Source of the DNA: Haematobacter genomosp. 1 | GTDB taxonomy: Bacteria; Pseudomonadota; Alphaproteobacteria; Rhodobacterales; Rhodobacteraceae | Reading direction: 5' to 3' | DNA: 64,000 nucleotides | Assembly: GCF_002196855.1 (NCBI RefSeq) | Contig: NZ_NIPW01000027.1 | Location: 1-64,000 of the forward strand | Part shown: positions 1 through 64,000 of the stretch, one piece after another | Layout of the letters: each line of letters opens with the position of its first letter | Numbering within the stretch: the first letter of the stretch is position 1 | Made by a program: the position numbers and the translations under genes | Notes under the pieces: model-generated | The model's input: only the letters and a program-made list of their open reading frames with translations | What the model was told of the DNA's origin: nothing | Databases searched by the model: none

Positions 1-1426
1 CGGGCGCGGGCGCAGCGGTCACACGGGGCGGCCGCGCCTGAGGCCAGCCGGTCGCCAGATGCCAGGCATGGCCCGCGCGCAGCACCGCCGCATCCGCGCC
101 CGCCCGCCCGATGAGCTGCATCCCCATCGGCAGTCCCCCATCGCCGAAGCCCACGGGGACAGAGAGGGCGGGCAGGCTCGCAAGGCTCGCGGGGATGACC
201 ACCTCCATCCAGCGGTGATAGGTGTCCATCTGCCGCCCCGCCACGGTCTCCGGCCAGCGCCACTCCGCCGGGAAGGGCCAGACCTGCGCGGAGGGCAGCA
301 CCAGCAGGTCGAACCGCTCGAACAGCCGCGCCGCATGGGCATACCAGCGGCTGCGGACCACGCTGGCATCATAGGCGGCCACGGCGGAAAGGCCCGCGCC
401 GCGCTCCACCTCCCAGATGGTTTCCGGCTTGGTCAGGCGGCGCTTTTCCGGGTCGCTGGCGAGCGCGGCCTTGCTTCCGGCCGAGAGCATGGCCCGAAGG
501 GTGATCCACGAGTCCCACAGTTTCTCCGCCGGGAACGGCGGGGGAAGCGGCTCCACATGGGCACCCATCGCTTCCATCTGCCGCAGTGCCGCCTCGCACA
601 GCGGCAGGATGCCGGGTTCCATGGCATAGGCCCCGCCCCAGTCGCCCAGCCAGCCGATACGAAGTCCGGCGATCCCCCCGTCCAGCGTCGCGGCCCAGTC
701 GGCATTCGGGCGCGGGAAGGGCTTTTCCGGGTTCTCGCCCGCGATCACGGTCAGCAGGCGGGCCAGATCCTCCACGTCGCGCGCCATCGGCCCGTTGGTG
801 GCGAGCGTGGAGAAGAACCCGTCCCCCTCCGCCTCATCCGCTACAAGGCCCCATGTCGGGCGGAAGCCATAGACGTTGCAGAAGGCCGCGGGGTTGCGCA
901 GTGACCCCATCATGTCCGATCCGTCCGCCGCCCAGACCATGCGCGCCGCCAGCGCCGCCGCCGCACCGCCGGAGGATCCGCCCGCGCTGCGCGACAGGTC
1001 GTAGGGGTTCAGCGTCGTGCCGTGGACGGGGTTGAACGTATGGCTGCCCTGCCCCCATTCGGGCACGTTTGTCTTGCCGGTCAGGATCGCGCCCGCCGCC
1101 CGGATCCGCTGGGCAAGCAGCCCGTCCTTCACCGGAACATGCCTGGCATGGAGCGGTGAACCCCAGGTGGTGCGGATCCCTGCGGTGAGCGCCAGGTCCT
1201 TGATCGCGAAGGGAATACCATGAAGCCATCCCTGCGGCGGCGTATCGTCCAGCGCCCGTGCCTCCGCCATCAGCACCTCCGGCTCGCGGGGGGAGACGAT
1301 GGCGTTCACGCTTCCGTTCACGCTGTCGAGTCGCGCCAGATAGGCCGCCATCACCTCGGAGGGTGCGACGGATCGCGCATGGATCAGCGCCGACAGGCGG
1401 GTGGCGGACAGTTCGGTAAGTTCCAT
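1..1426 (-). CDS. Amidase (amidase signature family), 3' end beyond the window
   Basis: Predicted cytoplasmic amide hydrolase of the Ser-cisSer-Lys amidase family. About 475 residues are visible and the frame is still open at base 1, so the C-terminus is missing. The family triad can be read directly: Lys76 in PFAIKDL, Ser151 in SAGGSSGG and the nucleophile Ser175 in GSLRNPA. The position usually held by GGGS reads DMMGS, a variant common in broad amidases. The ATG at 1424-1426 follows a GAGAAGG-like ribosome site. It points the same way as the ABC importer and CoA genes upstream but is separated from them by about 1.6 kb, so membership of that operon is uncertain. A role in releasing an acid or ammonia from an imported amide is inferred from context. 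The substrate cannot be read from sequence. Confidence 0.9.
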   Translation of the reverse strand, partial: MELTELSATRLSALIHARSVAPSEVMAAYLARLDSVNGSVNAIVSPREPEVLMAEARALDDTPPQGWLHGIPFAIKDLALTAGIRTTWGSPLHARHVPVKDGLLAQRIRAAGAILTGKTNVPEWGQGSHTFNPVHGTTLNPYDLSRSAGGSSGGAAAALAARMVWAADGSDMMGSLRNPAAFCNVYGFRPTWGLVADEAEGDGFFSTLATNGPMARDVEDLARLLTVIAGENPEKPFPRPNADWAATLDGGIAGLRIGWLGDWGGAYAMEPGILPLCEAALRQMEAMGAHVEPLPPPFPAEKLWDSWITLRAMLSAGSKAALASDPEKRRLTKPETIWEVERGAGLSAVAAYDASVVRSRWYAHAARLFERFDLLVLPSAQVWPFPAEWRWPETVAGRQMDTYHRWMEVVIPASLASLPALSVPVGFGDGGLPMGMQLIGRAGADAAVLRAGHAWHLATGWPQARPPRVTAAPAP

Positions 1427-2047
1427 GTCGATGCGATGCCTTCTCTTTTCGGTCGCGTGCCGTAGCCGGTGTCAGATGAGCCTGAATCCGCCGCGCCGTC
1501 CAGCCCGGCGACGCGAAGGCTCTGGCCATATACCGCTCGCTGCCGCGCGGGGGGGAAGCGGTCCCTCCTTGGGAGGCTGACGAAGTGGCATGCCGATGCG
1601 CGGTAAATCGGCCCGGAATGGCTGGATTTCCGGGTGGATTCTTCAGATTGCGAACGATTTCCCCTCCAACGCAGACCTGTAGGGCGGCGGTCGGGCCGCA
1701 GGGGGATCCGCATTCCCGCGCCGGAACGTGCCTTGCCGCCAGCGCGCGCAAGGGGAAATCTTTGACGGGTCGGAACAGCCGGACTCTATGCATTCCCCGC
1801 GTGCCAAGGCGAAGCCGACGGATGCCCCAAGGCATGGTCCGCGGAACAACTCCCCGAGCGCGAGGCGAAGCCTCCTCCTTCCGGGAAGGCTCCATGATCT
1901 GCGATATGCAGCGCCGTCATGCGCCGTCATGCAGCGCCGTCGCGCGAGTACGAAATCCCACGCGATGACCGAGGGTGGCCGCGTGCATCCTGATCTCTCG
2001 CACATGAAGGGGATACCGATACCGGCCCGCAGCTCGTGAGAGCAGCC
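1427..2047. other. Gene-free stretch upstream of the amidase
   Basis: No open frame here has recognisable protein features. Part of it (about 1571-1683) is a degraded copy of the short IS5-derived element found elsewhere in the window. Near 1905-1940 there are short direct repeats of GCCGTCATGC. The stretch should also contain the amidase promoter if that gene is transcribed alone, but I see no convincing promoter boxes. Confidence 0.5.
1571..1683 (+). mobile_element. Degraded IS5-derived short element (copy E)
   Basis: The core resembles the element at 29096-29253 in the same orientation. Shared blocks include AATCGGCCCGGAA, TGGATTTCCGG and a GCGAACGATTTCC-like block followed by TCCAACGCAGACCTG. 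The left terminal repeat is eroded (GGAGGCTGACGAAG) and the right one is missing. The boundaries are approximate. Confidence 0.5.
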
Positions 2048-2781
2048 CGCTCCATCCCCCGCGCGCGGGCCAAAGGGCCCAGGCGGTCGAGAACACCGCG
2101 TACGGGGTGAGAGCGCTCCATCCCCCGCGCGCGGGCCAAAGGGCCCGCCAGCTTGGGTTCACGACCCTGGCCTCCGCCATCCCCGCGCGTGCGGGTCAAA
2201 GCCATTGGAGATCCACCCCTCGCGCCTGTCCGTCGGCCATGCTCACGCGCGCGGCCAAACGCCAGACAGAAGATACGCTATCCATGCACGTCAGCCACCC
2301 CCCCGCGCGTACGGGCCGAACCGGATCGTGCCGCCAACGCCGCCAGCCAGAAGGCCCATCCCCACGCGTGCGGCCCAAGCTGCCTATGCCAGGATCTAAT
2401 GCCGCGCGCTCCGGGCCATCCCCACGCGCGTGCGGCCCAAGCCGCGGCAGCGGGAGGACGGCCATGGATTTCGAAGCGCGCGCGGGCCAAGCGCTCCATG
2501 CGCTGGCGCCATTCCCGTAGCGGTGCCATCCCCACGAGCGTGCGGGCCAACCTCCGTATTCTGGCGGCTGGCGCCTTGTGATGGACCATCCCCCGCACGC
2601 GCGGACCAAGCCTATGAGGCATCCTTGGCGTTCCCATCCAAGAACCATCCCGCGCGCGGGCCACGAGGGACGTTTATGGGGTATTCCGGGTGCTTCCTGT
2701 TGAACCATCCCGCGCGCGGGCCAAGAGCATGCGCTGGGGCCATTGCTGCAGCGGCGCCATCCCCGCACGCGTGGCCAAAAG
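2048..2781 (-). CRISPR. Decayed type I-E-like CRISPR array, about 13 degenerate repeats
   Basis: On the plus strand a motif close to CCATCCCCGCGCGTGCGGGC plus CAA recurs from 2052, 2118, 2177, 2237, 2295, 2356, 2416, 2526, 2586, 2645, 2705 and 2757. A poorer copy ends at 2490. Spacing is mostly 58-61 bases, as expected for a 28-29 base repeat with a 31-33 base spacer. Read on the minus strand, the repeat resembles type I-E repeats: a GC palindrome ending in GGGGATGG. The first two copies share 33 identical bases (2048-2080 and 2114-2146); the rest have drifted. Most intervening sequences are unrelated to one another. No cas gene is in the window, so this looks like an abandoned array. A degenerate 60-base minisatellite is the main alternative. 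Confidence 0.65.
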
Positions 2782-2892
2782 CTTTGACATCGCGTTCGGC
2801 CTATGGACCCGCAGATGTTCTCCCGGAGCGTATCACGCCCGCGGTGCAGCTTGGACGCCGCTTGTTCCAGAGCAAATGGTGGGTGAGCGGCA

Positions 2893-2943
2893 TGTCAGGT
2901 ACTCCGGCATGTCCTTCTACCGGGAATGCCGGAGTACCTGACA
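2893..2943. repeat. Perfect 18-bp inverted repeat (hairpin)
   Basis: TGTCAGGTACTCCGGCAT at 2893-2910 is the exact reverse complement of 2926-2943, with a 15-base loop. It lies about 70 bases beyond the stop codon of the MaoC-like gene on the minus strand. It could end that transcript, but no T-run follows on either strand, so a different function (protein site, RNA stability element) is equally possible. Confidence 0.8.
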
Positions 2944-3012
2944 CGGTCGCCACCACAGCAAGGGATTCGCCCATACCGCGCGGCTGGCAGCCGGTTATCG
3001 CGATGGATGCCG

Positions 3013-3945
3013 TCAGGCCGTGGCAGCCGTATCCACGTCGCCCTTGTAGGAGTCTTTCAGGCTGGCGAGGTTCAGCAGCATCGTTGCTGCGGGCGCCGTC
3101 GTCCCGGGGCGGTAGATGGAGGAGCGGACCCACATGCTTTCCGTCCTGCGGCTGCCCGACAGGGCGACCACCTCCCGCGCGACCTCCAGAGGCTCGCCCA
3201 CGAAGATCGGGCCGTCGAGCAGCCGGATCTCCTGATCCGCGAACAGGCCGATGGCGGGGCCGCGCACCGGGAAGGGATCCTGCTTGTTGGTGTAGCAGAA
3301 CAGCACGCTCAACATCTCGAAAGGGATCACCGCCTCGCGCCAGGTCCCGACGGCACCCCGGTAGGCCGGCGACGGTTCGGTGATGCGGGACAGCTTCTCG
3401 GCCAGGCTGAACGGGTAGAGATGGCCCATGTTCTGATCGAAGCCCATGGAAATGGGGCGGCGGGGCGTCTGCATCCCCACCCGCACATCGGCGAGGATCC
3501 GCGCGCCCTCCAGCGGCGGCAGCGTCGCCATCCGTTCCTCCAGCGCCGAAACCGGATGATCGGGGCCGACGGAGAGGCTGCCGCGCAGAATCTCCGTCCC
3601 GTCCTCCCGCTCCATGCGGATCTCGGCCTTGTCGGGCGCGACCTGCCGCGCCATGGCGCGGAGCCGGTCACCCTCGAACGCGGGGTTGCGGAAATGGGCG
3701 GAGATACAGCCCGACGCCAGCCAGCGGTCTCCGAACAGGCGCACGGCCAGCGGGTCGAACTGGCTGAAATGGGTCGGCCCCTCGATCGTGCCGCCCTTGA
3801 AGCCCAGTGTCTGCGCCGCGCGGTCATCGTGGATGGAGGCGTGGCCGTCATAGTTCTGGGCAGAGAGCATCTGGACAGGCGCGCGAAGCGGCCCTGTCAG
3901 CCAACCATCGGTTTCGGTCAGTGGGGTGGGAAAGAGGCTGGTCAT
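3013..3945 (-). CDS. MaoC-like hotdog-fold acyl dehydratase/hydratase
   Basis: A 310-residue predicted cytoplasmic protein. Near residues 30-50 it carries a hydratase-like stretch with IHDD followed by GFKGGTIEGPTH, which resembles the MaoC motif placing a catalytic Asp and His over an acyl-CoA. The ATG at 3943-3945 has an ideal AAGGAGATGAG leader, so I prefer it to an in-frame start 44 codons upstream. The gene follows the acyl-CoA ligase on the same strand after 492 bases. With the ligase, carboxylase and CoA-transferase nearby, the natural reading is hydration or dehydration of a CoA-bound intermediate. That role is inference. The remainder of the chain has no motif I recognise. Confidence 0.7.
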   Translation of the reverse strand: MTSLFPTPLTETDGWLTGPLRAPVQMLSAQNYDGHASIHDDRAAQTLGFKGGTIEGPTHFSQFDPLAVRLFGDRWLASGCISAHFRNPAFEGDRLRAMARQVAPDKAEIRMEREDGTEILRGSLSVGPDHPVSALEERMATLPPLEGARILADVRVGMQTPRRPISMGFDQNMGHLYPFSLAEKLSRITEPSPAYRGAVGTWREAVIPFEMLSVLFCYTNKQDPFPVRGPAIGLFADQEIRLLDGPIFVGEPLEVAREVVALSGSRRTESMWVRSSIYRPGTTAPAATMLLNLASLKDSYKGDVDTAATA

Positions 3946-4437
3946 CTCATCTCCTTGCAAGGGTTGCGCGGCGGCTGGTCTGGAGCTGTCCGCTGGCAGG
4001 ACTGGGGCGGGAGGCCGCGTCTCGGGCCGGGCGCCATGGAGAGATCGCTCCCCCTCCGGTTTCCGTGGGGCCGACATACCGGCGCGCCGCCTTTCCCAAT
4101 GTCGGAGGCAGGGGCTCCGGGCGGTCGTGTCCCGCAGATCGAAGCACGGCCGCGAAGTGAGGCGGCTTCCGCAGGCAAAGGCTCCGGTCAGACGTTGAAC
4201 GGCACAGGGGATGGCGGAGCGCGCTCACCTCCTGCCGCAGCCGGACACGCCCTTTCAGACTGGCATACCCTTTCAGGCTGGCACACCCGTTGAGACCGGC
4301 GTGCCCCTTCAGACTGGCGTGCCCCTTCGGACTGCCACGCCCCTTCACCGGGTCGCGGTCGCTCGACAGTTGACGCAGAGACCCGCCACGGCTCCATCGC
4401 CCGCCGGGCGCGAGCACCGGCATCGCCAGAGCCGCCA
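3946..4437. other. Gene-free gap between acyl-CoA ligase and MaoC-like gene
   Basis: No convincing gene. Frames crossing it show six-residue periodicity that only reflects the 18-bp tandem repeat at 4251-4340. The last bases before 3945 hold the ribosome site of the MaoC-like gene. No clear promoter or terminator is visible. Confidence 0.5.
4251..4340. repeat. 18-bp tandem repeat, five copies
   Basis: Units start at 4251, 4269, 4287, 4305 and 4323 and follow the pattern CCCTTCAGACTGGCGTGC with a few changes per unit. The region lies between genes. Because the period is a multiple of three, all frames stay open, which creates false reading frames here. Confidence 0.85.
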
Positions 4438-6171
4438 TCAAGATCCGGCGGGTTCGGGCATGGGCAGGAACTGGGGCAGATCGGTCTTGCGGACCTTGCC
4501 CGTCGGCGTGAGCGGCAGGGCGGCGATCACCACGATCTCCGGCACCTTGTAGGCCGCGATACGCTCGCCCAGCCAGCCCGCAAGCTCCGCGGCAGAAACG
4601 CGGCCCCGGTGCTCCTCCTTCAGTTCGACGAAGGCCACGGGCACCTGGCCCTTCTCCGCATCGTCGCGCCCGATGACGCCGCTGCCGACGACGGCGGGGT
4701 GCTTGCCCAGCAGGCCCTCGATCTCCACGGGGAAGATGCTCATGCCCTTGACCTTCAGCATCTCCTTGCGGCGGCCGAGGTAGTGCAGGAACCCCGCGCT
4801 GTCGATCACCCCGATATCGCCGCTGTGCAGCCATCCGCCCCGCAGCGCGGCAGCGCTCTCCTCCGGCTTGTTCCAGTAGCCCTTGAGCAGCGCGGGTGTC
4901 CGCACGACGATCTCCCCCTCCGTATCCGGCGGCAGGATCTCCCCGGTGTCGAAGTCGCAGATCTTGAACTCCGTCCCCGGTATCGGCAGACCGACGAACA
5001 CCGGCTGCGCCTTCAGATCGTAGTCGTCGTCCTGCATGCCGGTGGTGAAGGTGTTGGAGGTATGCGTCTCCGTCATCCCCCAGCTCGATTCCGCGAGCGT
5101 CGTGCCGGTCAGCTCACGCCAGCGCTGGCGGTAGTCCACGTTCAGCTTCTTGACGAAGGAGGTGACACGCAGGCGTTTCAGGCAGGACAGGTCGAACTCC
5201 CCGAAGCGGGGGTGGTCCATCAGCTCCACCGCGCCATCGACCATCATCGCCATGCTGGTCACCCGGTAGCGGTCCACCGCCTGCATCACACCCAGCGGAT
5301 CCCAACGTGACAGCAGCACCAGAGGCCGCCCGGTCACTGCCGGAAACACCAGCGCCGCATTCTCCCCCGCGATCCAGAATTCGGGGAAGTAGCTCAGGAA
5401 GATCAGTGTCCGGTCGCCCGCCATGGCGACGGACCAGTTGGCGGCACCGGTATAGAGCATGTCGCGCTGTGTGTGGACGCAGCCCTTGGGCATGCCCGTC
5501 GTCCCGCCCGTATAGTTGAGCGCCGCGACCCCATCCAGATCCGCGCCGCCGACACGCTCCTTCGGGGCGGAGCGGACGGCGGGCAGGAACGGCTCCGCTC
5601 CTGCCATCGGCGCGGGCGGCTGGCGCACGAAGCCCGGCACGTTGAAGGCGGGTTCCTCCGGGACCAGCTCCGAGAGGCTGGTGGCGAACACCTTGCGCAG
5701 CCGGGTTTCCGCCCGCACCTCATCGACGACGGGCAGCAGGGTATCTTGCGCGACGATCACCTCCGCGCCGGAATCGTTGAGGTGGTAGGCAAGCTCATAG
5801 CCCTTGGAGAGCGGGCTGATCGGCACATGCGCCGCACCGAGCTTCAGGATGCCGAAGAACGCGATGTGGAACTGCGGACAGTTGGGCAGGAAGACCGCCA
5901 CCCTGTCGCCCTTGCCGATGCCAAGGCCCTTGAGAAGATTGGCGAACCCCTCGCTCAGCCGGTCCAGCTCGCCCCAGGTGATCTCCGTCCCGTAGTAGAT
6001 GAGCGCGGTCTCCGCCGCCTGCGTATCGCCCCAGTGGCGCAGATAGTCGGAAAGCGGCCGTTCCCCCAGCGGATAGGTGATTTCGGCGGGTATGTCCTTC
6101 GGCCACGACTTCGCCCGTCGCGCGGCCAGATCGGCCAGATATCCGGTTTCGTCTATCGTTGTGCTTGGCAT
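4438..6171 (-). CDS. AMP-forming acyl-CoA ligase (ANL superfamily)
   Basis: A 577-residue adenylate-forming enzyme expected to activate a carboxylic acid with ATP and join it to CoA. The phosphate-binding motif reads YTGGTTGMPKG, the A5-type motif SSWGMTETHT, the A7/A8 region HSGDIGVIDSAGFLHYLGR, and the C-terminal catalytic lysine lies in PLTPTGKVRKTDL. The start MPSTTIDETG at 6171 has an AAGGGAAATGAG leader; the long open frame upstream of it is a shadow of the permease gene. The gene lies 122 bases after the second permease gene of the importer and probably belongs to the same transcript, so the ligand is likely derived from the imported compound. Substrate specificity cannot be read from the sequence. 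Confidence 0.92.
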   Translation of the reverse strand: MPSTTIDETGYLADLAARRAKSWPKDIPAEITYPLGERPLSDYLRHWGDTQAAETALIYYGTEITWGELDRLSEGFANLLKGLGIGKGDRVAVFLPNCPQFHIAFFGILKLGAAHVPISPLSKGYELAYHLNDSGAEVIVAQDTLLPVVDEVRAETRLRKVFATSLSELVPEEPAFNVPGFVRQPPAPMAGAEPFLPAVRSAPKERVGGADLDGVAALNYTGGTTGMPKGCVHTQRDMLYTGAANWSVAMAGDRTLIFLSYFPEFWIAGENAALVFPAVTGRPLVLLSRWDPLGVMQAVDRYRVTSMAMMVDGAVELMDHPRFGEFDLSCLKRLRVTSFVKKLNVDYRQRWRELTGTTLAESSWGMTETHTSNTFTTGMQDDDYDLKAQPVFVGLPIPGTEFKICDFDTGEILPPDTEGEIVVRTPALLKGYWNKPEESAAALRGGWLHSGDIGVIDSAGFLHYLGRRKEMLKVKGMSIFPVEIEGLLGKHPAVVGSGVIGRDDAEKGQVPVAFVELKEEHRGRVSAAELAGWLGERIAAYKVPEIVVIAALPLTPTGKVRKTDLPQFLPMPEPAGS

Positions 6172-6293
6172 CTCATTTCCCTTGTTCGGGCGCACGGTTC
6201 GGCTGGATGGTGGCAGCTCCCGCGTCACGGCGGGTCCGTGCGTCAACTCATGCGGGGGGCCGGAGGGCCGCCCGCCCCCTCCTCCCGCGCGTC

Positions 6294-7169
6294 TCACTGC
6301 TCGCGGGATGTCGGATCCAGCGCCTCGCGCAGCGACTCGCCGAGAGCGTTGAACGCCAGCGCGGTCACGAGGATGGCGATGCCCGGCGCATACATCTGGG
6401 CGGGTGCGATCTCCATGTAGAGATAGGCGCGCGCCAGCATGGAGCCCCAGCTCGAATCCGGCGGCTGCATGCCGAGGCCGAGGAAGCTCAGGCTTGCTTC
6501 CGCCAGCAGCGCCACGGCCATCAGCATGGTCATCTGCACGATCACCGGCTGGATCGCGTTGGGCAGGATGTGATGAAGCAGGATGCGCGGGGTGGATGCC
6601 CCGAAGCAGCGCGCGGCGTCCACATACAGCTCCTGCCGGAGCACCAGCGTCCGCGCCCGGACGAGCCGTGCAAGCTGCGGCGCAAAGACGATCCCCACGG
6701 AGATCATCGCATTGGTTAGCCCGATGCCGAGCGCGCCCGTCACCGCGATGGCGAGCACGATGGACGGGAAGGACAGGAAGGTGTCGATCACCCGGCTGAT
6801 GATCGTATCCGTCCAGCCGCCCGCATAGCCCGCGATCAGCCCGATCGGGATCCCCAGCAGCGCGGCGACACCGACCGCAAGGAAAGAGGCATAGATGGAG
6901 GCGGAAGCGCCATAGACCAGCCGGCTGAAGATGTCGCGGCCAAGGTCGTCGGTGCCGAGCAGATGCGTCATGCTCGCCGGCTCCAGAATGGCCATGTAGT
7001 CCTGCGCCGTCGGATCGTAGGGCGCGATCCAGCGGGCCAGCAACGCCGCCCCCACGATGATCGCCAGCGCGATTGCCGACAGCAGCGTCCGGGTGTCGTG
7101 GCGCAGCCAGTTCCATACCGGCTTCCACCGGGTTTCCTGCCGCATCGGAGTGGTGGAAATATCGGTCAT
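6294..7169 (-). CDS. ABC transporter permease, DppC/OppC type
   Basis: An inner-membrane permease of 291 residues. It has an N-terminal transmembrane segment after a short cytoplasmic arm (WLRHDTRTLLSAIALAIIVG), the HLLGTDDLGRDIFSR motif typical of the DppC/OppC group, and an EAA loop around DAARCFGASTPRILLHHILP that would contact the ATPases. Its ATG overlaps the end of the DppB-like gene by four bases (ATGA), indicating translational coupling. Together with the DppB-like partner it would form the membrane pore of an importer for peptides, opines or similar compounds. Confidence 0.95.
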   Translation of the reverse strand: MTDISTTPMRQETRWKPVWNWLRHDTRTLLSAIALAIIVGAALLARWIAPYDPTAQDYMAILEPASMTHLLGTDDLGRDIFSRLVYGASASIYASFLAVGVAALLGIPIGLIAGYAGGWTDTIISRVIDTFLSFPSIVLAIAVTGALGIGLTNAMISVGIVFAPQLARLVRARTLVLRQELYVDAARCFGASTPRILLHHILPNAIQPVIVQMTMLMAVALLAEASLSFLGLGMQPPDSSWGSMLARAYLYMEIAPAQMYAPGIAILVTALAFNALGESLREALDPTSREQ

Positions 7170-8125
7170 TTCTGGCTGATCCTCGGATCGAGAACGCTAT
7201 AGAGCATGTCGGTGACGAGGTTCACGAGGATCACCGTCACCACCATCACGAGCACGATGCCCTGCACGACCGGGAAATCCCGCTGCAGCGCCGCATTGAC
7301 GATGGAATTGCCCATGCCGGGGATGGCGAACACCACCTCCACCACCACCGTGGCGGCGAGCGTGCGGTTGATGAGCAGGCTGATCACGGTCAGCAGGTTG
7401 ACGCTGACGTTGCGCAGACCGTGCTTCCACAGGATCACCGCCGGGGACAGGCCCTTGGCATGGAGGGTGCGGACATATTGCGAGGACAGGATCTCCGTCA
7501 GGGAGCTGCGAAGCTGACGGGACACCTCGGCGATCCCGCTGGAGGCGAGCGCCAGCGCCGGCAGCGTCGAATACCAGATCGCCTGCCAGATGTTGTCGAG
7601 CGGCGAGACAAAGCCCGTCGCCGGGAACCACATCCGGTTCAGGGCGAAGGTCGCGACGAAGATCATCGCGATCCAGAAGTTCGGCAGCGCGATCCCGATG
7701 GAGGACAGCGTCATCACGAACCCGTCCAGCCGCGAGCGCGGGCGGCTCGCCGCGAGAATGCCGAGCGGCACCCCGACCAGGATGGACACGACGACGGCGT
7801 AAAGCACGATGAACAGCGTGTTCGGGAACACGCGCTTCACCGTTTCCAGCACCGCCTCGCCCGACAGGAGGGAGTTCGAAAGATCCCCCGTCACCGCATG
7901 GCCGAGCCAGGACAGGTATTGCACGATGAACGGCCGGTCGAGGCCGTAGAGCGTGCGGATCTCCTCGATCCGTTCCTGGGTGGCGTTCTCACCGGCGAGG
8001 GTGATGGCCACGTCGCCGGGCAGGAGCTTCATCAGCGTGAACACCATGAAGGTGGCGAGGATGAGCACCGGAATGGATTGCAGGAGCCGGTTGACGATGA
8101 TCCTGCGGTGGACCTTGGTCAGCAT
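7166..8125 (-). CDS. ABC transporter permease, DppB/OppB type
   Basis: A 319-residue inner-membrane permease with an N-terminal helix (LLQSIPVLILATFMVFTLM) and the family stretch LLPGDVA near residue 35. Later come the hallmark GIALPNFWIAMIF, an EAA-like loop at YVRTLHAKGLSPAVILWKHG, and GLYGLDRP-type spacing early on. It is the third cistron after the two ATPases and the binding protein, starts 33 bases after the binding-protein gene, and overlaps the DppC-like gene. It acts as half of the transmembrane channel. Confidence 0.95.
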   Translation of the reverse strand: MLTKVHRRIIVNRLLQSIPVLILATFMVFTLMKLLPGDVAITLAGENATQERIEEIRTLYGLDRPFIVQYLSWLGHAVTGDLSNSLLSGEAVLETVKRVFPNTLFIVLYAVVVSILVGVPLGILAASRPRSRLDGFVMTLSSIGIALPNFWIAMIFVATFALNRMWFPATGFVSPLDNIWQAIWYSTLPALALASSGIAEVSRQLRSSLTEILSSQYVRTLHAKGLSPAVILWKHGLRNVSVNLLTVISLLINRTLAATVVVEVVFAIPGMGNSIVNAALQRDFPVVQGIVLVMVVTVILVNLVTDMLYSVLDPRISQK

Positions 8126-8158
8126 GGGCGACCTCCGCTGTTGGGCCGCATGTCGGGA

Positions 8159-9739
8159 TCACCCGACACGCGTGACCGCGTTGAACTTCGGCTTGCCGAG
8201 CAGGTTGGCGGTGAAGTTTTCCACGCCCTCGGCGTAGGCATCGACCTCGTAGCGGACGGTGAGCGGGATGGAGATGGCGGACTCCGCCCCGAGCTTCTGC
8301 GCCGTGGCAAGGGCGGCCTTCCGCTCCGCCTGATCGGCGGTGGCGCGGCTGGCGGCGATGGCGGCGTCGAACCCGTCGGGAGCCGCGACCTTGCCGGTGT
8401 TGAAGTAGGAATTCTGCGAAAAGACGAGGTCATAGGACATGCTCGGGTCCGGGCGCCCCGTCCAGGCGGAGAGCAGCGCGTCCCCGATCTTCTCCGGCCC
8501 GAAGAAGCGCCCGGAGGCTTCCGCGATCGGCGCGTTGGTGAACCGCCCCTTCACGCCGATCCGGGCAAGCTGGCTCATGATGACCTCCTGCCGCTGCACG
8601 GAGGCCTGATCGGGATAGCCGCGGAAATCGAGTTCCAGCCCGGAGACACCCGCCTCCTTCATCAACGCCGCGGCCCTGTCCGGGTCATGGGCGTTGAGGG
8701 TCTGAGGCTCCGCCGAATAGGCCCAGTGCGTCTTGGGCAGAAAACCATAGGCCGCCTCGCCCACACCGGCCTGCGTGGCCAGCAGGAAGGCATCCCGGTC
8801 GATGGCGAGGCTCAGCGCCTGCCGCACGCGGGGGTCCTGCAACGGCCCGCGCCCGGCGTTGAGATAGATGTTGTAGATATAGAGCGTCGGCGTTTCCATC
8901 AGCGTCAGGTTGGGCGTGCGCTTGATGATGGGGATCTGGCGCTCCGAAAGCTGGTAGCAGATCTGCGCCTGCCCCGACTGAACGGCGCGGAGCCGGGTGG
9001 TCGGTTCGGGCACCACCAGCAGTTCGATCTTGGCCACGCCGGGCGCGCCCTGCCGCCAGTAGCCGGAATAGGCCTCGCCCGCGACCCGCTCGCCATCGGT
9101 CCAGCCAGTGAATTTCCACGGACCCGCACCCACGGGCGCGCGGTCCACGCGGCCCCCCTCGGCTTCGCTGAGCGCCTTGGGGGAAATCATCATGCCCGCA
9201 CGGTCCGACAGGATGAGCGGCAGCGCGCTGTCGGGCTCCTTGAGGTGCAGCGTCACCTGCAGCGGGCCGGTCACTTCCACGCTCTCCACCGTTTCCAGAT
9301 CGGCGCGGATGTTGGAAACCTGCGCCTCCCTGCTGCGGTCGAGGTTGAGCTTCACTGCCTCGGCATCGAGCGGCGTGCCGTCGTGAAAGGTCACGCCCTC
9401 CTGAAGGTCCAGCACCAGCGTCTTCGGGTCGGTGAAGGTGAAGGCCCGCGCGAGCCCGGGAACAGGCTCCAGCGTGTCGGGCGTCCAGTCGATCAGCGTG
9501 TCGTAGAAGTTGAACAGGAACACGTGATCGGAGCCGGAGCCGCCCGTCGCGGGATCAAGGCTCGACGGGTTGGCATTCGCGGCCACCGTCAGCGTGCCGG
9601 TCGTCGCTGCCCGCAAGCCCCCCGGCAGACCGATGGCGCCTATGGCCGCCGCGGCGCCCATGCCGATCAGGATCTGACGGCGGCGCATGTCGGGAAGCAG
9701 CCGGGCGATGTTGCGGCGTTCCTCAGTGGTGAAGTTCAT
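8159..9739 (-). CDS. Periplasmic substrate-binding protein, SBP_bac_5 (peptide/opine type)
   Basis: A 526-residue extracytoplasmic solute receptor. Its N-terminus has a twin-arginine-like signal (Arg19-Arg21 in MRRRQIL followed by a hydrophobic Ala/Gly stretch ending LRAA), so export by Tat in folded form is plausible. The mature part shows the family 5 pattern: NPSSLDPATGG, LVLDLQEGVTFHDGTPLDAEAVKLNLDR, GAGPWKF, and DPRVRQALSLAIDRDAF. It delivers the ligand to the two permeases encoded just downstream. Family 5 proteins bind peptides, opines, glutathione and other compounds; the neighbouring CoA genes make a non-peptide ligand plausible. Confidence 0.95.
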   Translation of the reverse strand: MNFTTEERRNIARLLPDMRRRQILIGMGAAAAIGAIGLPGGLRAATTGTLTVAANANPSSLDPATGGSGSDHVFLFNFYDTLIDWTPDTLEPVPGLARAFTFTDPKTLVLDLQEGVTFHDGTPLDAEAVKLNLDRSREAQVSNIRADLETVESVEVTGPLQVTLHLKEPDSALPLILSDRAGMMISPKALSEAEGGRVDRAPVGAGPWKFTGWTDGERVAGEAYSGYWRQGAPGVAKIELLVVPEPTTRLRAVQSGQAQICYQLSERQIPIIKRTPNLTLMETPTLYIYNIYLNAGRGPLQDPRVRQALSLAIDRDAFLLATQAGVGEAAYGFLPKTHWAYSAEPQTLNAHDPDRAAALMKEAGVSGLELDFRGYPDQASVQRQEVIMSQLARIGVKGRFTNAPIAEASGRFFGPEKIGDALLSAWTGRPDPSMSYDLVFSQNSYFNTGKVAAPDGFDAAIAASRATADQAERKAALATAQKLGAESAISIPLTVRYEVDAYAEGVENFTANLLGKPKFNAVTRVG

Positions 9740-9805
9740 AGGACACCCTCCCCGGTCTCCTCCGGCCGCGCTCAGGCGGCACCGTTTGACTCTGGCCCGC
9801 CGCCT

Positions 9806-10813
9806 TCAGGCGGCGACCGTGAAATCGAGTTCGCCCGCGAAATGGCAGGCGACGAAATGTCCGGGCCGCATTTCCCGCCATTCGGGCACTTCCGCCGTGC
9901 AGCGCTCCGCCGCGAAGGGGCAGCGCGTGCGGAAGCGGCACCCGCTGGGCGGCGAAATGGGGCTGGGGATTTCCCCCTTGAGCTGCATCCGGCGCGAGGT
10001 GCGCATCGCGGCGGGCAGCGGCTCCGGCTCGGCCGAAAGCAGCGCGGCGGTATAGGGGTGAAGGGGCCGGTGGATGACATCCTCCGTATTCCCCAGCTCC
10101 ATGAACCGGCCCAGATAGGTGACCGCGATCCTGTCGCTCACATGGGCGACAACAGAAATATCATGCGCGATGAAGGCGAAGGACAGGCCAAGGTCGCGCT
10201 GCAACGTGTTGAACAGGTTCAGAATCTCGCCCCGGATCGACACGTCCAGCGCGGCCACCACCTCATCGCAGACGACGAATTTCGGCTCCAGCGGCAGGAT
10301 GCGGGCAATGTTCACCCGCTGCTTCTGCCCGCCCGAAAGCTGATGGGGATAGCGCTCGGCGAGATCGGCGCGAAGCCCCGCGCGGTCGAGCGACTCCATG
10401 GCCTTGCGCCGCATCTCCTCCCGGCTCATCCCGCCCTTGATGACCATCGGTTCCATCAGGCTTTCAAGGATGGTCTTGCGCGGGTTGAGCGACGCGTTCG
10501 GATCCTGGAAGATGATCTGATAGCGCCGCCGCCGCTCCCGGTATTCCCTGCGCGACAGGCGGCGGAGATCGTCGCCTTCATAGAGGATATCGCCCTCCGT
10601 CGGCTCGAGCAGTCCGGCCAGCGCCCTGCCGATGGTGGTCTTGCCGGAGCCGGATTCGCCTATGATCCCGAAGGTCTCCCCCGCGAGAACGGAGAAATCG
10701 ACCCCGTCCACCGCCTTCACCGTTTCCGTGCCGCCGTTGACGGGGAAGCGGATGCGCAGGTTGCGGACCTCGATCACCGCGTCCCGTGCCGCTGTCATGG
10801 TGGTGTCCCTCAT
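9806..10813 (-). CDS. ABC transporter ATPase, DppF/OppF type
   Basis: A 335-residue cytoplasmic ATPase. It has Walker A GESGSGKTTIG, Q-loop IIFQDPNASLNPR, signature LSGGQKQRV, a Walker B region VVCDEVVAALD, and an H-loop His in IAHDISVV. The C-terminus has the oligopeptide-type extension with three cysteines (GCRFRTRCPFAAERC), where some family members bind an iron-sulfur cluster. I place the start at 10813 because ATG there overlaps the preceding stop (ATGA) and follows GGAAGGAG at good spacing; ATG at 10798 is the alternative. It pairs with the OppD-type ATPase encoded just upstream. Confidence 0.94.
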   Translation of the reverse strand: MRDTTMTAARDAVIEVRNLRIRFPVNGGTETVKAVDGVDFSVLAGETFGIIGESGSGKTTIGRALAGLLEPTEGDILYEGDDLRRLSRREYRERRRRYQIIFQDPNASLNPRKTILESLMEPMVIKGGMSREEMRRKAMESLDRAGLRADLAERYPHQLSGGQKQRVNIARILPLEPKFVVCDEVVAALDVSIRGEILNLFNTLQRDLGLSFAFIAHDISVVAHVSDRIAVTYLGRFMELGNTEDVIHRPLHPYTAALLSAEPEPLPAAMRTSRRMQLKGEIPSPISPPSGCRFRTRCPFAAERCTAEVPEWREMRPGHFVACHFAGELDFTVAA

Positions 10814-11841
10814 GCGACGGCTCCTTCCAGGTCGAGATCGCGCTGCCGCCAGCAGCGGGCCATCCGGTCCGGGCCGGACGGCTCCAGCGTCTGCGGCCGC
10901 TCGCATCCGGCGCGGGCAAAGTCGCAGCGCGCGCGGAAACGGCATCCCTCCGGCATCTGCGCGGGGGCAGGCACGCGGCCCGGGATGAACGCCAGTTCCC
11001 CCCGCTTCTGATTCAGCCGCGGCAGCGACCGCAGCAGCCCCGAGGTATAGGGATGGCGCGGTTTCAGCAGCACGTCATCGACGGGCGCATCCTCCACTAT
11101 CTGTCCGGCATACATCGTCAGCATCCGGGTGCAGGTCTCGGCCACCACGCCAAGATCATGGGTGATGAACAGCAGCGCCGTCCCGGCCTCCTCGCTCAGG
11201 CGGCACAGCAGGTCCATGATCTGCGCCTGAATGGTCACGTCCAGCGCGGTCGTCGGCTCATCGGCGATGAGGAGTTTCGGACGGCAGATCAGCGCCATCG
11301 CGATCATCGCCCGCTGGCGCATACCCCCGGAAAGCTGGTGCGGATATTCGTCATACCGCCGCTCCGGCGCAGGGATTCCCACGTCGCGGAGCGCGTCGAT
11401 CGCCGCGGTGCGCGCATCCGCCCGGCTCGCGTCGCGGTGGAGGCGGTACGCCTCGCTGATCTGGTCGCCGATGGTGAAAACCGGATCGAGCGCGCTCATC
11501 GGTTCCTGAAAGATCATCGCCATGCGGTTGCCGCGCATCTGCCGCAGTCGGCGGGGCGGCATGGTCAGGACGTCCTCTCCCTCGAACATGATGCGGCCAC
11601 CCAACCGGGAGGTGCGGGGCAGCAGGCGCAACAGCGACAGGCCGGTCACGGACTTGCCGCAGCCGCTTTCCCCCACCAGCCCCACGCGTTCGCCGCGTTG
11701 TATGGTGAACGAAACGTCCTTGGTGATCTGCACGGCGCCAAAGGCGATGCTCGCCCCCTCGACGCTCAGCAGCGGTGTATCCGCTTCCTTGCCGGTAACC
11801 GGACGCGCCGCGGCATCGGGCTGCGCATAGGCAATGGTCAT
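10810..11841 (-). CDS. ABC transporter ATPase, DppD/OppD type
   Basis: A 343-residue ATPase and the first cistron of the importer operon. It shows Walker A GESGCGKSVTG, Q-loop MIFQEPMSALDP, signature LSGGMRQRA, Walker B LLIADEPTTALDV and H-loop THDLGVV. The C-terminal extension has GCRFRARCDFARAGC, as in peptide-type ATPases. The ATG at 11841 follows AGGGGAGGGGGATC, a strong ribosome site, and is preferred over an in-frame ATG six codons upstream. The roughly 300 bases before it contain TGTCA palindromes that probably bind the adjacent GntR regulator. Confidence 0.94.
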   Translation of the reverse strand: MTIAYAQPDAAARPVTGKEADTPLLSVEGASIAFGAVQITKDVSFTIQRGERVGLVGESGCGKSVTGLSLLRLLPRTSRLGGRIMFEGEDVLTMPPRRLRQMRGNRMAMIFQEPMSALDPVFTIGDQISEAYRLHRDASRADARTAAIDALRDVGIPAPERRYDEYPHQLSGGMRQRAMIAMALICRPKLLIADEPTTALDVTIQAQIMDLLCRLSEEAGTALLFITHDLGVVAETCTRMLTMYAGQIVEDAPVDDVLLKPRHPYTSGLLRSLPRLNQKRGELAFIPGRVPAPAQMPEGCRFRARCDFARAGCERPQTLEPSGPDRMARCWRQRDLDLEGAVA

Positions 11842-11991
11842 GATCCCCCTCCCCTGCAATCGCGACCGCGGATCAGTGCCGTCCGGCCGAGGGCCGGCCT
11901 GCTCCGGGTATTTGCCGGAGGCGGCAGATGTCGCAGCGGTCGTTGCATGGCAATCCTCCCCGACGGCGCGCGCCCTCCCCGGCGCATACCG

Positions 11992-12063
11992 TGTCAGCTG
12001 ACAGAAACACCCGGATCGTCAACTGTCAACAACATACCTATCAGTAACCTGTCATTTGTCAGG
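11992..12063 (-). promoter_or_regulatory. Candidate GntR operator cluster upstream of the ABC importer
   Basis: TGTCAGCTGACA at 11992-12003 is a perfect palindrome. It is followed by GTCAACTGTCAACAAC near 12018-12033 and CCTGTCATTTGTCAGG at 12048-12063. The half-site TGTCAG matches the palindromes found beside the carboxylase and CoA-transferase genes. The cluster lies 150-220 bases upstream of the first importer gene. Binding by the GntR protein encoded at 12139-12840 is inference. Confidence 0.55.
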
Positions 12064-12081
12064 ATTCCGCCTGGAACGAAG

Positions 12082-12107
12082 AAAGGGGGCGATTGCTCAC
12101 CCCCTTT
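12082..12107 (-). terminator. Hairpin after gntR
   Basis: AAAGGGGG (12082-12089) and CCCCCTTT (12100-12107) can pair around a 10-base loop, 30-60 bases beyond the gntR stop codon. On the plus strand it is followed by TT, and on the minus strand by CTT. It probably separates gntR from the importer operon. Confidence 0.55.
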
Positions 12108-12138
12108 TTCATGCCGTCGCCACTGTCTGATCGATGCT

Positions 12139-12840
12139 CTAGACGGCCTCGAACCGCCGGGTTGCCGCAAGACGGGCAAGGGCGCCATCCCGGCTTTCCT
12201 CCAGAATGATGCGCAGCCGGGCTTCCGCCGTCAGCGTGTCCCCTGCCGCGATTGCCTCCCAGACAGCGGCCATCTGCGCCGCCCGACGCTCCCGGGCCGC
12301 GGTGGTGGCGTAGTCGAGCGGCTTGCGCCAGATCGTTGTCCAGAGCGTCTGCTCATTCATTTCGCGCATGAGCTGCACCACGAGGTCGTTGCCGCTCGCC
12401 CTGGAGATCGCGTGGACAGCGCGCGTCATTCCGAACCCGAAGGTCAGGTGCGTGCTTTCCTCATCGGCCGCGATGAGGGCCAAATCCTCAATGCGCGCGC
12501 GGACTCTCTCCAGCGCCTCCTCCTCCCTGTCCCGCTCCCCCAAGGTGCGGACGGCAAGGCAGGACAGCGCCATGCGCACGTTGAACAGATCGGTGATGGA
12601 GGCGAGAGAGATCGGCAGCACATGGGCGCCGCGCCGCGGCGTGATGTCGATGAGACGCCGTTTCTGCAGGATGCGGAAAGCCTCCCGCACCGGGCCGCGG
12701 CTGACGCCGAACTGCTCCGCCACCTGCTGTTCCACCATCCGCTGTCCGGCGGTGAAACGACCGTCCACGATCATCACGCCGCAGGTATCGGCGATCTGCT
12801 CGGGGATGGTCTTCGGGCTTCTCAGAAGCGTCAAGGTCAT
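12139..12840 (-). CDS. GntR-family transcriptional regulator, FadR/FCD type
   Basis: A 233-residue DNA-binding regulator. Residues 10-75 form the winged helix-turn-helix (VAEQFGVSRGPVREAFRILQKRRLI is the recognition region). Residues 85-225 are an alpha-helical FCD-type effector domain with Asp and His residues that in this family often bind a metal and a small acid (DLFNVRMALS, THLTFGFGMTRAVHAI). It sits between the importer operon and the carboxylase, all on the minus strand. Matching palindromes occur upstream of the importer, in its own upstream region, and in the carboxylase/CoA-transferase divergent region. It most likely represses the locus until a pathway acid or acyl-CoA is present; that role is inferred. 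Confidence 0.9.
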   Translation of the reverse strand: MTLTLLRSPKTIPEQIADTCGVMIVDGRFTAGQRMVEQQVAEQFGVSRGPVREAFRILQKRRLIDITPRRGAHVLPISLASITDLFNVRMALSCLAVRTLGERDREEEALERVRARIEDLALIAADEESTHLTFGFGMTRAVHAISRASGNDLVVQLMREMNEQTLWTTIWRKPLDYATTAARERRAAQMAAVWEAIAAGDTLTAEARLRIILEESRDGALARLAATRRFEAV

Positions 12841-12922
12841 GGTGGATCATCTCCGCAGGCCGAAAGGCGGATGCATCGCACCCGCCTTTCAGAAGCATCA
12901 ACAGATCGCGCCTCAAGTCAAT

Positions 12923-12944
12923 TGCCAATTGTCAACAATTGGCA
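12923..12944. promoter_or_regulatory. Perfect palindrome upstream of gntR
   Basis: TGCCAATTGT-CA-ACAATTGGCA: two exact 10-base arms around CA, about 85 bases before the gntR start. The centre TTGTCAACAA resembles operators of FadR-subfamily GntR proteins. An autoregulatory site is the simplest reading. Confidence 0.6.
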
Positions 12945-12962
12945 GCGTGGCAGCCGCCCGGC

Positions 12963-15900
12963 CTACCAGGTATCGACGAAGGGCCGCTTGCGCCCCGAGA
13001 GCGGCGGGCGCAGCTTCACCGAACGCAGTCCTGCGAGGATCCATTCCCGCGTCTCCACCGGGTCGATCACCGCGTCGATCTCCAAGCTGGAGGCGACGGA
13101 GATCGCCTTCCCCTGCTCCCGGTATTCCTCAAGCAGCCTGTCGTAGAGGCGCTGTTTCTCCTCGGGGTCGGTCACCTCATCAAGCTCGCGCCGGAAGCCC
13201 AGCCGCACGGCGCCTTCCAGCCCCATCGGGCCGAACTCCCCGGTGGGCCAGGAGACGGTGAAGAAGTTGTCGTAGGTGCCGCCGCCCGCCATGCTCATCG
13301 CGCCCAGCCCGTAGAACTTGCGCAGCACGACGGTGAACAGCGGCACGGTGATCGAACGGCCCGTCACATACATCCGGCAGACATGCCGCACGAGCGCGGT
13401 CTTTTCCGCCTCCGGCCCCACCATGAAGCCCGGTGAATCGCAAAGCGACACCAGCGGGATATCGAACGCGTCGCAAAGCTGCATGAAGCGTGAGGCCTTG
13501 TCCGACGCATCCGCGTCAATGGCGCCGCCCAGATGCTTGGGATTGTTGGCGATCACGCCGAAGGGCTTGCCCTCGATGCGGATGAAGGCGGTGACGATGC
13601 CCACGCCGAACTCGCGGCGCAGTTCCAGCACGGAGCCCACGTCGGCGATGGTTTCCAGCGCGTCGCGGACCTCATACACGCGCAGGCGGTTCTCCGGCAC
13701 GACATGGCGCAGGCGGCGCTGGTCGGGGGCCTCCCACTCCGCGATATCCCCCTGGAAATAGGAGAGATACTGGCGCACGACGCGGCAGGCCTCCGCCTCG
13801 TCCTTCACGCGAATATCGACGACGCCGTTCGCGGTCTGCACGTCGATCGGGCCGATCGCCTCGGGCGGATAGACGCCAAGGCCGCCGCCCTCGATCATCG
13901 CCGGACCGGCCATGCCGATATTGCTCGTCTCATCCGCGATGATCACGTCGCAGCAGCCCAGCAGCGCGGCGTTCCCGGCAAAGCACCGCCCGGACACCAC
14001 GCCGACCAGCGGCACCTGCCCGCTCAGCCCGGCGAAACGGGAGAAGGTGCCGTTGGAAATCCCGGCGTAGGTCGCGCGCTCCGTGTCGCCCGGGCGCCCG
14101 CCGCCGCCTTCTGCGAACAGCACGACGGGCAGGTTCCACTGCTGCGCCACATGCAGGATGCGGTCGAGCTTGCGGTGATGCCGCTGCCCCTGCGTTCCGG
14201 CCAGCACGGTATAGTCGCCGACCGCAAAGGCGCACCGCGCGCGGTCCGCGCCGAAGGCACCGCCGTTGACCGTGCCGAGGCCGGTCAGCATGCCGTCCCC
14301 GGTCGTGTTGCGGATCAGATCGTCGAGCGGGCGGCGTTGCCGCTGTGCGGCGATGGCAAGCTCCCCGTATTCCACGAAGGTGTCCGGGTCGCAGATCTGC
14401 GCGATGTTCTCCCGCGCGGTCTGCTTGCCCTGACGGTGCCGCTTGGCCACCGCGTCGGGGCGGTTCTCGTCCCGGCCGAAGGCGCGGCGCTGCTCCATCT
14501 CCGCCAGATCGTCGCGGATATGGTCGAGGTCGAGCGCCGCATCCTTTGCCTGTTCCTCTGCCCCGCCGTCCGCCGGCTCAAGGGCGAGGAGCATTTCGCC
14601 GAACATCACCGTCTGGCCCGCACCTGCGCCCACCGCCACGACACGCGCCGCGCAGGGGGAGGACACCACATGCTCCATCTTCATCGCTTCGAGGATGGCG
14701 AGCTGCTGGCCCGCCCGGACCTCGTCGCCTTCCTTCACATCCATGGAGACCACGGTGGACTGCATGGGCGCGCGCACCGGCTCCGCCCCTTCAAGCACAA
14801 GCTCCGGCGTCCGCGCCGTGGCGGCGGCGGCATCCGCTGCATCTGCCACCGGCACGTAGGCTTCCGCCGCCTGCGCGAGTTCGGCCGCATGCGCTTCGAT
14901 GAAGCGCGTGGTCACCGCGTTGGCCTGCACCTCCGGCCGCGCGATCAGCGCGCGCAGCCAGGGGATGTTCGTCTCAACCCCGTCGATACGGAATTCGGCC
15001 AGCGCCCGATCCGCCTTGCGGAGCGCGACGGACAGATCCGTCGCCGTGGTATGGACGATGACCTTGGCCAGCAGGCTGTCATAGCTGGCCGATGTCCGGT
15101 AGCCCGCCCGCGCAAAGCCATCCACGCGCACGCCCGGCCCGCTCGGCGGTTCATAGCGGGAGATGACGCCCCCCGTGGGCAGCGCGCCGCCCGTGGCATC
15201 CATATGCTCCATGTTGACCCGCGCCTGCACCGCATAGCCGCGGGGGCGCAGCCCCTCCTGCGAGATGCCGAGGGAGGCCAGCGTCCGCCCGCCCGCGATG
15301 CCCAGTTGCAGCGCGACGAGATCCTGTCCGAAGACTTCCTCCGTCACGGTGTGTTCGACCTGGATGCGCGGGTTGGCCTCAATGAAGAACAGCCGCTCTC
15401 CCGGCCCCTCGCCCATCAGGAACTCGAACGTGCCGAGGGAGCGGTAATCGACGCTCCGGGCCAGTTTCAGCGCCCGCTCCGCCAGCGTCTCCCGCTCCGC
15501 GGCGGAGAGCGACGGGCTGGGCGCCATTTCCAGCACCTTCTGATGGCGGCGTTGCAGGGTGCATTCCCGTTCGCCAAGCTGAACGCAGGCGCCGGTGCCG
15601 TCGCCGAGGATCTGCACCTCGATATGCCGCGCGGCGGGCAGGAACTGCTCCACATAGACGTTCGGATCGCCAAAGGCCGCCTCCGCCTCCGACCGGCAGC
15701 GTTGCCAGGCCTCCGCCACATCTTCCGCCCGCTGGACGATGCGCATGCCGCGCCCGCCGCCACCGGCGATGGCCTTGATGAGCATGGCCGCGCCTGCGGG
15801 GAGCGCCGCGAAGAAGCTCTGCGCCTCCTCGAGCGACGTGGCCCCCAGCGTGCCTTCCAGCACCGGCACGCCCACTTCGCGCGCCCGCGCCTTGGCCGCG

Positions 15901-16262
15901 ATCTTGTCGCCCAGCAGCGCGAGCGCCTCCGGCGTCGGCCCGACGAAACGGATGCCTGCCGCGTTCACCCGGCGGGCGAATTCCGCGTTCTCGGCCAGAA
16001 AACCGTAGCCCGGATGGATCGCGTCCGCGCCCGCCTGCTCCGCCGCCGCGATCACCGCGTCCATGTCGAGATAGGCGCGCACGCCGGTGCCCGGAAGCGC
16101 CACGCTCTCATCCGCGCCGCGCACATGCAGGCTCTCGCGGTCATCGGGCGCATAGACGGCCACGGTCACGATGCCCAGCTCCGCCGCGGTGCGGAAGATG
16201 CGCAGCGCGATCTCCCCCCGGTTGGCGACGAGCAGCTTGCGGACGGGGGTCACGGGCATCAT
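12963..16262 (-). CDS. Single-chain biotin-dependent acyl-CoA carboxylase (BC-BCCP-CT fusion)
   Basis: A 1,099-residue enzyme holding all parts of an acyl-CoA carboxylase in one chain. Residues 1-450 are biotin carboxylase (KLLVANRGEIALR, ATP-grasp loop IAGGGGRGMRIV, EVQILGDG, RRHQKVLEMAPSP, ENPRIQVEHTVTEEV-like stretch). The biotin carrier has the motif EAMKMEH with biotinylated Lys528. From about residue 590 to the end is a full carboxyltransferase with both N- and C-type halves (GGGGRPGDTE, GMAGPAMIEGGG, LCDSPGFMVGPEAE, GAMSMAGGG). Length and order match the single-chain long-chain acyl-CoA carboxylases known from alphaproteobacteria and mycobacteria. Start at ATG 16262 (ATGATG). It is divergent from the CoA-transferase across a region with two operator-like palindromes. 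The acyl substrate is unknown. Confidence 0.95.
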   Translation of the reverse strand: MMPVTPVRKLLVANRGEIALRIFRTAAELGIVTVAVYAPDDRESLHVRGADESVALPGTGVRAYLDMDAVIAAAEQAGADAIHPGYGFLAENAEFARRVNAAGIRFVGPTPEALALLGDKIAAKARAREVGVPVLEGTLGATSLEEAQSFFAALPAGAAMLIKAIAGGGGRGMRIVQRAEDVAEAWQRCRSEAEAAFGDPNVYVEQFLPAARHIEVQILGDGTGACVQLGERECTLQRRHQKVLEMAPSPSLSAAERETLAERALKLARSVDYRSLGTFEFLMGEGPGERLFFIEANPRIQVEHTVTEEVFGQDLVALQLGIAGGRTLASLGISQEGLRPRGYAVQARVNMEHMDATGGALPTGGVISRYEPPSGPGVRVDGFARAGYRTSASYDSLLAKVIVHTTATDLSVALRKADRALAEFRIDGVETNIPWLRALIARPEVQANAVTTRFIEAHAAELAQAAEAYVPVADAADAAAATARTPELVLEGAEPVRAPMQSTVVSMDVKEGDEVRAGQQLAILEAMKMEHVVSSPCAARVVAVGAGAGQTVMFGEMLLALEPADGGAEEQAKDAALDLDHIRDDLAEMEQRRAFGRDENRPDAVAKRHRQGKQTARENIAQICDPDTFVEYGELAIAAQRQRRPLDDLIRNTTGDGMLTGLGTVNGGAFGADRARCAFAVGDYTVLAGTQGQRHHRKLDRILHVAQQWNLPVVLFAEGGGGRPGDTERATYAGISNGTFSRFAGLSGQVPLVGVVSGRCFAGNAALLGCCDVIIADETSNIGMAGPAMIEGGGLGVYPPEAIGPIDVQTANGVVDIRVKDEAEACRVVRQYLSYFQGDIAEWEAPDQRRLRHVVPENRLRVYEVRDALETIADVGSVLELRREFGVGIVTAFIRIEGKPFGVIANNPKHLGGAIDADASDKASRFMQLCDAFDIPLVSLCDSPGFMVGPEAEKTALVRHVCRMYVTGRSITVPLFTVVLRKFYGLGAMSMAGGGTYDNFFTVSWPTGEFGPMGLEGAVRLGFRRELDEVTDPEEKQRLYDRLLEEYREQGKAISVASSLEIDAVIDPVETREWILAGLRSVKLRPPLSGRKRPFVDTW

Positions 16263-16478
16263 GCGGGCACCTGAAGATTTATGGTCATGGTCGGCTTCCT
16301 CGAAATGGCTGGTGGTCCCGGTTCGCCGGAGCGCCGGGGTGCGGGAGCAGGTCGCTTCCGGTCGGGGGCCGTGGCCTCATCCGACCGGGACGTTAAGCCC
16401 GGTGATCCTCATGTAACCCCCCTGTCTTCCCCCTGTCAGCCGTTCGCGCGGGGGCCATTCAGCCTCCACCGAGAATTA

Positions 16479-16492
16479 CTGACACTTGTCAG
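16479..16492. promoter_or_regulatory. Operator-like palindrome CTGACA-CT-TGTCAG
   Basis: Exact six-base arms around two bases. It is repeated with a different centre at 16558, and its half-sites recur upstream of the ABC importer operon. It is the candidate site of the GntR regulator encoded at 12139-12840. Confidence 0.6.
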
Positions 16493-16557
16493 GTTAGTCT
16501 TTGCCCCCCTGTCGGTCAAGCTGTAAACCGGACGCCGGCAACAAATGGCTTGCGAGG

Positions 16558-16571
16558 CTGACATTTGTCAG
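16558..16571. promoter_or_regulatory. Operator-like palindrome CTGACA-TT-TGTCAG
   Basis: Second copy of the palindrome, 79 bases from the first (centre to centre), which could let two dimers act together. It lies 127 bases before the CoA-transferase start. Confidence 0.6.
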
Positions 16572-16697
16572 CTTACCGTGGCGCCGGGCATCATGGTGGT
16601 CCATGACGGAAGCCATGACGTGATACATGACGGGAGCCGCGGGCCGGAGGAGGGCCGCCCTCCCTGCCCGTGGCGGGCTGACAGGGGGAGGAACCGG

Positions 16698-19103
16698 ATG
16701 GACAGGTCTGCAGGGATCGGGCCGCTCGCAGGGATCACCGTGGTGGAGACGGGACCGGGCGTGGCGGGCGCATGGTGCGGACGGCTGCTCGCCAGCCTTG
16801 GGGCGGAGGTGACGGTACTGCCCCCATCCGGCGGCGACCCCCTTGCCGCGCGGGAGGAGATCCCGGGCGACGCGGCCACCCGCGGCCTCGTTCACGAGTG
16901 GCTGATGGCGGGCAAGCGCCTGGGCAAAAGCACGGGCGAAAACACGGGCGAAAACACGGGCACCGGCAATCGCACCAGCACTGGCACTGGCACCAGCACT
17001 GGCGCGGGCCGCAGTACGGGCCGCGCCACGGGCACTGCCACCGGCGACAGCACGGACACGCCCACCCCCATGCCCGCTGACACGCAGCTTGGCACGCCTC
17101 CTGCTCAACCGGACCTTCTCATCATCGGGGAGGATCATCGTGGCACGCCTTCCGTGACGCCCACACGGGGCACGGTGCGGCTTTCATGGTTCGGCGCGTC
17201 CGGCCCCTATGCGGCGTGGCAGGGCACGGATCTGGTGGTGCAGGCGCTTTCCGGCGTCCTCTACCCGACAGGGCCGCAGGATGGCGCACCCCGCCCGCTG
17301 GGCGATCTGCACTCCGCCCTGCTGGGCGGTGTTGCCGGGGCTGCGGCGGCGCTGACGGCGCTGCTGGCCAGGGGGCCCGCCCTGACCCTGGATGTCAGCA
17401 TTCTGGAAACCGCGCTGCTGCTCGGGGAGTTGCAGGTCGCGGATGTGGACTACTACGGGCGTGCGGTGCCGCGCGCGGGGATCAACCGCTTCTCCCCCAC
17501 CTGCCCGCTCAGCATCCACCGCTGCCGGGAGGGATGGCTCGGCGTCACGCTCATCACGCCGCAGCAGTGGGACGCGTTCTGCCGGATGATCGGGCGGGCC
17601 GATCTGGCCGAGAACCCGGATTTCGCGACCACCACGCTCCGCGAGCAGCGCGCGGATGCGGTGGAGGCCGCCATCGATGCGGCGCTTCCCGCGCAAACGG
17701 CGCAGGAGTGGGCGGAGGAGGCGCGGCGGCTCCGCATCCCCGCCGTGGTGGTGCCGGATGCGGCGGGCATCCTTGCCAACCCGGTGTTCGCGGAACGCGG
17801 GGCGGTGGCCCCGGTACGTGTGAGGGACAGGGTGCTCGACGCCCCCGCCTCCCCGCTCCATGTCGCCGCGCCGCAGGGAGAGGGGCAGGCCCCGCCGCCC
17901 CGCTCCACGGCCGAGGCGCCGCTCGCAGGTCTGCGGATCGCGGATTTCTCCATGGGCTGGGCCGGGCCGCTCGCGACCCGCATCCTTGCCGATCTGGGGG
18001 CGGAGGTCATCAAGATCGAGGCGGGCCGCTACCCGGACTGGTGGCGCGCGACGCAATGGACACCGGAGGCCATTGCCGCCCGTCAGTTCGAGAAAAGCCA
18101 CCGGTTCGCCGCGATGAACCGCGGCAAGCGGAGCGTCAGCTTCGACCTGACCACGCCGGAGGGCGCCGATCTCGCCCGCCGGCTGGTCGCCGAAAGCGAT
18201 GCGGTGGTGGAGAACCATGCCGCTGGCGTCATCGCGCGGCTCGGTCTGGGGTGGGAGGTGCTGTCCGAGGGGCGCGACGATCTGGTCATGCTGTCGATGT
18301 CCGCCTTCGGCACCGGCAACCCGCTGTCCGACACGCGGGCCTACGGCTCCACGCTGGAGCAGGCGTCGGGCCTGCCGAGCTTCCGGGGAGAGCCGGGGGA
18401 GCCGCCGGTGCTTGGCCATGTCGCCTATGGCGATCCGGTCGGCGGGCTTTACGGGGCGGTGGCGCTGCTGGCCGCGCTCCATCATCGGCAGCGGACGGGA
18501 CGGGGCCAGTGGCTGAACCTGAGCCAGGTGGAGTTCCTGCTGCCGTTTGCCGCGGCCCCCGTGCTGACCCGTTCGGCCACGGGGCGGGAGCCGCCGCGGC
18601 CCGGCAACGGCCATGTGTCGCTGGCGCTCCACGGGCTTTATCCCGCCGCAGGCGACCGCTGGATCGCGATTGCCGCCGACGAGGGGCAGCGGCGCGCGCT
18701 CTCCCGGCTGACCGGTCTGGCGGAAGCGACGCTGGCGGCTACCCTCTCCGCATGGACGGCGCGGCAGGAGGCGGAGCGTCTTGCCGCGGCGCTTCAGGCC
18801 GCAGGCATTCCCGCCGCGCCCGTCCGCACCCCGGAGGAGGCGATGGCGGACCCGCATCTCGCCCTGTCCGGCAGCTACCACGACACCGAGCGTCCGCATC
18901 TCGGCCGGCAACGTCAGGCGGGCCTGCCCTTCCTGATCGACGGGCGGCGGATGCCCTTCCGCGGCACCGCGCCGCTGCTGGGGGGCGATACCGAAGCCGT
19001 GATGCGGGATATCCTCGGCGAGGGCCGCGCCCTCTACCATTCCGCGCTGGACCGGGGCATCGTGAGCCTCGAACCCACCACATTGCGAGGCGCCCATGGC
19101 TGA
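16698..19103 (+). CDS. Tandem class III CoA-transferase (CaiB/BaiF x2)
   Basis: An 801-residue cytoplasmic protein with two family III CoA-transferase domains, residues about 8-395 and 408-790. These enzymes move CoA between acids through an Asp-linked intermediate. The first domain has GTDLVVQALSG with a likely catalytic Asp178; the aligned place in the second domain reads YGSTLEQASG and lacks Asp. That is the reverse of the DMSP enzyme DddD, whose active Asp is in the second half. Residues about 77-130 are a Thr/Gly/Ser-rich low-complexity stretch replacing part of the usual fold. The start ATG at 16698 follows GGGGGAGGAACCGG. The next gene begins eight bases before this one ends. A role in handing CoA to the pathway acid is inferred. 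Confidence 0.9.
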   Translation: MDRSAGIGPLAGITVVETGPGVAGAWCGRLLASLGAEVTVLPPSGGDPLAAREEIPGDAATRGLVHEWLMAGKRLGKSTGENTGENTGTGNRTSTGTGTSTGAGRSTGRATGTATGDSTDTPTPMPADTQLGTPPAQPDLLIIGEDHRGTPSVTPTRGTVRLSWFGASGPYAAWQGTDLVVQALSGVLYPTGPQDGAPRPLGDLHSALLGGVAGAAAALTALLARGPALTLDVSILETALLLGELQVADVDYYGRAVPRAGINRFSPTCPLSIHRCREGWLGVTLITPQQWDAFCRMIGRADLAENPDFATTTLREQRADAVEAAIDAALPAQTAQEWAEEARRLRIPAVVVPDAAGILANPVFAERGAVAPVRVRDRVLDAPASPLHVAAPQGEGQAPPPRSTAEAPLAGLRIADFSMGWAGPLATRILADLGAEVIKIEAGRYPDWWRATQWTPEAIAARQFEKSHRFAAMNRGKRSVSFDLTTPEGADLARRLVAESDAVVENHAAGVIARLGLGWEVLSEGRDDLVMLSMSAFGTGNPLSDTRAYGSTLEQASGLPSFRGEPGEPPVLGHVAYGDPVGGLYGAVALLAALHHRQRTGRGQWLNLSQVEFLLPFAAAPVLTRSATGREPPRPGNGHVSLALHGLYPAAGDRWIAIAADEGQRRALSRLTGLAEATLAATLSAWTARQEAERLAAALQAAGIPAAPVRTPEEAMADPHLALSGSYHDTERPHLGRQRQAGLPFLIDGRRMPFRGTAPLLGGDTEAVMRDILGEGRALYHSALDRGIVSLEPTTLRGAHG
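16926..17088 (+). repeat. Degenerate hexanucleotide repeat inside the CoA-transferase gene
   Basis: Loose repeats of the type ARCACGGGC / ACTGGCACC encode a run of Thr, Gly, Ser and Asn. The stretch stays in frame and the sequence resumes normal CoA-transferase character at PDLLIIGED. It looks like slippage-driven expansion of a surface loop. Confidence 0.75.
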
Positions 19104-19884
19104 CATCCCCTCCCTCACCGACCGTCTGATCCCGTTGCAGGGAGCGGAGAACGTGCGCGACCTTGGCGGCTATGCCCTGGCCGGGGGCGGGACGACGCAA
19201 TGGCGGCGGGTGCTGCGCGGCGACGGGCTGCACGGGCTGACGCCCGGGGATCTTCTCAGCCTGCACGATCTGGGCGTGCGCAGTGTCATCGACCTGCGCG
19301 GCCCGGCGGAGCTTGCCCGCCAGCCCAGCCCCTATGCGGCGCGGGCCAGTACCGCCGTCAATACCTCCGCCAATACCTCCGACGGTATCAGCTATGCCAA
19401 CGTCCCGCTGTTCGAAAAGCTCTCGCCCATCGACATGGCGGTTTCCGAGGGGAGCTACACCCTTCTGGGCCGCTATCTGGAGGCCATAGACCAGTGCGGC
19501 ACCCGGATCGCGGAAGTCCTCACCCGCATCGCCGTGGCGGAGCCGGGCGTGGTTCTGTTCCATTGCACCGTCGGCAAGGACCGCACTGGCCTGATCGCCG
19601 GCCTGCTCCTGTCGCTCGCCGGGGCGGCGCCGGACACGGTGGTGGAGGATTACGCCCTGACCGAGCGCATTGCCGGCCCCTTGCTCGCGGGGTTCCGGGT
19701 GGCCGCGCTGGAACGAGGGCTGCCGCCCGCGCATGTGGACGAACTGCTCTCCTCGCCGCCCGCGGCGATGGCGGGCGTGCTCGCTCACATCGACGCGCGG
19801 TATGGGGGCATCGCCGCCTATCTCACCGCCAATGGCGTGGACGCCGCCATGCAGGAGCGCCTGAAGGAGCGGCTGACACGCTGA
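19096..19884 (+). CDS. Tyrosine-phosphatase-like protein (Y_phosphatase3 family)
   Basis: A 262-residue protein with the Cys-based phosphatase loop HCTVGKDRTG (C-x5-R) and the N-terminal ENVRDLGGY typical of this family, which includes phosphatases acting on phosphotyrosine or phosphoinositides. The conserved stretch VRSVIDLRGPAEL carries the early Asp. Residues near 85-97 (ASTAVNTSANTSDG) look like another low-complexity loop. It overlaps the CoA-transferase by eight bases and has a GAGG site before its ATG, so the two are co-translated. Why a phosphatase should be tied to a CoA-transferase is not evident. Confidence 0.85.
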   Translation: MADIPSLTDRLIPLQGAENVRDLGGYALAGGGTTQWRRVLRGDGLHGLTPGDLLSLHDLGVRSVIDLRGPAELARQPSPYAARASTAVNTSANTSDGISYANVPLFEKLSPIDMAVSEGSYTLLGRYLEAIDQCGTRIAEVLTRIAVAEPGVVLFHCTVGKDRTGLIAGLLLSLAGAAPDTVVEDYALTERIAGPLLAGFRVAALERGLPPAHVDELLSSPPAAMAGVLAHIDARYGGIAAYLTANGVDAAMQERLKERLTR

Positions 19885-19915
19885 TCCCTCTTGCGCGCCG
19901 GGAATGTCTGATCTA

Positions 19916-19937
19916 GGTCAGGTAAAATTACCGGACC
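19916..19937. promoter_or_regulatory. Inverted repeat before the MarR-GNAT gene
   Basis: GGTCAGGTAA-AA-TTACCGGACC, ten-base arms with one mismatch, centred 23 bases before the start codon. A further GGTCAG follows at 19941. The position fits an autoregulatory MarR operator overlapping the promoter or ribosome site. Confidence 0.6.
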
Positions 19938-19949
19938 AAGGTCAGACAA

Positions 19950-20831
19950 ATGCCGTCAGCCGTCGCCCGCATCCGCCGCTTCCATCGGGCGGTGACCCGT
20001 GAAACCGGGGCGCTGGATACCTCCTTTCTGGGCCGTGGACGGCCTCTCGGCCCCGCGCGGGTGCTGAACGCCATCGGTCAGGGGAGGGAGGAGATCGGGG
20101 AGATCCGCAGCTATCTCAACCTGGATTCCGGCCTGATGAGCCGCCTGCTCCGTCAGCTGGAGGCAGAGGGCCTGCTGGAGACCCTGCCGGATCCGGCCGA
20201 TTCCCGCCGCCGCCTCGCCCGGCTGACGGAGGCGGGACAGCGCGAATATGCGGCCTATGAGGCGCTGTCGGACAGGCAGGCGGCGGAGATCCTCTCCCGC
20301 CACCCCAGACCGCAGGCATTGCTCGCGGCCATGGACCTCGTGGCCTCCGCGCTGGGACGTGACAGCATCACCCTTGCCGAAGTCTCCCCCCGCGACCCGC
20401 GCGCGGTGCATTGCCTGCAGTCCTATTACACGGAGCTGGGCCAGCGGCTCGCACAGGGGTTTGACGTGACCCTCTCCGCCGACCCGGAGGCGCGCGACAT
20501 GGAGCCGCCGCGCGGCACGTTCCTCATCGCGCTGTCGGACGGTCTGCCGGTCGCCTGCGGGGGCGTGAAGGGGACCGACAAGGGCTATGCGGAGGTGAAG
20601 CGCGTCTGGACGGATCCCTCTGCCCGCGGCCTCGGCCTCTCCCGGCGGATGATGGCGGCGCTGGAGGAGCGCGCCCGTGCGCTTGGCATCCTTACCCTCC
20701 GGCTCGACAGCAACAGCGCGCTGCACGAGGCGATCGCCCTCTACCGTTCCAGCGGCTGGACGGAGATAGATCGCTTCAACGACGACCCCTATCCAGATCA
20801 TTTCTTTGAGAAAACCCTGCGCGATTCCTGA
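19950..20831 (+). CDS. MarR-family regulator fused to GNAT acetyltransferase
   Basis: A 293-residue two-domain protein. Residues 1-140 form a MarR-type winged helix (GEIRSYLNLDSGLMSRLLRQLE as recognition helix, then DPADSRRRLARLTEAGQ as wing). Residues 150-290 are a GNAT domain with the acetyl-CoA loop VWTDPSARGLGLSRRMM and the late motif LHEAIALYRSSGWTEIDRF. This fusion is widespread, but its targets are mostly unknown. The inverted repeat just before the start suggests it controls itself. It is transcribed in the same direction as the CoA-transferase pair, 65 bases downstream, and may be a separate unit. Confidence 0.9.
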   Translation: MPSAVARIRRFHRAVTRETGALDTSFLGRGRPLGPARVLNAIGQGREEIGEIRSYLNLDSGLMSRLLRQLEAEGLLETLPDPADSRRRLARLTEAGQREYAAYEALSDRQAAEILSRHPRPQALLAAMDLVASALGRDSITLAEVSPRDPRAVHCLQSYYTELGQRLAQGFDVTLSADPEARDMEPPRGTFLIALSDGLPVACGGVKGTDKGYAEVKRVWTDPSARGLGLSRRMMAALEERARALGILTLRLDSNSALHEAIALYRSSGWTEIDRFNDDPYPDHFFEKTLRDS

Positions 20832-20930
20832 ACGCTACCGCTCCGCTTGGAAAGCGCCGCACGTTTCCACCGCTCCGGCATCCTCCCGCCGAACATTTTC
20901 GGAGGCCCGGGGCGTGCCGCTTGCCCGCCA

Positions 20931-21824
20931 TCACTCGGCCAGATAGCCGCGCAGCGTATCGACGAATTGCAGCGTCGGGCGTTCCTGCACCCGCGCGCGC
21001 CGCGTCACCAGCATGAGGACATTGGGCCGCATCGCCGGGTCCAGCAGCGGAACATGGATGAGCCGCCCCTCCGCCACATCCATCGCCACGTCGAAGGCGC
21101 TCAGAAACGCGATGGCCTCGCCCGCCGCCGCGATCTCCCGCATGAAGTCGATGGAGTTGGACTGAAACTGCGGGCGGAAGCTCAGGTTCGCTCGCAGGAG
21201 CGCGTCGCGGATCGTACGATGCATGACCATCGTCTCATCCGCCAGAACGAGCGGATAGCCCGCACAGTCGCCCGGGCGGAGCCGTTCGGCACGGGCCAGC
21301 GGATGCTCCGGCGCCACCACCGCGCCCAGAGGCGCGTCATATCGGTTGAGCACGGCGAGCTGCGGATCGTCCGGCAGGTTGTAACCCAGCCCCAGATCCG
21401 CCTCCCCCTCCACCACGGCGCGCACGATGCCGGGGATGAAGGTCACGCCGCATTCGATCCGCACCCGCGCGAAGCGGGTGGCGAACTCCCGCACCGCAGC
21501 GGCGACAAGCCCGCTCGCCAGCCCGTTCATGGTGACGAGCCGCACCTCCCCGCCGCGCATCTCGCGCATGTCCTCCAGCCGTGATTCGAGCGCGCGGTAA
21601 CCCCGGAGCGTCTGCCGGACATGGGTGAGCAGCGCCTCCCCCGCGGCGGTAAGCTTCATCCCCCGCGGCAGGCGCTGAAAAAGCTGCACGTCCAGCATCT
21701 CCTCCAGCTGGAGGATCTGGCGGTTCACGGCGGTCGGCGAAACATTCAGCCGTTCCGCGGCCTTGCGGATGGATCCTGCCCGCGCGACCTCATCCAGATA
21801 GCTCAACAAACGCCCGTGCAGCAT
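20931..21824 (-). CDS. LysR-family transcriptional regulator
   Basis: A 297-residue LysR-type regulator. Residues 1-62 hold the helix-turn-helix (GSIRKAAERLNVSPTAVNRQILQLEEMLDVQLFQR). The rest is a periplasmic-binding-protein-like effector domain (LGLGYNLPDDPQL, PLVLADE). It is transcribed away from the NMT1-type binding-protein gene across 147 bases, the classic layout in which a LysR protein activates its divergent neighbour. The effector is likely the imported compound or a breakdown product. Confidence 0.92.
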   Translation of the reverse strand: MLHGRLLSYLDEVARAGSIRKAAERLNVSPTAVNRQILQLEEMLDVQLFQRLPRGMKLTAAGEALLTHVRQTLRGYRALESRLEDMREMRGGEVRLVTMNGLASGLVAAAVREFATRFARVRIECGVTFIPGIVRAVVEGEADLGLGYNLPDDPQLAVLNRYDAPLGAVVAPEHPLARAERLRPGDCAGYPLVLADETMVMHRTIRDALLRANLSFRPQFQSNSIDFMREIAAAGEAIAFLSAFDVAMDVAEGRLIHVPLLDPAMRPNVLMLVTRRARVQERPTLQFVDTLRGYLAE

Positions 21825-21971
21825 GAATGCCCCCTGTCCGGGACGCTAGGCAGCACCGCACGGAGCGTCAACCAAATGTTTACAGGCATGGCAGATCTTG
21901 CTGCTTTTCCTCAGCGCTTTCGGGCCGCATAGCTCAGGTAACAAAAAACACGATCCAACAGAGAGACCGCC
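21825..21971. promoter_or_regulatory. Divergent control region lysR / ABC importer operon
   Basis: 147 bases, locally AT-richer than the flanks (CAAATGTTTAC, GGTAACAAAAAACACG). It must hold both promoters and the LysR site. No single T-N11-A box stands out enough for me to name one. Confidence 0.6.
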
Positions 21972-22949
21972 ATGACCCGCCATTTCCGCCCCGTCCTGGG
22001 CGCGCTCCTGCTCTCCGCCGCCACGCCCGCCCTTGCGGGCGAGCCCTTCACCTTCATGACCTCATGGTTCGCGCAGGCGGAACATGGCGGCTTCTATCAG
22101 GCGCTGGCCACCGGTCTTTACGAAAAGGCGGGGCTGGACGTGACGATCCGCATGGGCGGGCCGCAGGTGAATTCGATGCAGCTTCTGCTGGCGGGAGAGG
22201 CGGATGCCTATTCGGGCTTCGATTTCCAGATCCTGAACGGCGTGTCGCAAGGCCTGCCGCTGGTGGCCGTGGCCGCGGTGTTCCAGCACGACATGAACGG
22301 CCTCGTCACGCATCCCGACGTGACCGCGCTCGACCAGATCGGCGACCGGACGGTGATGATGGCGACGTCCGCCCGCACCGCCTGGTGGCCGTGGCTGAAG
22401 GCGAAATACGACCTCTCCGACGATCAGGTGAAGCCCTACACGTTCAATATCCAGCCCTTCGTTGCAGACAGCCATGCGGTGCAGCAGGGTTTCGCCTCCT
22501 CCGAACCCTACGGGCTGACGCAGCTCGGCATCTCCTACAACTTCCTGCCCTTCTATGCAGAGGGCTACCCGCCCTATGGCGGCACCATCACCACCCGGCA
22601 TGATGTGCTGGAGAAGCGGGAGGATGCGCTCCGCCGCTTCGTCCGGGCCTCCATGGAGGGCTGGAAGAGCTACCTCGCCGACCCGGCCCCCGGCAATGCG
22701 CTGATCCGGGCGGCCAATCCGAAGATGACGGAGGATCAGCTCGACTTCGCCGTGTCCCATCTGCGGGAGATGAACACGGTCGGGATGGAGGATGCGGCGC
22801 GCCACGGCATCGGCACGATGAACCCCGACCGCTGGAAGGCGAGCTACGACTACATGGTCGGCGCGGATCTGCTGCCCGCGGCCACGGACTGGCAATCCGC
22901 CTTCACCACGCGGATCATCGACGAGATCAACGTCCTGCCGAGCCAGTGA
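21972..22949 (+). CDS. ABC importer substrate-binding protein, NMT1/THI5-like
   Basis: A 325-residue periplasmic receptor with a clear Sec signal peptide (residues 1-22, ending PALAGEP). The mature part matches the NMT1/THI5/TauA group: MTSWFAQAEHGGFYQALATGLYEKAGLDVTI-type opening, GEADAYSGFDF, and SSEPYGLTQLG. The group binds pyrimidine precursors of thiamine, taurine, nitrate or other small ligands. It is the first gene of a long plus-strand operon and faces the LysR regulator. The amidohydrolase further down favours a nitrogen heterocycle as ligand, which is inference. Confidence 0.92.
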   Translation: MTRHFRPVLGALLLSAATPALAGEPFTFMTSWFAQAEHGGFYQALATGLYEKAGLDVTIRMGGPQVNSMQLLLAGEADAYSGFDFQILNGVSQGLPLVAVAAVFQHDMNGLVTHPDVTALDQIGDRTVMMATSARTAWWPWLKAKYDLSDDQVKPYTFNIQPFVADSHAVQQGFASSEPYGLTQLGISYNFLPFYAEGYPPYGGTITTRHDVLEKREDALRRFVRASMEGWKSYLADPAPGNALIRAANPKMTEDQLDFAVSHLREMNTVGMEDAARHGIGTMNPDRWKASYDYMVGADLLPAATDWQSAFTTRIIDEINVLPSQ

Positions 22950-22960
22950 GGGAGGGTCCG

Positions 22961-23236
22961 ATGCAACCCGCCCATACGCACACCGCCAAGAAGGCCCGGA
23001 TCGCGCCGCTGCGGCGTGGACGAGCCGCGAAGGCCCCGGCTGCGGCCGGCCTGTCGCTCAGGGCCATGCCGACCGTCCCGGCCCCCCTTTCCCGCGCCTG
23101 GTCCCGGCCCTTGCCCGCCGTGCGGGCGTGCCCGTCGGCCCGTCGCCCGGCAAAAGCCCGGCCACGACCCGTGCCAGCCAACCGCAATCCCCGCGCCTGC
23201 CGCCGGGAAGACGCCTGCCTGCGAGGGATGCCATGA
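22961..23236 (+). CDS. Possible small Arg-rich protein, translationally coupled
   Basis: A 91-codon frame between the binding protein and the ATPase. For it: a strong GGGAGGG ribosome site 4-6 bases before ATG 22961, and an ATGA overlap with the ATPase start at 23233. Against it: the product is only Arg, Ala and Pro-rich with no recognisable fold, and high GC keeps frames open. It may be a leader peptide that couples translation, a real small protein, or chance. Confidence 0.35.
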   Translation: MQPAHTHTAKKARIAPLRRGRAAKAPAAAGLSLRAMPTVPAPLSRAWSRPLPAVRACPSARRPAKARPRPVPANRNPRACRREDACLRGMP

Positions 23237-24075
23237 TCGCCGCCATGCCGAAGCCGCCCGTCACCTCCATCCACCCTGAAAGCGCCCAACCGGTCATCGA
23301 AGTGCTCTCGGCCGAAAAGAGCTTCGGCACGCGGCGCGTCCTCTCCCCCATCGACCTCACCGTGCATGAGGGGGAGGTCGTGACGCTGATCGGCCCCTCC
23401 GGCTGCGGGAAATCGACGCTGTTGAGCCTGATGGCCCATCTGGCGGAGCCGACGGACGGGCGCATCGCCTGGTGGCGCGGCGGCTATGACCGGGTGGGGC
23501 AGCCCGGATGCAACCTCGGCATCGTGTTTCAGGATGCGACGCTGCTGCCCTGGGCGCGGGTCATCGACAATGTGCGCCTGCCGCTCGACCTTGCCCATGT
23601 GCCCAAGGCCGAAGGCAATGCGCGCGCGCAGGCCGCGCTGGAGCGGGTGGGGCTGAAAGGGTGCGAACGTCTCCACCCCCGCCAGATTTCCGGCGGCATG
23701 AAGATGCGCGTCTCCATCGCCCGCGCGCTGGTGGCGGAGCCGGATGCGCTGCTGATGGACGAGCCCTTCGGTGCGCTCGACGAATTCACCCGCAACCGGC
23801 TCGACAGCGACCTGCTGGCCCTGCGGGCGGAGCGGAACCTGTCGCTCGTCTTCGTCACCCATTCGATCTACGAGGCGGTGTTCCTGTCCTCCCGCGTTGT
23901 CGTCATGGCGGCCAATCCCGGCCGCATCCATGCCGAACTGACCATCGACGAACCCTTCCCGCGGGCGGAGAGCTTCCGTGTCTCCACCCGCTTCGCCGAA
24001 TACTGCGCCGAACTCACCCGCCTGCTGGGCGAGGCGTCCGGGCTGGACCCGGCTGGAGACGTGACATGCCGCTGA
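23233..24075 (+). CDS. ABC importer ATPase, NitT/TauT type
   Basis: A 280-residue cytoplasmic ATPase: Walker A GPSGCGKSTLL, Q-loop IVFQDATLLPWARV, signature ISGGMKMRVS, Walker B LLMDEPFGALDE, H-loop His in VTHSIYEAVFLS. The SSRVVVMAANPGRI ending is standard for NitT/TauT/SsuB-type ATPases. I chose ATG 23233 (MIAAMPKPP), preceded by GAGGG; a longer in-frame start at 23128 would overlap the small upstream frame. It overlaps the permease by 10 bases. Confidence 0.93.
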   Translation: MIAAMPKPPVTSIHPESAQPVIEVLSAEKSFGTRRVLSPIDLTVHEGEVVTLIGPSGCGKSTLLSLMAHLAEPTDGRIAWWRGGYDRVGQPGCNLGIVFQDATLLPWARVIDNVRLPLDLAHVPKAEGNARAQAALERVGLKGCERLHPRQISGGMKMRVSIARALVAEPDALLMDEPFGALDEFTRNRLDSDLLALRAERNLSLVFVTHSIYEAVFLSSRVVVMAANPGRIHAELTIDEPFPRAESFRVSTRFAEYCAELTRLLGEASGLDPAGDVTCR

Positions 24076-24851
24076 TGAAGAACGAAGTCTTCCTGCGCAT
24101 CGCCGGTCCGCTGCTCGTGGGCCTCCTGATCGTGGCTGTCTGGGAGCTGGCCTGCCGCCTCTGGGCCGTGCCGGTCTATATCTTCCCCAAGCCCACCGAT
24201 GTCGCGGCGAGCCTTGTGGATCAGGCGCCCGTGCTGTTCGCCGCGCTGTGGACGACGCTGAGGATCACGCTCATCGCCTTTCTCTGCGCGGTGGTGGCGG
24301 GGGTGCTGCTCGCCGTGCTGTTCGTGCAGAGCCGGTTTCTGGAGATCTCCCTCTTTCCCTATGCGGTGCTGCTTCAGGTCACGCCGATCGCGGCGATCTC
24401 TCCGCTCATCATCATCCTGGTGAAGAACACGGAGGCGGCGCTGATCCTCTGCGCCTCCATCGTGGCGCTGTTCCCGATCATCTCCAACACCACGCTGGGG
24501 CTGAAATCGGTGGATCAGGGGCTGGAGAACCTGTTCCGCGTCAACCGCGCGAGCAAGTGGCAGACGCTCACCCGGCTGAAGATCCCCGCGGCGCTGCCCT
24601 ATGTCTTCGGCGGGTTCCGCATCTCCATCGGGCTGGCGCTGATCGGCGCGGTGGTGGGGGAGTTCGTGGCGGGCACCGGAGGATCCGGCGCGGGGCTGGC
24701 GTATCAGATCATGCTCGCGGGGTTCCAGCTCGACATCCCGCTGATGTTCGCGGCGCTGCTGCTCATCACGGTCACGGGAGTGCTGCTTTTCATGACGATG
24801 GTGGGCGTCTCCCGCCTCGTCCTCGGCAGCTGGCACGAAAGCGCCCGCTGA
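24066..24851 (+). CDS. ABC importer permease, NitT/TauT type
   Basis: A 261-residue inner-membrane protein with about six helices, the first at residues 9-28 (RIAGPLLVGLLIVAVWELA). The motif VPVYIFPKPTDVAASL after helix 1 and the EAA loop near FRVNRASKWQTLTRLKIPAALPY identify the SsuC/TauC/ThiX group. The start at 24066 has GGAG seven bases before it; ATG 24075 is the alternative. It forms the channel partner of the preceding ATPase. Confidence 0.93.
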   Translation: MPLMKNEVFLRIAGPLLVGLLIVAVWELACRLWAVPVYIFPKPTDVAASLVDQAPVLFAALWTTLRITLIAFLCAVVAGVLLAVLFVQSRFLEISLFPYAVLLQVTPIAAISPLIIILVKNTEAALILCASIVALFPIISNTTLGLKSVDQGLENLFRVNRASKWQTLTRLKIPAALPYVFGGFRISIGLALIGAVVGEFVAGTGGSGAGLAYQIMLAGFQLDIPLMFAALLLITVTGVLLFMTMVGVSRLVLGSWHESAR

Positions 24852-24939
24852 CCGCACGACCCTTTCTCAAGTCAACTGAACGCCTCGGGGCGCGCGTGCG
24901 CGTGCGTGCGCTCGGCCCCGCCATGCCAAAGGACAAGCC

Positions 24940-26331
24940 ATGAACCTCGATGCCTTCCAGTCCGAACTCCACGACATTCCGCAGACCACCGATACGCTGA
25001 CGGTCAAGCGCAAGAGCCGCGACATGACCACCGCCTTCTCGCCCATCATGCGCGATGAGTTGAAGGACCGCTTTGCCGACATGGTGATCAGCCCCCGCAC
25101 GAAGGACGATGTGATTCGCATCGCCCGCGCCGCCGCGCGTCACAGGGTGCCGCTGATGCCGCGCGGGGCGGGCACCTGCAACTGGGGCCAGGGCATCCCG
25201 CTGGCGGGCGGCGCGGTGCTGGACATGACCGGGCTGAACCGGCTCGTGCGGCATGAGGGCCATACCGTGCGGGTGGAGCCGGGCATGATCTGCCATGACA
25301 TCGACCGCGCCACGCAACCCAAGGGGCAGGAGCTGCGGATGCACCCCTCCACCCGCTATTCCACCATCGGCGGCTTCGTCGGCGGCGGGCATGTCGGCCT
25401 CGGCTCCTGCACCTGGGGCATCCTGCGCGATCTGGGCAACATCCAGCGGGTGGAGGTGATCTCCGTGGAGGAGGAGCCGCGGGTGGTGGAGCTGAAGGGG
25501 GCGGATGTGAACCGCGTCCACCACGCTTACGGCTCCAACGGCATCATCACGGAACTCGAATTCCCGCTGGCCCCCGCCTATGGCTGGACGGAAGCCATCG
25601 TCGATTTCGCCGATTTCCTGCGCGCCTGCGACTTCGGCATCACGCTGAACCGCACCGATGGCATCGTGCCGAAGATGGTGGCGATGAACGAATGGCGTTA
25701 CGCGAAACTCTTCACCCAGACCGGCCTTGGCGGCATCCTGCGCGACGGGCGCCATACCGTCCATGTGATGATCGCAACCCCGTTCCTGGAGGCATTCGAG
25801 AGCCTCGCGGCCGATTTCGGCGGCACCATCGTTTACTCCGGGCCGGAGGGTCAGGGGCCGTTCGGCAAGCCGCTTTACGAATATTCCTTCGGCCATGCGC
25901 GGATGAATGCGATCAAGGTGGACCCGACCTTTGTCGCCAATATCGGCGTCTTCCCGCATGACCGGCTGATGGGCTCCATCGCCGCCTGCCATGAGAAGTT
26001 CCACGACCTCGGGCCCATGCGCTTCGACATGAAGCGGATGGACGGGCATCTGACCGCGCAGGGCTCGCCGCTCTTCCACTATGAGGGGCCGGAGCAGATG
26101 GCCCGCGTCATCGAGATGATGCAGGAGGAGGGCGTCGCCGCCGCCAACACCCACACCATGCATGTGAAGGAAAACGGCATGAAGCCGGTGGATGACGCGG
26201 AACTGGCCTTCAAGGCGGAGATGGACCCGTGGAACCTGATGAACCCCGGCAAGATCACCGCCGCGCAATCTGATGTGAAGGGCAAGGGCGTGGCCCTGCC
26301 CACTTCCGGCTGGAGCTACCGCCGGGCCTAG
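24940..26331 (+). CDS. FAD-linked oxidase/dehydrogenase (FAD_binding_4, GlcD-like)
   Basis: A 463-residue flavoprotein of the vanillyl-alcohol-oxidase/GlcD fold. The FAD pyrophosphate loop is PLMPRGAGTCNWGQG near residue 70, followed by VRVEPGMICHDID and the cofactor stretch STIGGFVGGGHVGLGSCTWG. The C-terminal FAD contact is MDPWNLMNPGKI. I cannot tell whether it is an oxidase or passes electrons on; the ferredoxin encoded in the same operon is a possible partner. The stop codon TAG coincides with the first base pairs of an IS5-derived short element, so the 3' untranslated region has been replaced. Confidence 0.88.
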   Translation: MNLDAFQSELHDIPQTTDTLTVKRKSRDMTTAFSPIMRDELKDRFADMVISPRTKDDVIRIARAAARHRVPLMPRGAGTCNWGQGIPLAGGAVLDMTGLNRLVRHEGHTVRVEPGMICHDIDRATQPKGQELRMHPSTRYSTIGGFVGGGHVGLGSCTWGILRDLGNIQRVEVISVEEEPRVVELKGADVNRVHHAYGSNGIITELEFPLAPAYGWTEAIVDFADFLRACDFGITLNRTDGIVPKMVAMNEWRYAKLFTQTGLGGILRDGRHTVHVMIATPFLEAFESLAADFGGTIVYSGPEGQGPFGKPLYEYSFGHARMNAIKVDPTFVANIGVFPHDRLMGSIAACHEKFHDLGPMRFDMKRMDGHLTAQGSPLFHYEGPEQMARVIEMMQEEGVAAANTHTMHVKENGMKPVDDAELAFKAEMDPWNLMNPGKITAAQSDVKGKGVALPTSGWSYRRA

Positions 26332-26483
26332 CAGGCCGCTGAAAAGGCCGTCAGGTCTGCGCTGAGCCGGAAATCGTTCGCAATCCAACGAAATCCAGCC
26401 GGGAATTTGCGCACCCTGAACCATTCCGGGGCAGATTTCCCGATTTTCGGAGCACAAGCATGAGACGCCGGAATAGCAGCCTG
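26332..26483 (+). mobile_element. IS5-derived short element (copy B) at a stop codon
   Basis: Left terminal repeat CAGGCCGCTGAAAAGG (26332-26347) directly follows CTAG, a YTAR target, in which TAG is the oxidase stop. Internal blocks CGGAAATCGTTCGC and AAATCCAGCCGG match the copy at 63156-63307. The right end is eroded (TAGCAGCCTG to 26483). Confidence 0.65.
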
Positions 26484-26780
26484 TCGAACCCCCGCGGGCT
26501 TCGCGCGTGGCACCCGACCTGCCGCCCTCACGGCCCGGCCTTGTGCAAAGTCACCAACGGCCACGGCATGACCCTCAAAGGGATCCTGCCGCCGGTGCGG
26601 AACAGACGGGCGCTCCTCCCGGCGGTACCGGATGACCCTCCGCCCGGCCGGCCGGTGCAAACTGCCCACCCGGCTTCCGGCCTGGCAGACCCTGCCCCCG
26701 TCATGGGGCCAAAGCAATGAACCCGCGCCCTTCCGGCGCGGGCCTGTCCCCGACCACGTCCTGAAAACGGTGAGCCTGCC
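26484..26780. other. Gap between the short element and the amidohydrolase
   Basis: A frame from 26460 to 26720 begins inside the element and has no protein features, so I do not call it. A GGTGAG-like ribosome site lies before 26781. No terminator is evident, so read-through from the oxidase gene is possible. Confidence 0.5.
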
Positions 26781-28118
26781 ATGACCTCCTTCCTCCGTCC
26801 CGGCCTTGCGCCCCGGCTGATCCGCAACGCGCGCCTTCCCGTGAGCCTGGTGGAGGGGGCACGCCTCTCCCCCGACCGGGAGGGGCTGGCGCTGGCCGAT
26901 CTCCTGCTCGACGGGGGCCGCATCGCCGCGATCCGGCCCGCCGGGGAGGAGCCGACGGGCGATGGCATCGACATGCGCGGCGGGCAGGTCTGGCCGCTGT
27001 TCGTCGATCTGCATACCCATCTGGACAAGGGGCATATCTGGAACCGCGCGCCCAATACCGACGGCACCCATGCCACGGCCGCCCGCACCGTGGCGGAGGA
27101 CCGCAAGGCCCACTGGCGGCGCGACGACGTGGCGCGGCGGTTCGACTTCGGCCTCCGCTGCGCCCATGCCCACGGCACCGGAGCGATCCGCACCCATCTG
27201 GACAGCTATGAGCCGGAGCAGGCGGCCACCTCCTTTGCCGTCTTCCGCGACATGGCCGCCGAATGGCGCGGGCGGATGGTGCTGCAACCCGTGGTCATGG
27301 CGCGGCTCGACCACTATGCCGGCGCGCGGGGGCGGGAGCTGCTGCGGCTCGCGGCGGAGACGGGCGGCGCGCTCGGCGGGATCCTGAAGATGGACGCGCC
27401 GACGCCGGAGGGCGTGGATGCGGGTCTCGACCGGCTGATGACCCTCGCAGAGGCGGAGGGGCTGGATATCGACCTGCATATCGACGAGACGGACGACCCT
27501 GCCTCCGGCCAGCTCGAACGTCTGGCGGAGGCGGTGATGCGCAACCGTTTCCGCGGGCGGGTCACGGCGGGACACTGCTGTTCGCTGTCGATGCAGAGCG
27601 ATGCGGAGGCCGCCCGCGTCATCGGCAAGGTGGCCGAAGCGGGCATTGCCATCGTGACGCTGCCGATGGTCAATCTCTACCTTCAGGGCCGCACGCCCGC
27701 CTGCTCGCCCGCCCGCACGCCGCAGTGGCGGGGCCTGACGCGGGTGCATGAACTCTCGGCCGCGGGGGTGACCGTCGCGGCGGCCTCCGACAACTGCCGC
27801 GATCCGTTCTTTGCCTATGGCGACCATGACGTGATGGAGGTGTTCCGCGAATTCACCCGCATCGCCCATCTCGACCTCGCCTATGGTGACTGGGTGGGGT
27901 CGGTCACGCGGAACCCGGCGCGGATCATGGGGGTGGCACAGGGGCGCATCGCGACCGGAATGACCGCCGACCTGATCCTGTTCCGCGGCCGGGGGATGAG
28001 CGAGCTGCTCGCCCGCCCGCAGTCCGACCGCGCCGTGCTGCGGCAGGGGCGTGTGGTTGAAACCACCCTGCCCGATCACGCGGAACTGGACTGTCTGAGC
28101 GAACCGCAACCCGTGTGA
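26781..28118 (+). CDS. Amidohydrolase, cytosine-deaminase-like (CodA family)
   Basis: A 445-residue metal-dependent hydrolase with a TIM barrel. Metal and catalytic residues of the CodA group are visible: HTHLDKGH (first His pair), HIDETDD (His and catalytic Glu), TAGHCCSL (His) and AASDNCRDPF (Asp). The pattern HxDETDD is characteristic of enzymes that deaminate or open heterocyclic rings such as cytosine, isoguanine or triazine derivatives. Position in an operon with an NMT1-type importer, FAD oxidase and ferredoxin suggests a catabolic role on an imported ring compound. The exact substrate is open. Confidence 0.88.
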   Translation: MTSFLRPGLAPRLIRNARLPVSLVEGARLSPDREGLALADLLLDGGRIAAIRPAGEEPTGDGIDMRGGQVWPLFVDLHTHLDKGHIWNRAPNTDGTHATAARTVAEDRKAHWRRDDVARRFDFGLRCAHAHGTGAIRTHLDSYEPEQAATSFAVFRDMAAEWRGRMVLQPVVMARLDHYAGARGRELLRLAAETGGALGGILKMDAPTPEGVDAGLDRLMTLAEAEGLDIDLHIDETDDPASGQLERLAEAVMRNRFRGRVTAGHCCSLSMQSDAEAARVIGKVAEAGIAIVTLPMVNLYLQGRTPACSPARTPQWRGLTRVHELSAAGVTVAAASDNCRDPFFAYGDHDVMEVFREFTRIAHLDLAYGDWVGSVTRNPARIMGVAQGRIATGMTADLILFRGRGMSELLARPQSDRAVLRQGRVVETTLPDHAELDCLSEPQPV

Positions 28119-28210
28119 CAGGTGAGATGCGAAGTGCTCCCCCGACATCGGGACGACCGCAGCCAGCCCCAGCCCCGGTTCCGTGGCCCCTCGCGGGGAC
28201 ACCGCCACGC

Positions 28211-28297
28211 TGAACCGCCGCCCGTATGAACCGCCCGCCCATATGAGCCGCCTGTCCGTATGGAAACCGCCTGCCCGTGTAAAACCGCCCGCCCGAA
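28211..28297. repeat. 16-19-bp tandem repeat, five imperfect copies
   Basis: Units TGAACCGCCGCCCGTA, TGAACCGCCCGCCCATA, TGAGCCGCCTGTCCGTA and two further variants follow one another between the amidohydrolase stop and the ferredoxin ribosome site. It is intergenic. Confidence 0.75.
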
Positions 28298-28319
28298 CCA
28301 GATCCGAGGAGGACCGCCG

Positions 28320-28664
28320 ATGCTGATGACACCCCCCGCCGCGCTTGCGCTGCGGCTGACCTTCGTGACGCCGGACGGCCCGCGTGCCGTCACCGCCCGT
28401 CCCGGCACGACACTGATGGAGGCCGCGCGGGACGCGGGACTTCCGGGTATCGTCGCGGAATGCGGCGGGGCCTGTGTCTGTGCGACCTGCCATGTTCATG
28501 TCGCGCCGGAATGGCAGGCGGTGACCGGCACGCCCTCGGCGACGGAGGCGGAGATGCTGGATTTCGCGGTGGATGCCGATGAGACCTCCCGCCTGTCCTG
28601 CCAGATCCGGCTGACGGCGCGGATGGACGGTCTCACCGTGCGCGTGCCGGAGCGTCAGGCATGA
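28320..28664 (+). CDS. [2Fe-2S] ferredoxin, ISC/adrenodoxin-like
   Basis: A 114-residue electron carrier. The cluster ligands follow C-x5-C-x2-C (ECGGACVCATC) with the fourth Cys in SRLSCQI about 37 residues on, the spacing of adrenodoxin/FdxB-type ferredoxins that serve oxygenases and other redox enzymes. ATG 28320 follows GAGGAGG; an upstream frame start at 28260 lies in the tandem repeat and is rejected. It overlaps the next gene by four bases (ATGA). No ferredoxin reductase or P450 is in the window, so its partner may be the FAD oxidase or lie elsewhere. Confidence 0.9.
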   Translation: MLMTPPAALALRLTFVTPDGPRAVTARPGTTLMEAARDAGLPGIVAECGGACVCATCHVHVAPEWQAVTGTPSATEAEMLDFAVDADETSRLSCQIRLTARMDGLTVRVPERQA

Positions 28665-29095
28665 GCGGGCTGACACTGGAGCAGGCGGACCGGCTGGCCA
28701 GTCATGCCCTTGCCGAAGGACGCAGGCGGGGGTTTGCGCCGCTCGCCGTCGCGGTGCTGGATCAGGGCGGCAACACGATCGTCGCCAAGCGGGGCGACGG
28801 CGCGGGCCATCTTCGCATCGCCATCGCGGAGGGAAAGGCGTGGGGGGCGCTTGGCCTCGGCCTCAACACGCGGGACATCGCGGCGCTGTCACGCCAGATC
28901 CCGCAGTTCGTGGCCGCTCTCGCCGCGACATCGGGCGGGCGGGTTCTGCCCTCTCCCGGTGGAGTGATCCTGCGGGCGGGGGAGGAGGTTCTGGGCGCCA
29001 TTGGCCTGTCGGGCGATACCGGCGACAATGACGAGATCTGCGCCCTCGCCGCGCTGGAGGCCGAAGGGCTGACGCCCCAGCCCGCCCGGTTCTAA
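28661..29095 (+). CDS. GlcG/HbpS-family protein (heme-degrading/cobalamin-adenosyl-like fold)
   Basis: A 144-residue small protein of the GlcG/HbpS group: LTLEQADRLASHAL opening, VAVLDQGGNTIVAKRGDG, GGRVLPSPGGVILRAGEEVLGAIGLSG and DNDEICALAAL. Members are found beside many oxidative operons (glycolate, propanediol, heme), but their biochemical role is mostly unsettled. It is translationally coupled to the ferredoxin. Its TAA stop lies within the CTAA target duplication of a short IS5-derived element, so the element landed exactly at the gene's end without disturbing the protein. Confidence 0.88.
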   Translation: MSGLTLEQADRLASHALAEGRRRGFAPLAVAVLDQGGNTIVAKRGDGAGHLRIAIAEGKAWGALGLGLNTRDIAALSRQIPQFVAALAATSGGRVLPSPGGVILRAGEEVLGAIGLSGDTGDNDEICALAALEAEGLTPQPARF

Positions 29096-29253
29096 CAGGC
29101 TGCTGAAAAAGTCCTGAAGTGTCATGACTATGCGCCGGAGATCGGAAATCGGCCCGGAAACGCCCGGAAGTATATGGATTTCCGGCTGAATTTCGTCAGA
29201 TGGCGAAGGATTTCCGATCCAACACAGGCCCAAAAGCCTTTTTCAGCAGCCTG
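29096..29253 (-). mobile_element. Intact IS5-derived short element (copy A) with CTAA target duplication
   Basis: A 158-bp element with exact 16-base terminal inverted repeats: CAGGCTGCTGAAAAAG (29096-29111) and CTTTTTCAGCAGCCTG (29238-29253). CTAA flanks both sides (29092-29095 and 29254-29257), fitting the YTAR target of IS5-type elements. It carries no gene. Its reverse complement is very similar to 63156-63307. The left CTAA contains the stop codon of the GlcG-like gene. Confidence 0.88.
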
Positions 29254-29431
29254 CTAAGCGGGACGCCCCCCGCCCGGCACTGCGCGCGGGGGGCGCGCCC
29301 GGACCTGTTCGGAGGCTGCCTTGACCGCCTCCTGCCCACAGCCTAGCATCCCCTGACGTCCGTCCGGGCGTCCGGCGCGGAGCGAGGTGCCGGAGGGGGA
29401 GAGAGGGAGGATCGGCTTGCAGGGCAAGGCG

Positions 29432-31111
29432 ATGACGGCCGCAGAGGCCCGCGAGTTCACCTGGAACATTCCGGCAAGGTTCAACATCGGCGCGGCGGTC
29501 TGCGACCATTGGGCCGCGCGCGATCCCGCCCGCACCGCCATCCTGGAGGTCGGGGAGGACGGCACGGCAACGGCGCATGACTATACCGGCCTGCTTGCCC
29601 GGAGCGCCCGGCTGTCCCACGCGCTCGCCCGTCGCGGCATCGCCCTCCACCGGCCGGGAGAGGCGGGCGACCGGGTGGGCGTGCTGCTGCCGCAGTCACT
29701 GGAAACCGCGCTGGCCCATATCGCTGTGATGCGGATGGGCGGCGTGTCGCTGCCGCTTTTCACGCTGTTCGGGCCGGAGGCGCTTCTGCACCGGCTGCGC
29801 GACTCGGGCGCGCGGGCGGTGGTGACCAATGCCACCGGGCTGGGCCTGCTGGCGGGGATCGTCGGGGAGCTGCCGGACCTGCGTCTTGTGCTCTGCAAGG
29901 ACAAGCCGGCGGACGCCTCCCTTCCCGGGGTGGAGGTGGTGGATTTCGATGCCGCCTGCACGGGAGAGCCGGACAGCTATCCCGCCGCCGACACGGGCGC
30001 GGATGATCCCGCCGTCATCATCTATACTTCCGGCACCACCGGCAGTCCCAAGGGGGCGCTGCATGCCCATCGCGTCCTGCTCGGCCACCTGCCGGGGGTG
30101 GAGGTGAGCCACAACCTGTTCCCGCAGCCGGGCGACCGGATCTGGACGCCAGCGGACTGGGCATGGATCGGCGGCCTGCTGGATGTGCTGATGCCGGGGC
30201 TTTACCACGGGGTGACGGTGGTTGCCTGCCGCTTCCGCAAGTTCACCGCGCAGGCCGCCTTCGATCTGATGCGAAACCACGGCATCCGAAACACGTTCCT
30301 GCCCCCCACAGCGCTGAAACTGATGCGGCTGGAGGCGCCGCCCGCGGGGCTCGCGCTGCGCTCCGTGGCAAGCGGGGGTGAGCCGCTCGGCGCCGAGCTG
30401 CTGGACTGGGGGCGGCAGGTCTTCGGCACGACCATCAACGAATTCTACGGCCAGACGGAATGCAACATGACCGTCTCCTGCTGCATCGGAATGGAGGAGC
30501 CGCTACCCGGCGCCATGGGCCGCGCCGCGCCGGGTCACATCGTGGCGGTGATCGAGGGCAAGACCGGGGCCGCCCTACCCGTGGGGGAGGAAGGCGATAT
30601 CGCCGTCCGCGCCCCGGATCCGGTGATGTTCCTCGGCTATTGGCGCAACCCGGAGGCTACGGCACGGAAGTTCGTGGACGGGCCGGAAGGCACGGGGCGC
30701 TGGCTGCTCACCGGCGACAGGGGCAGGCAGTTGCCGGACGGCCGGTTCGTCTTTGTCGGGCGGGATGACGACGTGATCTCCTCCGCCGGTTACCGGATCG
30801 GACCGGCGGAGATAGAGGACTGCCTGCTCACCCACCCCGCCGTGCATCTGGCCGGCGTGGTCGGCCAGCCGGACGCGGTGCGGGGCCATATCGTTGCGGC
30901 CTTCGTCACGCTGGCGGAGGGGCACGTGCCCTCTCCCGCGCTGGCGGAGGAGATCGCGCGGCATGTGGGCCAGAGGCTCGCCGCCTATGAATATCCCCGG
31001 CGCGTGCATTTCATCGACGACATGCCGATGACCACGACCGGCAAGATCATCCGTGCGGACCTCCGCCAGCGGGCGGAGCGGCTGGCGGCGGAGGAGCGGC
31101 AGCCCGTCTGA
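29432..31111 (+). CDS. Acyl-CoA synthetase (ANL superfamily, medium-chain/acetyl type)
   Basis: A 559-residue adenylate-forming enzyme expected to make an acyl-CoA. It has P-loop motif IIYTSGTTGSPKGALHAH, the A5 motif NEFYGQTECN, LTGDRGRQLPDGRFVFVGRDDDVI and a catalytic Lys in TTTGKIIRADL. The opening EFTWNIPARFNIGAAVCDHWA is typical of acetyl/medium-chain synthetases. ATG 29432 has only a weak ribosome site; a TTG at 29417 with GGGAGG six bases before it may be the true start. It follows the short element by about 180 bases and could be in the same transcript as the importer operon or have its own promoter. Confidence 0.92.
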   Translation: MTAAEAREFTWNIPARFNIGAAVCDHWAARDPARTAILEVGEDGTATAHDYTGLLARSARLSHALARRGIALHRPGEAGDRVGVLLPQSLETALAHIAVMRMGGVSLPLFTLFGPEALLHRLRDSGARAVVTNATGLGLLAGIVGELPDLRLVLCKDKPADASLPGVEVVDFDAACTGEPDSYPAADTGADDPAVIIYTSGTTGSPKGALHAHRVLLGHLPGVEVSHNLFPQPGDRIWTPADWAWIGGLLDVLMPGLYHGVTVVACRFRKFTAQAAFDLMRNHGIRNTFLPPTALKLMRLEAPPAGLALRSVASGGEPLGAELLDWGRQVFGTTINEFYGQTECNMTVSCCIGMEEPLPGAMGRAAPGHIVAVIEGKTGAALPVGEEGDIAVRAPDPVMFLGYWRNPEATARKFVDGPEGTGRWLLTGDRGRQLPDGRFVFVGRDDDVISSAGYRIGPAEIEDCLLTHPAVHLAGVVGQPDAVRGHIVAAFVTLAEGHVPSPALAEEIARHVGQRLAAYEYPRRVHFIDDMPMTTTGKIIRADLRQRAERLAAEERQPV

Positions 31112-31163
31112 GGAGACCCGCCGTCTGATGCGACGGTTAGCAGGTGGCTGAAAAAGGCTTTCT

Positions 31164-31214
31164 GGCCCGTGTTGGAACCCGGCCTGTGTTGGAGCCCGGC
31201 GCGTGTTGGAACGG
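31164..31214. repeat. 17-bp tandem repeat, three copies, at the IS left end
   Basis: GGCCCGTGTTGGAACCC at 31164, followed by two variants at 31181 and 31198. The short element at 63156 has a single unit at the same place, so the triplication arose in this copy. Confidence 0.8.
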
Positions 31215-31221
31215 AAATCCT

Positions 31222-31448
31222 TTCCGTGGCGTCAAGGCTCAGGCCGTGCAGGCTCTGCAGAACCAGCATGCGGAACTTCAGCACCACGTCCGTTGACGGA
31301 CGCCCGCCCTTCGCGCCAGCCCGACCACCGGCGGCGCGCTCGAGGATCGGACGGAACATCTCGAAGTCCAACGTCGTCGAAGTCTACCGTCGCGCTCAGG
31401 ACTTCAAAGCCGATCTTCGACGCTCCAAAATCCCAACGGCCGCGACAT
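31222..31448 (-). pseudogene. IS5-family transposase, N-terminal fragment with frameshifts
   Basis: Reading from ATG 31448 gives MSRPLGFWSVEDRL then a stop. A second frame gives LSATVDF, and a third frame from 31371 gives DFEMFRPILERA, AKGGRP and VLKFRMLVLQSLHGLSL. Joined, these match the start of IS5-type transposases of alphaproteobacteria. The DDE catalytic part is missing. Two frameshifts and a large internal deletion make it non-functional. Confidence 0.8.
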
Positions 31449-31685
31449 GCCAAATCCCCAACCAATCCACTCCTGTCAGTGAATCACGACCCCACCGTCA
31501 AGGCGAGAAGTTTCCGGAGCCGTCCTGCTCATTACCGCGCTGACGCGAAGGGGATGTCGCCGTGGCGGAGACTTTCCCCACATTGCTGAAGAGCGCCCCG
31601 AAACCGCAAGTTTTAGCTCGGAACCGGACCGATTTTCCGGCTTTCAATGCAAGCTGGGTCGATGTCCGGCTTTTTCAGCAGCTTG

Positions 31686-32225
31686 TTGGAGGCGGCGGTC
31701 TTGCGCCGGAGCTGCCGACTGAACTGACGACGGGGCCGCATTCGGGGCGGCGGTCGGGGCGGCAGACCGGCGCGGTGCTTGAAAGCCGTGTCCTGACAGG
31801 CTGCTGAAGAAGTTATGAAGTCTCATGCCTGGACCTGGAAATCCAAAAATCGGCGCCGGTACGCACCGAAATCTCTGGATTTCGGGCTGGCTTTTGTCAG
31901 ATGGCGAAGGACATCGCCTCCAAGCCTTTACAGCAGCCTGCCAGTTCCCCTGCGTTGCCGATCTTCATGCGCCTGCCGTATGGGACATCGGACCATGCAC
32001 TGAAAGCTCGGCGAAACAGCCTGCGACCGGACGGTTTGGCACGAGCGCAGGCTTTCCCCTTCCGCAGTCCGATTGAGCCGTCCCGGCAGAGGCGAGCCGG
32101 GGTTCAGCGGGTCATGGTTTCCTGACGCAAGCGCCAGAACATTGCAGCCCGGCCCGCCCCGCCGCCCGAGGCGCCGCGGGCCGCACGGCAGCCGCATGGG
32201 TGACTTGGCTCCGGCCTGCGGGGAA
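31686..32225. other. Gene-free stretch with repeat-element debris
   Basis: It contains the short element at 31797-31940. The remainder (31941-32225) shows no gene or terminator that I can support. Bases about 31540-31685, just inside the IS right end, resemble 62981-63100. Confidence 0.5.
31797..31940 (-). mobile_element. IS5-derived short element (copy C)
   Basis: CAGGCTGCTGAAGAAG (31797-31812) and CTTTACAGCAGCCTG at its right end (to 31940) are near-inverted repeats. The core contains TGGATTTCGGGCTGG and GTCAGATGGCGAAGGA as in copy A, same orientation. No clear target duplication. Confidence 0.7.
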
Positions 32226-33569
32226 TCAGCGCGCGGTGGCCCAGCCACGGCCGGTGGCGATCTGGAGGCTCGTCCAGTCATTCGCGAGCGTCCGCACGGA
32301 AGAGGCCACAGAAAGCTGCGCATCCCCCATGGACCGTTCGGAATCCAGAAAATCGAGGAAGCTGGTCGTCCCCACCTCATAGGTCTCCCGGGAGAGATCG
32401 CGGGCGCGGGCATAGGCCTCAGCGGTGCGGCCGAGGGCCGCCACCTGACGGCGATCGCGTGAGACGGCGGCCTGCGCGGCCTGCACATCCTCCACCGCGG
32501 CCAGAACCGTGCCCCGCCAGCCCAGTTCCGCCTGCTTGGCGGCAGAGACGGCGGCATCGCGGTTGGCGCGAAGCAGCGGCTGGTTCAACACCGGCAGGCT
32601 GACGGAGGGGCCGAAGCTCCAGCTATGGGAACTGCCTGCCGTGACATTGCCCGACAGGTTGACGGAGGGATAGAGGTCTGCCGTGCTGACCCCCACCGCC
32701 GCCACGGCCGCCGCAAGGCTGCGCTCGGCGGATCGCACATCGGGACGGTTGCGCAGGATGTCGGCGGGAACGCCGGTCGCGTCGTTGCCGCGCGGGCGGG
32801 GTTGCGCCGCGCCGCGCTCCATCTCCGTCATCAGCGGCTGGGCCGGTTCGGCCAGCAGCGTCGCCAGCGCATAGACGGCGATGTAGAACCCCTTCTCCAG
32901 CGAGGGGAGGTTGGCGCGGGTGGATTCCAGCAGCGCCTGCGCCTGCAACAGCTGAAGCTGCGTGCCGCTGCCAAGATCGAACTGCCGCTGCACAAGGCTC
33001 GCCGTCTCCTGCCGCGCGGAGACGAGGTTGCGCGTGATGGCCAGCGCCTCCTGATAATACCGCGCGTCGATATAGTTGCCGACGAGGCTGGAGAGGAAGG
33101 CGAGCCGCGCCGTGCCCACATCGAACTCCGCCGCGTCGAACTCCGCCCGCGCCCGCTCCAGCCCGCGCCGCTTGCCGCCGAAGATATCCACGACGAGGCT
33201 CGCCGCAGCCGACCCGGAGCCGTCGGTGCTGATGTTTCCGCTGGGCGAGCTCGACCGGCTGTAATCGCCCGAAACGCTGCCGGAGACGAGCGCCGCCCCC
33301 CCGGAGGCCCGGACGGCGGCACCGGCGGCATTGATCCGCTCCACGGCGGTCTGAATGTCCAGGTTCTGCGCCAATCCCCGCGTCACCAGCGCGTCGAGCC
33401 GCTGATCCCCGAAGGAAGTCCACCACCTGTCGAGCGCGACATCCCCCACGCTGGCGGCGCCCGCATCCTCCGCAAAGCCCGCCTGAAGCCCGATTTCCGG
33501 CTGCCGGTAATCCGGGCCGACAGAGCAGGCGGAAGCGAGGAGAAGGAAGCTCAGGGACAGTCGTTTCAC
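32226..33569 (-). CDS. Outer-membrane efflux lipoprotein (NodT/TolC-like)
   Basis: A 447-residue outer-membrane factor. The signal peptide ends in lipobox LASAC with lipidated Cys15, followed by SVGPDYRQPEI, typical of NodT proteins. Two repeated halves of long helices and beta strands follow (DRWWTSFGDQRLDALV, then NRPDVRSAERSLAAAVAAVGV, the classic NodT repeat). Such trimers form the exit channel of RND or other pumps, yet no pump gene adjoins it. It lies downstream of the MCE lipid-transport operon on the same strand after 149 bases, so it may serve that system or a pump elsewhere. Confidence 0.9.
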   Translation of the reverse strand: MKRLSLSFLLLASACSVGPDYRQPEIGLQAGFAEDAGAASVGDVALDRWWTSFGDQRLDALVTRGLAQNLDIQTAVERINAAGAAVRASGGAALVSGSVSGDYSRSSSPSGNISTDGSGSAAASLVVDIFGGKRRGLERARAEFDAAEFDVGTARLAFLSSLVGNYIDARYYQEALAITRNLVSARQETASLVQRQFDLGSGTQLQLLQAQALLESTRANLPSLEKGFYIAVYALATLLAEPAQPLMTEMERGAAQPRPRGNDATGVPADILRNRPDVRSAERSLAAAVAAVGVSTADLYPSVNLSGNVTAGSSHSWSFGPSVSLPVLNQPLLRANRDAAVSAAKQAELGWRGTVLAAVEDVQAAQAAVSRDRRQVAALGRTAEAYARARDLSRETYEVGTTSFLDFLDSERSMGDAQLSVASSVRTLANDWTSLQIATGRGWATAR

Positions 33570-33718
33570 GTCAGCGCTCGTTCGTTATGATGCAACCATG
33601 CCGGGTTTGTCCGCTTGCGCGCACAAGTCGTGGCAAGCGGTCGCACGAACCGGCAAAGAGTGCAACGGCGCACAGATCATCTTCCGTCGCGGAATTTTCG
33701 AGCATCAGTGCAGAGCGG

Positions 33719-34336
33719 CTATTGCCCGCCGACGGCGCGCGCCACCCATGGCACGGCCTCCGCCAGAACACTGCTCATCGCGCGGTCAAAGGCGGCGACG
33801 ACGGGGAGCGCCGTCGTGTCCTCTGCGGGGACCGCGCTCGTGAAGCGGCGGCTGGCCAGCAGCCGTCCGTCGGAATTGCGCACGACGCTGAGGTTGAGCG
33901 TGACCACCGCCTCGGCGGGTGCGGCGCTTCCGGGCGTGAGGCGGGCCTGGAAATCCGCGATGTCGGTCATCAGCGTATAGGCAGGCAGCGGACCGGAGGA
34001 GGCGGAGGTCACATAGCCGAGCCTGCCGCTGTCGGACAGGGAACGGGTCAGGAGTTCGCGCACCAATCCGGGTGCCGTATCGGCCCAGCGGGCGTTCGGC
34101 AGCAGGGTGATCTGCACGGGGCCGGGCTTCATGACGACGCGGTCCGTGCTGATCACTGCGGGGGCAGAGGCCTCCGCCACGAACAGCGACCGGGAGGAGG
34201 TCCGCACGCCGCCCTGCACCGGAAGGGTCTGGAGCGTATAGGTATCGAGCGGTCGCGTGGCATTGCCGAGCGACGACAGCGGGCTGCAGCCGGCAACCGC
34301 CAGCGCCGCGACAAGGGGGATCAGCGGAAGGCGCAT
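33719..34336 (-). CDS. ABC-type transport auxiliary lipoprotein (PqiC/DUF330-like)
   Basis: A 205-residue lipoprotein: signal peptide with lipobox AVAGC and Cys17. The rest shows the ABC_trans_aux pattern with DTYTLQTLP early, LLPNARWADTAPGLVRELLTR in the middle, and AVVTLNLSVVRNSDGRLLASRRF late. Such proteins work with MCE proteins at the outer membrane in phospholipid transport. The start ATG 34336 follows AGGAGATAGAACG; the ATG lies five bases past the MCE gene's stop. It is the fourth cistron of the MCE operon. Confidence 0.88.
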   Translation of the reverse strand: MRLPLIPLVAALAVAGCSPLSSLGNATRPLDTYTLQTLPVQGGVRTSSRSLFVAEASAPAVISTDRVVMKPGPVQITLLPNARWADTAPGLVRELLTRSLSDSGRLGYVTSASSGPLPAYTLMTDIADFQARLTPGSAAPAEAVVTLNLSVVRNSDGRLLASRRFTSAVPAEDTTALPVVAAFDRAMSSVLAEAVPWVARAVGGQ

Positions 34337-34340
34337 CGTT

Positions 34341-36071
34341 CTATCTCCTGAAATCCGGTGCCGAGGGGGTGAGCAGGAAACGCGCCGGATCCCGCTGAAG
34401 CTGCGCGGCGATACGGTCGAGCTTGACGACAAGCGCCTGTGCCTCCGCGAAGAAGCGCGAGATCTGCGGCAGGCCCTGCGACGTGAATTGCCCCAGCGGC
34501 GCGCCGCTCTGCCGCACTACATTGTCTATGTTGCGGACAGTTGTGCGCACATCCGTAAGTACTGCCTTCATGTCGGCGCTTATCCCGGGGATATCGTTCG
34601 ATATTCCTTCGACCGCCGTGCTGATCCGGGCGGCGGAGGCGCGGATATCATCGGCTGCCGGGCCGACATCCGCGTCCATCACGCGGTTGGCGCTGGTGAA
34701 GGTGCCCTCGGCGGCGGCGAGTGTGCGTTCCGCCGAAGCGATGGCCGGGTCTAGCGTGTCGAGCGTGCGGCTGACGCGCGCAAACGCCTCTGTCGCCGTA
34801 TTGAGCGTGTGGGACGCATCCTCCGCCAGCGGGCCGAGATTGTCACCGAAGCGGCCGATCTGGCCGCTCATCCCCGTGACCGTCGTATTCACCGTGGAGA
34901 TGGCCTGCCGCAGCTCCTGCATGACCTGCGGCAAGTCCTGCGTGGTGGCCTGCTGCACGGCGGTGACGCTTTCCTCCGCGCCGGCAAGGGTCCGACGGGC
35001 ATCCGCGACCAGCGCCGCGCCATCGCCGGAGACGAGGGTGTTCACGCTCGCCGCTGCGTCGTTCACAGTGCTCAGCGCCTGCGTGGCCTCCGCCACCGCG
35101 CCGTCCAGCGCGGCAAGCGTCGTGCGAAGCTCGACCAGCCGCTCCGTCGCCTGATTGGCCGTGTCGCCATAGGCGGCGACCACGGGAGGGATCTGGCGGC
35201 CCGCATCGTCGGCCAGTGTCTTGACGGTATCCATCGTCTCGCGCAGGCGCACGGCGGCGGCGGTGAGGTCGTTGCGGATCAGCCCGTCCGCCGCGGTCGC
35301 CGCGTCGTTCACGGTCTTGAGCGTTCCATCGGCGGTCGCAAGGGTGGTGCGCGCCTGATCGAAGGCGCCGCTCATGGACGTCATTGTCGTCTCCGCCTCC
35401 CCCAGCGCTGTCTGCAGCGAATCCGCCAGAGGGCCGAGCCGGTCGGTGAAGGTGGAAATCTCCCCGGTGGCGGAGGAGACCGCGTTGGAAATGTTCGAGA
35501 AATCGCCGATCGCCTGCTGAAATGCGCCCGAAGCCGATTCCACATTGGCGAGGATCTGGGTCACATGCTGCTGGTTTTCCGGGCTGACGATGCCCTGCAC
35601 CTGCTTGATGAGGCTCAGCGCCTCGGCCACGAGGTCCGGCGCGTCCTCCGCCAGCGATTCGACGATGGAGCGCTCCGCCTGGATCTCCGGGGTGCCGGAC
35701 TGCGTCTCGCGCAGAAGCGGCTTGGAGGGGTCCCCCGGAGAGAGGGAGACGAAGGACGTCCCCGTCACGCCCTGCGCGCGAAGCTGCGCCGTCGCATCCT
35801 CCCGCACCGGCGTGTCGGCGGCGACCTCCACCTGCACCCGCACCCGCCCGTCCGGGTCGAGCGCGAGAGAGGCAACCTGCCCCACGGACACCCCGCTCAG
35901 ACGCACGTCGGAGGAGCGGCTGAGGCCGGAGACGCTGTCGAACACGATTTCGTAGTAGGCATACTGACGATTGACCTGAAACTTCGCGAGCCACAGGAAG
36001 AACCCCAGACCCGCCACGATGAGGGCGAGTGTCACGGTTCCGATCAGCAGGTAATTGGCGCGGGTTTCCAT
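34341..36071 (-). CDS. mlaD: MCE-domain substrate-binding protein (MlaD-like) with long helical tail
   Basis: A 576-residue periplasmic protein anchored by one N-terminal helix (residues 7-28). One MCE/MlaD domain covers about residues 38-120 (YEIVFDSVSGLSRSSDVRLSGVSVGQV). The remaining 450 residues are an Ala/Thr/Ser-rich heptad-like helical region, far longer than in E. coli MlaD (about 180 residues in total) and more like MCE proteins that build a hydrophobic tunnel across the periplasm. Located between MlaF and the PqiC-like lipoprotein. It would collect or deliver phospholipids for the MlaE/MlaF complex. Transport direction is not readable from sequence. Confidence 0.92.
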   Translation of the reverse strand: METRANYLLIGTVTLALIVAGLGFFLWLAKFQVNRQYAYYEIVFDSVSGLSRSSDVRLSGVSVGQVASLALDPDGRVRVQVEVAADTPVREDATAQLRAQGVTGTSFVSLSPGDPSKPLLRETQSGTPEIQAERSIVESLAEDAPDLVAEALSLIKQVQGIVSPENQQHVTQILANVESASGAFQQAIGDFSNISNAVSSATGEISTFTDRLGPLADSLQTALGEAETTMTSMSGAFDQARTTLATADGTLKTVNDAATAADGLIRNDLTAAAVRLRETMDTVKTLADDAGRQIPPVVAAYGDTANQATERLVELRTTLAALDGAVAEATQALSTVNDAAASVNTLVSGDGAALVADARRTLAGAEESVTAVQQATTQDLPQVMQELRQAISTVNTTVTGMSGQIGRFGDNLGPLAEDASHTLNTATEAFARVSRTLDTLDPAIASAERTLAAAEGTFTSANRVMDADVGPAADDIRASAARISTAVEGISNDIPGISADMKAVLTDVRTTVRNIDNVVRQSGAPLGQFTSQGLPQISRFFAEAQALVVKLDRIAAQLQRDPARFLLTPSAPDFRR

Positions 36072-36080
36072 GCCCTCTCC

Positions 36081-36863
36081 TTACTCCGACGTCGACATCG
36101 CGGCTCTGGCGCGGGGTCCGTGGAAATACTTCTTCACCCAGGGGTGATCGACTTTCAGCATGTCCTCCATGGTGCCGGTCACCAACACCTTCTTTTCCGC
36201 CAGCACCGCCACCCGGTCACAGATGGCGTGCAGACTGTCGAGGTCATGCGTGACCATGAACACCGTCAGGCCGAGCGATTCCTTCAGCTGCTTGATGAGT
36301 TCGTCGAACTCGGTCGCGCCGATCGGATCCAGCCCCGCTGTCGGCTCGTCGAGAAAGACGATGTCGGGATCGAGGGCGAGGGCGCGCGCCAGACCGGCGC
36401 GCTTCTGCATCCCCCCGGACAGTTCGGACGGGTATTTCGCGCAGGCGTTTGCCGGCAGCCCCGACATCGCCACCTTCAGCCGTGCGAGCTCCGGGCGGAG
36501 GTCGGCGGAGATATGCGCCATTTCCCGCATCGGGGTTTCCACATTCTCCTGCACGGTCATGGAGGAAAAGAGCGCGCCCTGCTGAAACAGCACCCCCCAG
36601 CGGCGGCTGATGGCCTCCCGTTCCGCCTCCGTGGCATTCAGCACATCGGTGCCGAACACCTTGATCGTCCCCGCCGCCGGCCGGTTCAGGCCGACGATGG
36701 AGCGCAGCAGCACCGACTTGCCCGTGCCGGAACCGCCGACGATGCCCAGCACCTCTCCCCGATAGACATCGAGATCCAGACCGTCATGCACGACCTGACT
36801 GCCGAACTTGTTCACGAGGCCGCGCACCTCGATCACCACCTCGCGTCCGGTATCCTGCGCCAT
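36081..36863 (-). CDS. mlaF: MCE transporter ATPase (MlaF-like)
   Basis: A 260-residue cytoplasmic ATPase: Walker A GGSGTGKSVLL, Q-loop VLFQQGALFSSMTV typical of MlaF, signature LSGGMQKRAGL, Walker B IVFLDEPTAGLDPI, H-loop His in VTHDLDSL. The family also has the C-terminal ending after VDHPWVKKYFHG. It is adjacent to the MlaE-like permease (stop and start abut) and the MlaD-like protein, completing an MCE-type lipid transporter. Confidence 0.94.
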   Translation of the reverse strand: MAQDTGREVVIEVRGLVNKFGSQVVHDGLDLDVYRGEVLGIVGGSGTGKSVLLRSIVGLNRPAAGTIKVFGTDVLNATEAEREAISRRWGVLFQQGALFSSMTVQENVETPMREMAHISADLRPELARLKVAMSGLPANACAKYPSELSGGMQKRAGLARALALDPDIVFLDEPTAGLDPIGATEFDELIKQLKESLGLTVFMVTHDLDSLHAICDRVAVLAEKKVLVTGTMEDMLKVDHPWVKKYFHGPRARAAMSTSE

Positions 36864-38021
36864 TCAGACTCCCACCGTGGCAAAGAAGATGGCGAACAGC
36901 GCGTCAACGAGGATCACCAGAAAGATCGCAAGCACCACGGAGGCCGATGTCAGCCGGCCGAGGCTCTCTGCGTCGCCGCCCACCTTCAGCCCGTTCTTGC
37001 AGCCGATGAGGGCGATGATGACCGCAAAGAAAGGCGCCTTGATGAGCCCGACGAGATAGTGCCAGACCCCGATCGCGTCGTAGAGACGGGCGATGAACAT
37101 GCCCGGCGAAATGTCGAGCGATATCCACGCCATCAACCCGCCGCCCAGCAGCCCCGCGAAATCCGCGACCACCGTCAGCAGCGGCAGCATGATGAACAGC
37201 GCCAGCACCCGCGGCAGCACCAGCATCTGGATGGGATCGAGCCCCAGCACCCGCATCGCGTCGATCTCCTCGCGCATCTTCATCGTGCCGATGGACGCGG
37301 TGAAAGCGGAGCCGGAGCGCCCCGCCACGATGATCGCGGTGAGCAGGATGCCGAGTTCGCGGAGCACCGCGACGGCGATGAGATCGACAACGAAGATCTC
37401 CGCCCCGAACTGTCGCAGCAGCACCGAGCCCATATAGGCCAGCACCACCCCTATCAGGAAGGACATGAGCGCCGCGATCGGGGCGGCGTCCAGGCCGGCC
37501 TGCTGCATCTGCGACACGAGCGCCGCGATCCTGAGCTGCTTCGGGCGCAGGATGTCGCTCCACAGCCGTGCGAGGACGGCACCCAGAAGATAGACGAGCT
37601 CCAGCGTGCCGTTCCACGCATTGACGACCGCGCGGCCCACGCCCTCCAGCCAGACGCGGGCGCCGCGCGGAACCTCCTCGGGCGGGGCGGTCTTGTCCAT
37701 CGCCGCGCCTACCGTGTCCATCAGCGCGCGCCGCGGCTCGTCCAGCCCCTCGAACCGCAGTTCGACCTTCTCCGCCTTCAGCCGCCGCTGCAGCGAGACC
37801 AGCGCCCAGGCGCCCGCCGTATCCAGCTTCTCCACGCCGGAGACATCGACGACGACCGGCCCCGACCCGCCGATGGTTTTAAGCTGGTCGCGGAGCGCCT
37901 CCACCCCTGCCACGCGGAAATCGCCCGACAGCGTGGCCCGCGTGCCGCCGCCGGTGTCCTCCATCGTTACCGTCGCTTCGGCCACGCGCTGCTCCGCCGT
38001 TCTTTCCGCCGAGAGAAGCAT
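36864..38021 (-). CDS. mlaE: MCE transporter permease (MlaE-like) with N-terminal STAS domain
   Basis: A roughly 385-residue inner-membrane protein. Residues about 20-105 form a STAS-like domain (VVVDVSGVEKLDTAGAWALV), which in E. coli is a separate protein, MlaB; here it is fused to the permease. The MlaE part follows with about five helices and the hallmarks GSVLLRQFGAEIFVVDL, GRSGSAFTASIGTMKMREEIDAMRVLGLDP and GCKNGLKVGG. The start is uncertain: ATG 38021 is used, but ATG 37964 is possible and neither has a clear ribosome site. First cistron of the operon. Confidence 0.92.
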   Translation of the reverse strand: MLLSAERTAEQRVAEATVTMEDTGGGTRATLSGDFRVAGVEALRDQLKTIGGSGPVVVDVSGVEKLDTAGAWALVSLQRRLKAEKVELRFEGLDEPRRALMDTVGAAMDKTAPPEEVPRGARVWLEGVGRAVVNAWNGTLELVYLLGAVLARLWSDILRPKQLRIAALVSQMQQAGLDAAPIAALMSFLIGVVLAYMGSVLLRQFGAEIFVVDLIAVAVLRELGILLTAIIVAGRSGSAFTASIGTMKMREEIDAMRVLGLDPIQMLVLPRVLALFIMLPLLTVVADFAGLLGGGLMAWISLDISPGMFIARLYDAIGVWHYLVGLIKAPFFAVIIALIGCKNGLKVGGDAESLGRLTSASVVLAIFLVILVDALFAIFFATVGV

Positions 38022-38089
38022 GCGGCGCGTTGCGAGGCAACATGTGCCCTGGTCCCGGCCAGTCGCGCCGTGGCTTTGGGGCACCTTAT

Positions 38090-38130
38090 TTCCGACCGGA
38101 ACCGCACGATTTCCGGCCGGAACCGCACGG
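38090..38130. promoter_or_regulatory. Two 20-bp direct repeats in the mlaE / sensor-kinase divergent region
   Basis: TTCCGACCGGAACCGCACGA (38090-38109) and TTCCGGCCGGAACCGCACGG (38111-38130) differ at two positions and repeat with a period of 21 bases, two helical turns. They lie 75 bases before the small membrane-protein gene and about 70 before mlaE. Tandem sites on one DNA face suggest a regulator. Confidence 0.5.
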
Positions 38131-38204
38131 GCGGTTAACCTTCCGGCAAACCTTCGCCGCTAGTCTCACATCGTCAGAGTGGGTTGGCGGGAGGAAGTGG
38201 ACGG

Positions 38205-38530
38205 ATGACGGATCACCCCTTTTCTCTGCGGGACATGAGGCCAGCGATGCTGCTGGCCGCCCTGGGCCTTCCTGCGCTGGCGGCCGCGTCCCTGTGGCCG
38301 GGCGTGCCGGGACAGTATGTGGTCTTCGGCCCCCCCTGGGCCGGGCGGGGGGAAGTCCTCCGCATCGTGGGCGAATCGGGCGGAGCGCTGATCGAGCTGG
38401 GTGGCGTGGGCAATCTCATCATCGCGGGCTCCGCTTCGCCGTCCTTTCCCGCAGCGGCGCGGAAAGCAGGCGCCTGGCTTGTCCTGCCCGCACCGCGACC
38501 GGCGGGCTGCTTCACGTCGGAGGAGACGAA

Positions 38531-38534
<4 letters not shown>
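38205..38534 (+). CDS. Small membrane/exported protein coupled to a histidine kinase
   Basis: A 109-residue protein of unknown family. It has one hydrophobic segment (residues about 17-37, AMLLAALGLPALAAASLW), then a Gly-rich region (GRGEVLRIVGESGGALIELG) and a lone Cys near the C-terminus. GGGAGGAAG precedes ATG 38205. Its TGA overlaps the kinase ATG (ATGA), so the two proteins are made together. A role as sensory partner of the kinase is a reasonable guess with no direct motif support. Confidence 0.7.
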
Positions 38535-41065
<2,531 letters not shown>

Positions 41066-41275
41066 AGCGTGCCTCCGCTCTGCGGTCCGCATGATCCAAC
41101 CTGCCCGGAAATGGAGCAAGTCCCACAAAACCTGCGGCGCCGCGCTGCCATGTGCATGTTCGTGATGGACCGGAAAAACCATACATCGTAATGTTTGGAG
41201 GATTTTATTTTCAGCAACCATTTGCAACAGGTCCGACGCTTTCTGCGACCGGCCAGATGACGAGGATGAGTTATC
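41066..41275 (+). promoter_or_regulatory. Upstream region of the exopolysaccharide exporter gene
   Basis: 210 bases with an AT-richer section (ACATCGTAATGTTTGGAGGA followed by TTTTATTTTCAG) likely to contain the promoter for the exporter gene. GAGGA sits eight bases before the GTG start at 41276. Confidence 0.5.
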
Positions 41276-42505
41276 GTGAGATTGTCCGGTCGATTGGCAG
41301 GGGCTCTGCGCCCGATGGGTGGCTCTCTGCGCCTGCGTGGTGCCATGGTCCTGTTGCTCGCGATGTCCGCGGGCCCTCTCTCTGCCGAGCCGGAAGCCTA
41401 TCGGCTGGGCCCCGGGGATGAAATCGCGCTCACAATCCTGCAGCGGGGAGATGCGAACGGCACCTATGTCGTGCAGGATGACGGCGCAATATCCCTCCCG
41501 GGCGTCGGGCTTGTGTCGGCGGAAGGGCTGACGCTCCGGGATTTCGAGGCCGTCGTGACATCAAAGGCGGCGGAGACGGTGCGAGACCCCTCCGTTGCCA
41601 TTCAGATCGTCCAGCGCCGGCCGTTTTACATCGCCGGAGCCGTTTCGCAGCCCGGCGGCTATCCGCATCGCGCCAAGCTGACGGTCATGCAGGCGGTTGC
41701 CCTTGCCGGCGGTTTCGGGCGGCGGCTGGAGTCCGGCGACCCGCTGAACGAAATAGTCATCGGCACGCGCGCCGAGCAGGCCCATGCCGATGCGGCGCTG
41801 CAGAGGGGCGCCCTTCTCATCCGCACCGCCCGGTTGAACGCCGAGCTGGCGGGTGATCATGATTTCGACATCACCGCGTCCGAGGCCGGTCTGAGCGATG
41901 CCGCCGCCGCGCCGCTTCTGGAAAAGGAGCGCCAGCTCCTCTCCACCCGTCTTGGCCAGAAGGAACGGCAGATCGAGATCTTGCGATCCAACAGCGCGGC
42001 GCGACAGGAGGAAATGGCCGCCCATGACGCCCGGATCGCCCAGCAGACATCCATGCTGGACGAACTCTCTGGCGAACTGGCCAAACTGCGCGACGCGCGG
42101 GACCGCGGCATGGTCACGTCGGAGCGCGTGAACGACATCATGCGGGAAGAAGACAATACCCGCGGCAACCAGATGCAGAGCAACATCCTGCGCAACCAGT
42201 CCCGCGTTGCGGTGATCGAACTCGAGGAGCGGATGGTTGATATCGAGGCCGGATTCCGGGAATCCCTGCTGACGGAGTTGCGCGATACGGAAACCCAACT
42301 GCGCAGCTTGAGCAATTCATTGCGTGCGGAAGGTGCGCTGATGGAGGCGACGGGCAGCAACACTCTTTCCAATAGCGAAACAATCGGGCAGTATGACTTC
42401 AGCATCATACGCGGCGACGCGCCCGTTATCGGCCCGATTGGACTGACGACACGGGTCGAGCCGGGGGATGTGCTCATGGTCGCACGAAGGAGCGTCAGTC
42501 AATAG
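41276..42505 (+). CDS. Polysaccharide export protein (Wza/ExoF-like, with coiled coil)
   Basis: A 409-residue exported protein. A signal-type hydrophobic stretch (AMVLLLAMSAGPLSAEPE) ends near residue 38. Next is the poly-export domain (YRLGPGDEIALTILQRGD, GAISLPGVGLV) and a SLBB-type segment (RPFYIAGAVSQPGGYPHRAKLTVMQAVALAGGF). Residues about 205-350 are coiled coil (LEKERQLLSTRLGQKERQIEIL), as in ExoF of rhizobia. It would form the periplasmic/outer-membrane part of the export channel. The start is GTG 41276; ATG 41315 is possible. It begins the exopolysaccharide locus. Confidence 0.9.
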   Translation: MRLSGRLAGALRPMGGSLRLRGAMVLLLAMSAGPLSAEPEAYRLGPGDEIALTILQRGDANGTYVVQDDGAISLPGVGLVSAEGLTLRDFEAVVTSKAAETVRDPSVAIQIVQRRPFYIAGAVSQPGGYPHRAKLTVMQAVALAGGFGRRLESGDPLNEIVIGTRAEQAHADAALQRGALLIRTARLNAELAGDHDFDITASEAGLSDAAAAPLLEKERQLLSTRLGQKERQIEILRSNSAARQEEMAAHDARIAQQTSMLDELSGELAKLRDARDRGMVTSERVNDIMREEDNTRGNQMQSNILRNQSRVAVIELEERMVDIEAGFRESLLTELRDTETQLRSLSNSLRAEGALMEATGSNTLSNSETIGQYDFSIIRGDAPVIGPIGLTTRVEPGDVLMVARRSVSQ

Positions 42506-42559
42506 ACCCATCGCGTTTCCGGGGCTGGAGGAACCTGATCGTGGGGGGAATTTCCCGAA

Positions 42560-44059
42560 ATGATGGAGGCATCCTTGCCCGAAACCAAACAGGCGAAGCC
42601 GCTACCCGATCACGCCGTGCAGTTCACGGACATGCAGCAGGAAGAAGCGGCAGAAAAGGCGCCGCCTCTTCCCGATCTTTTCCTGCATGACATCGCCAAG
42701 ATCACGCCACCCGCAGAGGTGGAGGTCGCAGCGGGCAGCGGGGAGAGCCTGTCAGCCCCTGAGGCGGTGGTGATGGCAAAGGCGCTGCCCACTGCCTCAC
42801 CCGCCACAATCTACATAGATCCGACGGCGGCCGCGTCGGGAGATGGCAGCGTGGAGGCTCCATTTCGGAGCTGGCATGAGGTGACCTGGCAGGACGGCAC
42901 CACCTATCTCCAGAAGGCGGGCACGGCCTGGGAGGGGAATATCATCGTCTCGGGCGGCGATATCTCCATCGGCAGTTATGGCAGCGGAGCGGCCACCCTT
43001 CTGGGAAGCGTCGTGTTCGAAGGCGCGACGGGCGGTGGGTTGGCAGGGTTCGACATCAGGGGCAGCGACTATGCGGGTGTCACGCTCACCGCAGGCGCGC
43101 GCGGGGTGACGATCAGCGACAACACCATCACCGGAAATGCAGGCGGCATCTGGTTCTCGCAGAATTCGGGCGGCGACAATGTGATCACGGGCAACAGCGT
43201 CTCGGGAAATCTGGGCGTCGGCATCGCGCTGGATCGCGTGGCGACGACCGCAGGACATGGCAACCGGATCGAAGGAAATACCGTATCCTTCAACGGCAGC
43301 CACGGGATAGACGTCTATGCGAACAATACGCTGGTTGACGGGAATACGGTATTTGGCAACGGGCGTTTGATTGAGGGGGCATCCGGCATCCACGTCTATG
43401 CCCGCGCGCTTTCGGAGGGGCTGGGGCGGGACAATGTGATCTCCGGCAATGTCTCCTACGGCAATCTGGACAGCGGCGGGAATGACGGTATCGGCATTCT
43501 TCTGGATCATTACACCAGCGGCAATCGTGTCGAAAACAACTTCGCCTTTTCCAACGACGGCGCGGGCATCAGTATTCACGGCGCGGCGGGAAATACGGTG
43601 GCGGGCAACACGCTGTTCGGCAATCTGCTGGATCGGAGCGATAGCCATACCGTCGTGGCGGAGTTGCTGATCAACAGCAATCCCGCGCTTGGCAACAAGC
43701 TCACCCATGACAACGTGATTACGGACAACACGGTTCTTTCCGATCATTCCCAAGGGTTTGCGCTTTATGTGGATGTGGAATCCGCACCGCTGAACAATGC
43801 ATTCGACGGCAATCTGTGGCAAAGTCACATGGGGCCGCTGGTGCAGGACGGCACCCTCACCCTCGCTACGGCGGAGGCGCTTTCCGGCTCGGCGCGGCAT
43901 GGGGAGGATCGGGCCGAGGGCTTTACCCTCGCCGCGGCCCCGGTTGGCGAGATGGAGCATGATCTCAACGGTCTGCAACTGATCCTCGACGGCCGCCCCG
44001 CGGAGTTGGAGGGGTGGGACAGCACCGTCGGGCTGGTGGGCGACTGGCTGCTTGCCTAG
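42560..44059 (+). CDS. Right-handed beta-helix protein (PbH1 repeats), exopolysaccharide locus
   Basis: A 499-residue protein. Residues 1-85 are an acidic, unstructured-looking head without an obvious signal peptide. Residues 90-430 have many short Asn/Gly-rich turns (ISDNTITGN, ITGNSVSGN, IEGNTVSFNGSHGIDVYANN, VSGNVSYGN) typical of parallel beta-helix lyases, epimerases and surface proteins. Repeated Asn ladders support the fold. It may cut or modify the exopolysaccharide, but no catalytic set can be assigned. The stop TAG at 44057 shares bases with the stop of the convergent glycosyltransferase (CTAG). Confidence 0.8.
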   Translation: MMEASLPETKQAKPLPDHAVQFTDMQQEEAAEKAPPLPDLFLHDIAKITPPAEVEVAAGSGESLSAPEAVVMAKALPTASPATIYIDPTAAASGDGSVEAPFRSWHEVTWQDGTTYLQKAGTAWEGNIIVSGGDISIGSYGSGAATLLGSVVFEGATGGGLAGFDIRGSDYAGVTLTAGARGVTISDNTITGNAGGIWFSQNSGGDNVITGNSVSGNLGVGIALDRVATTAGHGNRIEGNTVSFNGSHGIDVYANNTLVDGNTVFGNGRLIEGASGIHVYARALSEGLGRDNVISGNVSYGNLDSGGNDGIGILLDHYTSGNRVENNFAFSNDGAGISIHGAAGNTVAGNTLFGNLLDRSDSHTVVAELLINSNPALGNKLTHDNVITDNTVLSDHSQGFALYVDVESAPLNNAFDGNLWQSHMGPLVQDGTLTLATAEALSGSARHGEDRAEGFTLAAAPVGEMEHDLNGLQLILDGRPAELEGWDSTVGLVGDWLLA

Positions 44060-45144
44060 GAGGCGCGCCGCGCGGCCCCCTGACCTGCCGCATGACCGAT
44101 GGCGGCCAACAGACCCTCTGCCGATTTCTCCCATGTGAAACGGGAGAGGTGACGTGCGATCGCATCCGTGGCAGGGGGCGCGGCATCGGCCAGCGCCTCG
44201 TCCAGCAGATGGGCAAGGCGCTGCCGGGCATCCGCGGCCTCGGGGTCAAAATACCGGGCGAAGGGGCCTGCGACCTCCGGGATCGCGGTGGCCCTGCTGG
44301 CGACGACCGGCAGGCCGAGAGACAGCGCCTCCACCAGCGGGATGCCGAACCCCTCCCCCCTGCTCGGATAGGCCAGCACCCCGGCGCGGCGATACCACCC
44401 GGCGAGCACCTCGTCCGAGGCATCGGGCAAAAAGGCGATGTCGCTCCGCCCCTCCATCCGCGCGATCACACCGTCGCTGCCGAAATCGGGACGACCGATG
44501 ACGATGAGCCGCCTGTCGGGCGTCGTCATCAGGTCAAGCGCGTCGAGGAGCAGGCCGAGGTTCTTGCGCGGCTCGATGCGCCCGACGAAAAGCACCGTCC
44601 TGCCGTCGCCCGCGCGCCCGCCCCGGAAGGACGGCGCGCCGTTCGGCGCGAGGAACACCCGCCCTGCCGACAGCGCGTACCGGCGGGCGATCTCATCCCG
44701 CGTCCAGTCGGAGACCGTGAGCAGCGCCGCCGCCCGCCGCGCCCCGCCGCGGACCAGCGTCTGCAGGCGTTTGCGCATAAGGGGGGGGAAGAATTCCGGG
44801 TGGCTCTCGAACAGCAGATCGTGAAGGACGAGGATCTGCCGTTCGCGATAGACGGGCGGTCCATGATATTGGAACAGGTGGAAATCCGCCTCTCCCGTCG
44901 CGATCACGCGGGGCCAGTAGATCCCGAGCCGCGCGATGCTCCGGCGATAGGGTATGGGGCGAAACTCGACGTTTGGCAGAGCGGCGAGCAGGCCGAGCGA
45001 GGCGCTGTCATGGGCATGCAGCAGCCAGCGGATCTCCGGTGCCGCAGGAATGGCGCGGGCCAGCGTTTCCCGCAGCCATGTCCGGCTCCCCTGCGGCTTG
45101 CCGTCCAGCACATGCGCGTCCACGGCGATGCGAAGCGGTCTCAT
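44056..45144 (-). CDS. Glycosyltransferase, GT4/GT1 family
   Basis: A 362-residue GT-B fold sugar transferase. The N-terminal half has LVLHDLLFESHPEF and TVSDWTRDEIARRY. The C-terminal donor-binding domain has VLFVGRIEPRKNLGLLLDAL and the family motif YPSRGEGFGIPLVEAL with the E-x7-E spacing. It is the last cistron of a three-gene minus-strand unit, overlapping the preceding beta-helix gene by four bases. Predicted to add one sugar of the repeat unit; donor and linkage unknown. Confidence 0.92.
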   Translation of the reverse strand: MRPLRIAVDAHVLDGKPQGSRTWLRETLARAIPAAPEIRWLLHAHDSASLGLLAALPNVEFRPIPYRRSIARLGIYWPRVIATGEADFHLFQYHGPPVYRERQILVLHDLLFESHPEFFPPLMRKRLQTLVRGGARRAAALLTVSDWTRDEIARRYALSAGRVFLAPNGAPSFRGGRAGDGRTVLFVGRIEPRKNLGLLLDALDLMTTPDRRLIVIGRPDFGSDGVIARMEGRSDIAFLPDASDEVLAGWYRRAGVLAYPSRGEGFGIPLVEALSLGLPVVASRATAIPEVAGPFARYFDPEAADARQRLAHLLDEALADAAPPATDAIARHLSRFTWEKSAEGLLAAIGHAAGQGAARRAS

Positions 45145-46463
45145 GCCTGGACCGCACCCAGGGCGGTGGGGGTGATATCGAGCAGCGAAAGCGCGGCATC
45201 CTTCACCGCAAGTCCCCGGGCCGGCGAGTCGGGGCGGAGACGAAACCCCTCCTGCCCCGGCTGGTCGATATCGTAGAAACGCGGGTCGGCCACACGGTCA
45301 ACCCCGCCGGTAAAGCCCGCCCACACCTCTGCCGAACTGCCCCGCCAACGCCGGGGCGCCCAGAAAAATGCCTCTCCGCCCGCAGTGTTGTAAACGAGGT
45401 TGTTGCCGATCCGCTGGGGCATGGAACCTGCGGTCGCCTCCACCCAAAGCGCGGTCGTCTCTCTCCGTGTGGCAACGCAGATGTTGCTTTCGATCCGGTT
45501 GCCGGAGGGGCGGGCCATGCGCCGGGTGTAGTCGGAGGAGAGCGTGATCTCCGCCGGATAGGCATGGGTCCTGCCCGGATCGCGCATGTTGCCGACGACG
45601 GTGTTGTTGACCACCACCGTCCGCGAGGCATCATAGAGATTAATCCCCGCCCCGTCGTTTCCGTAGCAGATGTTGAAGGCGATCAGATTGTCGTCGCACC
45701 ACTGATCGGCCTGAATTCCGTTGCCGTCCTGCGCCTCCACCTCCCGCGTGTCGGAGCAGATGTTGAAGGCGATGACATTGTTCTTGCCATGATCATCCTC
45801 CGGCGCACGGCAGAAGGTATGGATCCCGGAGCAGCCGGCGCTCCTCTGTCCGCTGCGGCGGACCGCGTTATGGGTCACGATGTAATGGCTGCCATGGATT
45901 TCCATGCCATGAATGCCGGTATCGAGGATTTCATTGCGTTGAATCCACGTCTCCCGCCCCGGTGCTGCGTTCAGGGCGTCGATGGCAATGCCCATCGTCC
46001 GGCAGCATTCGAGCCGATTGCCGATCAGCCGGTGCCCCGCCCCCGCCCCGTTGCCGATCCAGATGCCGAGCGCGGTATCCTGCAGCAGACAGCCCTCCAC
46101 GGTCACCGCCTCCGCCCCTTGTTGCAGGACGATGGCCGAATGTTCCGTGCCCGTCATCGTGACATCGCGGAGGATGGTGTGGCGCGCGCCGTCAAGGTGG
46201 ATGGGCTGGGTGAAACGGGCGCTGCCGGGGGTTTCCGCGCGGATCAGGATGTGCCGGTCCGCGGTTCCCCTGGCCGGGATGACGAGCGGCATGTCGTAGC
46301 GCCCGGCCCGGATCACCACCTCCGCGCCGGGCGGCAGGCTGGCCCATGGCACCTCGCCCGGCCGGTCGGTGACGATGACCTCGCCCGCGCCCGCCCGGAG
46401 CGGCGTCAGGAGCGGCAGCGTGGCCAGCGCCAGCAGCGCGCGGCGGGAGAGCGCGAGGCTCAC
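45141..46463 (-). CDS. Exported right-handed beta-helix protein (pectate-lyase-like fold)
   Basis: A 440-residue protein with a signal peptide (residues 1-26, ALSRRALLALATLPLLTPLRAGAGE; the double Arg may allow Tat export). The mature chain has the beta-helix pattern: HTILRDVTMTGTEHSAIVL, VEGCLLQD, GNRLECCRTMGIAI, GIHGMEIHGSHYIVTHN, NNVIAFNICSD, NLIAFNICYGNDGAGINLYD. Members often are polysaccharide lyases or epimerases. Six or more Cys residues in the helix could stabilise it. It is coupled at both ends (four-base overlaps) to two glycosyltransferases, so a role in polymer trimming is plausible. Confidence 0.85.
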   Translation of the reverse strand: MSLALSRRALLALATLPLLTPLRAGAGEVIVTDRPGEVPWASLPPGAEVVIRAGRYDMPLVIPARGTADRHILIRAETPGSARFTQPIHLDGARHTILRDVTMTGTEHSAIVLQQGAEAVTVEGCLLQDTALGIWIGNGAGAGHRLIGNRLECCRTMGIAIDALNAAPGRETWIQRNEILDTGIHGMEIHGSHYIVTHNAVRRSGQRSAGCSGIHTFCRAPEDDHGKNNVIAFNICSDTREVEAQDGNGIQADQWCDDNLIAFNICYGNDGAGINLYDASRTVVVNNTVVGNMRDPGRTHAYPAEITLSSDYTRRMARPSGNRIESNICVATRRETTALWVEATAGSMPQRIGNNLVYNTAGGEAFFWAPRRWRGSSAEVWAGFTGGVDRVADPRFYDIDQPGQEGFRLRPDSPARGLAVKDAALSLLDITPTALGAVQA

Positions 46464-47401
46464 GAAGCCACCCGCGACAGCTCATCCCTGATGGCGCGGC
46501 GCTTGCGGAACTGAAAGACCTTGCGCCAGATCGCGCGGGACAGGCCGGGGGCGAGGGGACTCACCTGCTCCGCCAGCCGCAGCGCTGCGGCATCCCCGAA
46601 CGTGGCGAAGGCGGCATCTCCCAGCCGGTGGCGGAAGGCGGGGGGCAGCGTCTCCGGTCCGACCATGCCGAGCGCGCCGAGCACCGGGGCAAGGTCGGGC
46701 GCCTTCTTCCACCACAGCGCCAGCGCCGTCCCCTCCCGCTCCGCGATACGGAGGAACTGCGTCTCGTCCAGCGAATGCCAGTGATAGCCCAGGGCCTCCG
46801 GCGCGTAGAGCAGCCGCAGCCCGTGCGGCGCAAGACGCTGGCCGAGTTCGATATCCTCGTGCCAGCGCAGCGCTTCGTCAAACCGGCCATGACGGGCGAG
46901 AAACGCGGCCTTGACCGACAGGTTGCAGGTGAAGAACGCGGTCCAGTCCACTTCCTCCCGCCCGGCGAGCGGCGCGAAGGACGCGTCATGATGCAGCGGC
47001 GAAAGCGGATTGGCGGCGAAATCGGGGTGGATGGTCATGCAGCCCAGCACGGCCACCTTCTCCTCCGGGTAGCGGTCGTGGAGCGCCAGATGGCGGGCGA
47101 GCAGGTCAGGCTCCGCGATCGTATCGTCGTTCAGAAACAGGACGACAGGCGCGCGGGCTTCAGACAACCCGCGATTGCGGGCCGCGTTCGCGCCTGACTG
47201 ATTCTGCCTGATGCAGGTGATTCGACTTCCGGCGTATTTTGTTACCAGCGGTTGAATCTCTTCCGGTGAACCATCATCAATAACCAGAACCTCGAATTTA
47301 GCATTCTGCAAAACCTGTTTGCGCAATGCATCGAGACATCGTTCCAATGCATCCTTTCGGTTGTAGGTCGGGATAATAACTGAAATCGCGGGTTGTTCCA
47401 T
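46460..47401 (-). CDS. Glycosyltransferase, GT2 family
   Basis: A 313-residue GT-A fold transferase. The N-terminus has ISVIIPTYNRKDALERCLDAL, VLVIDDGSPEE and ANAARNRGLSEA; the metal-binding D-x-D equivalent is LFLNDDTIAE. The catalytic base may be in RWHEDIELGQRL. I chose ATG 47401 (MEQPAISV) because an upstream frame start at 47455 lies in AT-rich leader without a ribosome site. First cistron of the minus-strand glycosyltransferase/beta-helix unit, divergent from the aminotransferase. Confidence 0.9.
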   Translation of the reverse strand: MEQPAISVIIPTYNRKDALERCLDALRKQVLQNAKFEVLVIDDGSPEEIQPLVTKYAGSRITCIRQNQSGANAARNRGLSEARAPVVLFLNDDTIAEPDLLARHLALHDRYPEEKVAVLGCMTIHPDFAANPLSPLHHDASFAPLAGREEVDWTAFFTCNLSVKAAFLARHGRFDEALRWHEDIELGQRLAPHGLRLLYAPEALGYHWHSLDETQFLRIAEREGTALALWWKKAPDLAPVLGALGMVGPETLPPAFRHRLGDAAFATFGDAAALRLAEQVSPLAPGLSRAIWRKVFQFRKRRAIRDELSRVAS

Positions 47402-47750
47402 TTCCCGGAAACCCTCTCCTGCACAGGCGATCCTCAATAGGATCAAATAATACATGCAAATGTTTGCTTGACAAGTCGGCCCGCCGGTCGTGAATTGTTA
47501 ATAAGATATCCATAACCCATTTATCACCCGCTACAACCAGGCATTGATAATGCCATTAAGTTTCGCAGGATAATAAATTTACGATCACTCTGTGGAGTAA
47601 TTACCTAAGAGAGTCTCACCCTGAAATTCAATCAGATCAGCTGTAATGAAAATTAAGCCGTAAAGACTACAGACCATCCGCGCTGTACCGCCCGCTTTCC
47701 TGTCGATGGACAGGGAAGTGCATTGAAAATTTGTTGCGAAGGATTTTCCC
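47402..47750. promoter_or_regulatory. AT-rich divergent control region of the exopolysaccharide locus
   Basis: 349 bases clearly richer in A and T than the surroundings, separating two divergent transcription units. It contains a 15-base dyad at 47540-47554, another inverted pair CCTGTC/GACAGG near 47700-47714, and AAGGA seven bases before the aminotransferase ATG. It is likely to hold both promoters and binding sites for a regulator of the locus. Confidence 0.65.
47540..47554. promoter_or_regulatory. Dyad GGCATT-GAT-AATGCC
   Basis: Exact six-base arms around three bases in the AT-rich intergenic region between divergent exopolysaccharide operons. It is operator-like in size and place; the binding protein is unknown. 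Confidence 0.5.
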
Positions 47751-48974
47751 ATGGATATGAGCGGCATCCACGCCAAGCAGAAACCGGCGATCTTCGGAAG
47801 CGCTCCCATTCGGGAACGGGGATCCTTCATTGTCTTTGGCAAGCCCGACATAGGGCAGGAAGAAATCGACAGCGTGGGGGCGGTGATTTCCAGCCTCTGG
47901 ATCGGCGCCGGTCCCGAAACACGGCGGTTCGAGGAATCCTTTGCGAATTACATCGGCGCTTCCGGCGCGGTGGCGGTGAATTCCGCGACGGCGGCACTGC
48001 ATCTGGCGATGCAGGTTCTCGACCTGGAGCCGGGAGATGAGGTCATCACCACCGCCATGACCTTTTGCGCCACGGTGAGCGCCATTCTCCATGCCGGGGC
48101 GACGCCCGTGCTCTGCGACTGCGACCCGGAGACCGGCAACATCCTGCCCGAGCAGATCGCCGCCCGCATCACCCCGCGCACCCGGGCCATCATCGTCGTC
48201 CACATGTACGGGCGGATCTGCGACATGGGGCCGATCATGGCCATCGCCGATGCCGCCGGCCTGCCGGTGGTGGAGGATTGCGCCCACGCTGTGGAGACCA
48301 CATGGCGCGGCGCTCATGCGGGCACCATCGGGGCGATAAGCTGCTTCAGCTTCTACGCCAACAAGACGCTCACCACGGGAGAGGGCGGCATGTTCGTCGC
48401 GCGTGATCCGGCGCTCATGGAGCGGGCACGCATGCTGAGCCTGCACGGGTTGAGCCGCGATGCGTGGAAGCGGTTTTCGGCGGCCGGATACCAGCATTAC
48501 GACGTGCCGGAGGTCGGCTGGAAATACAACATGAACGACATCGCCGCAGCCATCGGCCGGGTCCAGCTCGCCGGGGTGGAGCGGCGGTTGCGCCGGCGGG
48601 AGGAGATCGTCGCCCACTACCGGGCCGCGCTGATGGGCCTGCCCATCGACCTGCCGCCCCTGCCCGACCCGTCATCCCGCCATGCCTACCATCTCTTCGC
48701 CGTGCAGATCCGGCCCGGAGAGCTGAGCATCGATCGGGATGGCGTGCTGAACGCCATTCAGGCGGAGAATGTCGGCGTGGGCGTGCATTACCGGGGCGTG
48801 CATCTGCTGAGCGGCTTCCGCTCGGCGAAGGTCATCGGCTGGCAGGACCTGCCGAACGCGGATCGGGTGAGCGAGCGCACCCGGTCGCTGCCGCTTTCCA
48901 GCGCGATGACGGATGAAGAAGTCGAAGCCGCCTGCATCGCCGTGCGGCGCGTTCTGGAGTGGTTCTCATGCTGA
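47751..48974 (+). CDS. DegT/DnrJ/EryC1-family sugar aminotransferase
   Basis: A 407-residue PLP enzyme that puts an amino group on a keto-sugar nucleotide. The PLP lysine is Lys205 in YANKTLTTGEGG, and the cofactor Asp is in VVEDCAHA. The opening GKPDIGQEEIDSVGAVISSLWIG and SATAALHLAM are family features. The ATG at 47751 has AAGGA before it; ATG 47757 is possible. It starts a run of overlapping plus-strand genes ending with the epimerase. It indicates an amino sugar in the exopolysaccharide. Confidence 0.93.
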   Translation: MDMSGIHAKQKPAIFGSAPIRERGSFIVFGKPDIGQEEIDSVGAVISSLWIGAGPETRRFEESFANYIGASGAVAVNSATAALHLAMQVLDLEPGDEVITTAMTFCATVSAILHAGATPVLCDCDPETGNILPEQIAARITPRTRAIIVVHMYGRICDMGPIMAIADAAGLPVVEDCAHAVETTWRGAHAGTIGAISCFSFYANKTLTTGEGGMFVARDPALMERARMLSLHGLSRDAWKRFSAAGYQHYDVPEVGWKYNMNDIAAAIGRVQLAGVERRLRRREEIVAHYRAALMGLPIDLPPLPDPSSRHAYHLFAVQIRPGELSIDRDGVLNAIQAENVGVGVHYRGVHLLSGFRSAKVIGWQDLPNADRVSERTRSLPLSSAMTDEEVEAACIAVRRVLEWFSC

Positions 48975-50068
48975 CATTCCGGCCTCTCCGATCAGGCCAG
49001 CCCCTGCGCGTCGCCGTCGTCTCCACCATCTATCGCGCGACGCCGCCCAACGGCTACGGCGGGATCGAGCGGGTGGTTCACGAATACTGCGAAGAGTTGA
49101 TCCGGCAGGGCCATGACGTGACTCTGTTCGCCCGCGAGGGCAGCCGGAGCAGCGGCAGGCTCATCCCGATCCCCGCACCCGGGCGGGAGCTGACCGGCGT
49201 GAACAAGGCCGCCGACAGGCTGAGCGAGGAGCCGCTCTACGAGATCATGAAGGCCACGCTGGAGGCAGACCCGGTGGACGTGATCCACGACTGGTCGTTC
49301 GAGAACCTCTATGTCCTCCGGCATCCCGAGCGGTTCCCCTTCCTGATCTCGAGCTGCATCCCGGTGGGGCCGGATTACCAGCGCCCCAACATCGTCGCCG
49401 CAGGGCGCGGGCATGCCGAAGCGATCGGCGGCGGGATGCCGCATGTGAACTATGGCGTCGATCTCAGCCGCTACCGTTTCGTGCGGCAAAAGACGGCGCC
49501 CATCGTGCATATCGCCAAGGTCGCCCCCTACAAGGCGCAGCATGAGGCCATTCTCGCCGCGCTGCGGGCGGGCGTGCCGCTCGACATCTACGGGGTGCCG
49601 GAGCACCGGCTCTATTACTCCGCCGTGGTGCGCCCGCTGACCATGCTGGGCCGCGGGATCAGCTGGAAGGGGGAGACGAACGACCTCCCCGCCGTGCTGG
49701 GCGCGGCGCGGGCGCTGGTCCAGACGCCGCGCTGGATGGATGCGCTGCCGATGGTGGTGATCCAGGCGCTGGCCTGCGGGACGCCGGTGATCGCCTATCG
49801 CTCCGGCGGGCTGCCCGAGCAGATCGACCACGGCGTTTCGGGGTTCCTCGTCGATGGAACGAAGGATCTGGCGGAGGCGATGCGCAACGTCGGCCAGCTC
49901 GACCCCGCGGCCTGCCGCCGCTGGGCGGAGGAGCGGTTCGACGTGGCCCGCATGGCGCGGGACTACGTGCACCTGTTCGAGCGGGTGCGCGAGGGCGAGG
50001 CATGGATCGGCGGCCCCGCCGTTCCGGGCGGCCGCGTGCAACGCGCCGGACAGGCGGAGGCGGTATGA
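48968..50068 (+). CDS. Glycosyltransferase, GT4 family
   Basis: A 366-residue GT-B transferase. The N-terminal motif PPNGYGGIERVVHEYCEEL (acceptor side) and the donor-side stretch ARALVQTPRWMDALPMVVIQALACGTPVIAYRSGG fit a GT4 group often found with GT4 trehalose-like or capsule enzymes. It begins within the last bases of the aminotransferase gene; ATG 48968 has GGAG eight bases before it, and GTG 48959 is less likely. Its end overlaps the flippase start (ATGA). Confidence 0.9.
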   Translation: MLTFRPLRSGQPLRVAVVSTIYRATPPNGYGGIERVVHEYCEELIRQGHDVTLFAREGSRSSGRLIPIPAPGRELTGVNKAADRLSEEPLYEIMKATLEADPVDVIHDWSFENLYVLRHPERFPFLISSCIPVGPDYQRPNIVAAGRGHAEAIGGGMPHVNYGVDLSRYRFVRQKTAPIVHIAKVAPYKAQHEAILAALRAGVPLDIYGVPEHRLYYSAVVRPLTMLGRGISWKGETNDLPAVLGAARALVQTPRWMDALPMVVIQALACGTPVIAYRSGGLPEQIDHGVSGFLVDGTKDLAEAMRNVGQLDPAACRRWAEERFDVARMARDYVHLFERVREGEAWIGGPAVPGGRVQRAGQAEAV

Positions 50069-51486
50069 GCCGCGACGCCCGCGAATACCGCCGCAACCTT
50101 GCCGCCCAGGCTCTGGGCCGGTTTCTCTATGTTGCGGGCGGCGCGGGCATCCTGATCGCGGCCAGCCATGTGATGAGCCTCGCCGATGTGGGCACCTATG
50201 CGCTTGGCGTGGGGTTTCTGGCCATCGTGTGGTCCTTTGCCGATCTGGGAACTACGGCAGCGCTCGGTACGCTGCTGACCGCCACACCCGCGGCGGAGCA
50301 GGGGAATATGCTGGGCAGCTTCGTGGCGCTTCGTCTGGCGATTTCCCTTGTCGCGGGGCTTGTGGGGGCAGGGGCAACCTATCTGTTCCTGCCCCCCTCG
50401 CTCTGGACGGTGATGACGCTCGCCTGTCTGCTGACCCCGCTTCTGGGCGCCCGCTTCTTCGAGCCCGTGTTTCAGGTGGGCGGGCAGCCGCAGTATTCGC
50501 GTCTGGCCGGATATCTCTATGTGGCGGTGCTGGTGTCCACCGCGGCGCCGGTGCTGTGGCTCGCGCCCGGACGGCCGGACCTGCTGATCGGGGCGCATAT
50601 GCTGGCGGGGCTGGCCTATGCCGGGCTGGGGCTCGCGCTCTGCTGGCGGCTGATGGGCGTCGGCTTCGGGCGCGTGGCGGAACATGCGCTGCCGATCCTG
50701 CGCATCGCGGGGCCGCTCGGCCTTTCCGGCCTGCTCGCCATGTTGAACCTGCGGCTGGCGATTGCCGTGCTGCAATGGCTGCGCGGACCGGAGGATCTGG
50801 CGATCTTCTTTGCCGCGCAACGGTTTCTGGAGCTTGGCGCGGCCTTGGTGGCCACGGCGATCACGCCGATGTTCGTCATCTTCACGCGGTTGCAGCAGGA
50901 CGGCGCCGTTACCGGCGCGGCACAGCGGGCGCTGGCGCTGGCGCTGGCCTTCGGCCTTCCGGTCGTGCTGGCGGCGCCGTTGCTCTCCGGGCCGGTGGTC
51001 GGCCTGATCTACGGCCCCGCCTTTGCGGCAAGCGCCCCCGTCGCGGCGATCCTGTCGATGCAGCTCGCGCTGACCGCCATCGGCATGGCGCTGCTGCCGG
51101 TGATCGTGGCCATCGGGCGGCAGGGCATGCTGATCCCGGCGGCGGCGGCGGCGCTGGCGGTGAACCTGGTGCTCTGTCCGCTGCTCGTGTCCCGCCTCGG
51201 GCCGCAGGGCGCGGCGTGGAGCGCGGTTGCCGCGGAGGCGGTCATCGCCGGGGTGCCGCTCATCGTCGTCCGCGCACGGGTGGAGGGGCTGCTCGCCCGC
51301 CGCCTCATCCTCTGGGTGTTGTTCGCCGGGGCCGCCATGACGGTCACCATGCTCGCCCTCCGCCCTTTGTCGGAGACGCTGGGCGGCGTCGCGGGTCTGG
51401 CGGTCTATGCCCTCATCATCCTGTTCTCCGGCCTTCTGCGCGCCGGAGAGGTTCGCAATCCCCTTCAGCCCCTGCAAGCGCGGTGA
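50065..51486 (+). CDS. Polysaccharide flippase (Wzx-like, MOP family)
   Basis: A 473-residue inner-membrane protein with about 12-14 helices, such as FLYVAGGAGILIAASHVM and LVAGLVGAGATYLFLP. The layout fits Wzx/RfbX flippases that move lipid-linked repeat units to the periplasm: YALGVGFLAIVWSFADLGTTAAL early, and RLEAV-like helices late. Coupled to genes on both sides. With the polymerase and the chain-length protein it marks a Wzx/Wzy-dependent pathway. Confidence 0.9.
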   Translation: MSRDAREYRRNLAAQALGRFLYVAGGAGILIAASHVMSLADVGTYALGVGFLAIVWSFADLGTTAALGTLLTATPAAEQGNMLGSFVALRLAISLVAGLVGAGATYLFLPPSLWTVMTLACLLTPLLGARFFEPVFQVGGQPQYSRLAGYLYVAVLVSTAAPVLWLAPGRPDLLIGAHMLAGLAYAGLGLALCWRLMGVGFGRVAEHALPILRIAGPLGLSGLLAMLNLRLAIAVLQWLRGPEDLAIFFAAQRFLELGAALVATAITPMFVIFTRLQQDGAVTGAAQRALALALAFGLPVVLAAPLLSGPVVGLIYGPAFAASAPVAAILSMQLALTAIGMALLPVIVAIGRQGMLIPAAAAALAVNLVLCPLLVSRLGPQGAAWSAVAAEAVIAGVPLIVVRARVEGLLARRLILWVLFAGAAMTVTMLALRPLSETLGGVAGLAVYALIILFSGLLRAGEVRNPLQPLQAR

Positions 51487-53000
51487 TCCAGATGACACCC
51501 CCTCCCCGCTCCCCCGCATTGCCCTCCGCCTCCGACCGGCCGCTGACGCTCGCGGAACTCGCCACGATGATCCGGCAACGCTGGCGGCTGATCCTCATGG
51601 TCGCGGCGGTGGCCGCGGTCACGGCGCTCGGCTACCTGATGATGACCGGCCCGGCCTATGTCGCCTCCACCAAGATGCTGGTGAAGGTCGGGCGGGAAAA
51701 GTTCAGCGCGCTTCAGGTGGCACAGGTGCCCCAGCAGAACGTGATCTTTCAGGAACGCCCCCAGAGCATCAACAACGAGATCGAGATCCTGCGCGATCCG
51801 ACACTCACCCATGAGGTCTTTGCCGATCTTCAGGCCAAGCAGGCAGAGCTTGCCGCGCATGACACGGCTGCCTCCTCCTTCGTCGGGCGGCTGCTGGGCG
51901 GAGTAGCGGGCGTCGTGAAGACGGCGGTGGGCAGCCTTCGCACGATGCTCGGTCTCGGGGCCGGGAAGCACCCGGAGGAGAAGATCGCGCAGGCCTACAT
52001 GGATGCGTTCAACGTCAATTACATCAAGGAAACCGACATCATCCAGGCGGAGTTCGCCTGGGACGATCCGCGGTTCGCGGCCTATGCGCTGCAGCGTTAT
52101 CTCGACGCCTATCAGGCGCGGCACGTGGCCATCCATTCCTCCACCGCATCCGCCGATTTCTACCGCGATCAGGTGACGCTCGCCGAACGGGATCTGCGGG
52201 GGGCGGAGGATGCCTTCTCGGCCTTCCAGCGCAGCTCCGACATGAGCCGGCTCGACGTGGAGCGCGACCTCGCCCTGACCGCCATTTCCGAGATGGAGAA
52301 GGACCGTGACAGGCTCCAGGCGGAGATGGAGGACCTGCGCCAGACCCGCGCGCAGGTGAACGCGGATTTCAAAGACGGGGCGGAATGGGTCGAAACCCCC
52401 GCCATGCTGAACGCGACCCCGCTGACGGCGCTCGACGAAAGCTATGTCGCCGCCTCCACGGAGCGGAGCCGCCTTGCCAGCCGTTATTCGGACGATGCCC
52501 GTGAAGTCCGTGAGGTGACAGAGGAGATCGCGGGTCTGAGGGAGCGCAAGCACGACACGCTCAACCGGCAGATCGACGGCCTCCTGCGTTCCAGCGGCGA
52601 GCGGATGGCGCAGGTCGAAGCCCGCATCGCCGATCGCCGCACGGCATTGCAACGGATCAACGAGGGCGCGCTGCAATTCGAGTCGCTGGGCCAGAACGTC
52701 ACCCGTCAGCGGGAACGGCTGGAGGAGTATCAGCGCCAGTACGAACGCCTGCGCATGAACGAGGCGCTGGACCGGCTGAACGTCACCTCCACCGCGCAGT
52801 TCGGGTCAGTGACCGTGCCGGTGGAGCCTGCCGCGCCGAAACGCTCGCTCGTGCTGGCCATCGGGGGGATATTCGGCCTGCTGGCAGGCACGGCGCTCGC
52901 CATTTTCCTTGGCCTGACCGACCGTCGCCTGCGCCGCCCCGGCGATGTCGAACGTCGCCTTGGCCTTCCCGTGGTCGCAACCGTTCCGAGGTTGTCATGA
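51483..53000 (+). CDS. Polysaccharide chain-length/co-polymerase protein (Wzz/GumC-like)
   Basis: A 505-residue inner-membrane protein. Two transmembrane helices flank a large periplasmic part: TM1 near residues 35-55 (LILMVAAVAAVTALGYLMM) and TM2 near 455-480 (LVLAIGGIFGLLAGTALAIFL). The periplasmic part has the Wzz signature PAYVASTKMLVKVGREKF and long coiled coils (LAERDLRGAEDAFSAFQRSS). There is no fused kinase; a CpsD-like partner follows. Start GTG 51483 overlaps the flippase stop; ATG 51492 is the alternative. Confidence 0.9.
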   Translation: MIQMTPPPRSPALPSASDRPLTLAELATMIRQRWRLILMVAAVAAVTALGYLMMTGPAYVASTKMLVKVGREKFSALQVAQVPQQNVIFQERPQSINNEIEILRDPTLTHEVFADLQAKQAELAAHDTAASSFVGRLLGGVAGVVKTAVGSLRTMLGLGAGKHPEEKIAQAYMDAFNVNYIKETDIIQAEFAWDDPRFAAYALQRYLDAYQARHVAIHSSTASADFYRDQVTLAERDLRGAEDAFSAFQRSSDMSRLDVERDLALTAISEMEKDRDRLQAEMEDLRQTRAQVNADFKDGAEWVETPAMLNATPLTALDESYVAASTERSRLASRYSDDAREVREVTEEIAGLRERKHDTLNRQIDGLLRSSGERMAQVEARIADRRTALQRINEGALQFESLGQNVTRQRERLEEYQRQYERLRMNEALDRLNVTSTAQFGSVTVPVEPAAPKRSLVLAIGGIFGLLAGTALAIFLGLTDRRLRRPGDVERRLGLPVVATVPRLS

Positions 53001-53665
53001 ACGCGCCCTCCCTCCCCCTTGCCCTTTACGACACCTCTCCCGGCGCTGCTCGGCTGCGAGCCGCTGCGGGACATGCCCGCGGGCTTGCCGGGGCGCTCAT
53101 CGCCCGGCAGGCGCGGCGGGTGGAGGAACGGCCGGTCACCGTCGCGATCACCGCGCTGACGCCGGGCGCCGGTGTCACCACCTTCGCCACCGGGCTTGCC
53201 GCAGCGCTGCATGCCGAATTCCGCGCCCGCGCCCTGTTGGTGGAGGCCAACCTGCGCCGGCCCGCCGTGGAGGGGCTGCTCGCCCTGCCCCGCCGCCCCG
53301 GCCTCGCGCAGCTGCTCACCGGCCGCCTTCCGCTGGCAGAGGCGCTGCAACTGCCGAACGATCTGCGCCCGCCCGTCATCTCCGCCGGGTTGGAGGAGAC
53401 GCAGGACGCAGCCGCGCTCCTCCATCCCCGGCGGCTGGAGACGCTGATAGACGGGGCGACCGGGCGGTTCGATTTCCTTCTGCTCGACTGTCCGCCGATC
53501 GGAACGGCGCCGGACATGCTGCTGATCGGTCAGAAGGCGGACGAGATATACCTTGTGGTCGATGCGGGCCAAAGCACCAGTGATGCCGTGATGGCCGCTG
53601 CCGACGCGCTGGCGACGGTGGGCGCGCGGATCGACGGGCTGATCCTCAACCGGGTCGCGCGATGA
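52997..53665 (+). CDS. CpsD/Wzc-like cytoplasmic partner with degenerate P-loop
   Basis: A 222-residue MinD-like protein in the place of a bacterial tyrosine kinase. The Walker A region reads TPGAGVTTFA: Val60 stands where the catalytic Lys should be. Walker A' reads LLVEANLRRP, with Glu83 and Asn85 instead of the usual D-x-D. Walker B (FLLLDCPP) is kept. The C-terminus ends at GLILNRVAR with no Tyr cluster. It therefore probably cannot phosphorylate tyrosines and may act as a structural regulator of the chain-length protein. It overlaps its neighbours by four bases on both sides. Confidence 0.85.
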   Translation: MNAPSLPLALYDTSPGAARLRAAAGHARGLAGALIARQARRVEERPVTVAITALTPGAGVTTFATGLAAALHAEFRARALLVEANLRRPAVEGLLALPRRPGLAQLLTGRLPLAEALQLPNDLRPPVISAGLEETQDAAALLHPRRLETLIDGATGRFDFLLLDCPPIGTAPDMLLIGQKADEIYLVVDAGQSTSDAVMAAADALATVGARIDGLILNRVAR

Positions 53666-55224
53666 GCCTCGCAGCCCCCCTCCGCCCGCGCGCCGCGACG
53701 CTGCTGCCCGCTCTCCTGCCAGCCCTTCTGGCTGGCGTGGCGACGGGCGTGCTGACGATGGTGCTGATCTTTGCGCCGACGAAGATCTTCGTCGCGGGCG
53801 GGCTGGCCTTCGGCTGCCTGGCGGGGTTTCTGGGGCTGATCGCCATTGGTCAGGCCGAGCGGTGGATGCTGCTGCTCCTGGCGTTCGGCCTGCCGCTCGC
53901 CGTGTCCTTCACGCTGTTTCTGCATGTGAATACGGTGGGGCATTACGTCGAGAATGTCGGCGGCGCGGCGGGCGTCACCATCACGCTGAGCTTTCTTGCC
54001 GCCCTGACCGTTCTTGGCCTGCGGCTGCTGGCGGGGCGGAGCCTTAGGATGCCGGTGCTGGTCATGCTGCCGTGGCTGGCCTATGCGGCCGCGGGCGTGC
54101 TGAGCCTGCTGAAAGCGCCCGATCCGGCGCTGGTCTGGTTCGAGATCCTGCGGCTGTCGATGCTTCTGCTGCTGATGGTGACGGTGGCGAACATCACACC
54201 GGACCGGCTGTGGTTCTTCCTGCAGGCGCTGGCCGTGACGATGATCTTTCAGGCGCTGATCTCCATCGCGCAGGGGGTGGGCGGCACCGGGCTGGGTCTG
54301 GGCTTTCTGGGCGATCAGGGGGTGGCCATCGAATCCGTTGCCTTCGAGGCCAAGGTCCGCTCCACCGGCACGCTCGGCAATCCCAACATGCTGGCCTACT
54401 TCTATGAGCTGCTGTTGCCGCTGCTGTTCGGAGCGTGGCTGATGGCACGGGGGCTGGGCAACCACGTGCTGTTCGGTCTGGCAGTCACGCTGGGGCTGGC
54501 CGGGTTGGCGCTCAGCCTGTCGCGCGGCGGTTGGCTCGCCATGGGGTTGCTGCTGCCGATAGAGGCATGGCTCCTCGCCCGGCACCGTTTCCTGACGCCG
54601 CGCGGGCTGGCGGTCATCGGCACGGGCCTGTTCCTGACGCTCGTCATGGTCGGCCTGTTCGGGGGCCAGGCGATGGAGCGGATGTTCGGCGATGACGGCG
54701 GCAGCCTCTCTCACCGCTCGACGATGAACCATGCGGCATGGCAGGTATTCATGAACTCGCCATTTATCGGCCAGGGTCTGAACAATTTCGCACCCGCTTT
54801 CGCCCGATTGGACAAAACCGGTGCGACAGGGCTTTTCGGTCCCGTTAATCACGTCGTTCACAACATGTATCTTTTCGCCGCAGTAGAAGTCGGGATCATC
54901 GGGTTTGCCGGGTTTCTGGGAATATTCGGGATCGGCATCTATCTTGGAATTCGCGGCTTCCGTAAATACCGGTCTCCCCTCAGCCGTTCCATAGCCCTTG
55001 GCGTTGCATTCGGCCTTGTCGCCCATCTGCTTCACGGCACCATCGACCCGGGTTTTCGCCTGAGCCTTCCGGTTTCACAGGTCATCGCCGTGCTTCTGGG
55101 GCTTCTCCAGGCAGCATTTCTGAACGAACGGTCGTTTCTTTCAGAACCCAACGCCATTCAGGCGGAGGAGTGGTTAACTCGCCCTCCGCGATTGCTCGGA
55201 GCCGAAAGGCACCCATTGAGATGA
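53662..55224 (+). CDS. O-antigen-ligase/polymerase-like membrane protein (Wzy)
   Basis: A 520-residue inner-membrane protein with about 12 helices. The large periplasmic loop near residues 335-405 has the Wzy/WaaL-type stretch HRSTMNHAAWQVFMNSPFIGQGLNNFAPAF followed by VVHNMYLFAAVEVGIIGF. Helix segments RGGWLAMGLLLPIEAWLLA and LLMVTVANITPDRLW precede it. Placed after the co-polymerase genes, it most likely joins repeat units of the exopolysaccharide in the periplasm. Such proteins cannot be told apart from ligases by sequence alone; context favours polymerase. Confidence 0.88.
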   Translation: MSLAAPLRPRAATLLPALLPALLAGVATGVLTMVLIFAPTKIFVAGGLAFGCLAGFLGLIAIGQAERWMLLLLAFGLPLAVSFTLFLHVNTVGHYVENVGGAAGVTITLSFLAALTVLGLRLLAGRSLRMPVLVMLPWLAYAAAGVLSLLKAPDPALVWFEILRLSMLLLLMVTVANITPDRLWFFLQALAVTMIFQALISIAQGVGGTGLGLGFLGDQGVAIESVAFEAKVRSTGTLGNPNMLAYFYELLLPLLFGAWLMARGLGNHVLFGLAVTLGLAGLALSLSRGGWLAMGLLLPIEAWLLARHRFLTPRGLAVIGTGLFLTLVMVGLFGGQAMERMFGDDGGSLSHRSTMNHAAWQVFMNSPFIGQGLNNFAPAFARLDKTGATGLFGPVNHVVHNMYLFAAVEVGIIGFAGFLGIFGIGIYLGIRGFRKYRSPLSRSIALGVAFGLVAHLLHGTIDPGFRLSLPVSQVIAVLLGLLQAAFLNERSFLSEPNAIQAEEWLTRPPRLLGAERHPLR

Positions 55225-55293
55225 AAACCCATTCAAGAATTCTACCGGCAGTTTCATATGCCCGGATCCAATACAACGCTGGGGAGGATGGAA

Positions 55294-56331
55294 ATGACAT
55301 CACAGACACTCTCATATCTTTCCCCTTCGCAGCATAAGCCGCAGGTTTCGATCGTGATCGTCGCTTGGAACGGCCGCGATTACCTGCGGCATTGCCTGCA
55401 ACTCGCATCATTCGATTCACCTGAAGTGTCGCGCGAGATCATCGTGATCGACAACGGATCAACCGATGGCGCGCCGGAAATGGTCGCCGCCGAGTTCCCC
55501 GATGTGCATCTGGTGAAAACCGGGGAGAACCTTGGTTTTGCCGGGGGGAACAACCGCGGTTTCGCTCTGGCGCGGGCGGAGACGGTGCTGCTGCTGAACC
55601 CGGATGCCTTCCTGGAGACGCCCGGCACCCTCGCGCGGCTGCTCCGCCATCTGGAGGCGCATCCCGGAACGGGCGCCGTGGGCTGCCGGCTGACCTATCC
55701 CGACGGACGCCATCAGGTCGGCGACGGCGGTCACGCGCCCCGGCCGGCTGCAGTGCTGGTCCATGCGCTTGGTCTGGGGCGGTTTGTGCCGGGGGCGCGG
55801 GGCCTGTTCCTCTCTCCCCGGCGCGGCACTGCGCCCCGGCAGGTGGACTGGCTGAGCGGGGCGCTGATCCTCGTACGCGCCGATGTCATCCGACAGGTGG
55901 GCGGGCTGGACGCCGGCTTCTTCATGTATGCCGAGGATGTGGAATGGGGCTGCCGGATGCGCCGCGCGGGGTGGCAGGTCGCCTATCTGCCCGACCTTTC
56001 CGCCGTGCATGTTCAGGGCGGCACGCAGGAGGGGGCGGATATCTCCACCACCTGGCTCGACGCGCTGGGGCGGCTCTACCTGCGGGAAAACCCGCGCGGC
56101 TTCACGCCCTTCCGCCTGGGCTACGGCGCGGGGTTCTCGCTCCGATCGGCAGCTTACGGGGCTGCGGGCCTTCTTCGCCGCGATCCCCGTCTCCGACGAA
56201 AGGCCGGGATCATGCGCCGCTACGCCGCCCATGTGCTGACGATGCGACGACCCGATCCTTCGCCACCCGCAGCGCGATCCCTGCCGATCGCCAGTTCAAA
56301 CCCCGAAGAGCACGGCGTTTCCCATGGCTAA
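55294..56331 (+). CDS. Glycosyltransferase, GT2 family (WbbL/rhamnosyltransferase-like)
   Basis: A 345-residue GT-A transferase: VSIVIVAWNGRDYLRHCL, IIVIDNGSTDGAPEMV, TGENLGFAGGNNRGFALA, the metal site LLLNPDAFLE and DWLSGALILVRADVI then FMYAEDVEWGCRMRRAGW. The set is typical of WbbL-type L-rhamnosyltransferases, so a rhamnose donor is plausible. ATG 55294 has GGGGAGG six bases before it and is preferred over ATG 55288 and 55258. It overlaps the next gene by eight bases. Confidence 0.9.
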   Translation: MTSQTLSYLSPSQHKPQVSIVIVAWNGRDYLRHCLQLASFDSPEVSREIIVIDNGSTDGAPEMVAAEFPDVHLVKTGENLGFAGGNNRGFALARAETVLLLNPDAFLETPGTLARLLRHLEAHPGTGAVGCRLTYPDGRHQVGDGGHAPRPAAVLVHALGLGRFVPGARGLFLSPRRGTAPRQVDWLSGALILVRADVIRQVGGLDAGFFMYAEDVEWGCRMRRAGWQVAYLPDLSAVHVQGGTQEGADISTTWLDALGRLYLRENPRGFTPFRLGYGAGFSLRSAAYGAAGLLRRDPRLRRKAGIMRRYAAHVLTMRRPDPSPPAARSLPIASSNPEEHGVSHG

Positions 56332-57595
56332 CGATTTTTCCAGACGGCCCGTCGTCCTTCCGCTGAACACGCCCGCCGGGCTTCGCGACGCGGAAGGCAA
56401 GCCGCCGCATCTCGCCATTCTTGGTACGCGCGGCATTCCCGCCTGGCACGGCGGGTTCGAGACCTTCGCGCAGGAGCTGGCACCCTGGCTCGTGGAACAG
56501 GGCTGGCGCGTGGATGTCTATTGTCAGGACGAGACCGGCGACGGTGCCTCCGAATGGCGGGGCGTGCGGCTGATCCAGCTTCCGGTCCGCCGCAAGGGGT
56601 CGCTCGGCTCCATCGAGTTTGACTGGATCTCCGCCCGGCATGCCGTGAAGGGGGCGCCGCTGGTGCTCACGCTCGGCTACAACACCGCGCTGATCGGGCT
56701 GCTCTACCGGCTGGGCGGCGTGCGGAACGTCATCAACATGGACGGGCTGGAATGGAAGCGGACCAAGTGGTCCTGGCCCGTCCGCCAGTGGTTCCGCCTG
56801 AACGAGCGTGCGGCGGTGATGCTGGGCAACCACCTTGTCGCCGACCACCCCGCCATCGCGAAGCGGCTGTCGGGCATGACGGATCCATCCCGCATCACCA
56901 TGATCCCCTATGGCGCGGAAAGTCTGCCGGAGGCCGACCCGGCACCGCTCACGGCCTTTGGCCTGGAGCCGGAGAAGTTCATGCTTTCCATCGCGCGGGT
57001 GGAGCGGGAAAATCAGACATTGCAGATCGTGCGCGGCTTTTCCGCGCGGCCGCGGGGAGTGAAGCTCGCCGTGGCCGGGGGGCTGGAACCCGGCAACAGC
57101 TATCATGACGCGGTGCGCGCCGCCGCCAGCCCGGAGGTGGTGTTCCTCGGCCCGGTGTTCCAGAAGGAGGCGGTCGCCGCGCTCCGCGTGCATACGCTCG
57201 CCCATATCCACGGCCATACCGTGGGCGGGACGAACCCCTCGCTGGTCGAAGCGCTCGGCGCCGGGTGTCCGGTCATCGCGCATCGCAACCTGTTCAACGG
57301 CTGGGTCGCGGGGGAGGAGCAGCGGTTCTTCTCGGATGTGGAGGAGCTGGACCATCATATCACCGCGCTGATCGAAACGCCCCCGATGCGCGCGGCCATG
57401 TCTGCCGCCGCGCGGGCGCGCCATGCCGAGCGTTTCACATGGGAGCCGGTGCTGCGCGCCTATCAGGCGATGCTTGTCCAGCAATATCCCGTGCCGCTGC
57501 TGGGGGCCGAGCGGGAACTCTCGCTTCCGCCGATGCCGGACGGGGAACTGGCGTTGGCCGGCGGGCCTGCGCTTCACGCCCGCAACGCTGGATGA
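56324..57595 (+). CDS. Glycosyltransferase, GT4 with DUF1972 N-terminus
   Basis: A 423-residue GT-B transferase. The DUF1972 hallmark HLAILGTRGIPAWHGGFETFAQELA is at residues 29-53, followed by NVINMDGLEWKRTKWSW. This group includes rhamnosyltransferases of capsule and S-layer glycan pathways. The donor domain has FMLSIARVERENQTLQIVRGF and HGHTVGGTNPSLVEALGAGCPVI with the E-x7-type signature. The C-terminal 30 residues extend beyond the usual fold. Part of the coupled gene run. Confidence 0.9.
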   Translation: MANDFSRRPVVLPLNTPAGLRDAEGKPPHLAILGTRGIPAWHGGFETFAQELAPWLVEQGWRVDVYCQDETGDGASEWRGVRLIQLPVRRKGSLGSIEFDWISARHAVKGAPLVLTLGYNTALIGLLYRLGGVRNVINMDGLEWKRTKWSWPVRQWFRLNERAAVMLGNHLVADHPAIAKRLSGMTDPSRITMIPYGAESLPEADPAPLTAFGLEPEKFMLSIARVERENQTLQIVRGFSARPRGVKLAVAGGLEPGNSYHDAVRAAASPEVVFLGPVFQKEAVAALRVHTLAHIHGHTVGGTNPSLVEALGAGCPVIAHRNLFNGWVAGEEQRFFSDVEELDHHITALIETPPMRAAMSAAARARHAERFTWEPVLRAYQAMLVQQYPVPLLGAERELSLPPMPDGELALAGGPALHARNAG

Positions 57596-57605
57596 AAGGT
57601 GCGCC

Positions 57606-58721
57606 ATGATCCGCTTTCCCGGCCTTTCGCTGCTGACCTCCATCCGGGGGCCTTTCGCCTTCATCGTCGTCTATCGCCACTGCCTGGAGGCGCTTGGCTA
57701 CGGCGCGTCGTTGCATGAGAACCCCGGCTTCATCGGACGGGGGGAGTTCCTGCTGGACTGTTTCTTCATCCTCTCCGGCTTTCTCATCGCCATGCTGCAC
57801 CGGGAGGAGTTCTTCAGCGCCAGCCACCGGGGCATGGATGCCCGCACCGTAAGGCATTTCCTCGTCCTGCGGATCGCGCGGTTCTATCCGCTGCATCTGG
57901 TGACGCTGCTCGTCCTCGGCGCGGCGGTGCTGTTGGTGACGCCGAACACGCCGGGCACCTCCTTCTCGGGGGAGGCGTTCTTCTGGAACATCCTGCTGAT
58001 GCAGGCATGGGGCACCGTGCCGACGCTCAGCTTCAACTACCCGGCCTGGTCGATCAGCACCGAGTGGTTCACCTACCTGCTGTTTCCCCTGCTGGCGCTG
58101 CCGTTGAACCGGCTGAACAGCACCCGGTCGCAGGTGGTGGCCATCGGTGCGCTGTTCGCCTTCATGGCGGCCTTTGTCGTACTGCATCCGGGGCGGACAT
58201 GGGCGATCCAGCTCGGCTGGGGGGCGCTGCTGCGCAACACGGTGGACTTCGCCATCGGCTGCCTGCTCGCCCGCCTTGCGCCCGCGGCGCTGCACTGGCG
58301 GCTGCCACGGGGCGTGAGCTGGGACATCATCGCCATACTCGCCATGGCCACTGCGTTCCTGGGGGTGCGCTTCTATCTGCCGGATGTCGGCGTGGTCGCG
58401 GCCTTTACGCTGATGATCTTCGCGCTGGTGCTCTGCCGGGGCTGGCTGAAGCGGTTTCTGGGGCAGAAGTGGATCGTTTACTGGGGCGATCTCAGCTTCT
58501 CCATCTACCTGATCCATGCGCTGGTCATCATGGCGGTCAACAGGCTGGTTCCGTCGCTGAACCCCGGAACGGCGGATGGCTTCCTTGTCTATACCGTGAT
58601 CGTCCTCGCGGTGAGCACGGCGCTGGCCGCGGTGAGCTTCCAGTTCCTCGAACAGCCGTCACGCAGGTGGATCCGCAACACATTCGCCGGCAACCCGCGC
58701 CTTGTCGCGCGGGCGGCATAA
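57606..58721 (+). CDS. Acyltransferase 3 family membrane protein
   Basis: A 371-residue inner-membrane protein with about 10 helices. Family features are the early FIVVYRHCLEAL (Arg-His), GEFLLDCFFILSGFLIAMLHREEF, and FLVLRIARFYPLHLVTLLVL. Toward the end WIVYWGDLSFSIYLIHALVI is characteristic. Such enzymes add acetyl, succinyl or similar groups to sugars. It likely decorates the exopolysaccharide. ATG 57606 lies 10 bases after the preceding gene's stop. Confidence 0.92.
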   Translation: MIRFPGLSLLTSIRGPFAFIVVYRHCLEALGYGASLHENPGFIGRGEFLLDCFFILSGFLIAMLHREEFFSASHRGMDARTVRHFLVLRIARFYPLHLVTLLVLGAAVLLVTPNTPGTSFSGEAFFWNILLMQAWGTVPTLSFNYPAWSISTEWFTYLLFPLLALPLNRLNSTRSQVVAIGALFAFMAAFVVLHPGRTWAIQLGWGALLRNTVDFAIGCLLARLAPAALHWRLPRGVSWDIIAILAMATAFLGVRFYLPDVGVVAAFTLMIFALVLCRGWLKRFLGQKWIVYWGDLSFSIYLIHALVIMAVNRLVPSLNPGTADGFLVYTVIVLAVSTALAAVSFQFLEQPSRRWIRNTFAGNPRLVARAA

Positions 58722-58736
58722 GCGGAGAGCGACAGC

Positions 58737-59699
58737 ATGACCACGCTTGTCATCGGCGGGAACGGCTTCATCGGCTCCCACATCGTGGACGTCCTGCGTG
58801 CAGGGGGGGAGGAGGTCGCCGTTCTGGACAGGATGCCGGAACGCTACCGCCCACCCCTGCCGGATGTCCGCTATCATCTGGGCGACCTTCGCGACATGTC
58901 CGTGGTGGAGGAGGCGCTGCACGGGGTGGATCGCGTCATCCACGCCGCCAGTTCCTCCGTCCCGCAGACGGCGGTGCGGGATCCGGCGGGCGATATCAGC
59001 GACAACCTTCTGCCGCTGGTGCACCTGCTGGCGGCCATGCGGCGGTCGGGGGCGCGGCGCCTCGTCTATCTTTCCTCCGGCGGGACGGTCTATGGCCCGC
59101 CGCTCTCCGACACGATCACGGAGGATCATCCCCTGCGGCCGGTCACCCCCTATGGGATCGTGAAGGCGGCGGCGGAACGCTACATCGTGGCCGAACATCT
59201 GGCGAGCGGTCTGGGCTATGCCATTCTCCGGCCCGCCAATCCCTTTGGCCCGCGTCAGGGGCGGCTCGGGGTGCAGGGGGTCATCGGAACATTCCTGTGG
59301 CAGATCGCGCAGGGAGAGATGCCGGAGGTCTGGGGCGACGGCAGCGTGGTGCGGGACTTCGTCCATGTCGGCGACCTCGCCCGCCTGTGCCTGCTGGCGC
59401 TCAGGAGCGGCCTTGACGGCTGCTACAACGTGGGCAGCGGGCGCGGGTGCAGCATAGCCGAGCTGATCGCCCTCCTCTCGGACGCAACGGGGCGGCCCAT
59501 CGTGCCCCTGCGCCGACCGGGCCGGGAGTTCGACCTGCCCCGCGTGGTGCTGGACTGCTCCCGCGCGCGGGAACTGCTGGGCTGGTCCGCCACCGCAACG
59601 CTGGAGGAGGGTCTCGCCGAGACGTGGGCCTGGCTCCGGGTGGAGGCGGGCCTTCCCCCGCCGGTCAGCGAGGTGGAGCAGCGGGCGCTGCCGGGCTGA
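58737..59699 (+). CDS. NAD-dependent sugar epimerase/dehydratase (extended SDR)
   Basis: A 320-residue nucleotide-sugar enzyme. The NAD loop is VIGGNGFIGSHIV, and the catalytic Y-x3-K is in TPYGIVKAAAE. Substrate-side motifs are LRPANPFGPRQG and RDFVHVGDLARL. The whole fits UDP-glucose 4-epimerase-like proteins, though reductases and dehydratases look alike. It is the last gene of the plus-strand exopolysaccharide run. It overlaps the convergent tyrA-like gene by 35 bases at the 3' end. Confidence 0.9.
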   Translation: MTTLVIGGNGFIGSHIVDVLRAGGEEVAVLDRMPERYRPPLPDVRYHLGDLRDMSVVEEALHGVDRVIHAASSSVPQTAVRDPAGDISDNLLPLVHLLAAMRRSGARRLVYLSSGGTVYGPPLSDTITEDHPLRPVTPYGIVKAAAERYIVAEHLASGLGYAILRPANPFGPRQGRLGVQGVIGTFLWQIAQGEMPEVWGDGSVVRDFVHVGDLARLCLLALRSGLDGCYNVGSGRGCSIAELIALLSDATGRPIVPLRRPGREFDLPRVVLDCSRARELLGWSATATLEEGLAETWAWLRVEAGLPPPVSEVEQRALPG

Positions 59700-60468
59700 C
59701 CCCGGCAAGTTCCCCCCGCAGCGCTTCCGCCGCCGCGAAGAACCGCTGCTGGATCGCTGCGACAAAGGGATTGTCGCGCTGGATCGTTTCAAACACGCCC
59801 GGCGCGTCGCCTGCGACCATCCCCGTCGCGGTCAGCAAGTGCTCAAAGCTCGGGGTCGTCATCCCGTGGTTCCCGTCCGGCCCCGGCGAGAGCGCGGCTA
59901 CGATCCTGCCCACCATATGCGTGACCCCCTGGGCCAGGGCCATGTCCCGGTCATGCGCCTCGGCGGTGCGGACAAGCACGGTCAGCCCCTCCCGCCGGAG
60001 CCAGCGGCGCAACGGGGCAAGCCCCCGCCCGCCCCGTGCCGGACACAGCACCACCCGCGCCCCCGGGCCAAAGCTTCTCGGCCCGAACAGGGGATGGCTC
60101 CCCACCAGCGCGACATGGGCGGGCAGCCGTTCCTCCAGCAGACGCAACGGGGCGAGCTTCACGGAGCACACGTCCACCACCAGAGCACCGGGGCGCAGAT
60201 GCGGCGCGATCGCCTCTGCCGTCTCTGCCAGCGCGGCTAGCGGGACTGCCAGCACCACGATATCGGCGGAGGCGACCTCCTCCAGCGGCTGGCTGCCGTC
60301 GCGCGCGGGGTCGTGGACGGCAAGCGCGAAACGCCCTGCAAGACGCGGGGCGATCAGCCCGCCGAAGGCACCGCAGCCGATCAGGCCGAGCCGGGGCACG
60401 GCGGGCGCCGCAGGGGGCCGCAAGGGGAGCGGCGCGGGGATGAATTCCGGGTCTTCGGTCTGTTCCAT
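59665..60468 (-). CDS. tyrA: Prephenate/arogenate dehydrogenase-like protein (TyrA)
   Basis: A 267-residue cytoplasmic NAD(P)-dependent enzyme for tyrosine synthesis. The nucleotide loop is LGLIGCGAFGGLIAPRL. The substrate stretch is VGSHPLFGPRSFG, with the catalytic His of the TyrA HPMFGP motif, and a mid-helix AHDRDMALAQGVTHMVG follows. ATG 60468 (MEQTEDPEF) was chosen over 60510. The N-terminal 20 residues are Pro-rich. It is not coupled to other aromatic-pathway genes here and overlaps the epimerase tail. Confidence 0.85.
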   Translation of the reverse strand: MEQTEDPEFIPAPLPLRPPAAPAVPRLGLIGCGAFGGLIAPRLAGRFALAVHDPARDGSQPLEEVASADIVVLAVPLAALAETAEAIAPHLRPGALVVDVCSVKLAPLRLLEERLPAHVALVGSHPLFGPRSFGPGARVVLCPARGGRGLAPLRRWLRREGLTVLVRTAEAHDRDMALAQGVTHMVGRIVAALSPGPDGNHGMTTPSFEHLLTATGMVAGDAPGVFETIQRDNPFVAAIQQRFFAAAEALRGELAGVSPAAPAAPPR

Positions 60469-60781
60469 CTGGCTTTCCGGGGCTTTGCGCCACCGGGAGC
60501 CCTGAAACACGAATGCCGCCCGGCGGCGGCATCGTCGAACATCACTGATCGCGGCCGCTCCTATGGGGAGGGCGCGTAATACACCGTTGCAAGGGGGCGC
60601 ATCCTGATCATGGGAATGATCTAGCCGCGCCGACCCCTTCCGTCAACCTTCCCTTGACGGCTGTCAGGCGAGAGCAGATGAATTTCATCAGACAATCCGC
60701 CGCCGGGGGCCGCCGGGGGATGGTCCGCATAGGGGGTTCGCAGCGCCAAGGCGGCGGGCCCGGAGGAGAGAGGAGACAGAC
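60469..60781. promoter_or_regulatory. Divergent region tyrA-like / BKACE gene
   Basis: 313 bases with two inverted repeats at 60640-60660 and 60677-60689 and a strong purine-rich ribosome site (GGAGGAGAGAGGAG) before the BKACE start at 60782. No gene is seen in it. Confidence 0.55.
60640..60689. promoter_or_regulatory. Two palindromes upstream of the BKACE gene
   Basis: CCGTCAA-N7-TTGACGG at 60640-60660 and GATGA-ATT-TCATC at 60677-60689, centred about 132 and 99 bases before the start codon. They are operator-like; no regulator is encoded next to them. Confidence 0.45.
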
Positions 60782-61720
60782 ATGAGCACGCAAAAAGGCA
60801 AGGTCATCATCACCTGCGCCATTACGGGGGGCATTCACACGCCCTCCATGTCGGACGCGCTGCCGTTCAAGCCGGAGGACATCGCCGCGCAGTCCATCGC
60901 GGCGGCGGAGGCAGGGGCGGCGATCCTGCATCTGCACGCCCGCGATCCGCAGGACGGCCGGCCGACACCCGCAACGGATGTCTATATGCAGTTCCTGCCG
61001 CGCATCAAACAGGCCACGGATGCGGTCATCAACATCACCACGGGCGGCGGGCTCAACATGACGGTGGAGCAGCGGCTGGAAGCGCCGCTTCAGACCGCGC
61101 CGGAGATGTGCTCGCTCAACATGGGGTCGATGAACTTCGGCATCTTTCCGATGGCGGCAAAGGACCGCTCCTGGAAATATGACTGGGAGAAGCCCTATCT
61201 TCTCGGCACGGATGATTTCATCTTCCGCAATACGTTCAGGGACATAGAGCGCATCCTGAAGATGCTGGGCGAAGAGCACGGAACCCGGTTCGAGCATGAG
61301 TGCTACGATATCGGGCATCTCTACAACCTCGCGCATTTCGTGGATCGCGGGCTGGTGAAGCCGCCGTTCTTCGTCCAGATGATCTTCGGCATTCTGGGCG
61401 GCATCGGCTCCTCCGTCGAGAACATGGTGTTCATGAAGGAGACGGCGGACAAGCTCTTCGGCGACGACTACCGCTGGTCGGTCCTGTCGGCGGGCAAGAC
61501 CCAGATGCAGTTCGCCACGCAGGCCGCGATGATGGGTGGCAACGTGCGCGTCGGGCTGGAGGACAGCCTCTATATCGGCAAGGGCAAGCTCGCCACCTCC
61601 AACGCCGAGCAGGTCGCGAAGATCCGCCGCATCATCGAGGAACTGGGGCTTGAGATCGCCACCCCGACGGAGGCGCGCGACATCCTTGCGCTCAAGGGCG
61701 GCGACAAGGTCAACTTCTGA
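60782..61720 (+). CDS. BKACE-family enzyme (DUF849, beta-keto acid cleavage)
   Basis: A 312-residue zinc enzyme of the DUF849 family, which condenses a beta-keto acid with acetyl-CoA to give acetoacetate and a new acyl-CoA; 3-keto-5-aminohexanoate cleavage is the founding reaction. Family motifs include VIITCAITGGIHTPSMS, ILHLHARDPQDGRP, INITTGGG and the metal-site RFEHECYDIGHLYNL, ending with NVRVGLEDSLYIGKGK. A very strong ribosome site precedes ATG 60782. It stands alone between promoter palindromes and a hairpin. The keto acid is unknown; carnitine or lysine-type breakdown are examples in relatives. Confidence 0.92.
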   Translation: MSTQKGKVIITCAITGGIHTPSMSDALPFKPEDIAAQSIAAAEAGAAILHLHARDPQDGRPTPATDVYMQFLPRIKQATDAVINITTGGGLNMTVEQRLEAPLQTAPEMCSLNMGSMNFGIFPMAAKDRSWKYDWEKPYLLGTDDFIFRNTFRDIERILKMLGEEHGTRFEHECYDIGHLYNLAHFVDRGLVKPPFFVQMIFGILGGIGSSVENMVFMKETADKLFGDDYRWSVLSAGKTQMQFATQAAMMGGNVRVGLEDSLYIGKGKLATSNAEQVAKIRRIIEELGLEIATPTEARDILALKGGDKVNF

Positions 61721-61727
61721 AGCGGTC

Positions 61728-61752
61728 GGGGAGAGGCGCCCTGCCTCTCCCC
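61728..61752. terminator. Hairpin between convergent BKACE and DoxX genes
   Basis: GGGGAGAGGC (61728-61737) pairs exactly with 61743-61752 around a five-base loop, right after the BKACE stop and just beyond the DoxX stop. There is no strong T-run, but its place between converging genes suits a two-way terminator. Confidence 0.7.
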
Positions 61753-61760
61753 CCTGTCAC

Positions 61761-62225
61761 TCAGAATTCCCGGCCGAAGGCGCGGTCGAGCGAATAGCGC
61801 CCGCCCCCTCGCGCCACGAAGAAGAAAGTGACCCCCGCCCAGATCAGCGACAGTTCCGCCCCGCTGTAGCCTTCGCCGCGCAGCACCCAGTGGAACCAGA
61901 CGGTCACCAGCAGCACCACCGTCGCTGCCGCCGCGGCAGGACGGGTAAACAGGCCGAGGAGCAAGAGGATACCGCCGACGAACTCGGTGAGTGCCAATGC
62001 AAAGGCCCAGAACCAGGAGGGGGCGAAGCCGATGCTTTCCACCATGCCCGTCAGCCCCATGGGGTTTTGGATCTTCGGCCAGCCGTGCACGGCCAGCGCG
62101 AACCCGGCGATCACGCGAAGCAGCGTTTCGGATACCGGCAGAAGCGCATCATAAACGGGCTGAAGCGCGGGGATGAAGAAGCGGTTGCCCTCGGCATCGC
62201 CGGGGCGGGACTGGATATGAGACAT
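61761..62225 (-). CDS. DoxX-family membrane protein
   Basis: A 154-residue inner-membrane protein with four helices: SETLLRVIAGFALAVHGWPK, SWFWAFALALTEFVGGILLLLG, AAAAATVVLLVTVWFHWVL and SLIWAGVTFFFVARGGG. The HGWPK motif after helix 1 and GLFTRPAAA between helices 2 and 3 are typical of DoxX. The function in the family is redox or oxidative-stress related and poorly defined. ATG 62225 follows GGAGAATTCAC and is preferred to 62273. Confidence 0.88.
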   Translation of the reverse strand: MSHIQSRPGDAEGNRFFIPALQPVYDALLPVSETLLRVIAGFALAVHGWPKIQNPMGLTGMVESIGFAPSWFWAFALALTEFVGGILLLLGLFTRPAAAAATVVLLVTVWFHWVLRGEGYSGAELSLIWAGVTFFFVARGGGRYSLDRAFGREF

Positions 62226-62385
62226 GTGAATTCTCCGATGGCGCGCCGCTTGGGCCTGCGCCGTGTCAATCATGCCGCACGATGGCGGCGGATGGGGGGT
62301 ATTTTCTTGCCAGCGAGCCGGATGATGCGGAACGGCAGCCCTTGCTCGGGATGCGCGCGTCAGACGCCCGAACTTCTGGCCCGGC

Positions 62386-62682
62386 TCAGGTCCGCGGCGG
62401 GCGGTGGGGCACGTCGGGATGGAAGCGCGAAAGATCGGCGGAGGCTACGGGGAGCGGCAGCACGCCTGTAGCGGTGCGGGAAATCTCCGGCTGTTCCGCG
62501 AGATAGAGGTCGAAACACTTGCCGGACTTGAGCTTCGTCTGCGCGGAAGCTTCACCGAGCGGCGTACAGACCGGCATGTCGCGATAGGACAGGCACCCCC
62601 CATGGGGTGCAGCGTCCGCCCAGCCGGCGAACAGGGAGAGGCACAACGACACGGCCATGAAAAGGGCGATGAGGCGGGCCAT
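62386..62682 (-). CDS. Small exported Cys-containing protein, unknown family
   Basis: A 98-residue protein with a good Sec signal peptide (residues 1-24, RLIALFMAVSLCLSLFAGWADAAPH). The mature part has three Cys (GGCLSYRDMPVCTPL and GKCFDLYLAEQPE) and a Pro-rich tail. A much longer frame upstream (to 62925) lacks any feature and is not used. I recognise no family. The signal peptide is the main support. Confidence 0.65.
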   Translation of the reverse strand: MARLIALFMAVSLCLSLFAGWADAAPHGGCLSYRDMPVCTPLGEASAQTKLKSGKCFDLYLAEQPEISRTATGVLPLPVASADLSRFHPDVPHRPPRT

Positions 62683-62976
62683 GGGTTCCCGAAGGTTGGA
62701 CACGGCTCTTACCCTAGCCGCTTGGCACGCGGGCGGCAAGGCTAACAGCCTCTTCGGCGGGGGAGGCTCGTTCCGGCCCGGCTTGGCGCCCGTGGGCGGC
62801 TTGCACCCTTTCCGAGGCGCATGACCCGATTGCCCGCGTGCAAGCCCCGTGTCGCTGCTGGATCGCTTGACATATTCCCGGCTGCAGACCCTGAACCGAA
62901 GCCCGGGCCGAGTTGAATACGGCATGCGGGGCGTTCACCCGCCACCCGGGCGATGCCGCTGAAGAATAGCTCCTAA

Positions 62977-63150
62977 CAGTCCGCTGACGCAGCATCCCGG
63001 GGATTGCCTTGCGCCGGAGAGTTTCCCCGAATTGCTGAAGATCGCACTGGAGCCCACAAGTCCTGGCCGGTGAGCGGACCCGTTTGCCGGTTCAACACAG
63101 TTGCCGGTTCCCACGTGGGACGGGCCCCATGCCCGAGTTTTCACCAGCCG
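62977..63150 (+). mobile_element. Degraded IS5-derived element (copy G)
   Basis: CTAA then CAGTCCGCTGACGCAG marks an eroded left end, and GAGTTTTCACCAGCCG an eroded right end. The middle (GAGAGTTTCCCCGAATTGCT, then GAAGATCGC and CCCACAAGTCCT) resembles 31540-31640 near the right end of the deleted IS. Boundaries are approximate. Confidence 0.5.
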
Positions 63151-63155
63151 TTTAA

Positions 63156-63307
63156 CAGGCTGCTGAACAACGCTTTTGGCCCGTGCTGGAGCGGAAATCG
63201 TTCGCCATCTGACGAATCCAGCCGGAAATCCATAGACTTCCGGGCGTTTCCGGGCCGATTTTCCGATTCCGGCACATAAGGTATGACAGGACTTTTCCGG
63301 CAGCCCG
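63156..63307 (+). mobile_element. IS5-derived short element (copy D)
   Basis: Left end CAGGCTGCTGAACAAC at 63156; eroded right end CTTTTCCGGCAGCCCG to 63307. The core (CGGAAATCGTTCGCCATCTG, then CCAGCCGGAAATCCATA, then TTCCGGGCGTTTCCGGGCCG) is nearly the reverse complement of copy A, showing a recent common source. Confidence 0.75.
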
Positions 63308-63391
63308 ATAAGGGTGCCGGTTAGTGATGAGCAATATGCTGACCCCTTCGCAGGGAGTGCCGGAAAGACGCTCCCCCGTAAGTGACGACTG

Positions 63392-63411
63392 CACCCGGAG
63401 TTTTCCGGGTG
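63392..63411. terminator. Hairpin downstream of the periplasmic PepSY-like gene
   Basis: CACCCGGA (63392-63399) and TCCGGGTG (63404-63411) form an exact eight-base stem with a four-base loop, about 40 bases beyond the stop of the minus-strand gene at 63449. No T-run follows on the minus strand, so termination is only a guess. Confidence 0.5.
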
Positions 63412-63448
63412 TAAGCGGGGAGAGGTGCTGACCCCCTCCCCGGCCAGA

Positions 63449-63892
63449 TCAACGGTTCTCGATCTTGCGCAGCTCGCCCGTGGGCAGGAACTCCGCCTCG
63501 AAGCGGCGTCCGTCATGATGGGTGCCTTCCAGTTCGATCTCCCGGTCGTCGAACTCCACCTTGCGGAAGGTGCCATCGCCCGGATAGCTCGGGTTGGCGC
63601 GCACGGCCTCGGGGATCAGGCTCTCCACCCCGCTGGCGGGAAAGCCCTGCCGATCCGCCGCCTCGATCTCCTCCACCCGGTCGTTGCGATCCAGTTCGAT
63701 CTCTATCCGCGCGCCGCCGGGGAGCGTGCCGAGGATGTCCCGGCCCCGGTCACCATGCTTGGGCCGGATTTCCACATCGGTGAGGCCGAGCGGTTTGAGA
63801 ATGGCGGGGAGATCCTGCGCCGCGGTCTGGGCCGCCGCGGGGGAGGAGAGAAGGACGGAACCAAGAAGTCCGGCGACGAGAAGGCGTTTCAT
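63449..63892 (-). CDS. Small periplasmic protein, PepSY-like
   Basis: A 147-residue secreted protein. The signal peptide covers residues 1-21 (KRLLVAGLLGSVLLSSPAAAQ). The mature chain has two similar alternating stretches, ILGTLPGGARIEIELDRNDRVEEIEA and TFRKVEFDDREIELEGTHHDGRRFEAEF, resembling PepSY-type repeats that in other proteins inhibit proteases or sit by redox enzymes. ATG 63892 with GGAAAG before it is preferred to the longer frame at 63985. It is rich in acidic residues. Function unknown. Confidence 0.75.
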   Translation of the reverse strand: MKRLLVAGLLGSVLLSSPAAAQTAAQDLPAILKPLGLTDVEIRPKHGDRGRDILGTLPGGARIEIELDRNDRVEEIEAADRQGFPASGVESLIPEAVRANPSYPGDGTFRKVEFDDREIELEGTHHDGRRFEAEFLPTGELRKIENR

Positions 63893-64000
63893 AATGTCTT
63901 TCCGTGACAGATACATCGCCAGCAGAACCACGCCGGGGCGGCTCCGGTTCCCTTCAGGCCGGCCCGAGGGCTCAGCGCCGGGCATCCTGCCCGGAGCGCC

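What the first reader, a model, noticed from the sequence alone, without database searches (positions are those of the whole stretch)
2048..2781. Decayed type I-E-like CRISPR array without cas genes
About 13 GC-palindromic motifs recur at a 58-61-base period with mostly unrelated sequence between them. Period, repeat length and the GGGGATGG end of the minus-strand repeat fit type I-E, but the repeats have drifted far apart. Two neighbours share 33 identical bases. Drift of repeats with conserved period suggests an array that lost its cas genes long ago, or an array-like system with relaxed repeats. Plain minisatellite origin is less likely because the intervening sequences differ.
Basis: partly seen in the sequence, partly recalled or inferred. 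Interest (0 to 1): 0.7.

Follow-up and report, generated by a model that had tools for sequence, protein, structure and literature searches.

The report
Dead, mutation-worn CRISPR array
This stretch of bacterial DNA is the worn-out remains of an old CRISPR virus-memory bank whose machinery is gone: a fossil rather than a working system, of interest mainly because a second fossil bank in the same genome holds pieces of the bacterium's own genes.

Summary
Thirteen degenerate palindromic motifs lie at window 2052-2779, mostly 59-60 nt apart, with unrelated intervals. The genome is a Haematobacter. H. missouriensis carries the orthologous array between the same genes, with homologous spacers in the same order and whole-unit gains and losses. 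Neither genome has type I-E Cas3, Cas7e or Cas6e; a third Haematobacter genome has an intact I-E operon and a 67-repeat array of 61-nt period, and its repeat picks out the window array. Repeats, spacers and flanking non-coding DNA changed at similar overall rates and the hairpins are not kept, so this looks like neutral decay. One spacer matches a conserved motif of a phage portal gene. A second decayed array, outside the window, has six spacers matching the genome's own DNA (potA-like, dnaK, dcuC-like, flgC, two other sites), with the matches confined to spacer intervals. It is a new member of a known kind; self-derived spacers beside cas loss are the interesting part.

The parts
2052..2779 (-). 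Whole decayed CRISPR array, 13 degenerate repeats; drawn on the minus strand because the I-E repeat of G002 reads GGGGATG.. that way
2048..2080 (-). Repeat 1 with flanks; 33 nt identical to 2114-2146
2114..2146 (-). Repeat 2 with flanks; 33 nt identical to 2048-2080
2177..2200 (-). Repeat 3, the copy closest to the array consensus (one mismatch) and the highest-scoring one with the G002 I-E repeat
2201..2236 (.). Spacer 3; 20-nt core identical in H. missouriensis and in a phage portal gene
2237..2259 (-). Repeat 4 (decayed)
2296..2320 (-). Repeat 5 (decayed)
2356..2378 (-). Repeat 6
2416..2440 (-). Repeat 7
2476..2490 (-). Repeat 8, half deleted
2491..2525 (.). Spacer 8; duplicated as spacer 12 (2725-2756)
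2526..2550 (-). Repeat 9
2586..2609 (-). Repeat 10
2645..2664 (-). Repeat 11, shortened
2705..2724 (-). Repeat 12, shortened
2757..2779 (-). Repeat 13

Best explanation
Window 2052-2779 is a non-functional relic of a type I-E-like CRISPR array. A common ancestor of this Haematobacter species and H. missouriensis had it as a memory array of roughly 61-nt units. The I-E cas genes were lost, and without Cas6e and Cascade the array cannot be processed or used; point mutations, slippage in the C/G runs of the repeats and recombination between units have been wearing it down at about the pace of neighbouring non-coding DNA. SHOWN: orthology with spacer order kept, whole-unit gains and losses, similar overall divergence of repeats, spacers and flanks, no I-E Cas3/Cas7e/Cas6e in either genome, hairpins not kept. 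INFERRED: subtype I-E (repeat sequence, unit length, live system in a third Haematobacter), the order 'cas loss, then decay' and its date before the species split, phage origin of spacer 3, and the lack of any present function.
For: Thirteen motifs with unrelated intervals. Orthologous array in H. missouriensis between the same genes; spacers 2, 3, 4, 5, 7, 8 (truncated) and 10 have partners in the same order. No I-E Cas3/7e/6e in G000 and G001 while G002 gives full-length matches; no Cas1 in G001 and only a type II fragment in G000. G002: 67 exact 28-nt repeat cores, 65 of 66 spacings 61 nt, and that repeat gives 5 peaks in array 1 against 0.07 expected. Events per compared base between the two species: repeats (15+16)/178, spacers (37+7)/243, upstream non-coding (73+13)/583, downstream (28+7)/183; the two neighbouring genes 4.4% and 4.5% substitutions. 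Hairpins no more stable than in neutral simulations. Repeats already differed before the split: non-orthologous 15.7% against orthologous 8.4% substitutions. Spacer 3 core exact in a phage portal gene, in frame on IHPSR, a motif found in 46 of 52 related loci. A companion array (L025) with spacer-confined matches to the genome's own DNA shows real spacer capture in this genome.
Against: The consensus (CCAT...GGGCCAAA) is not the G002 repeat, and no intact copy of it was found in 295 genomes, one per genus, of the family. The G002 repeat finds only 1 peak in the H. missouriensis locus and 2 in array 2. At the same place in H. massiliensis there is no recognisable array. By substitutions alone repeats changed less than spacers (8.4% against 15.2%), which could be read as constraint, though repeats have about three times as many indels. 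Four of five array-1 spacer patterns had no viral match, and no array-1 spacer matches the own genome beyond chance.
Confidence: 0.88

Rival explanations
1. A GC-rich palindromic minisatellite or REP-like element array that only resembles CRISPR.
For: Repeats are degenerate and no cas gene is near; other degenerate short minisatellites lie in intergenic DNA of this genome (L025 3430-3590).
Against: Intervals unrelated, of near-constant length (32-43 nt, 9 of 12 being 35-37 nt); an independent I-E repeat picks out the array; spacer 3 fits a phage gene; the companion array holds spacer-sized pieces of own genes.
Confidence: 0.05
2. A still useful orphan array: hairpins or spacers are kept because some RNA or regulatory role is under selection.
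For: The array persists in two species; substitutions in repeats are fewer than in spacers (8.4% against 15.2%).
Against: Spacers change as fast as flanking non-coding DNA; counting indels, repeats do too. Hairpins are not kept: 84% of neutral simulations are at least as stable in G000, all 300 in G001. Whole units come and go.
Confidence: 0.05
3. A relic of another CRISPR type (II or I-F) rather than I-E.
For: G000 holds a fragment of a type II Cas1; a 60-nt unit would also fit type I-F (recalled).
Against: The GC palindrome with GGGGAT fits the I-E repeat of G002; type II and I-F repeats, as I recall them, look different; no direct repeats of array kind near the Cas1 fragment.
Confidence: 0.06

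Closest known systems
Intact type I-E system of Haematobacter genome G002 (probably H. massiliensis; L027)
   Same: GC palindrome with GGGGAT, unit length near 61 nt, unrelated spacers
   Different: G002 has cas3, cas8e, cas7e, cas6e, cas1e and 67 exact repeat cores; the window array has no cas genes and no intact repeat set
Orphan or degenerate CRISPR arrays in general (e.g. as handled by CRISPRDetect, PMC4869251, passages seen)
   Same: CRISPR layout without cas genes; worn repeats
   Different: Published handling, in the passages seen, centres on worn repeats at the end of otherwise good arrays; here every unit is worn, and an ortholog in a second species allows rates to be compared
Lactobacillus acidophilus NCFM array (as described in the review PMC6990116, passage seen)
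   Same: Several self-matching spacers together with loss of the cas cassette, like array 2 of this genome
   Different: Here two arrays are worn down and the loss appears to predate a species split; cause and effect are unknown
CreTA degenerate ectopic repeats (PMC9458426, passages seen)
   Same: Degenerate CRISPR repeats outside normal arrays
   Different: CreTA has one or two repeats and needs an active Cascade; the window array has 13 and no I-E machinery

Membership tests
CRISPR array | Repeats at regular spacing with unrelated spacers of near-constant length | tested here: met
   13 motifs, spacings 50-66 nt (10 of 12 between 59 and 66), one duplicated interval pair among 78
CRISPR array | Nearly identical repeats | tested here: not met
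   Mean pairwise substitution 11.0% in G000 and 19.5% in H. missouriensis, plus indels
CRISPR array | Spacers taken from other DNA | tested here: inconclusive
   Array 1: one probable phage portal match, other patterns without hit. Array 2: six matches to the own genome, control none
CRISPR array | Transcription and processing to crRNA | not testable with these tools
   No RNA data
Type I-E CRISPR-Cas | I-E type repeat and 61-nt unit | tested here: met
   G002 I-E repeat gives 5 peaks against 0.07 expected; unit near 60 nt. Weak for the H. missouriensis copy (1 peak)
Type I-E CRISPR-Cas | cas3 and Cascade genes in the genome | tested here: not met
   Cas3, Cas7e, Cas6e absent from G000 and G001, present in G002. 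Cas8e, Cas11e, Cas5e and Cas2 were not searched
Type I-E CRISPR-Cas | Cas1e adaptation gene | tested here: not met
   Cas1 family search: none in G001, a type II fragment in G000
Type I-E CRISPR-Cas | Leader beside the array | not tested
   No leader model used
Minisatellite | Whole unit, interval included, homologous between copies | tested here: not met
   Interval pairs unrelated except one duplication; Tandem Repeats Finder silent
CreTA-like ectopic repeats | Active Cascade in the same cell | tested here: not met
   No I-E effector genes among those searched

The most novel reading that the evidence does not exclude
The Haematobacter lineage holds a readable fossil of autoimmune CRISPR death: array 2 took up several pieces of the cell's own genes (dnaK, potA-like, dcuC-like, flgC), either because interference was already broken while adaptation still ran, or as the event that made loss of cas advantageous. 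Two decayed arrays in two species, set against the intact system of a third, could let the order and timing be read.
Probability: 0.3. Interest if true: 0.6.

Novelty: new member of a known kind. Interest (0 to 1): 0.42.

Why it matters
Cas-less arrays are known, but here one is caught late in decay with an orthologous copy in a second species and a live system of the same genus for comparison. That gives a measured example of how an array wears away once its machinery is gone. The self-derived spacers of the companion array make the proposal that self-targeting drives CRISPR loss testable in one small genus.

Tried and rejected
Phage and plasmid collections with the arrays: nothing convincing. 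Rfam on window 1400-3400: one sub-threshold match (E 0.32) at 2893-2943, none at the array. Self-matches of array 1 and of its H. missouriensis ortholog: best E 0.009 and 0.03 respectively in their own genomes, not aligned to spacers in the three array-1 cases shown, so treated as chance. Intact counterpart of the array-1 repeat: 4 of 295 family genomes have a match with up to 3 mismatches, namely G000 itself (2 places) and three others with one place each; the backwards control pattern also hits three genomes once each. Those 295 are one per genus, so G001 and G002 were not among them. Hairpin selection: not supported. PAM of the self-matches, read by eye: no consistent motif. Viral contigs: one hit for spacer 3; 0 for four other array-1 patterns, 0 for the array-2 potA spacer, 0 for spacer 3 reversed. 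In one search the array-2 repeat bounds had been tidied by eye, after the self-matches were seen; the automatic bounds, made before, agree at the units concerned. Two of the six matches fit less tightly: the flgC one ends flush but sits in an 87-nt interval that must hide a lost repeat, and the C32 one lies inside a 39-nt interval. A survey for further decayed arrays in G000 was only partial: 151 forward and 145 reverse matches against 65 and 49 for the control, the listing being cut. Names of the genes next to the arrays were read by eye from translations, not tested (the attempt failed). Papers: PMC6990116, PMC4869251 and PMC9458426 seen as passages; all others as search listings only. No listing in those five searches described these Haematobacter arrays; I looked no further.

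Full report
Observation. The window lies in genome G000 (4.2 Mb, 81 contigs). I call it Haematobacter because the two nearest relatives of a gene beside the array are H. missouriensis (95%) and H. massiliensis (91%) and G001, in the same genus, is H. missouriensis (contig length 106,035). At 2052-2779 there are 13 GC-palindromic motifs (consensus CCATCCCCGCGCGTGCGGGCCAAA), mostly 59-60 nt apart, one truncated. Of 78 interval pairs two pass z 3.5: 8/12 clearly and 4/5 weakly. Units 1 and 2 share 33 identical nt. Tandem Repeats Finder does not report the array.

Orthologous array. Of 41 genomes searched with the region, 4 match at E 0.001 or better: G000, G001, and G015 and G038 with one and two short matches (26-52 nt, E 1.7e-4 to 6e-4). 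In H. missouriensis (G001) the array lies between the same genes, also with 13 motifs. Spacers 2, 3, 4, 5, 7 and 10 of G000 have partners there in the same order, spacer 8 has a truncated one, and the DNA after the last repeat matches too. No partner was found for spacers 1, 6, 9, 11 and 12 of G000 or for 1, 3, 4 and 9 of G001; each species has one duplicated spacer. Alignment shows whole units gained or lost at repeat borders, as recombination does to CRISPR arrays (established knowledge). At the same place in H. massiliensis (L038), between the same genes, no array can be recognised.

No machinery. A joined query of G002's Cas3, Cas7e and Cas6e finds nothing in G000 or G001 and full-length matches in G002. 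Cas8e, Cas5e, Cas11e and Cas2 were not searched. A Cas1 family search finds none in G001 and one short match in G000; that piece scores best with type II Cas1 (102 bits, below the model's cut-off of 120, positions 109-213 of 278), so it is a fragment. G002, probably H. massiliensis (inferred: the third of three genomes held for the genus), has Cas3, Cas7e, Cas6e and Cas1e and Cas8e, and an array with 67 exact copies of a 28-nt repeat core, 65 of 66 spacings being 61 nt. Its repeat used as an outside probe gives 5 peaks in array 1 against 0.07 expected from the rest of the window. The same probe gives only 1 peak in the H. missouriensis locus and 2 within array 2, so subtype assignment rests mainly on the window copy.

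Mode of evolution. Between G000 and G001, eight orthologous repeat pairs show 15 substitutions and 16 indel events in 178 compared bases; seven interval pairs 37 and 7 in 243; upstream non-coding DNA 73 and 13 in 583; downstream 28 and 7 in 183; the neighbouring genes 4.4% and 4.5% substitutions. Left out: the second partner of unit 7, the truncated pair 8/12, and for intervals also pair 1/1; the 'interval' of the last repeat is flanking DNA. Counting both kinds of event the rates are similar (17, 18, 15 and 19 per 100). By substitutions alone repeats look slower (8.4% against 15.2%), but they have about three times the indels, and gapped alignment of C/G runs hides substitutions. Hairpins are not kept: 84% of 300 neutral simulations are at least as stable as the 12 full repeats of G000, and all 300 for the 13 of G001. 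Non-orthologous repeats differ more across species than orthologous ones (15.7% against 8.4%), so the repeats had begun to diverge before the split. Together this reads as neutral decay.

Where spacers came from. A 20-nt core of spacer 3, identical in both species, occurs once in the viral collection, in frame in a portal gene (Phage_portal_3, E 3.4e-81; PHROG 146 portal protein); 27 of 36 positions of the interval agree. The codons fall on IHPSR, found in 46 of 52 related viral loci (not found in 6); other relatives agree less (24 of 36 or fewer). The reversed pattern has no hit, but neither have four other array-1 patterns. I take the phage origin as probable, not proven. Named phages and plasmids gave nothing convincing.

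A second fossil. On G000 contig C2 (L025 1888-3399) lies a decayed array of about 25 units with another consensus, GGCCAGCCCCCGCGCGCGGACGGAGG. Its intervals are unrelated (276 pairs, best z 4.5, mean 0.1). Against the own genome six stretches match below E 0.01 (best 3.3e-6; identity 88-93%), none for the same DNA written backwards (best 0.011). The six cover 191 nt, of which 2 overlap repeats, although repeats make up 45% of the array; none of 20,000 random placements did as well (limits of this test in Tried and rejected). The places matched: a potA-type ABC transporter gene, dnaK and flgC, a DcuC-family carrier gene, a protein without Pfam or PHROG match, and a place without a clear gene. 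A seventh, at E 0.011, is in a LysR-type regulator gene. H. missouriensis keeps only a more worn remnant. About 27 spacers of G002's intact array gave no self-match below E 0.01 outside its CRISPR locus. A review gives self-targeting spacers as 0.4% of all spacers in one survey and names L. acidophilus NCFM as having deleted its cas cassette with six such spacers (PMC6990116, passages). Whether the self-spacers here caused the loss, or came after interference had failed, cannot be told.

Conclusion. The finding is a decayed, cas-less, type I-E-like CRISPR array. It most likely does nothing now. It meets the layout and repeat-type tests and fails those for repeat identity and cas genes, so it is filed as a relic and not as a working member. 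Novelty is modest; the two-species comparison and the self-derived spacers of array 2 give it moderate interest.

Noticed in passing
L025 1888-3399 (G000 contig C2, about 253,890-255,400; outside the window): Second decayed array of about 25 units with a different consensus; six spacers match the genome's own DNA, among them dnaK, flgC and a potA-type gene.
   Followed up: yes
L027 4719-4809 and 4954-4982 (G002 contig C8, between cas3 and cas8e): Two degenerate I-E repeats about 61 nt apart inside the intact cas operon, followed by a strong ribosome-binding site and a four-codon reading frame; looks like a CreTA (CRISPR-regulated toxin-antitoxin) module (resemblance judged by eye, no test).
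   Followed up: partly
L026 1009-1377 minus (G000 contig C16): Fragment of a type II Cas1 with no array-like repeats in the first 4.5 kb of the contig; a second lost CRISPR system.
   Followed up: partly
window 2893-2943: Perfect 18-bp inverted repeat with a 15-nt loop just beyond the array; worn in H. missouriensis.
   Followed up: no
window 4250-4347 and L025 3430-3590: Degenerate short minisatellites (18-nt unit in the window) in intergenic DNA near both decayed arrays.
   Followed up: no
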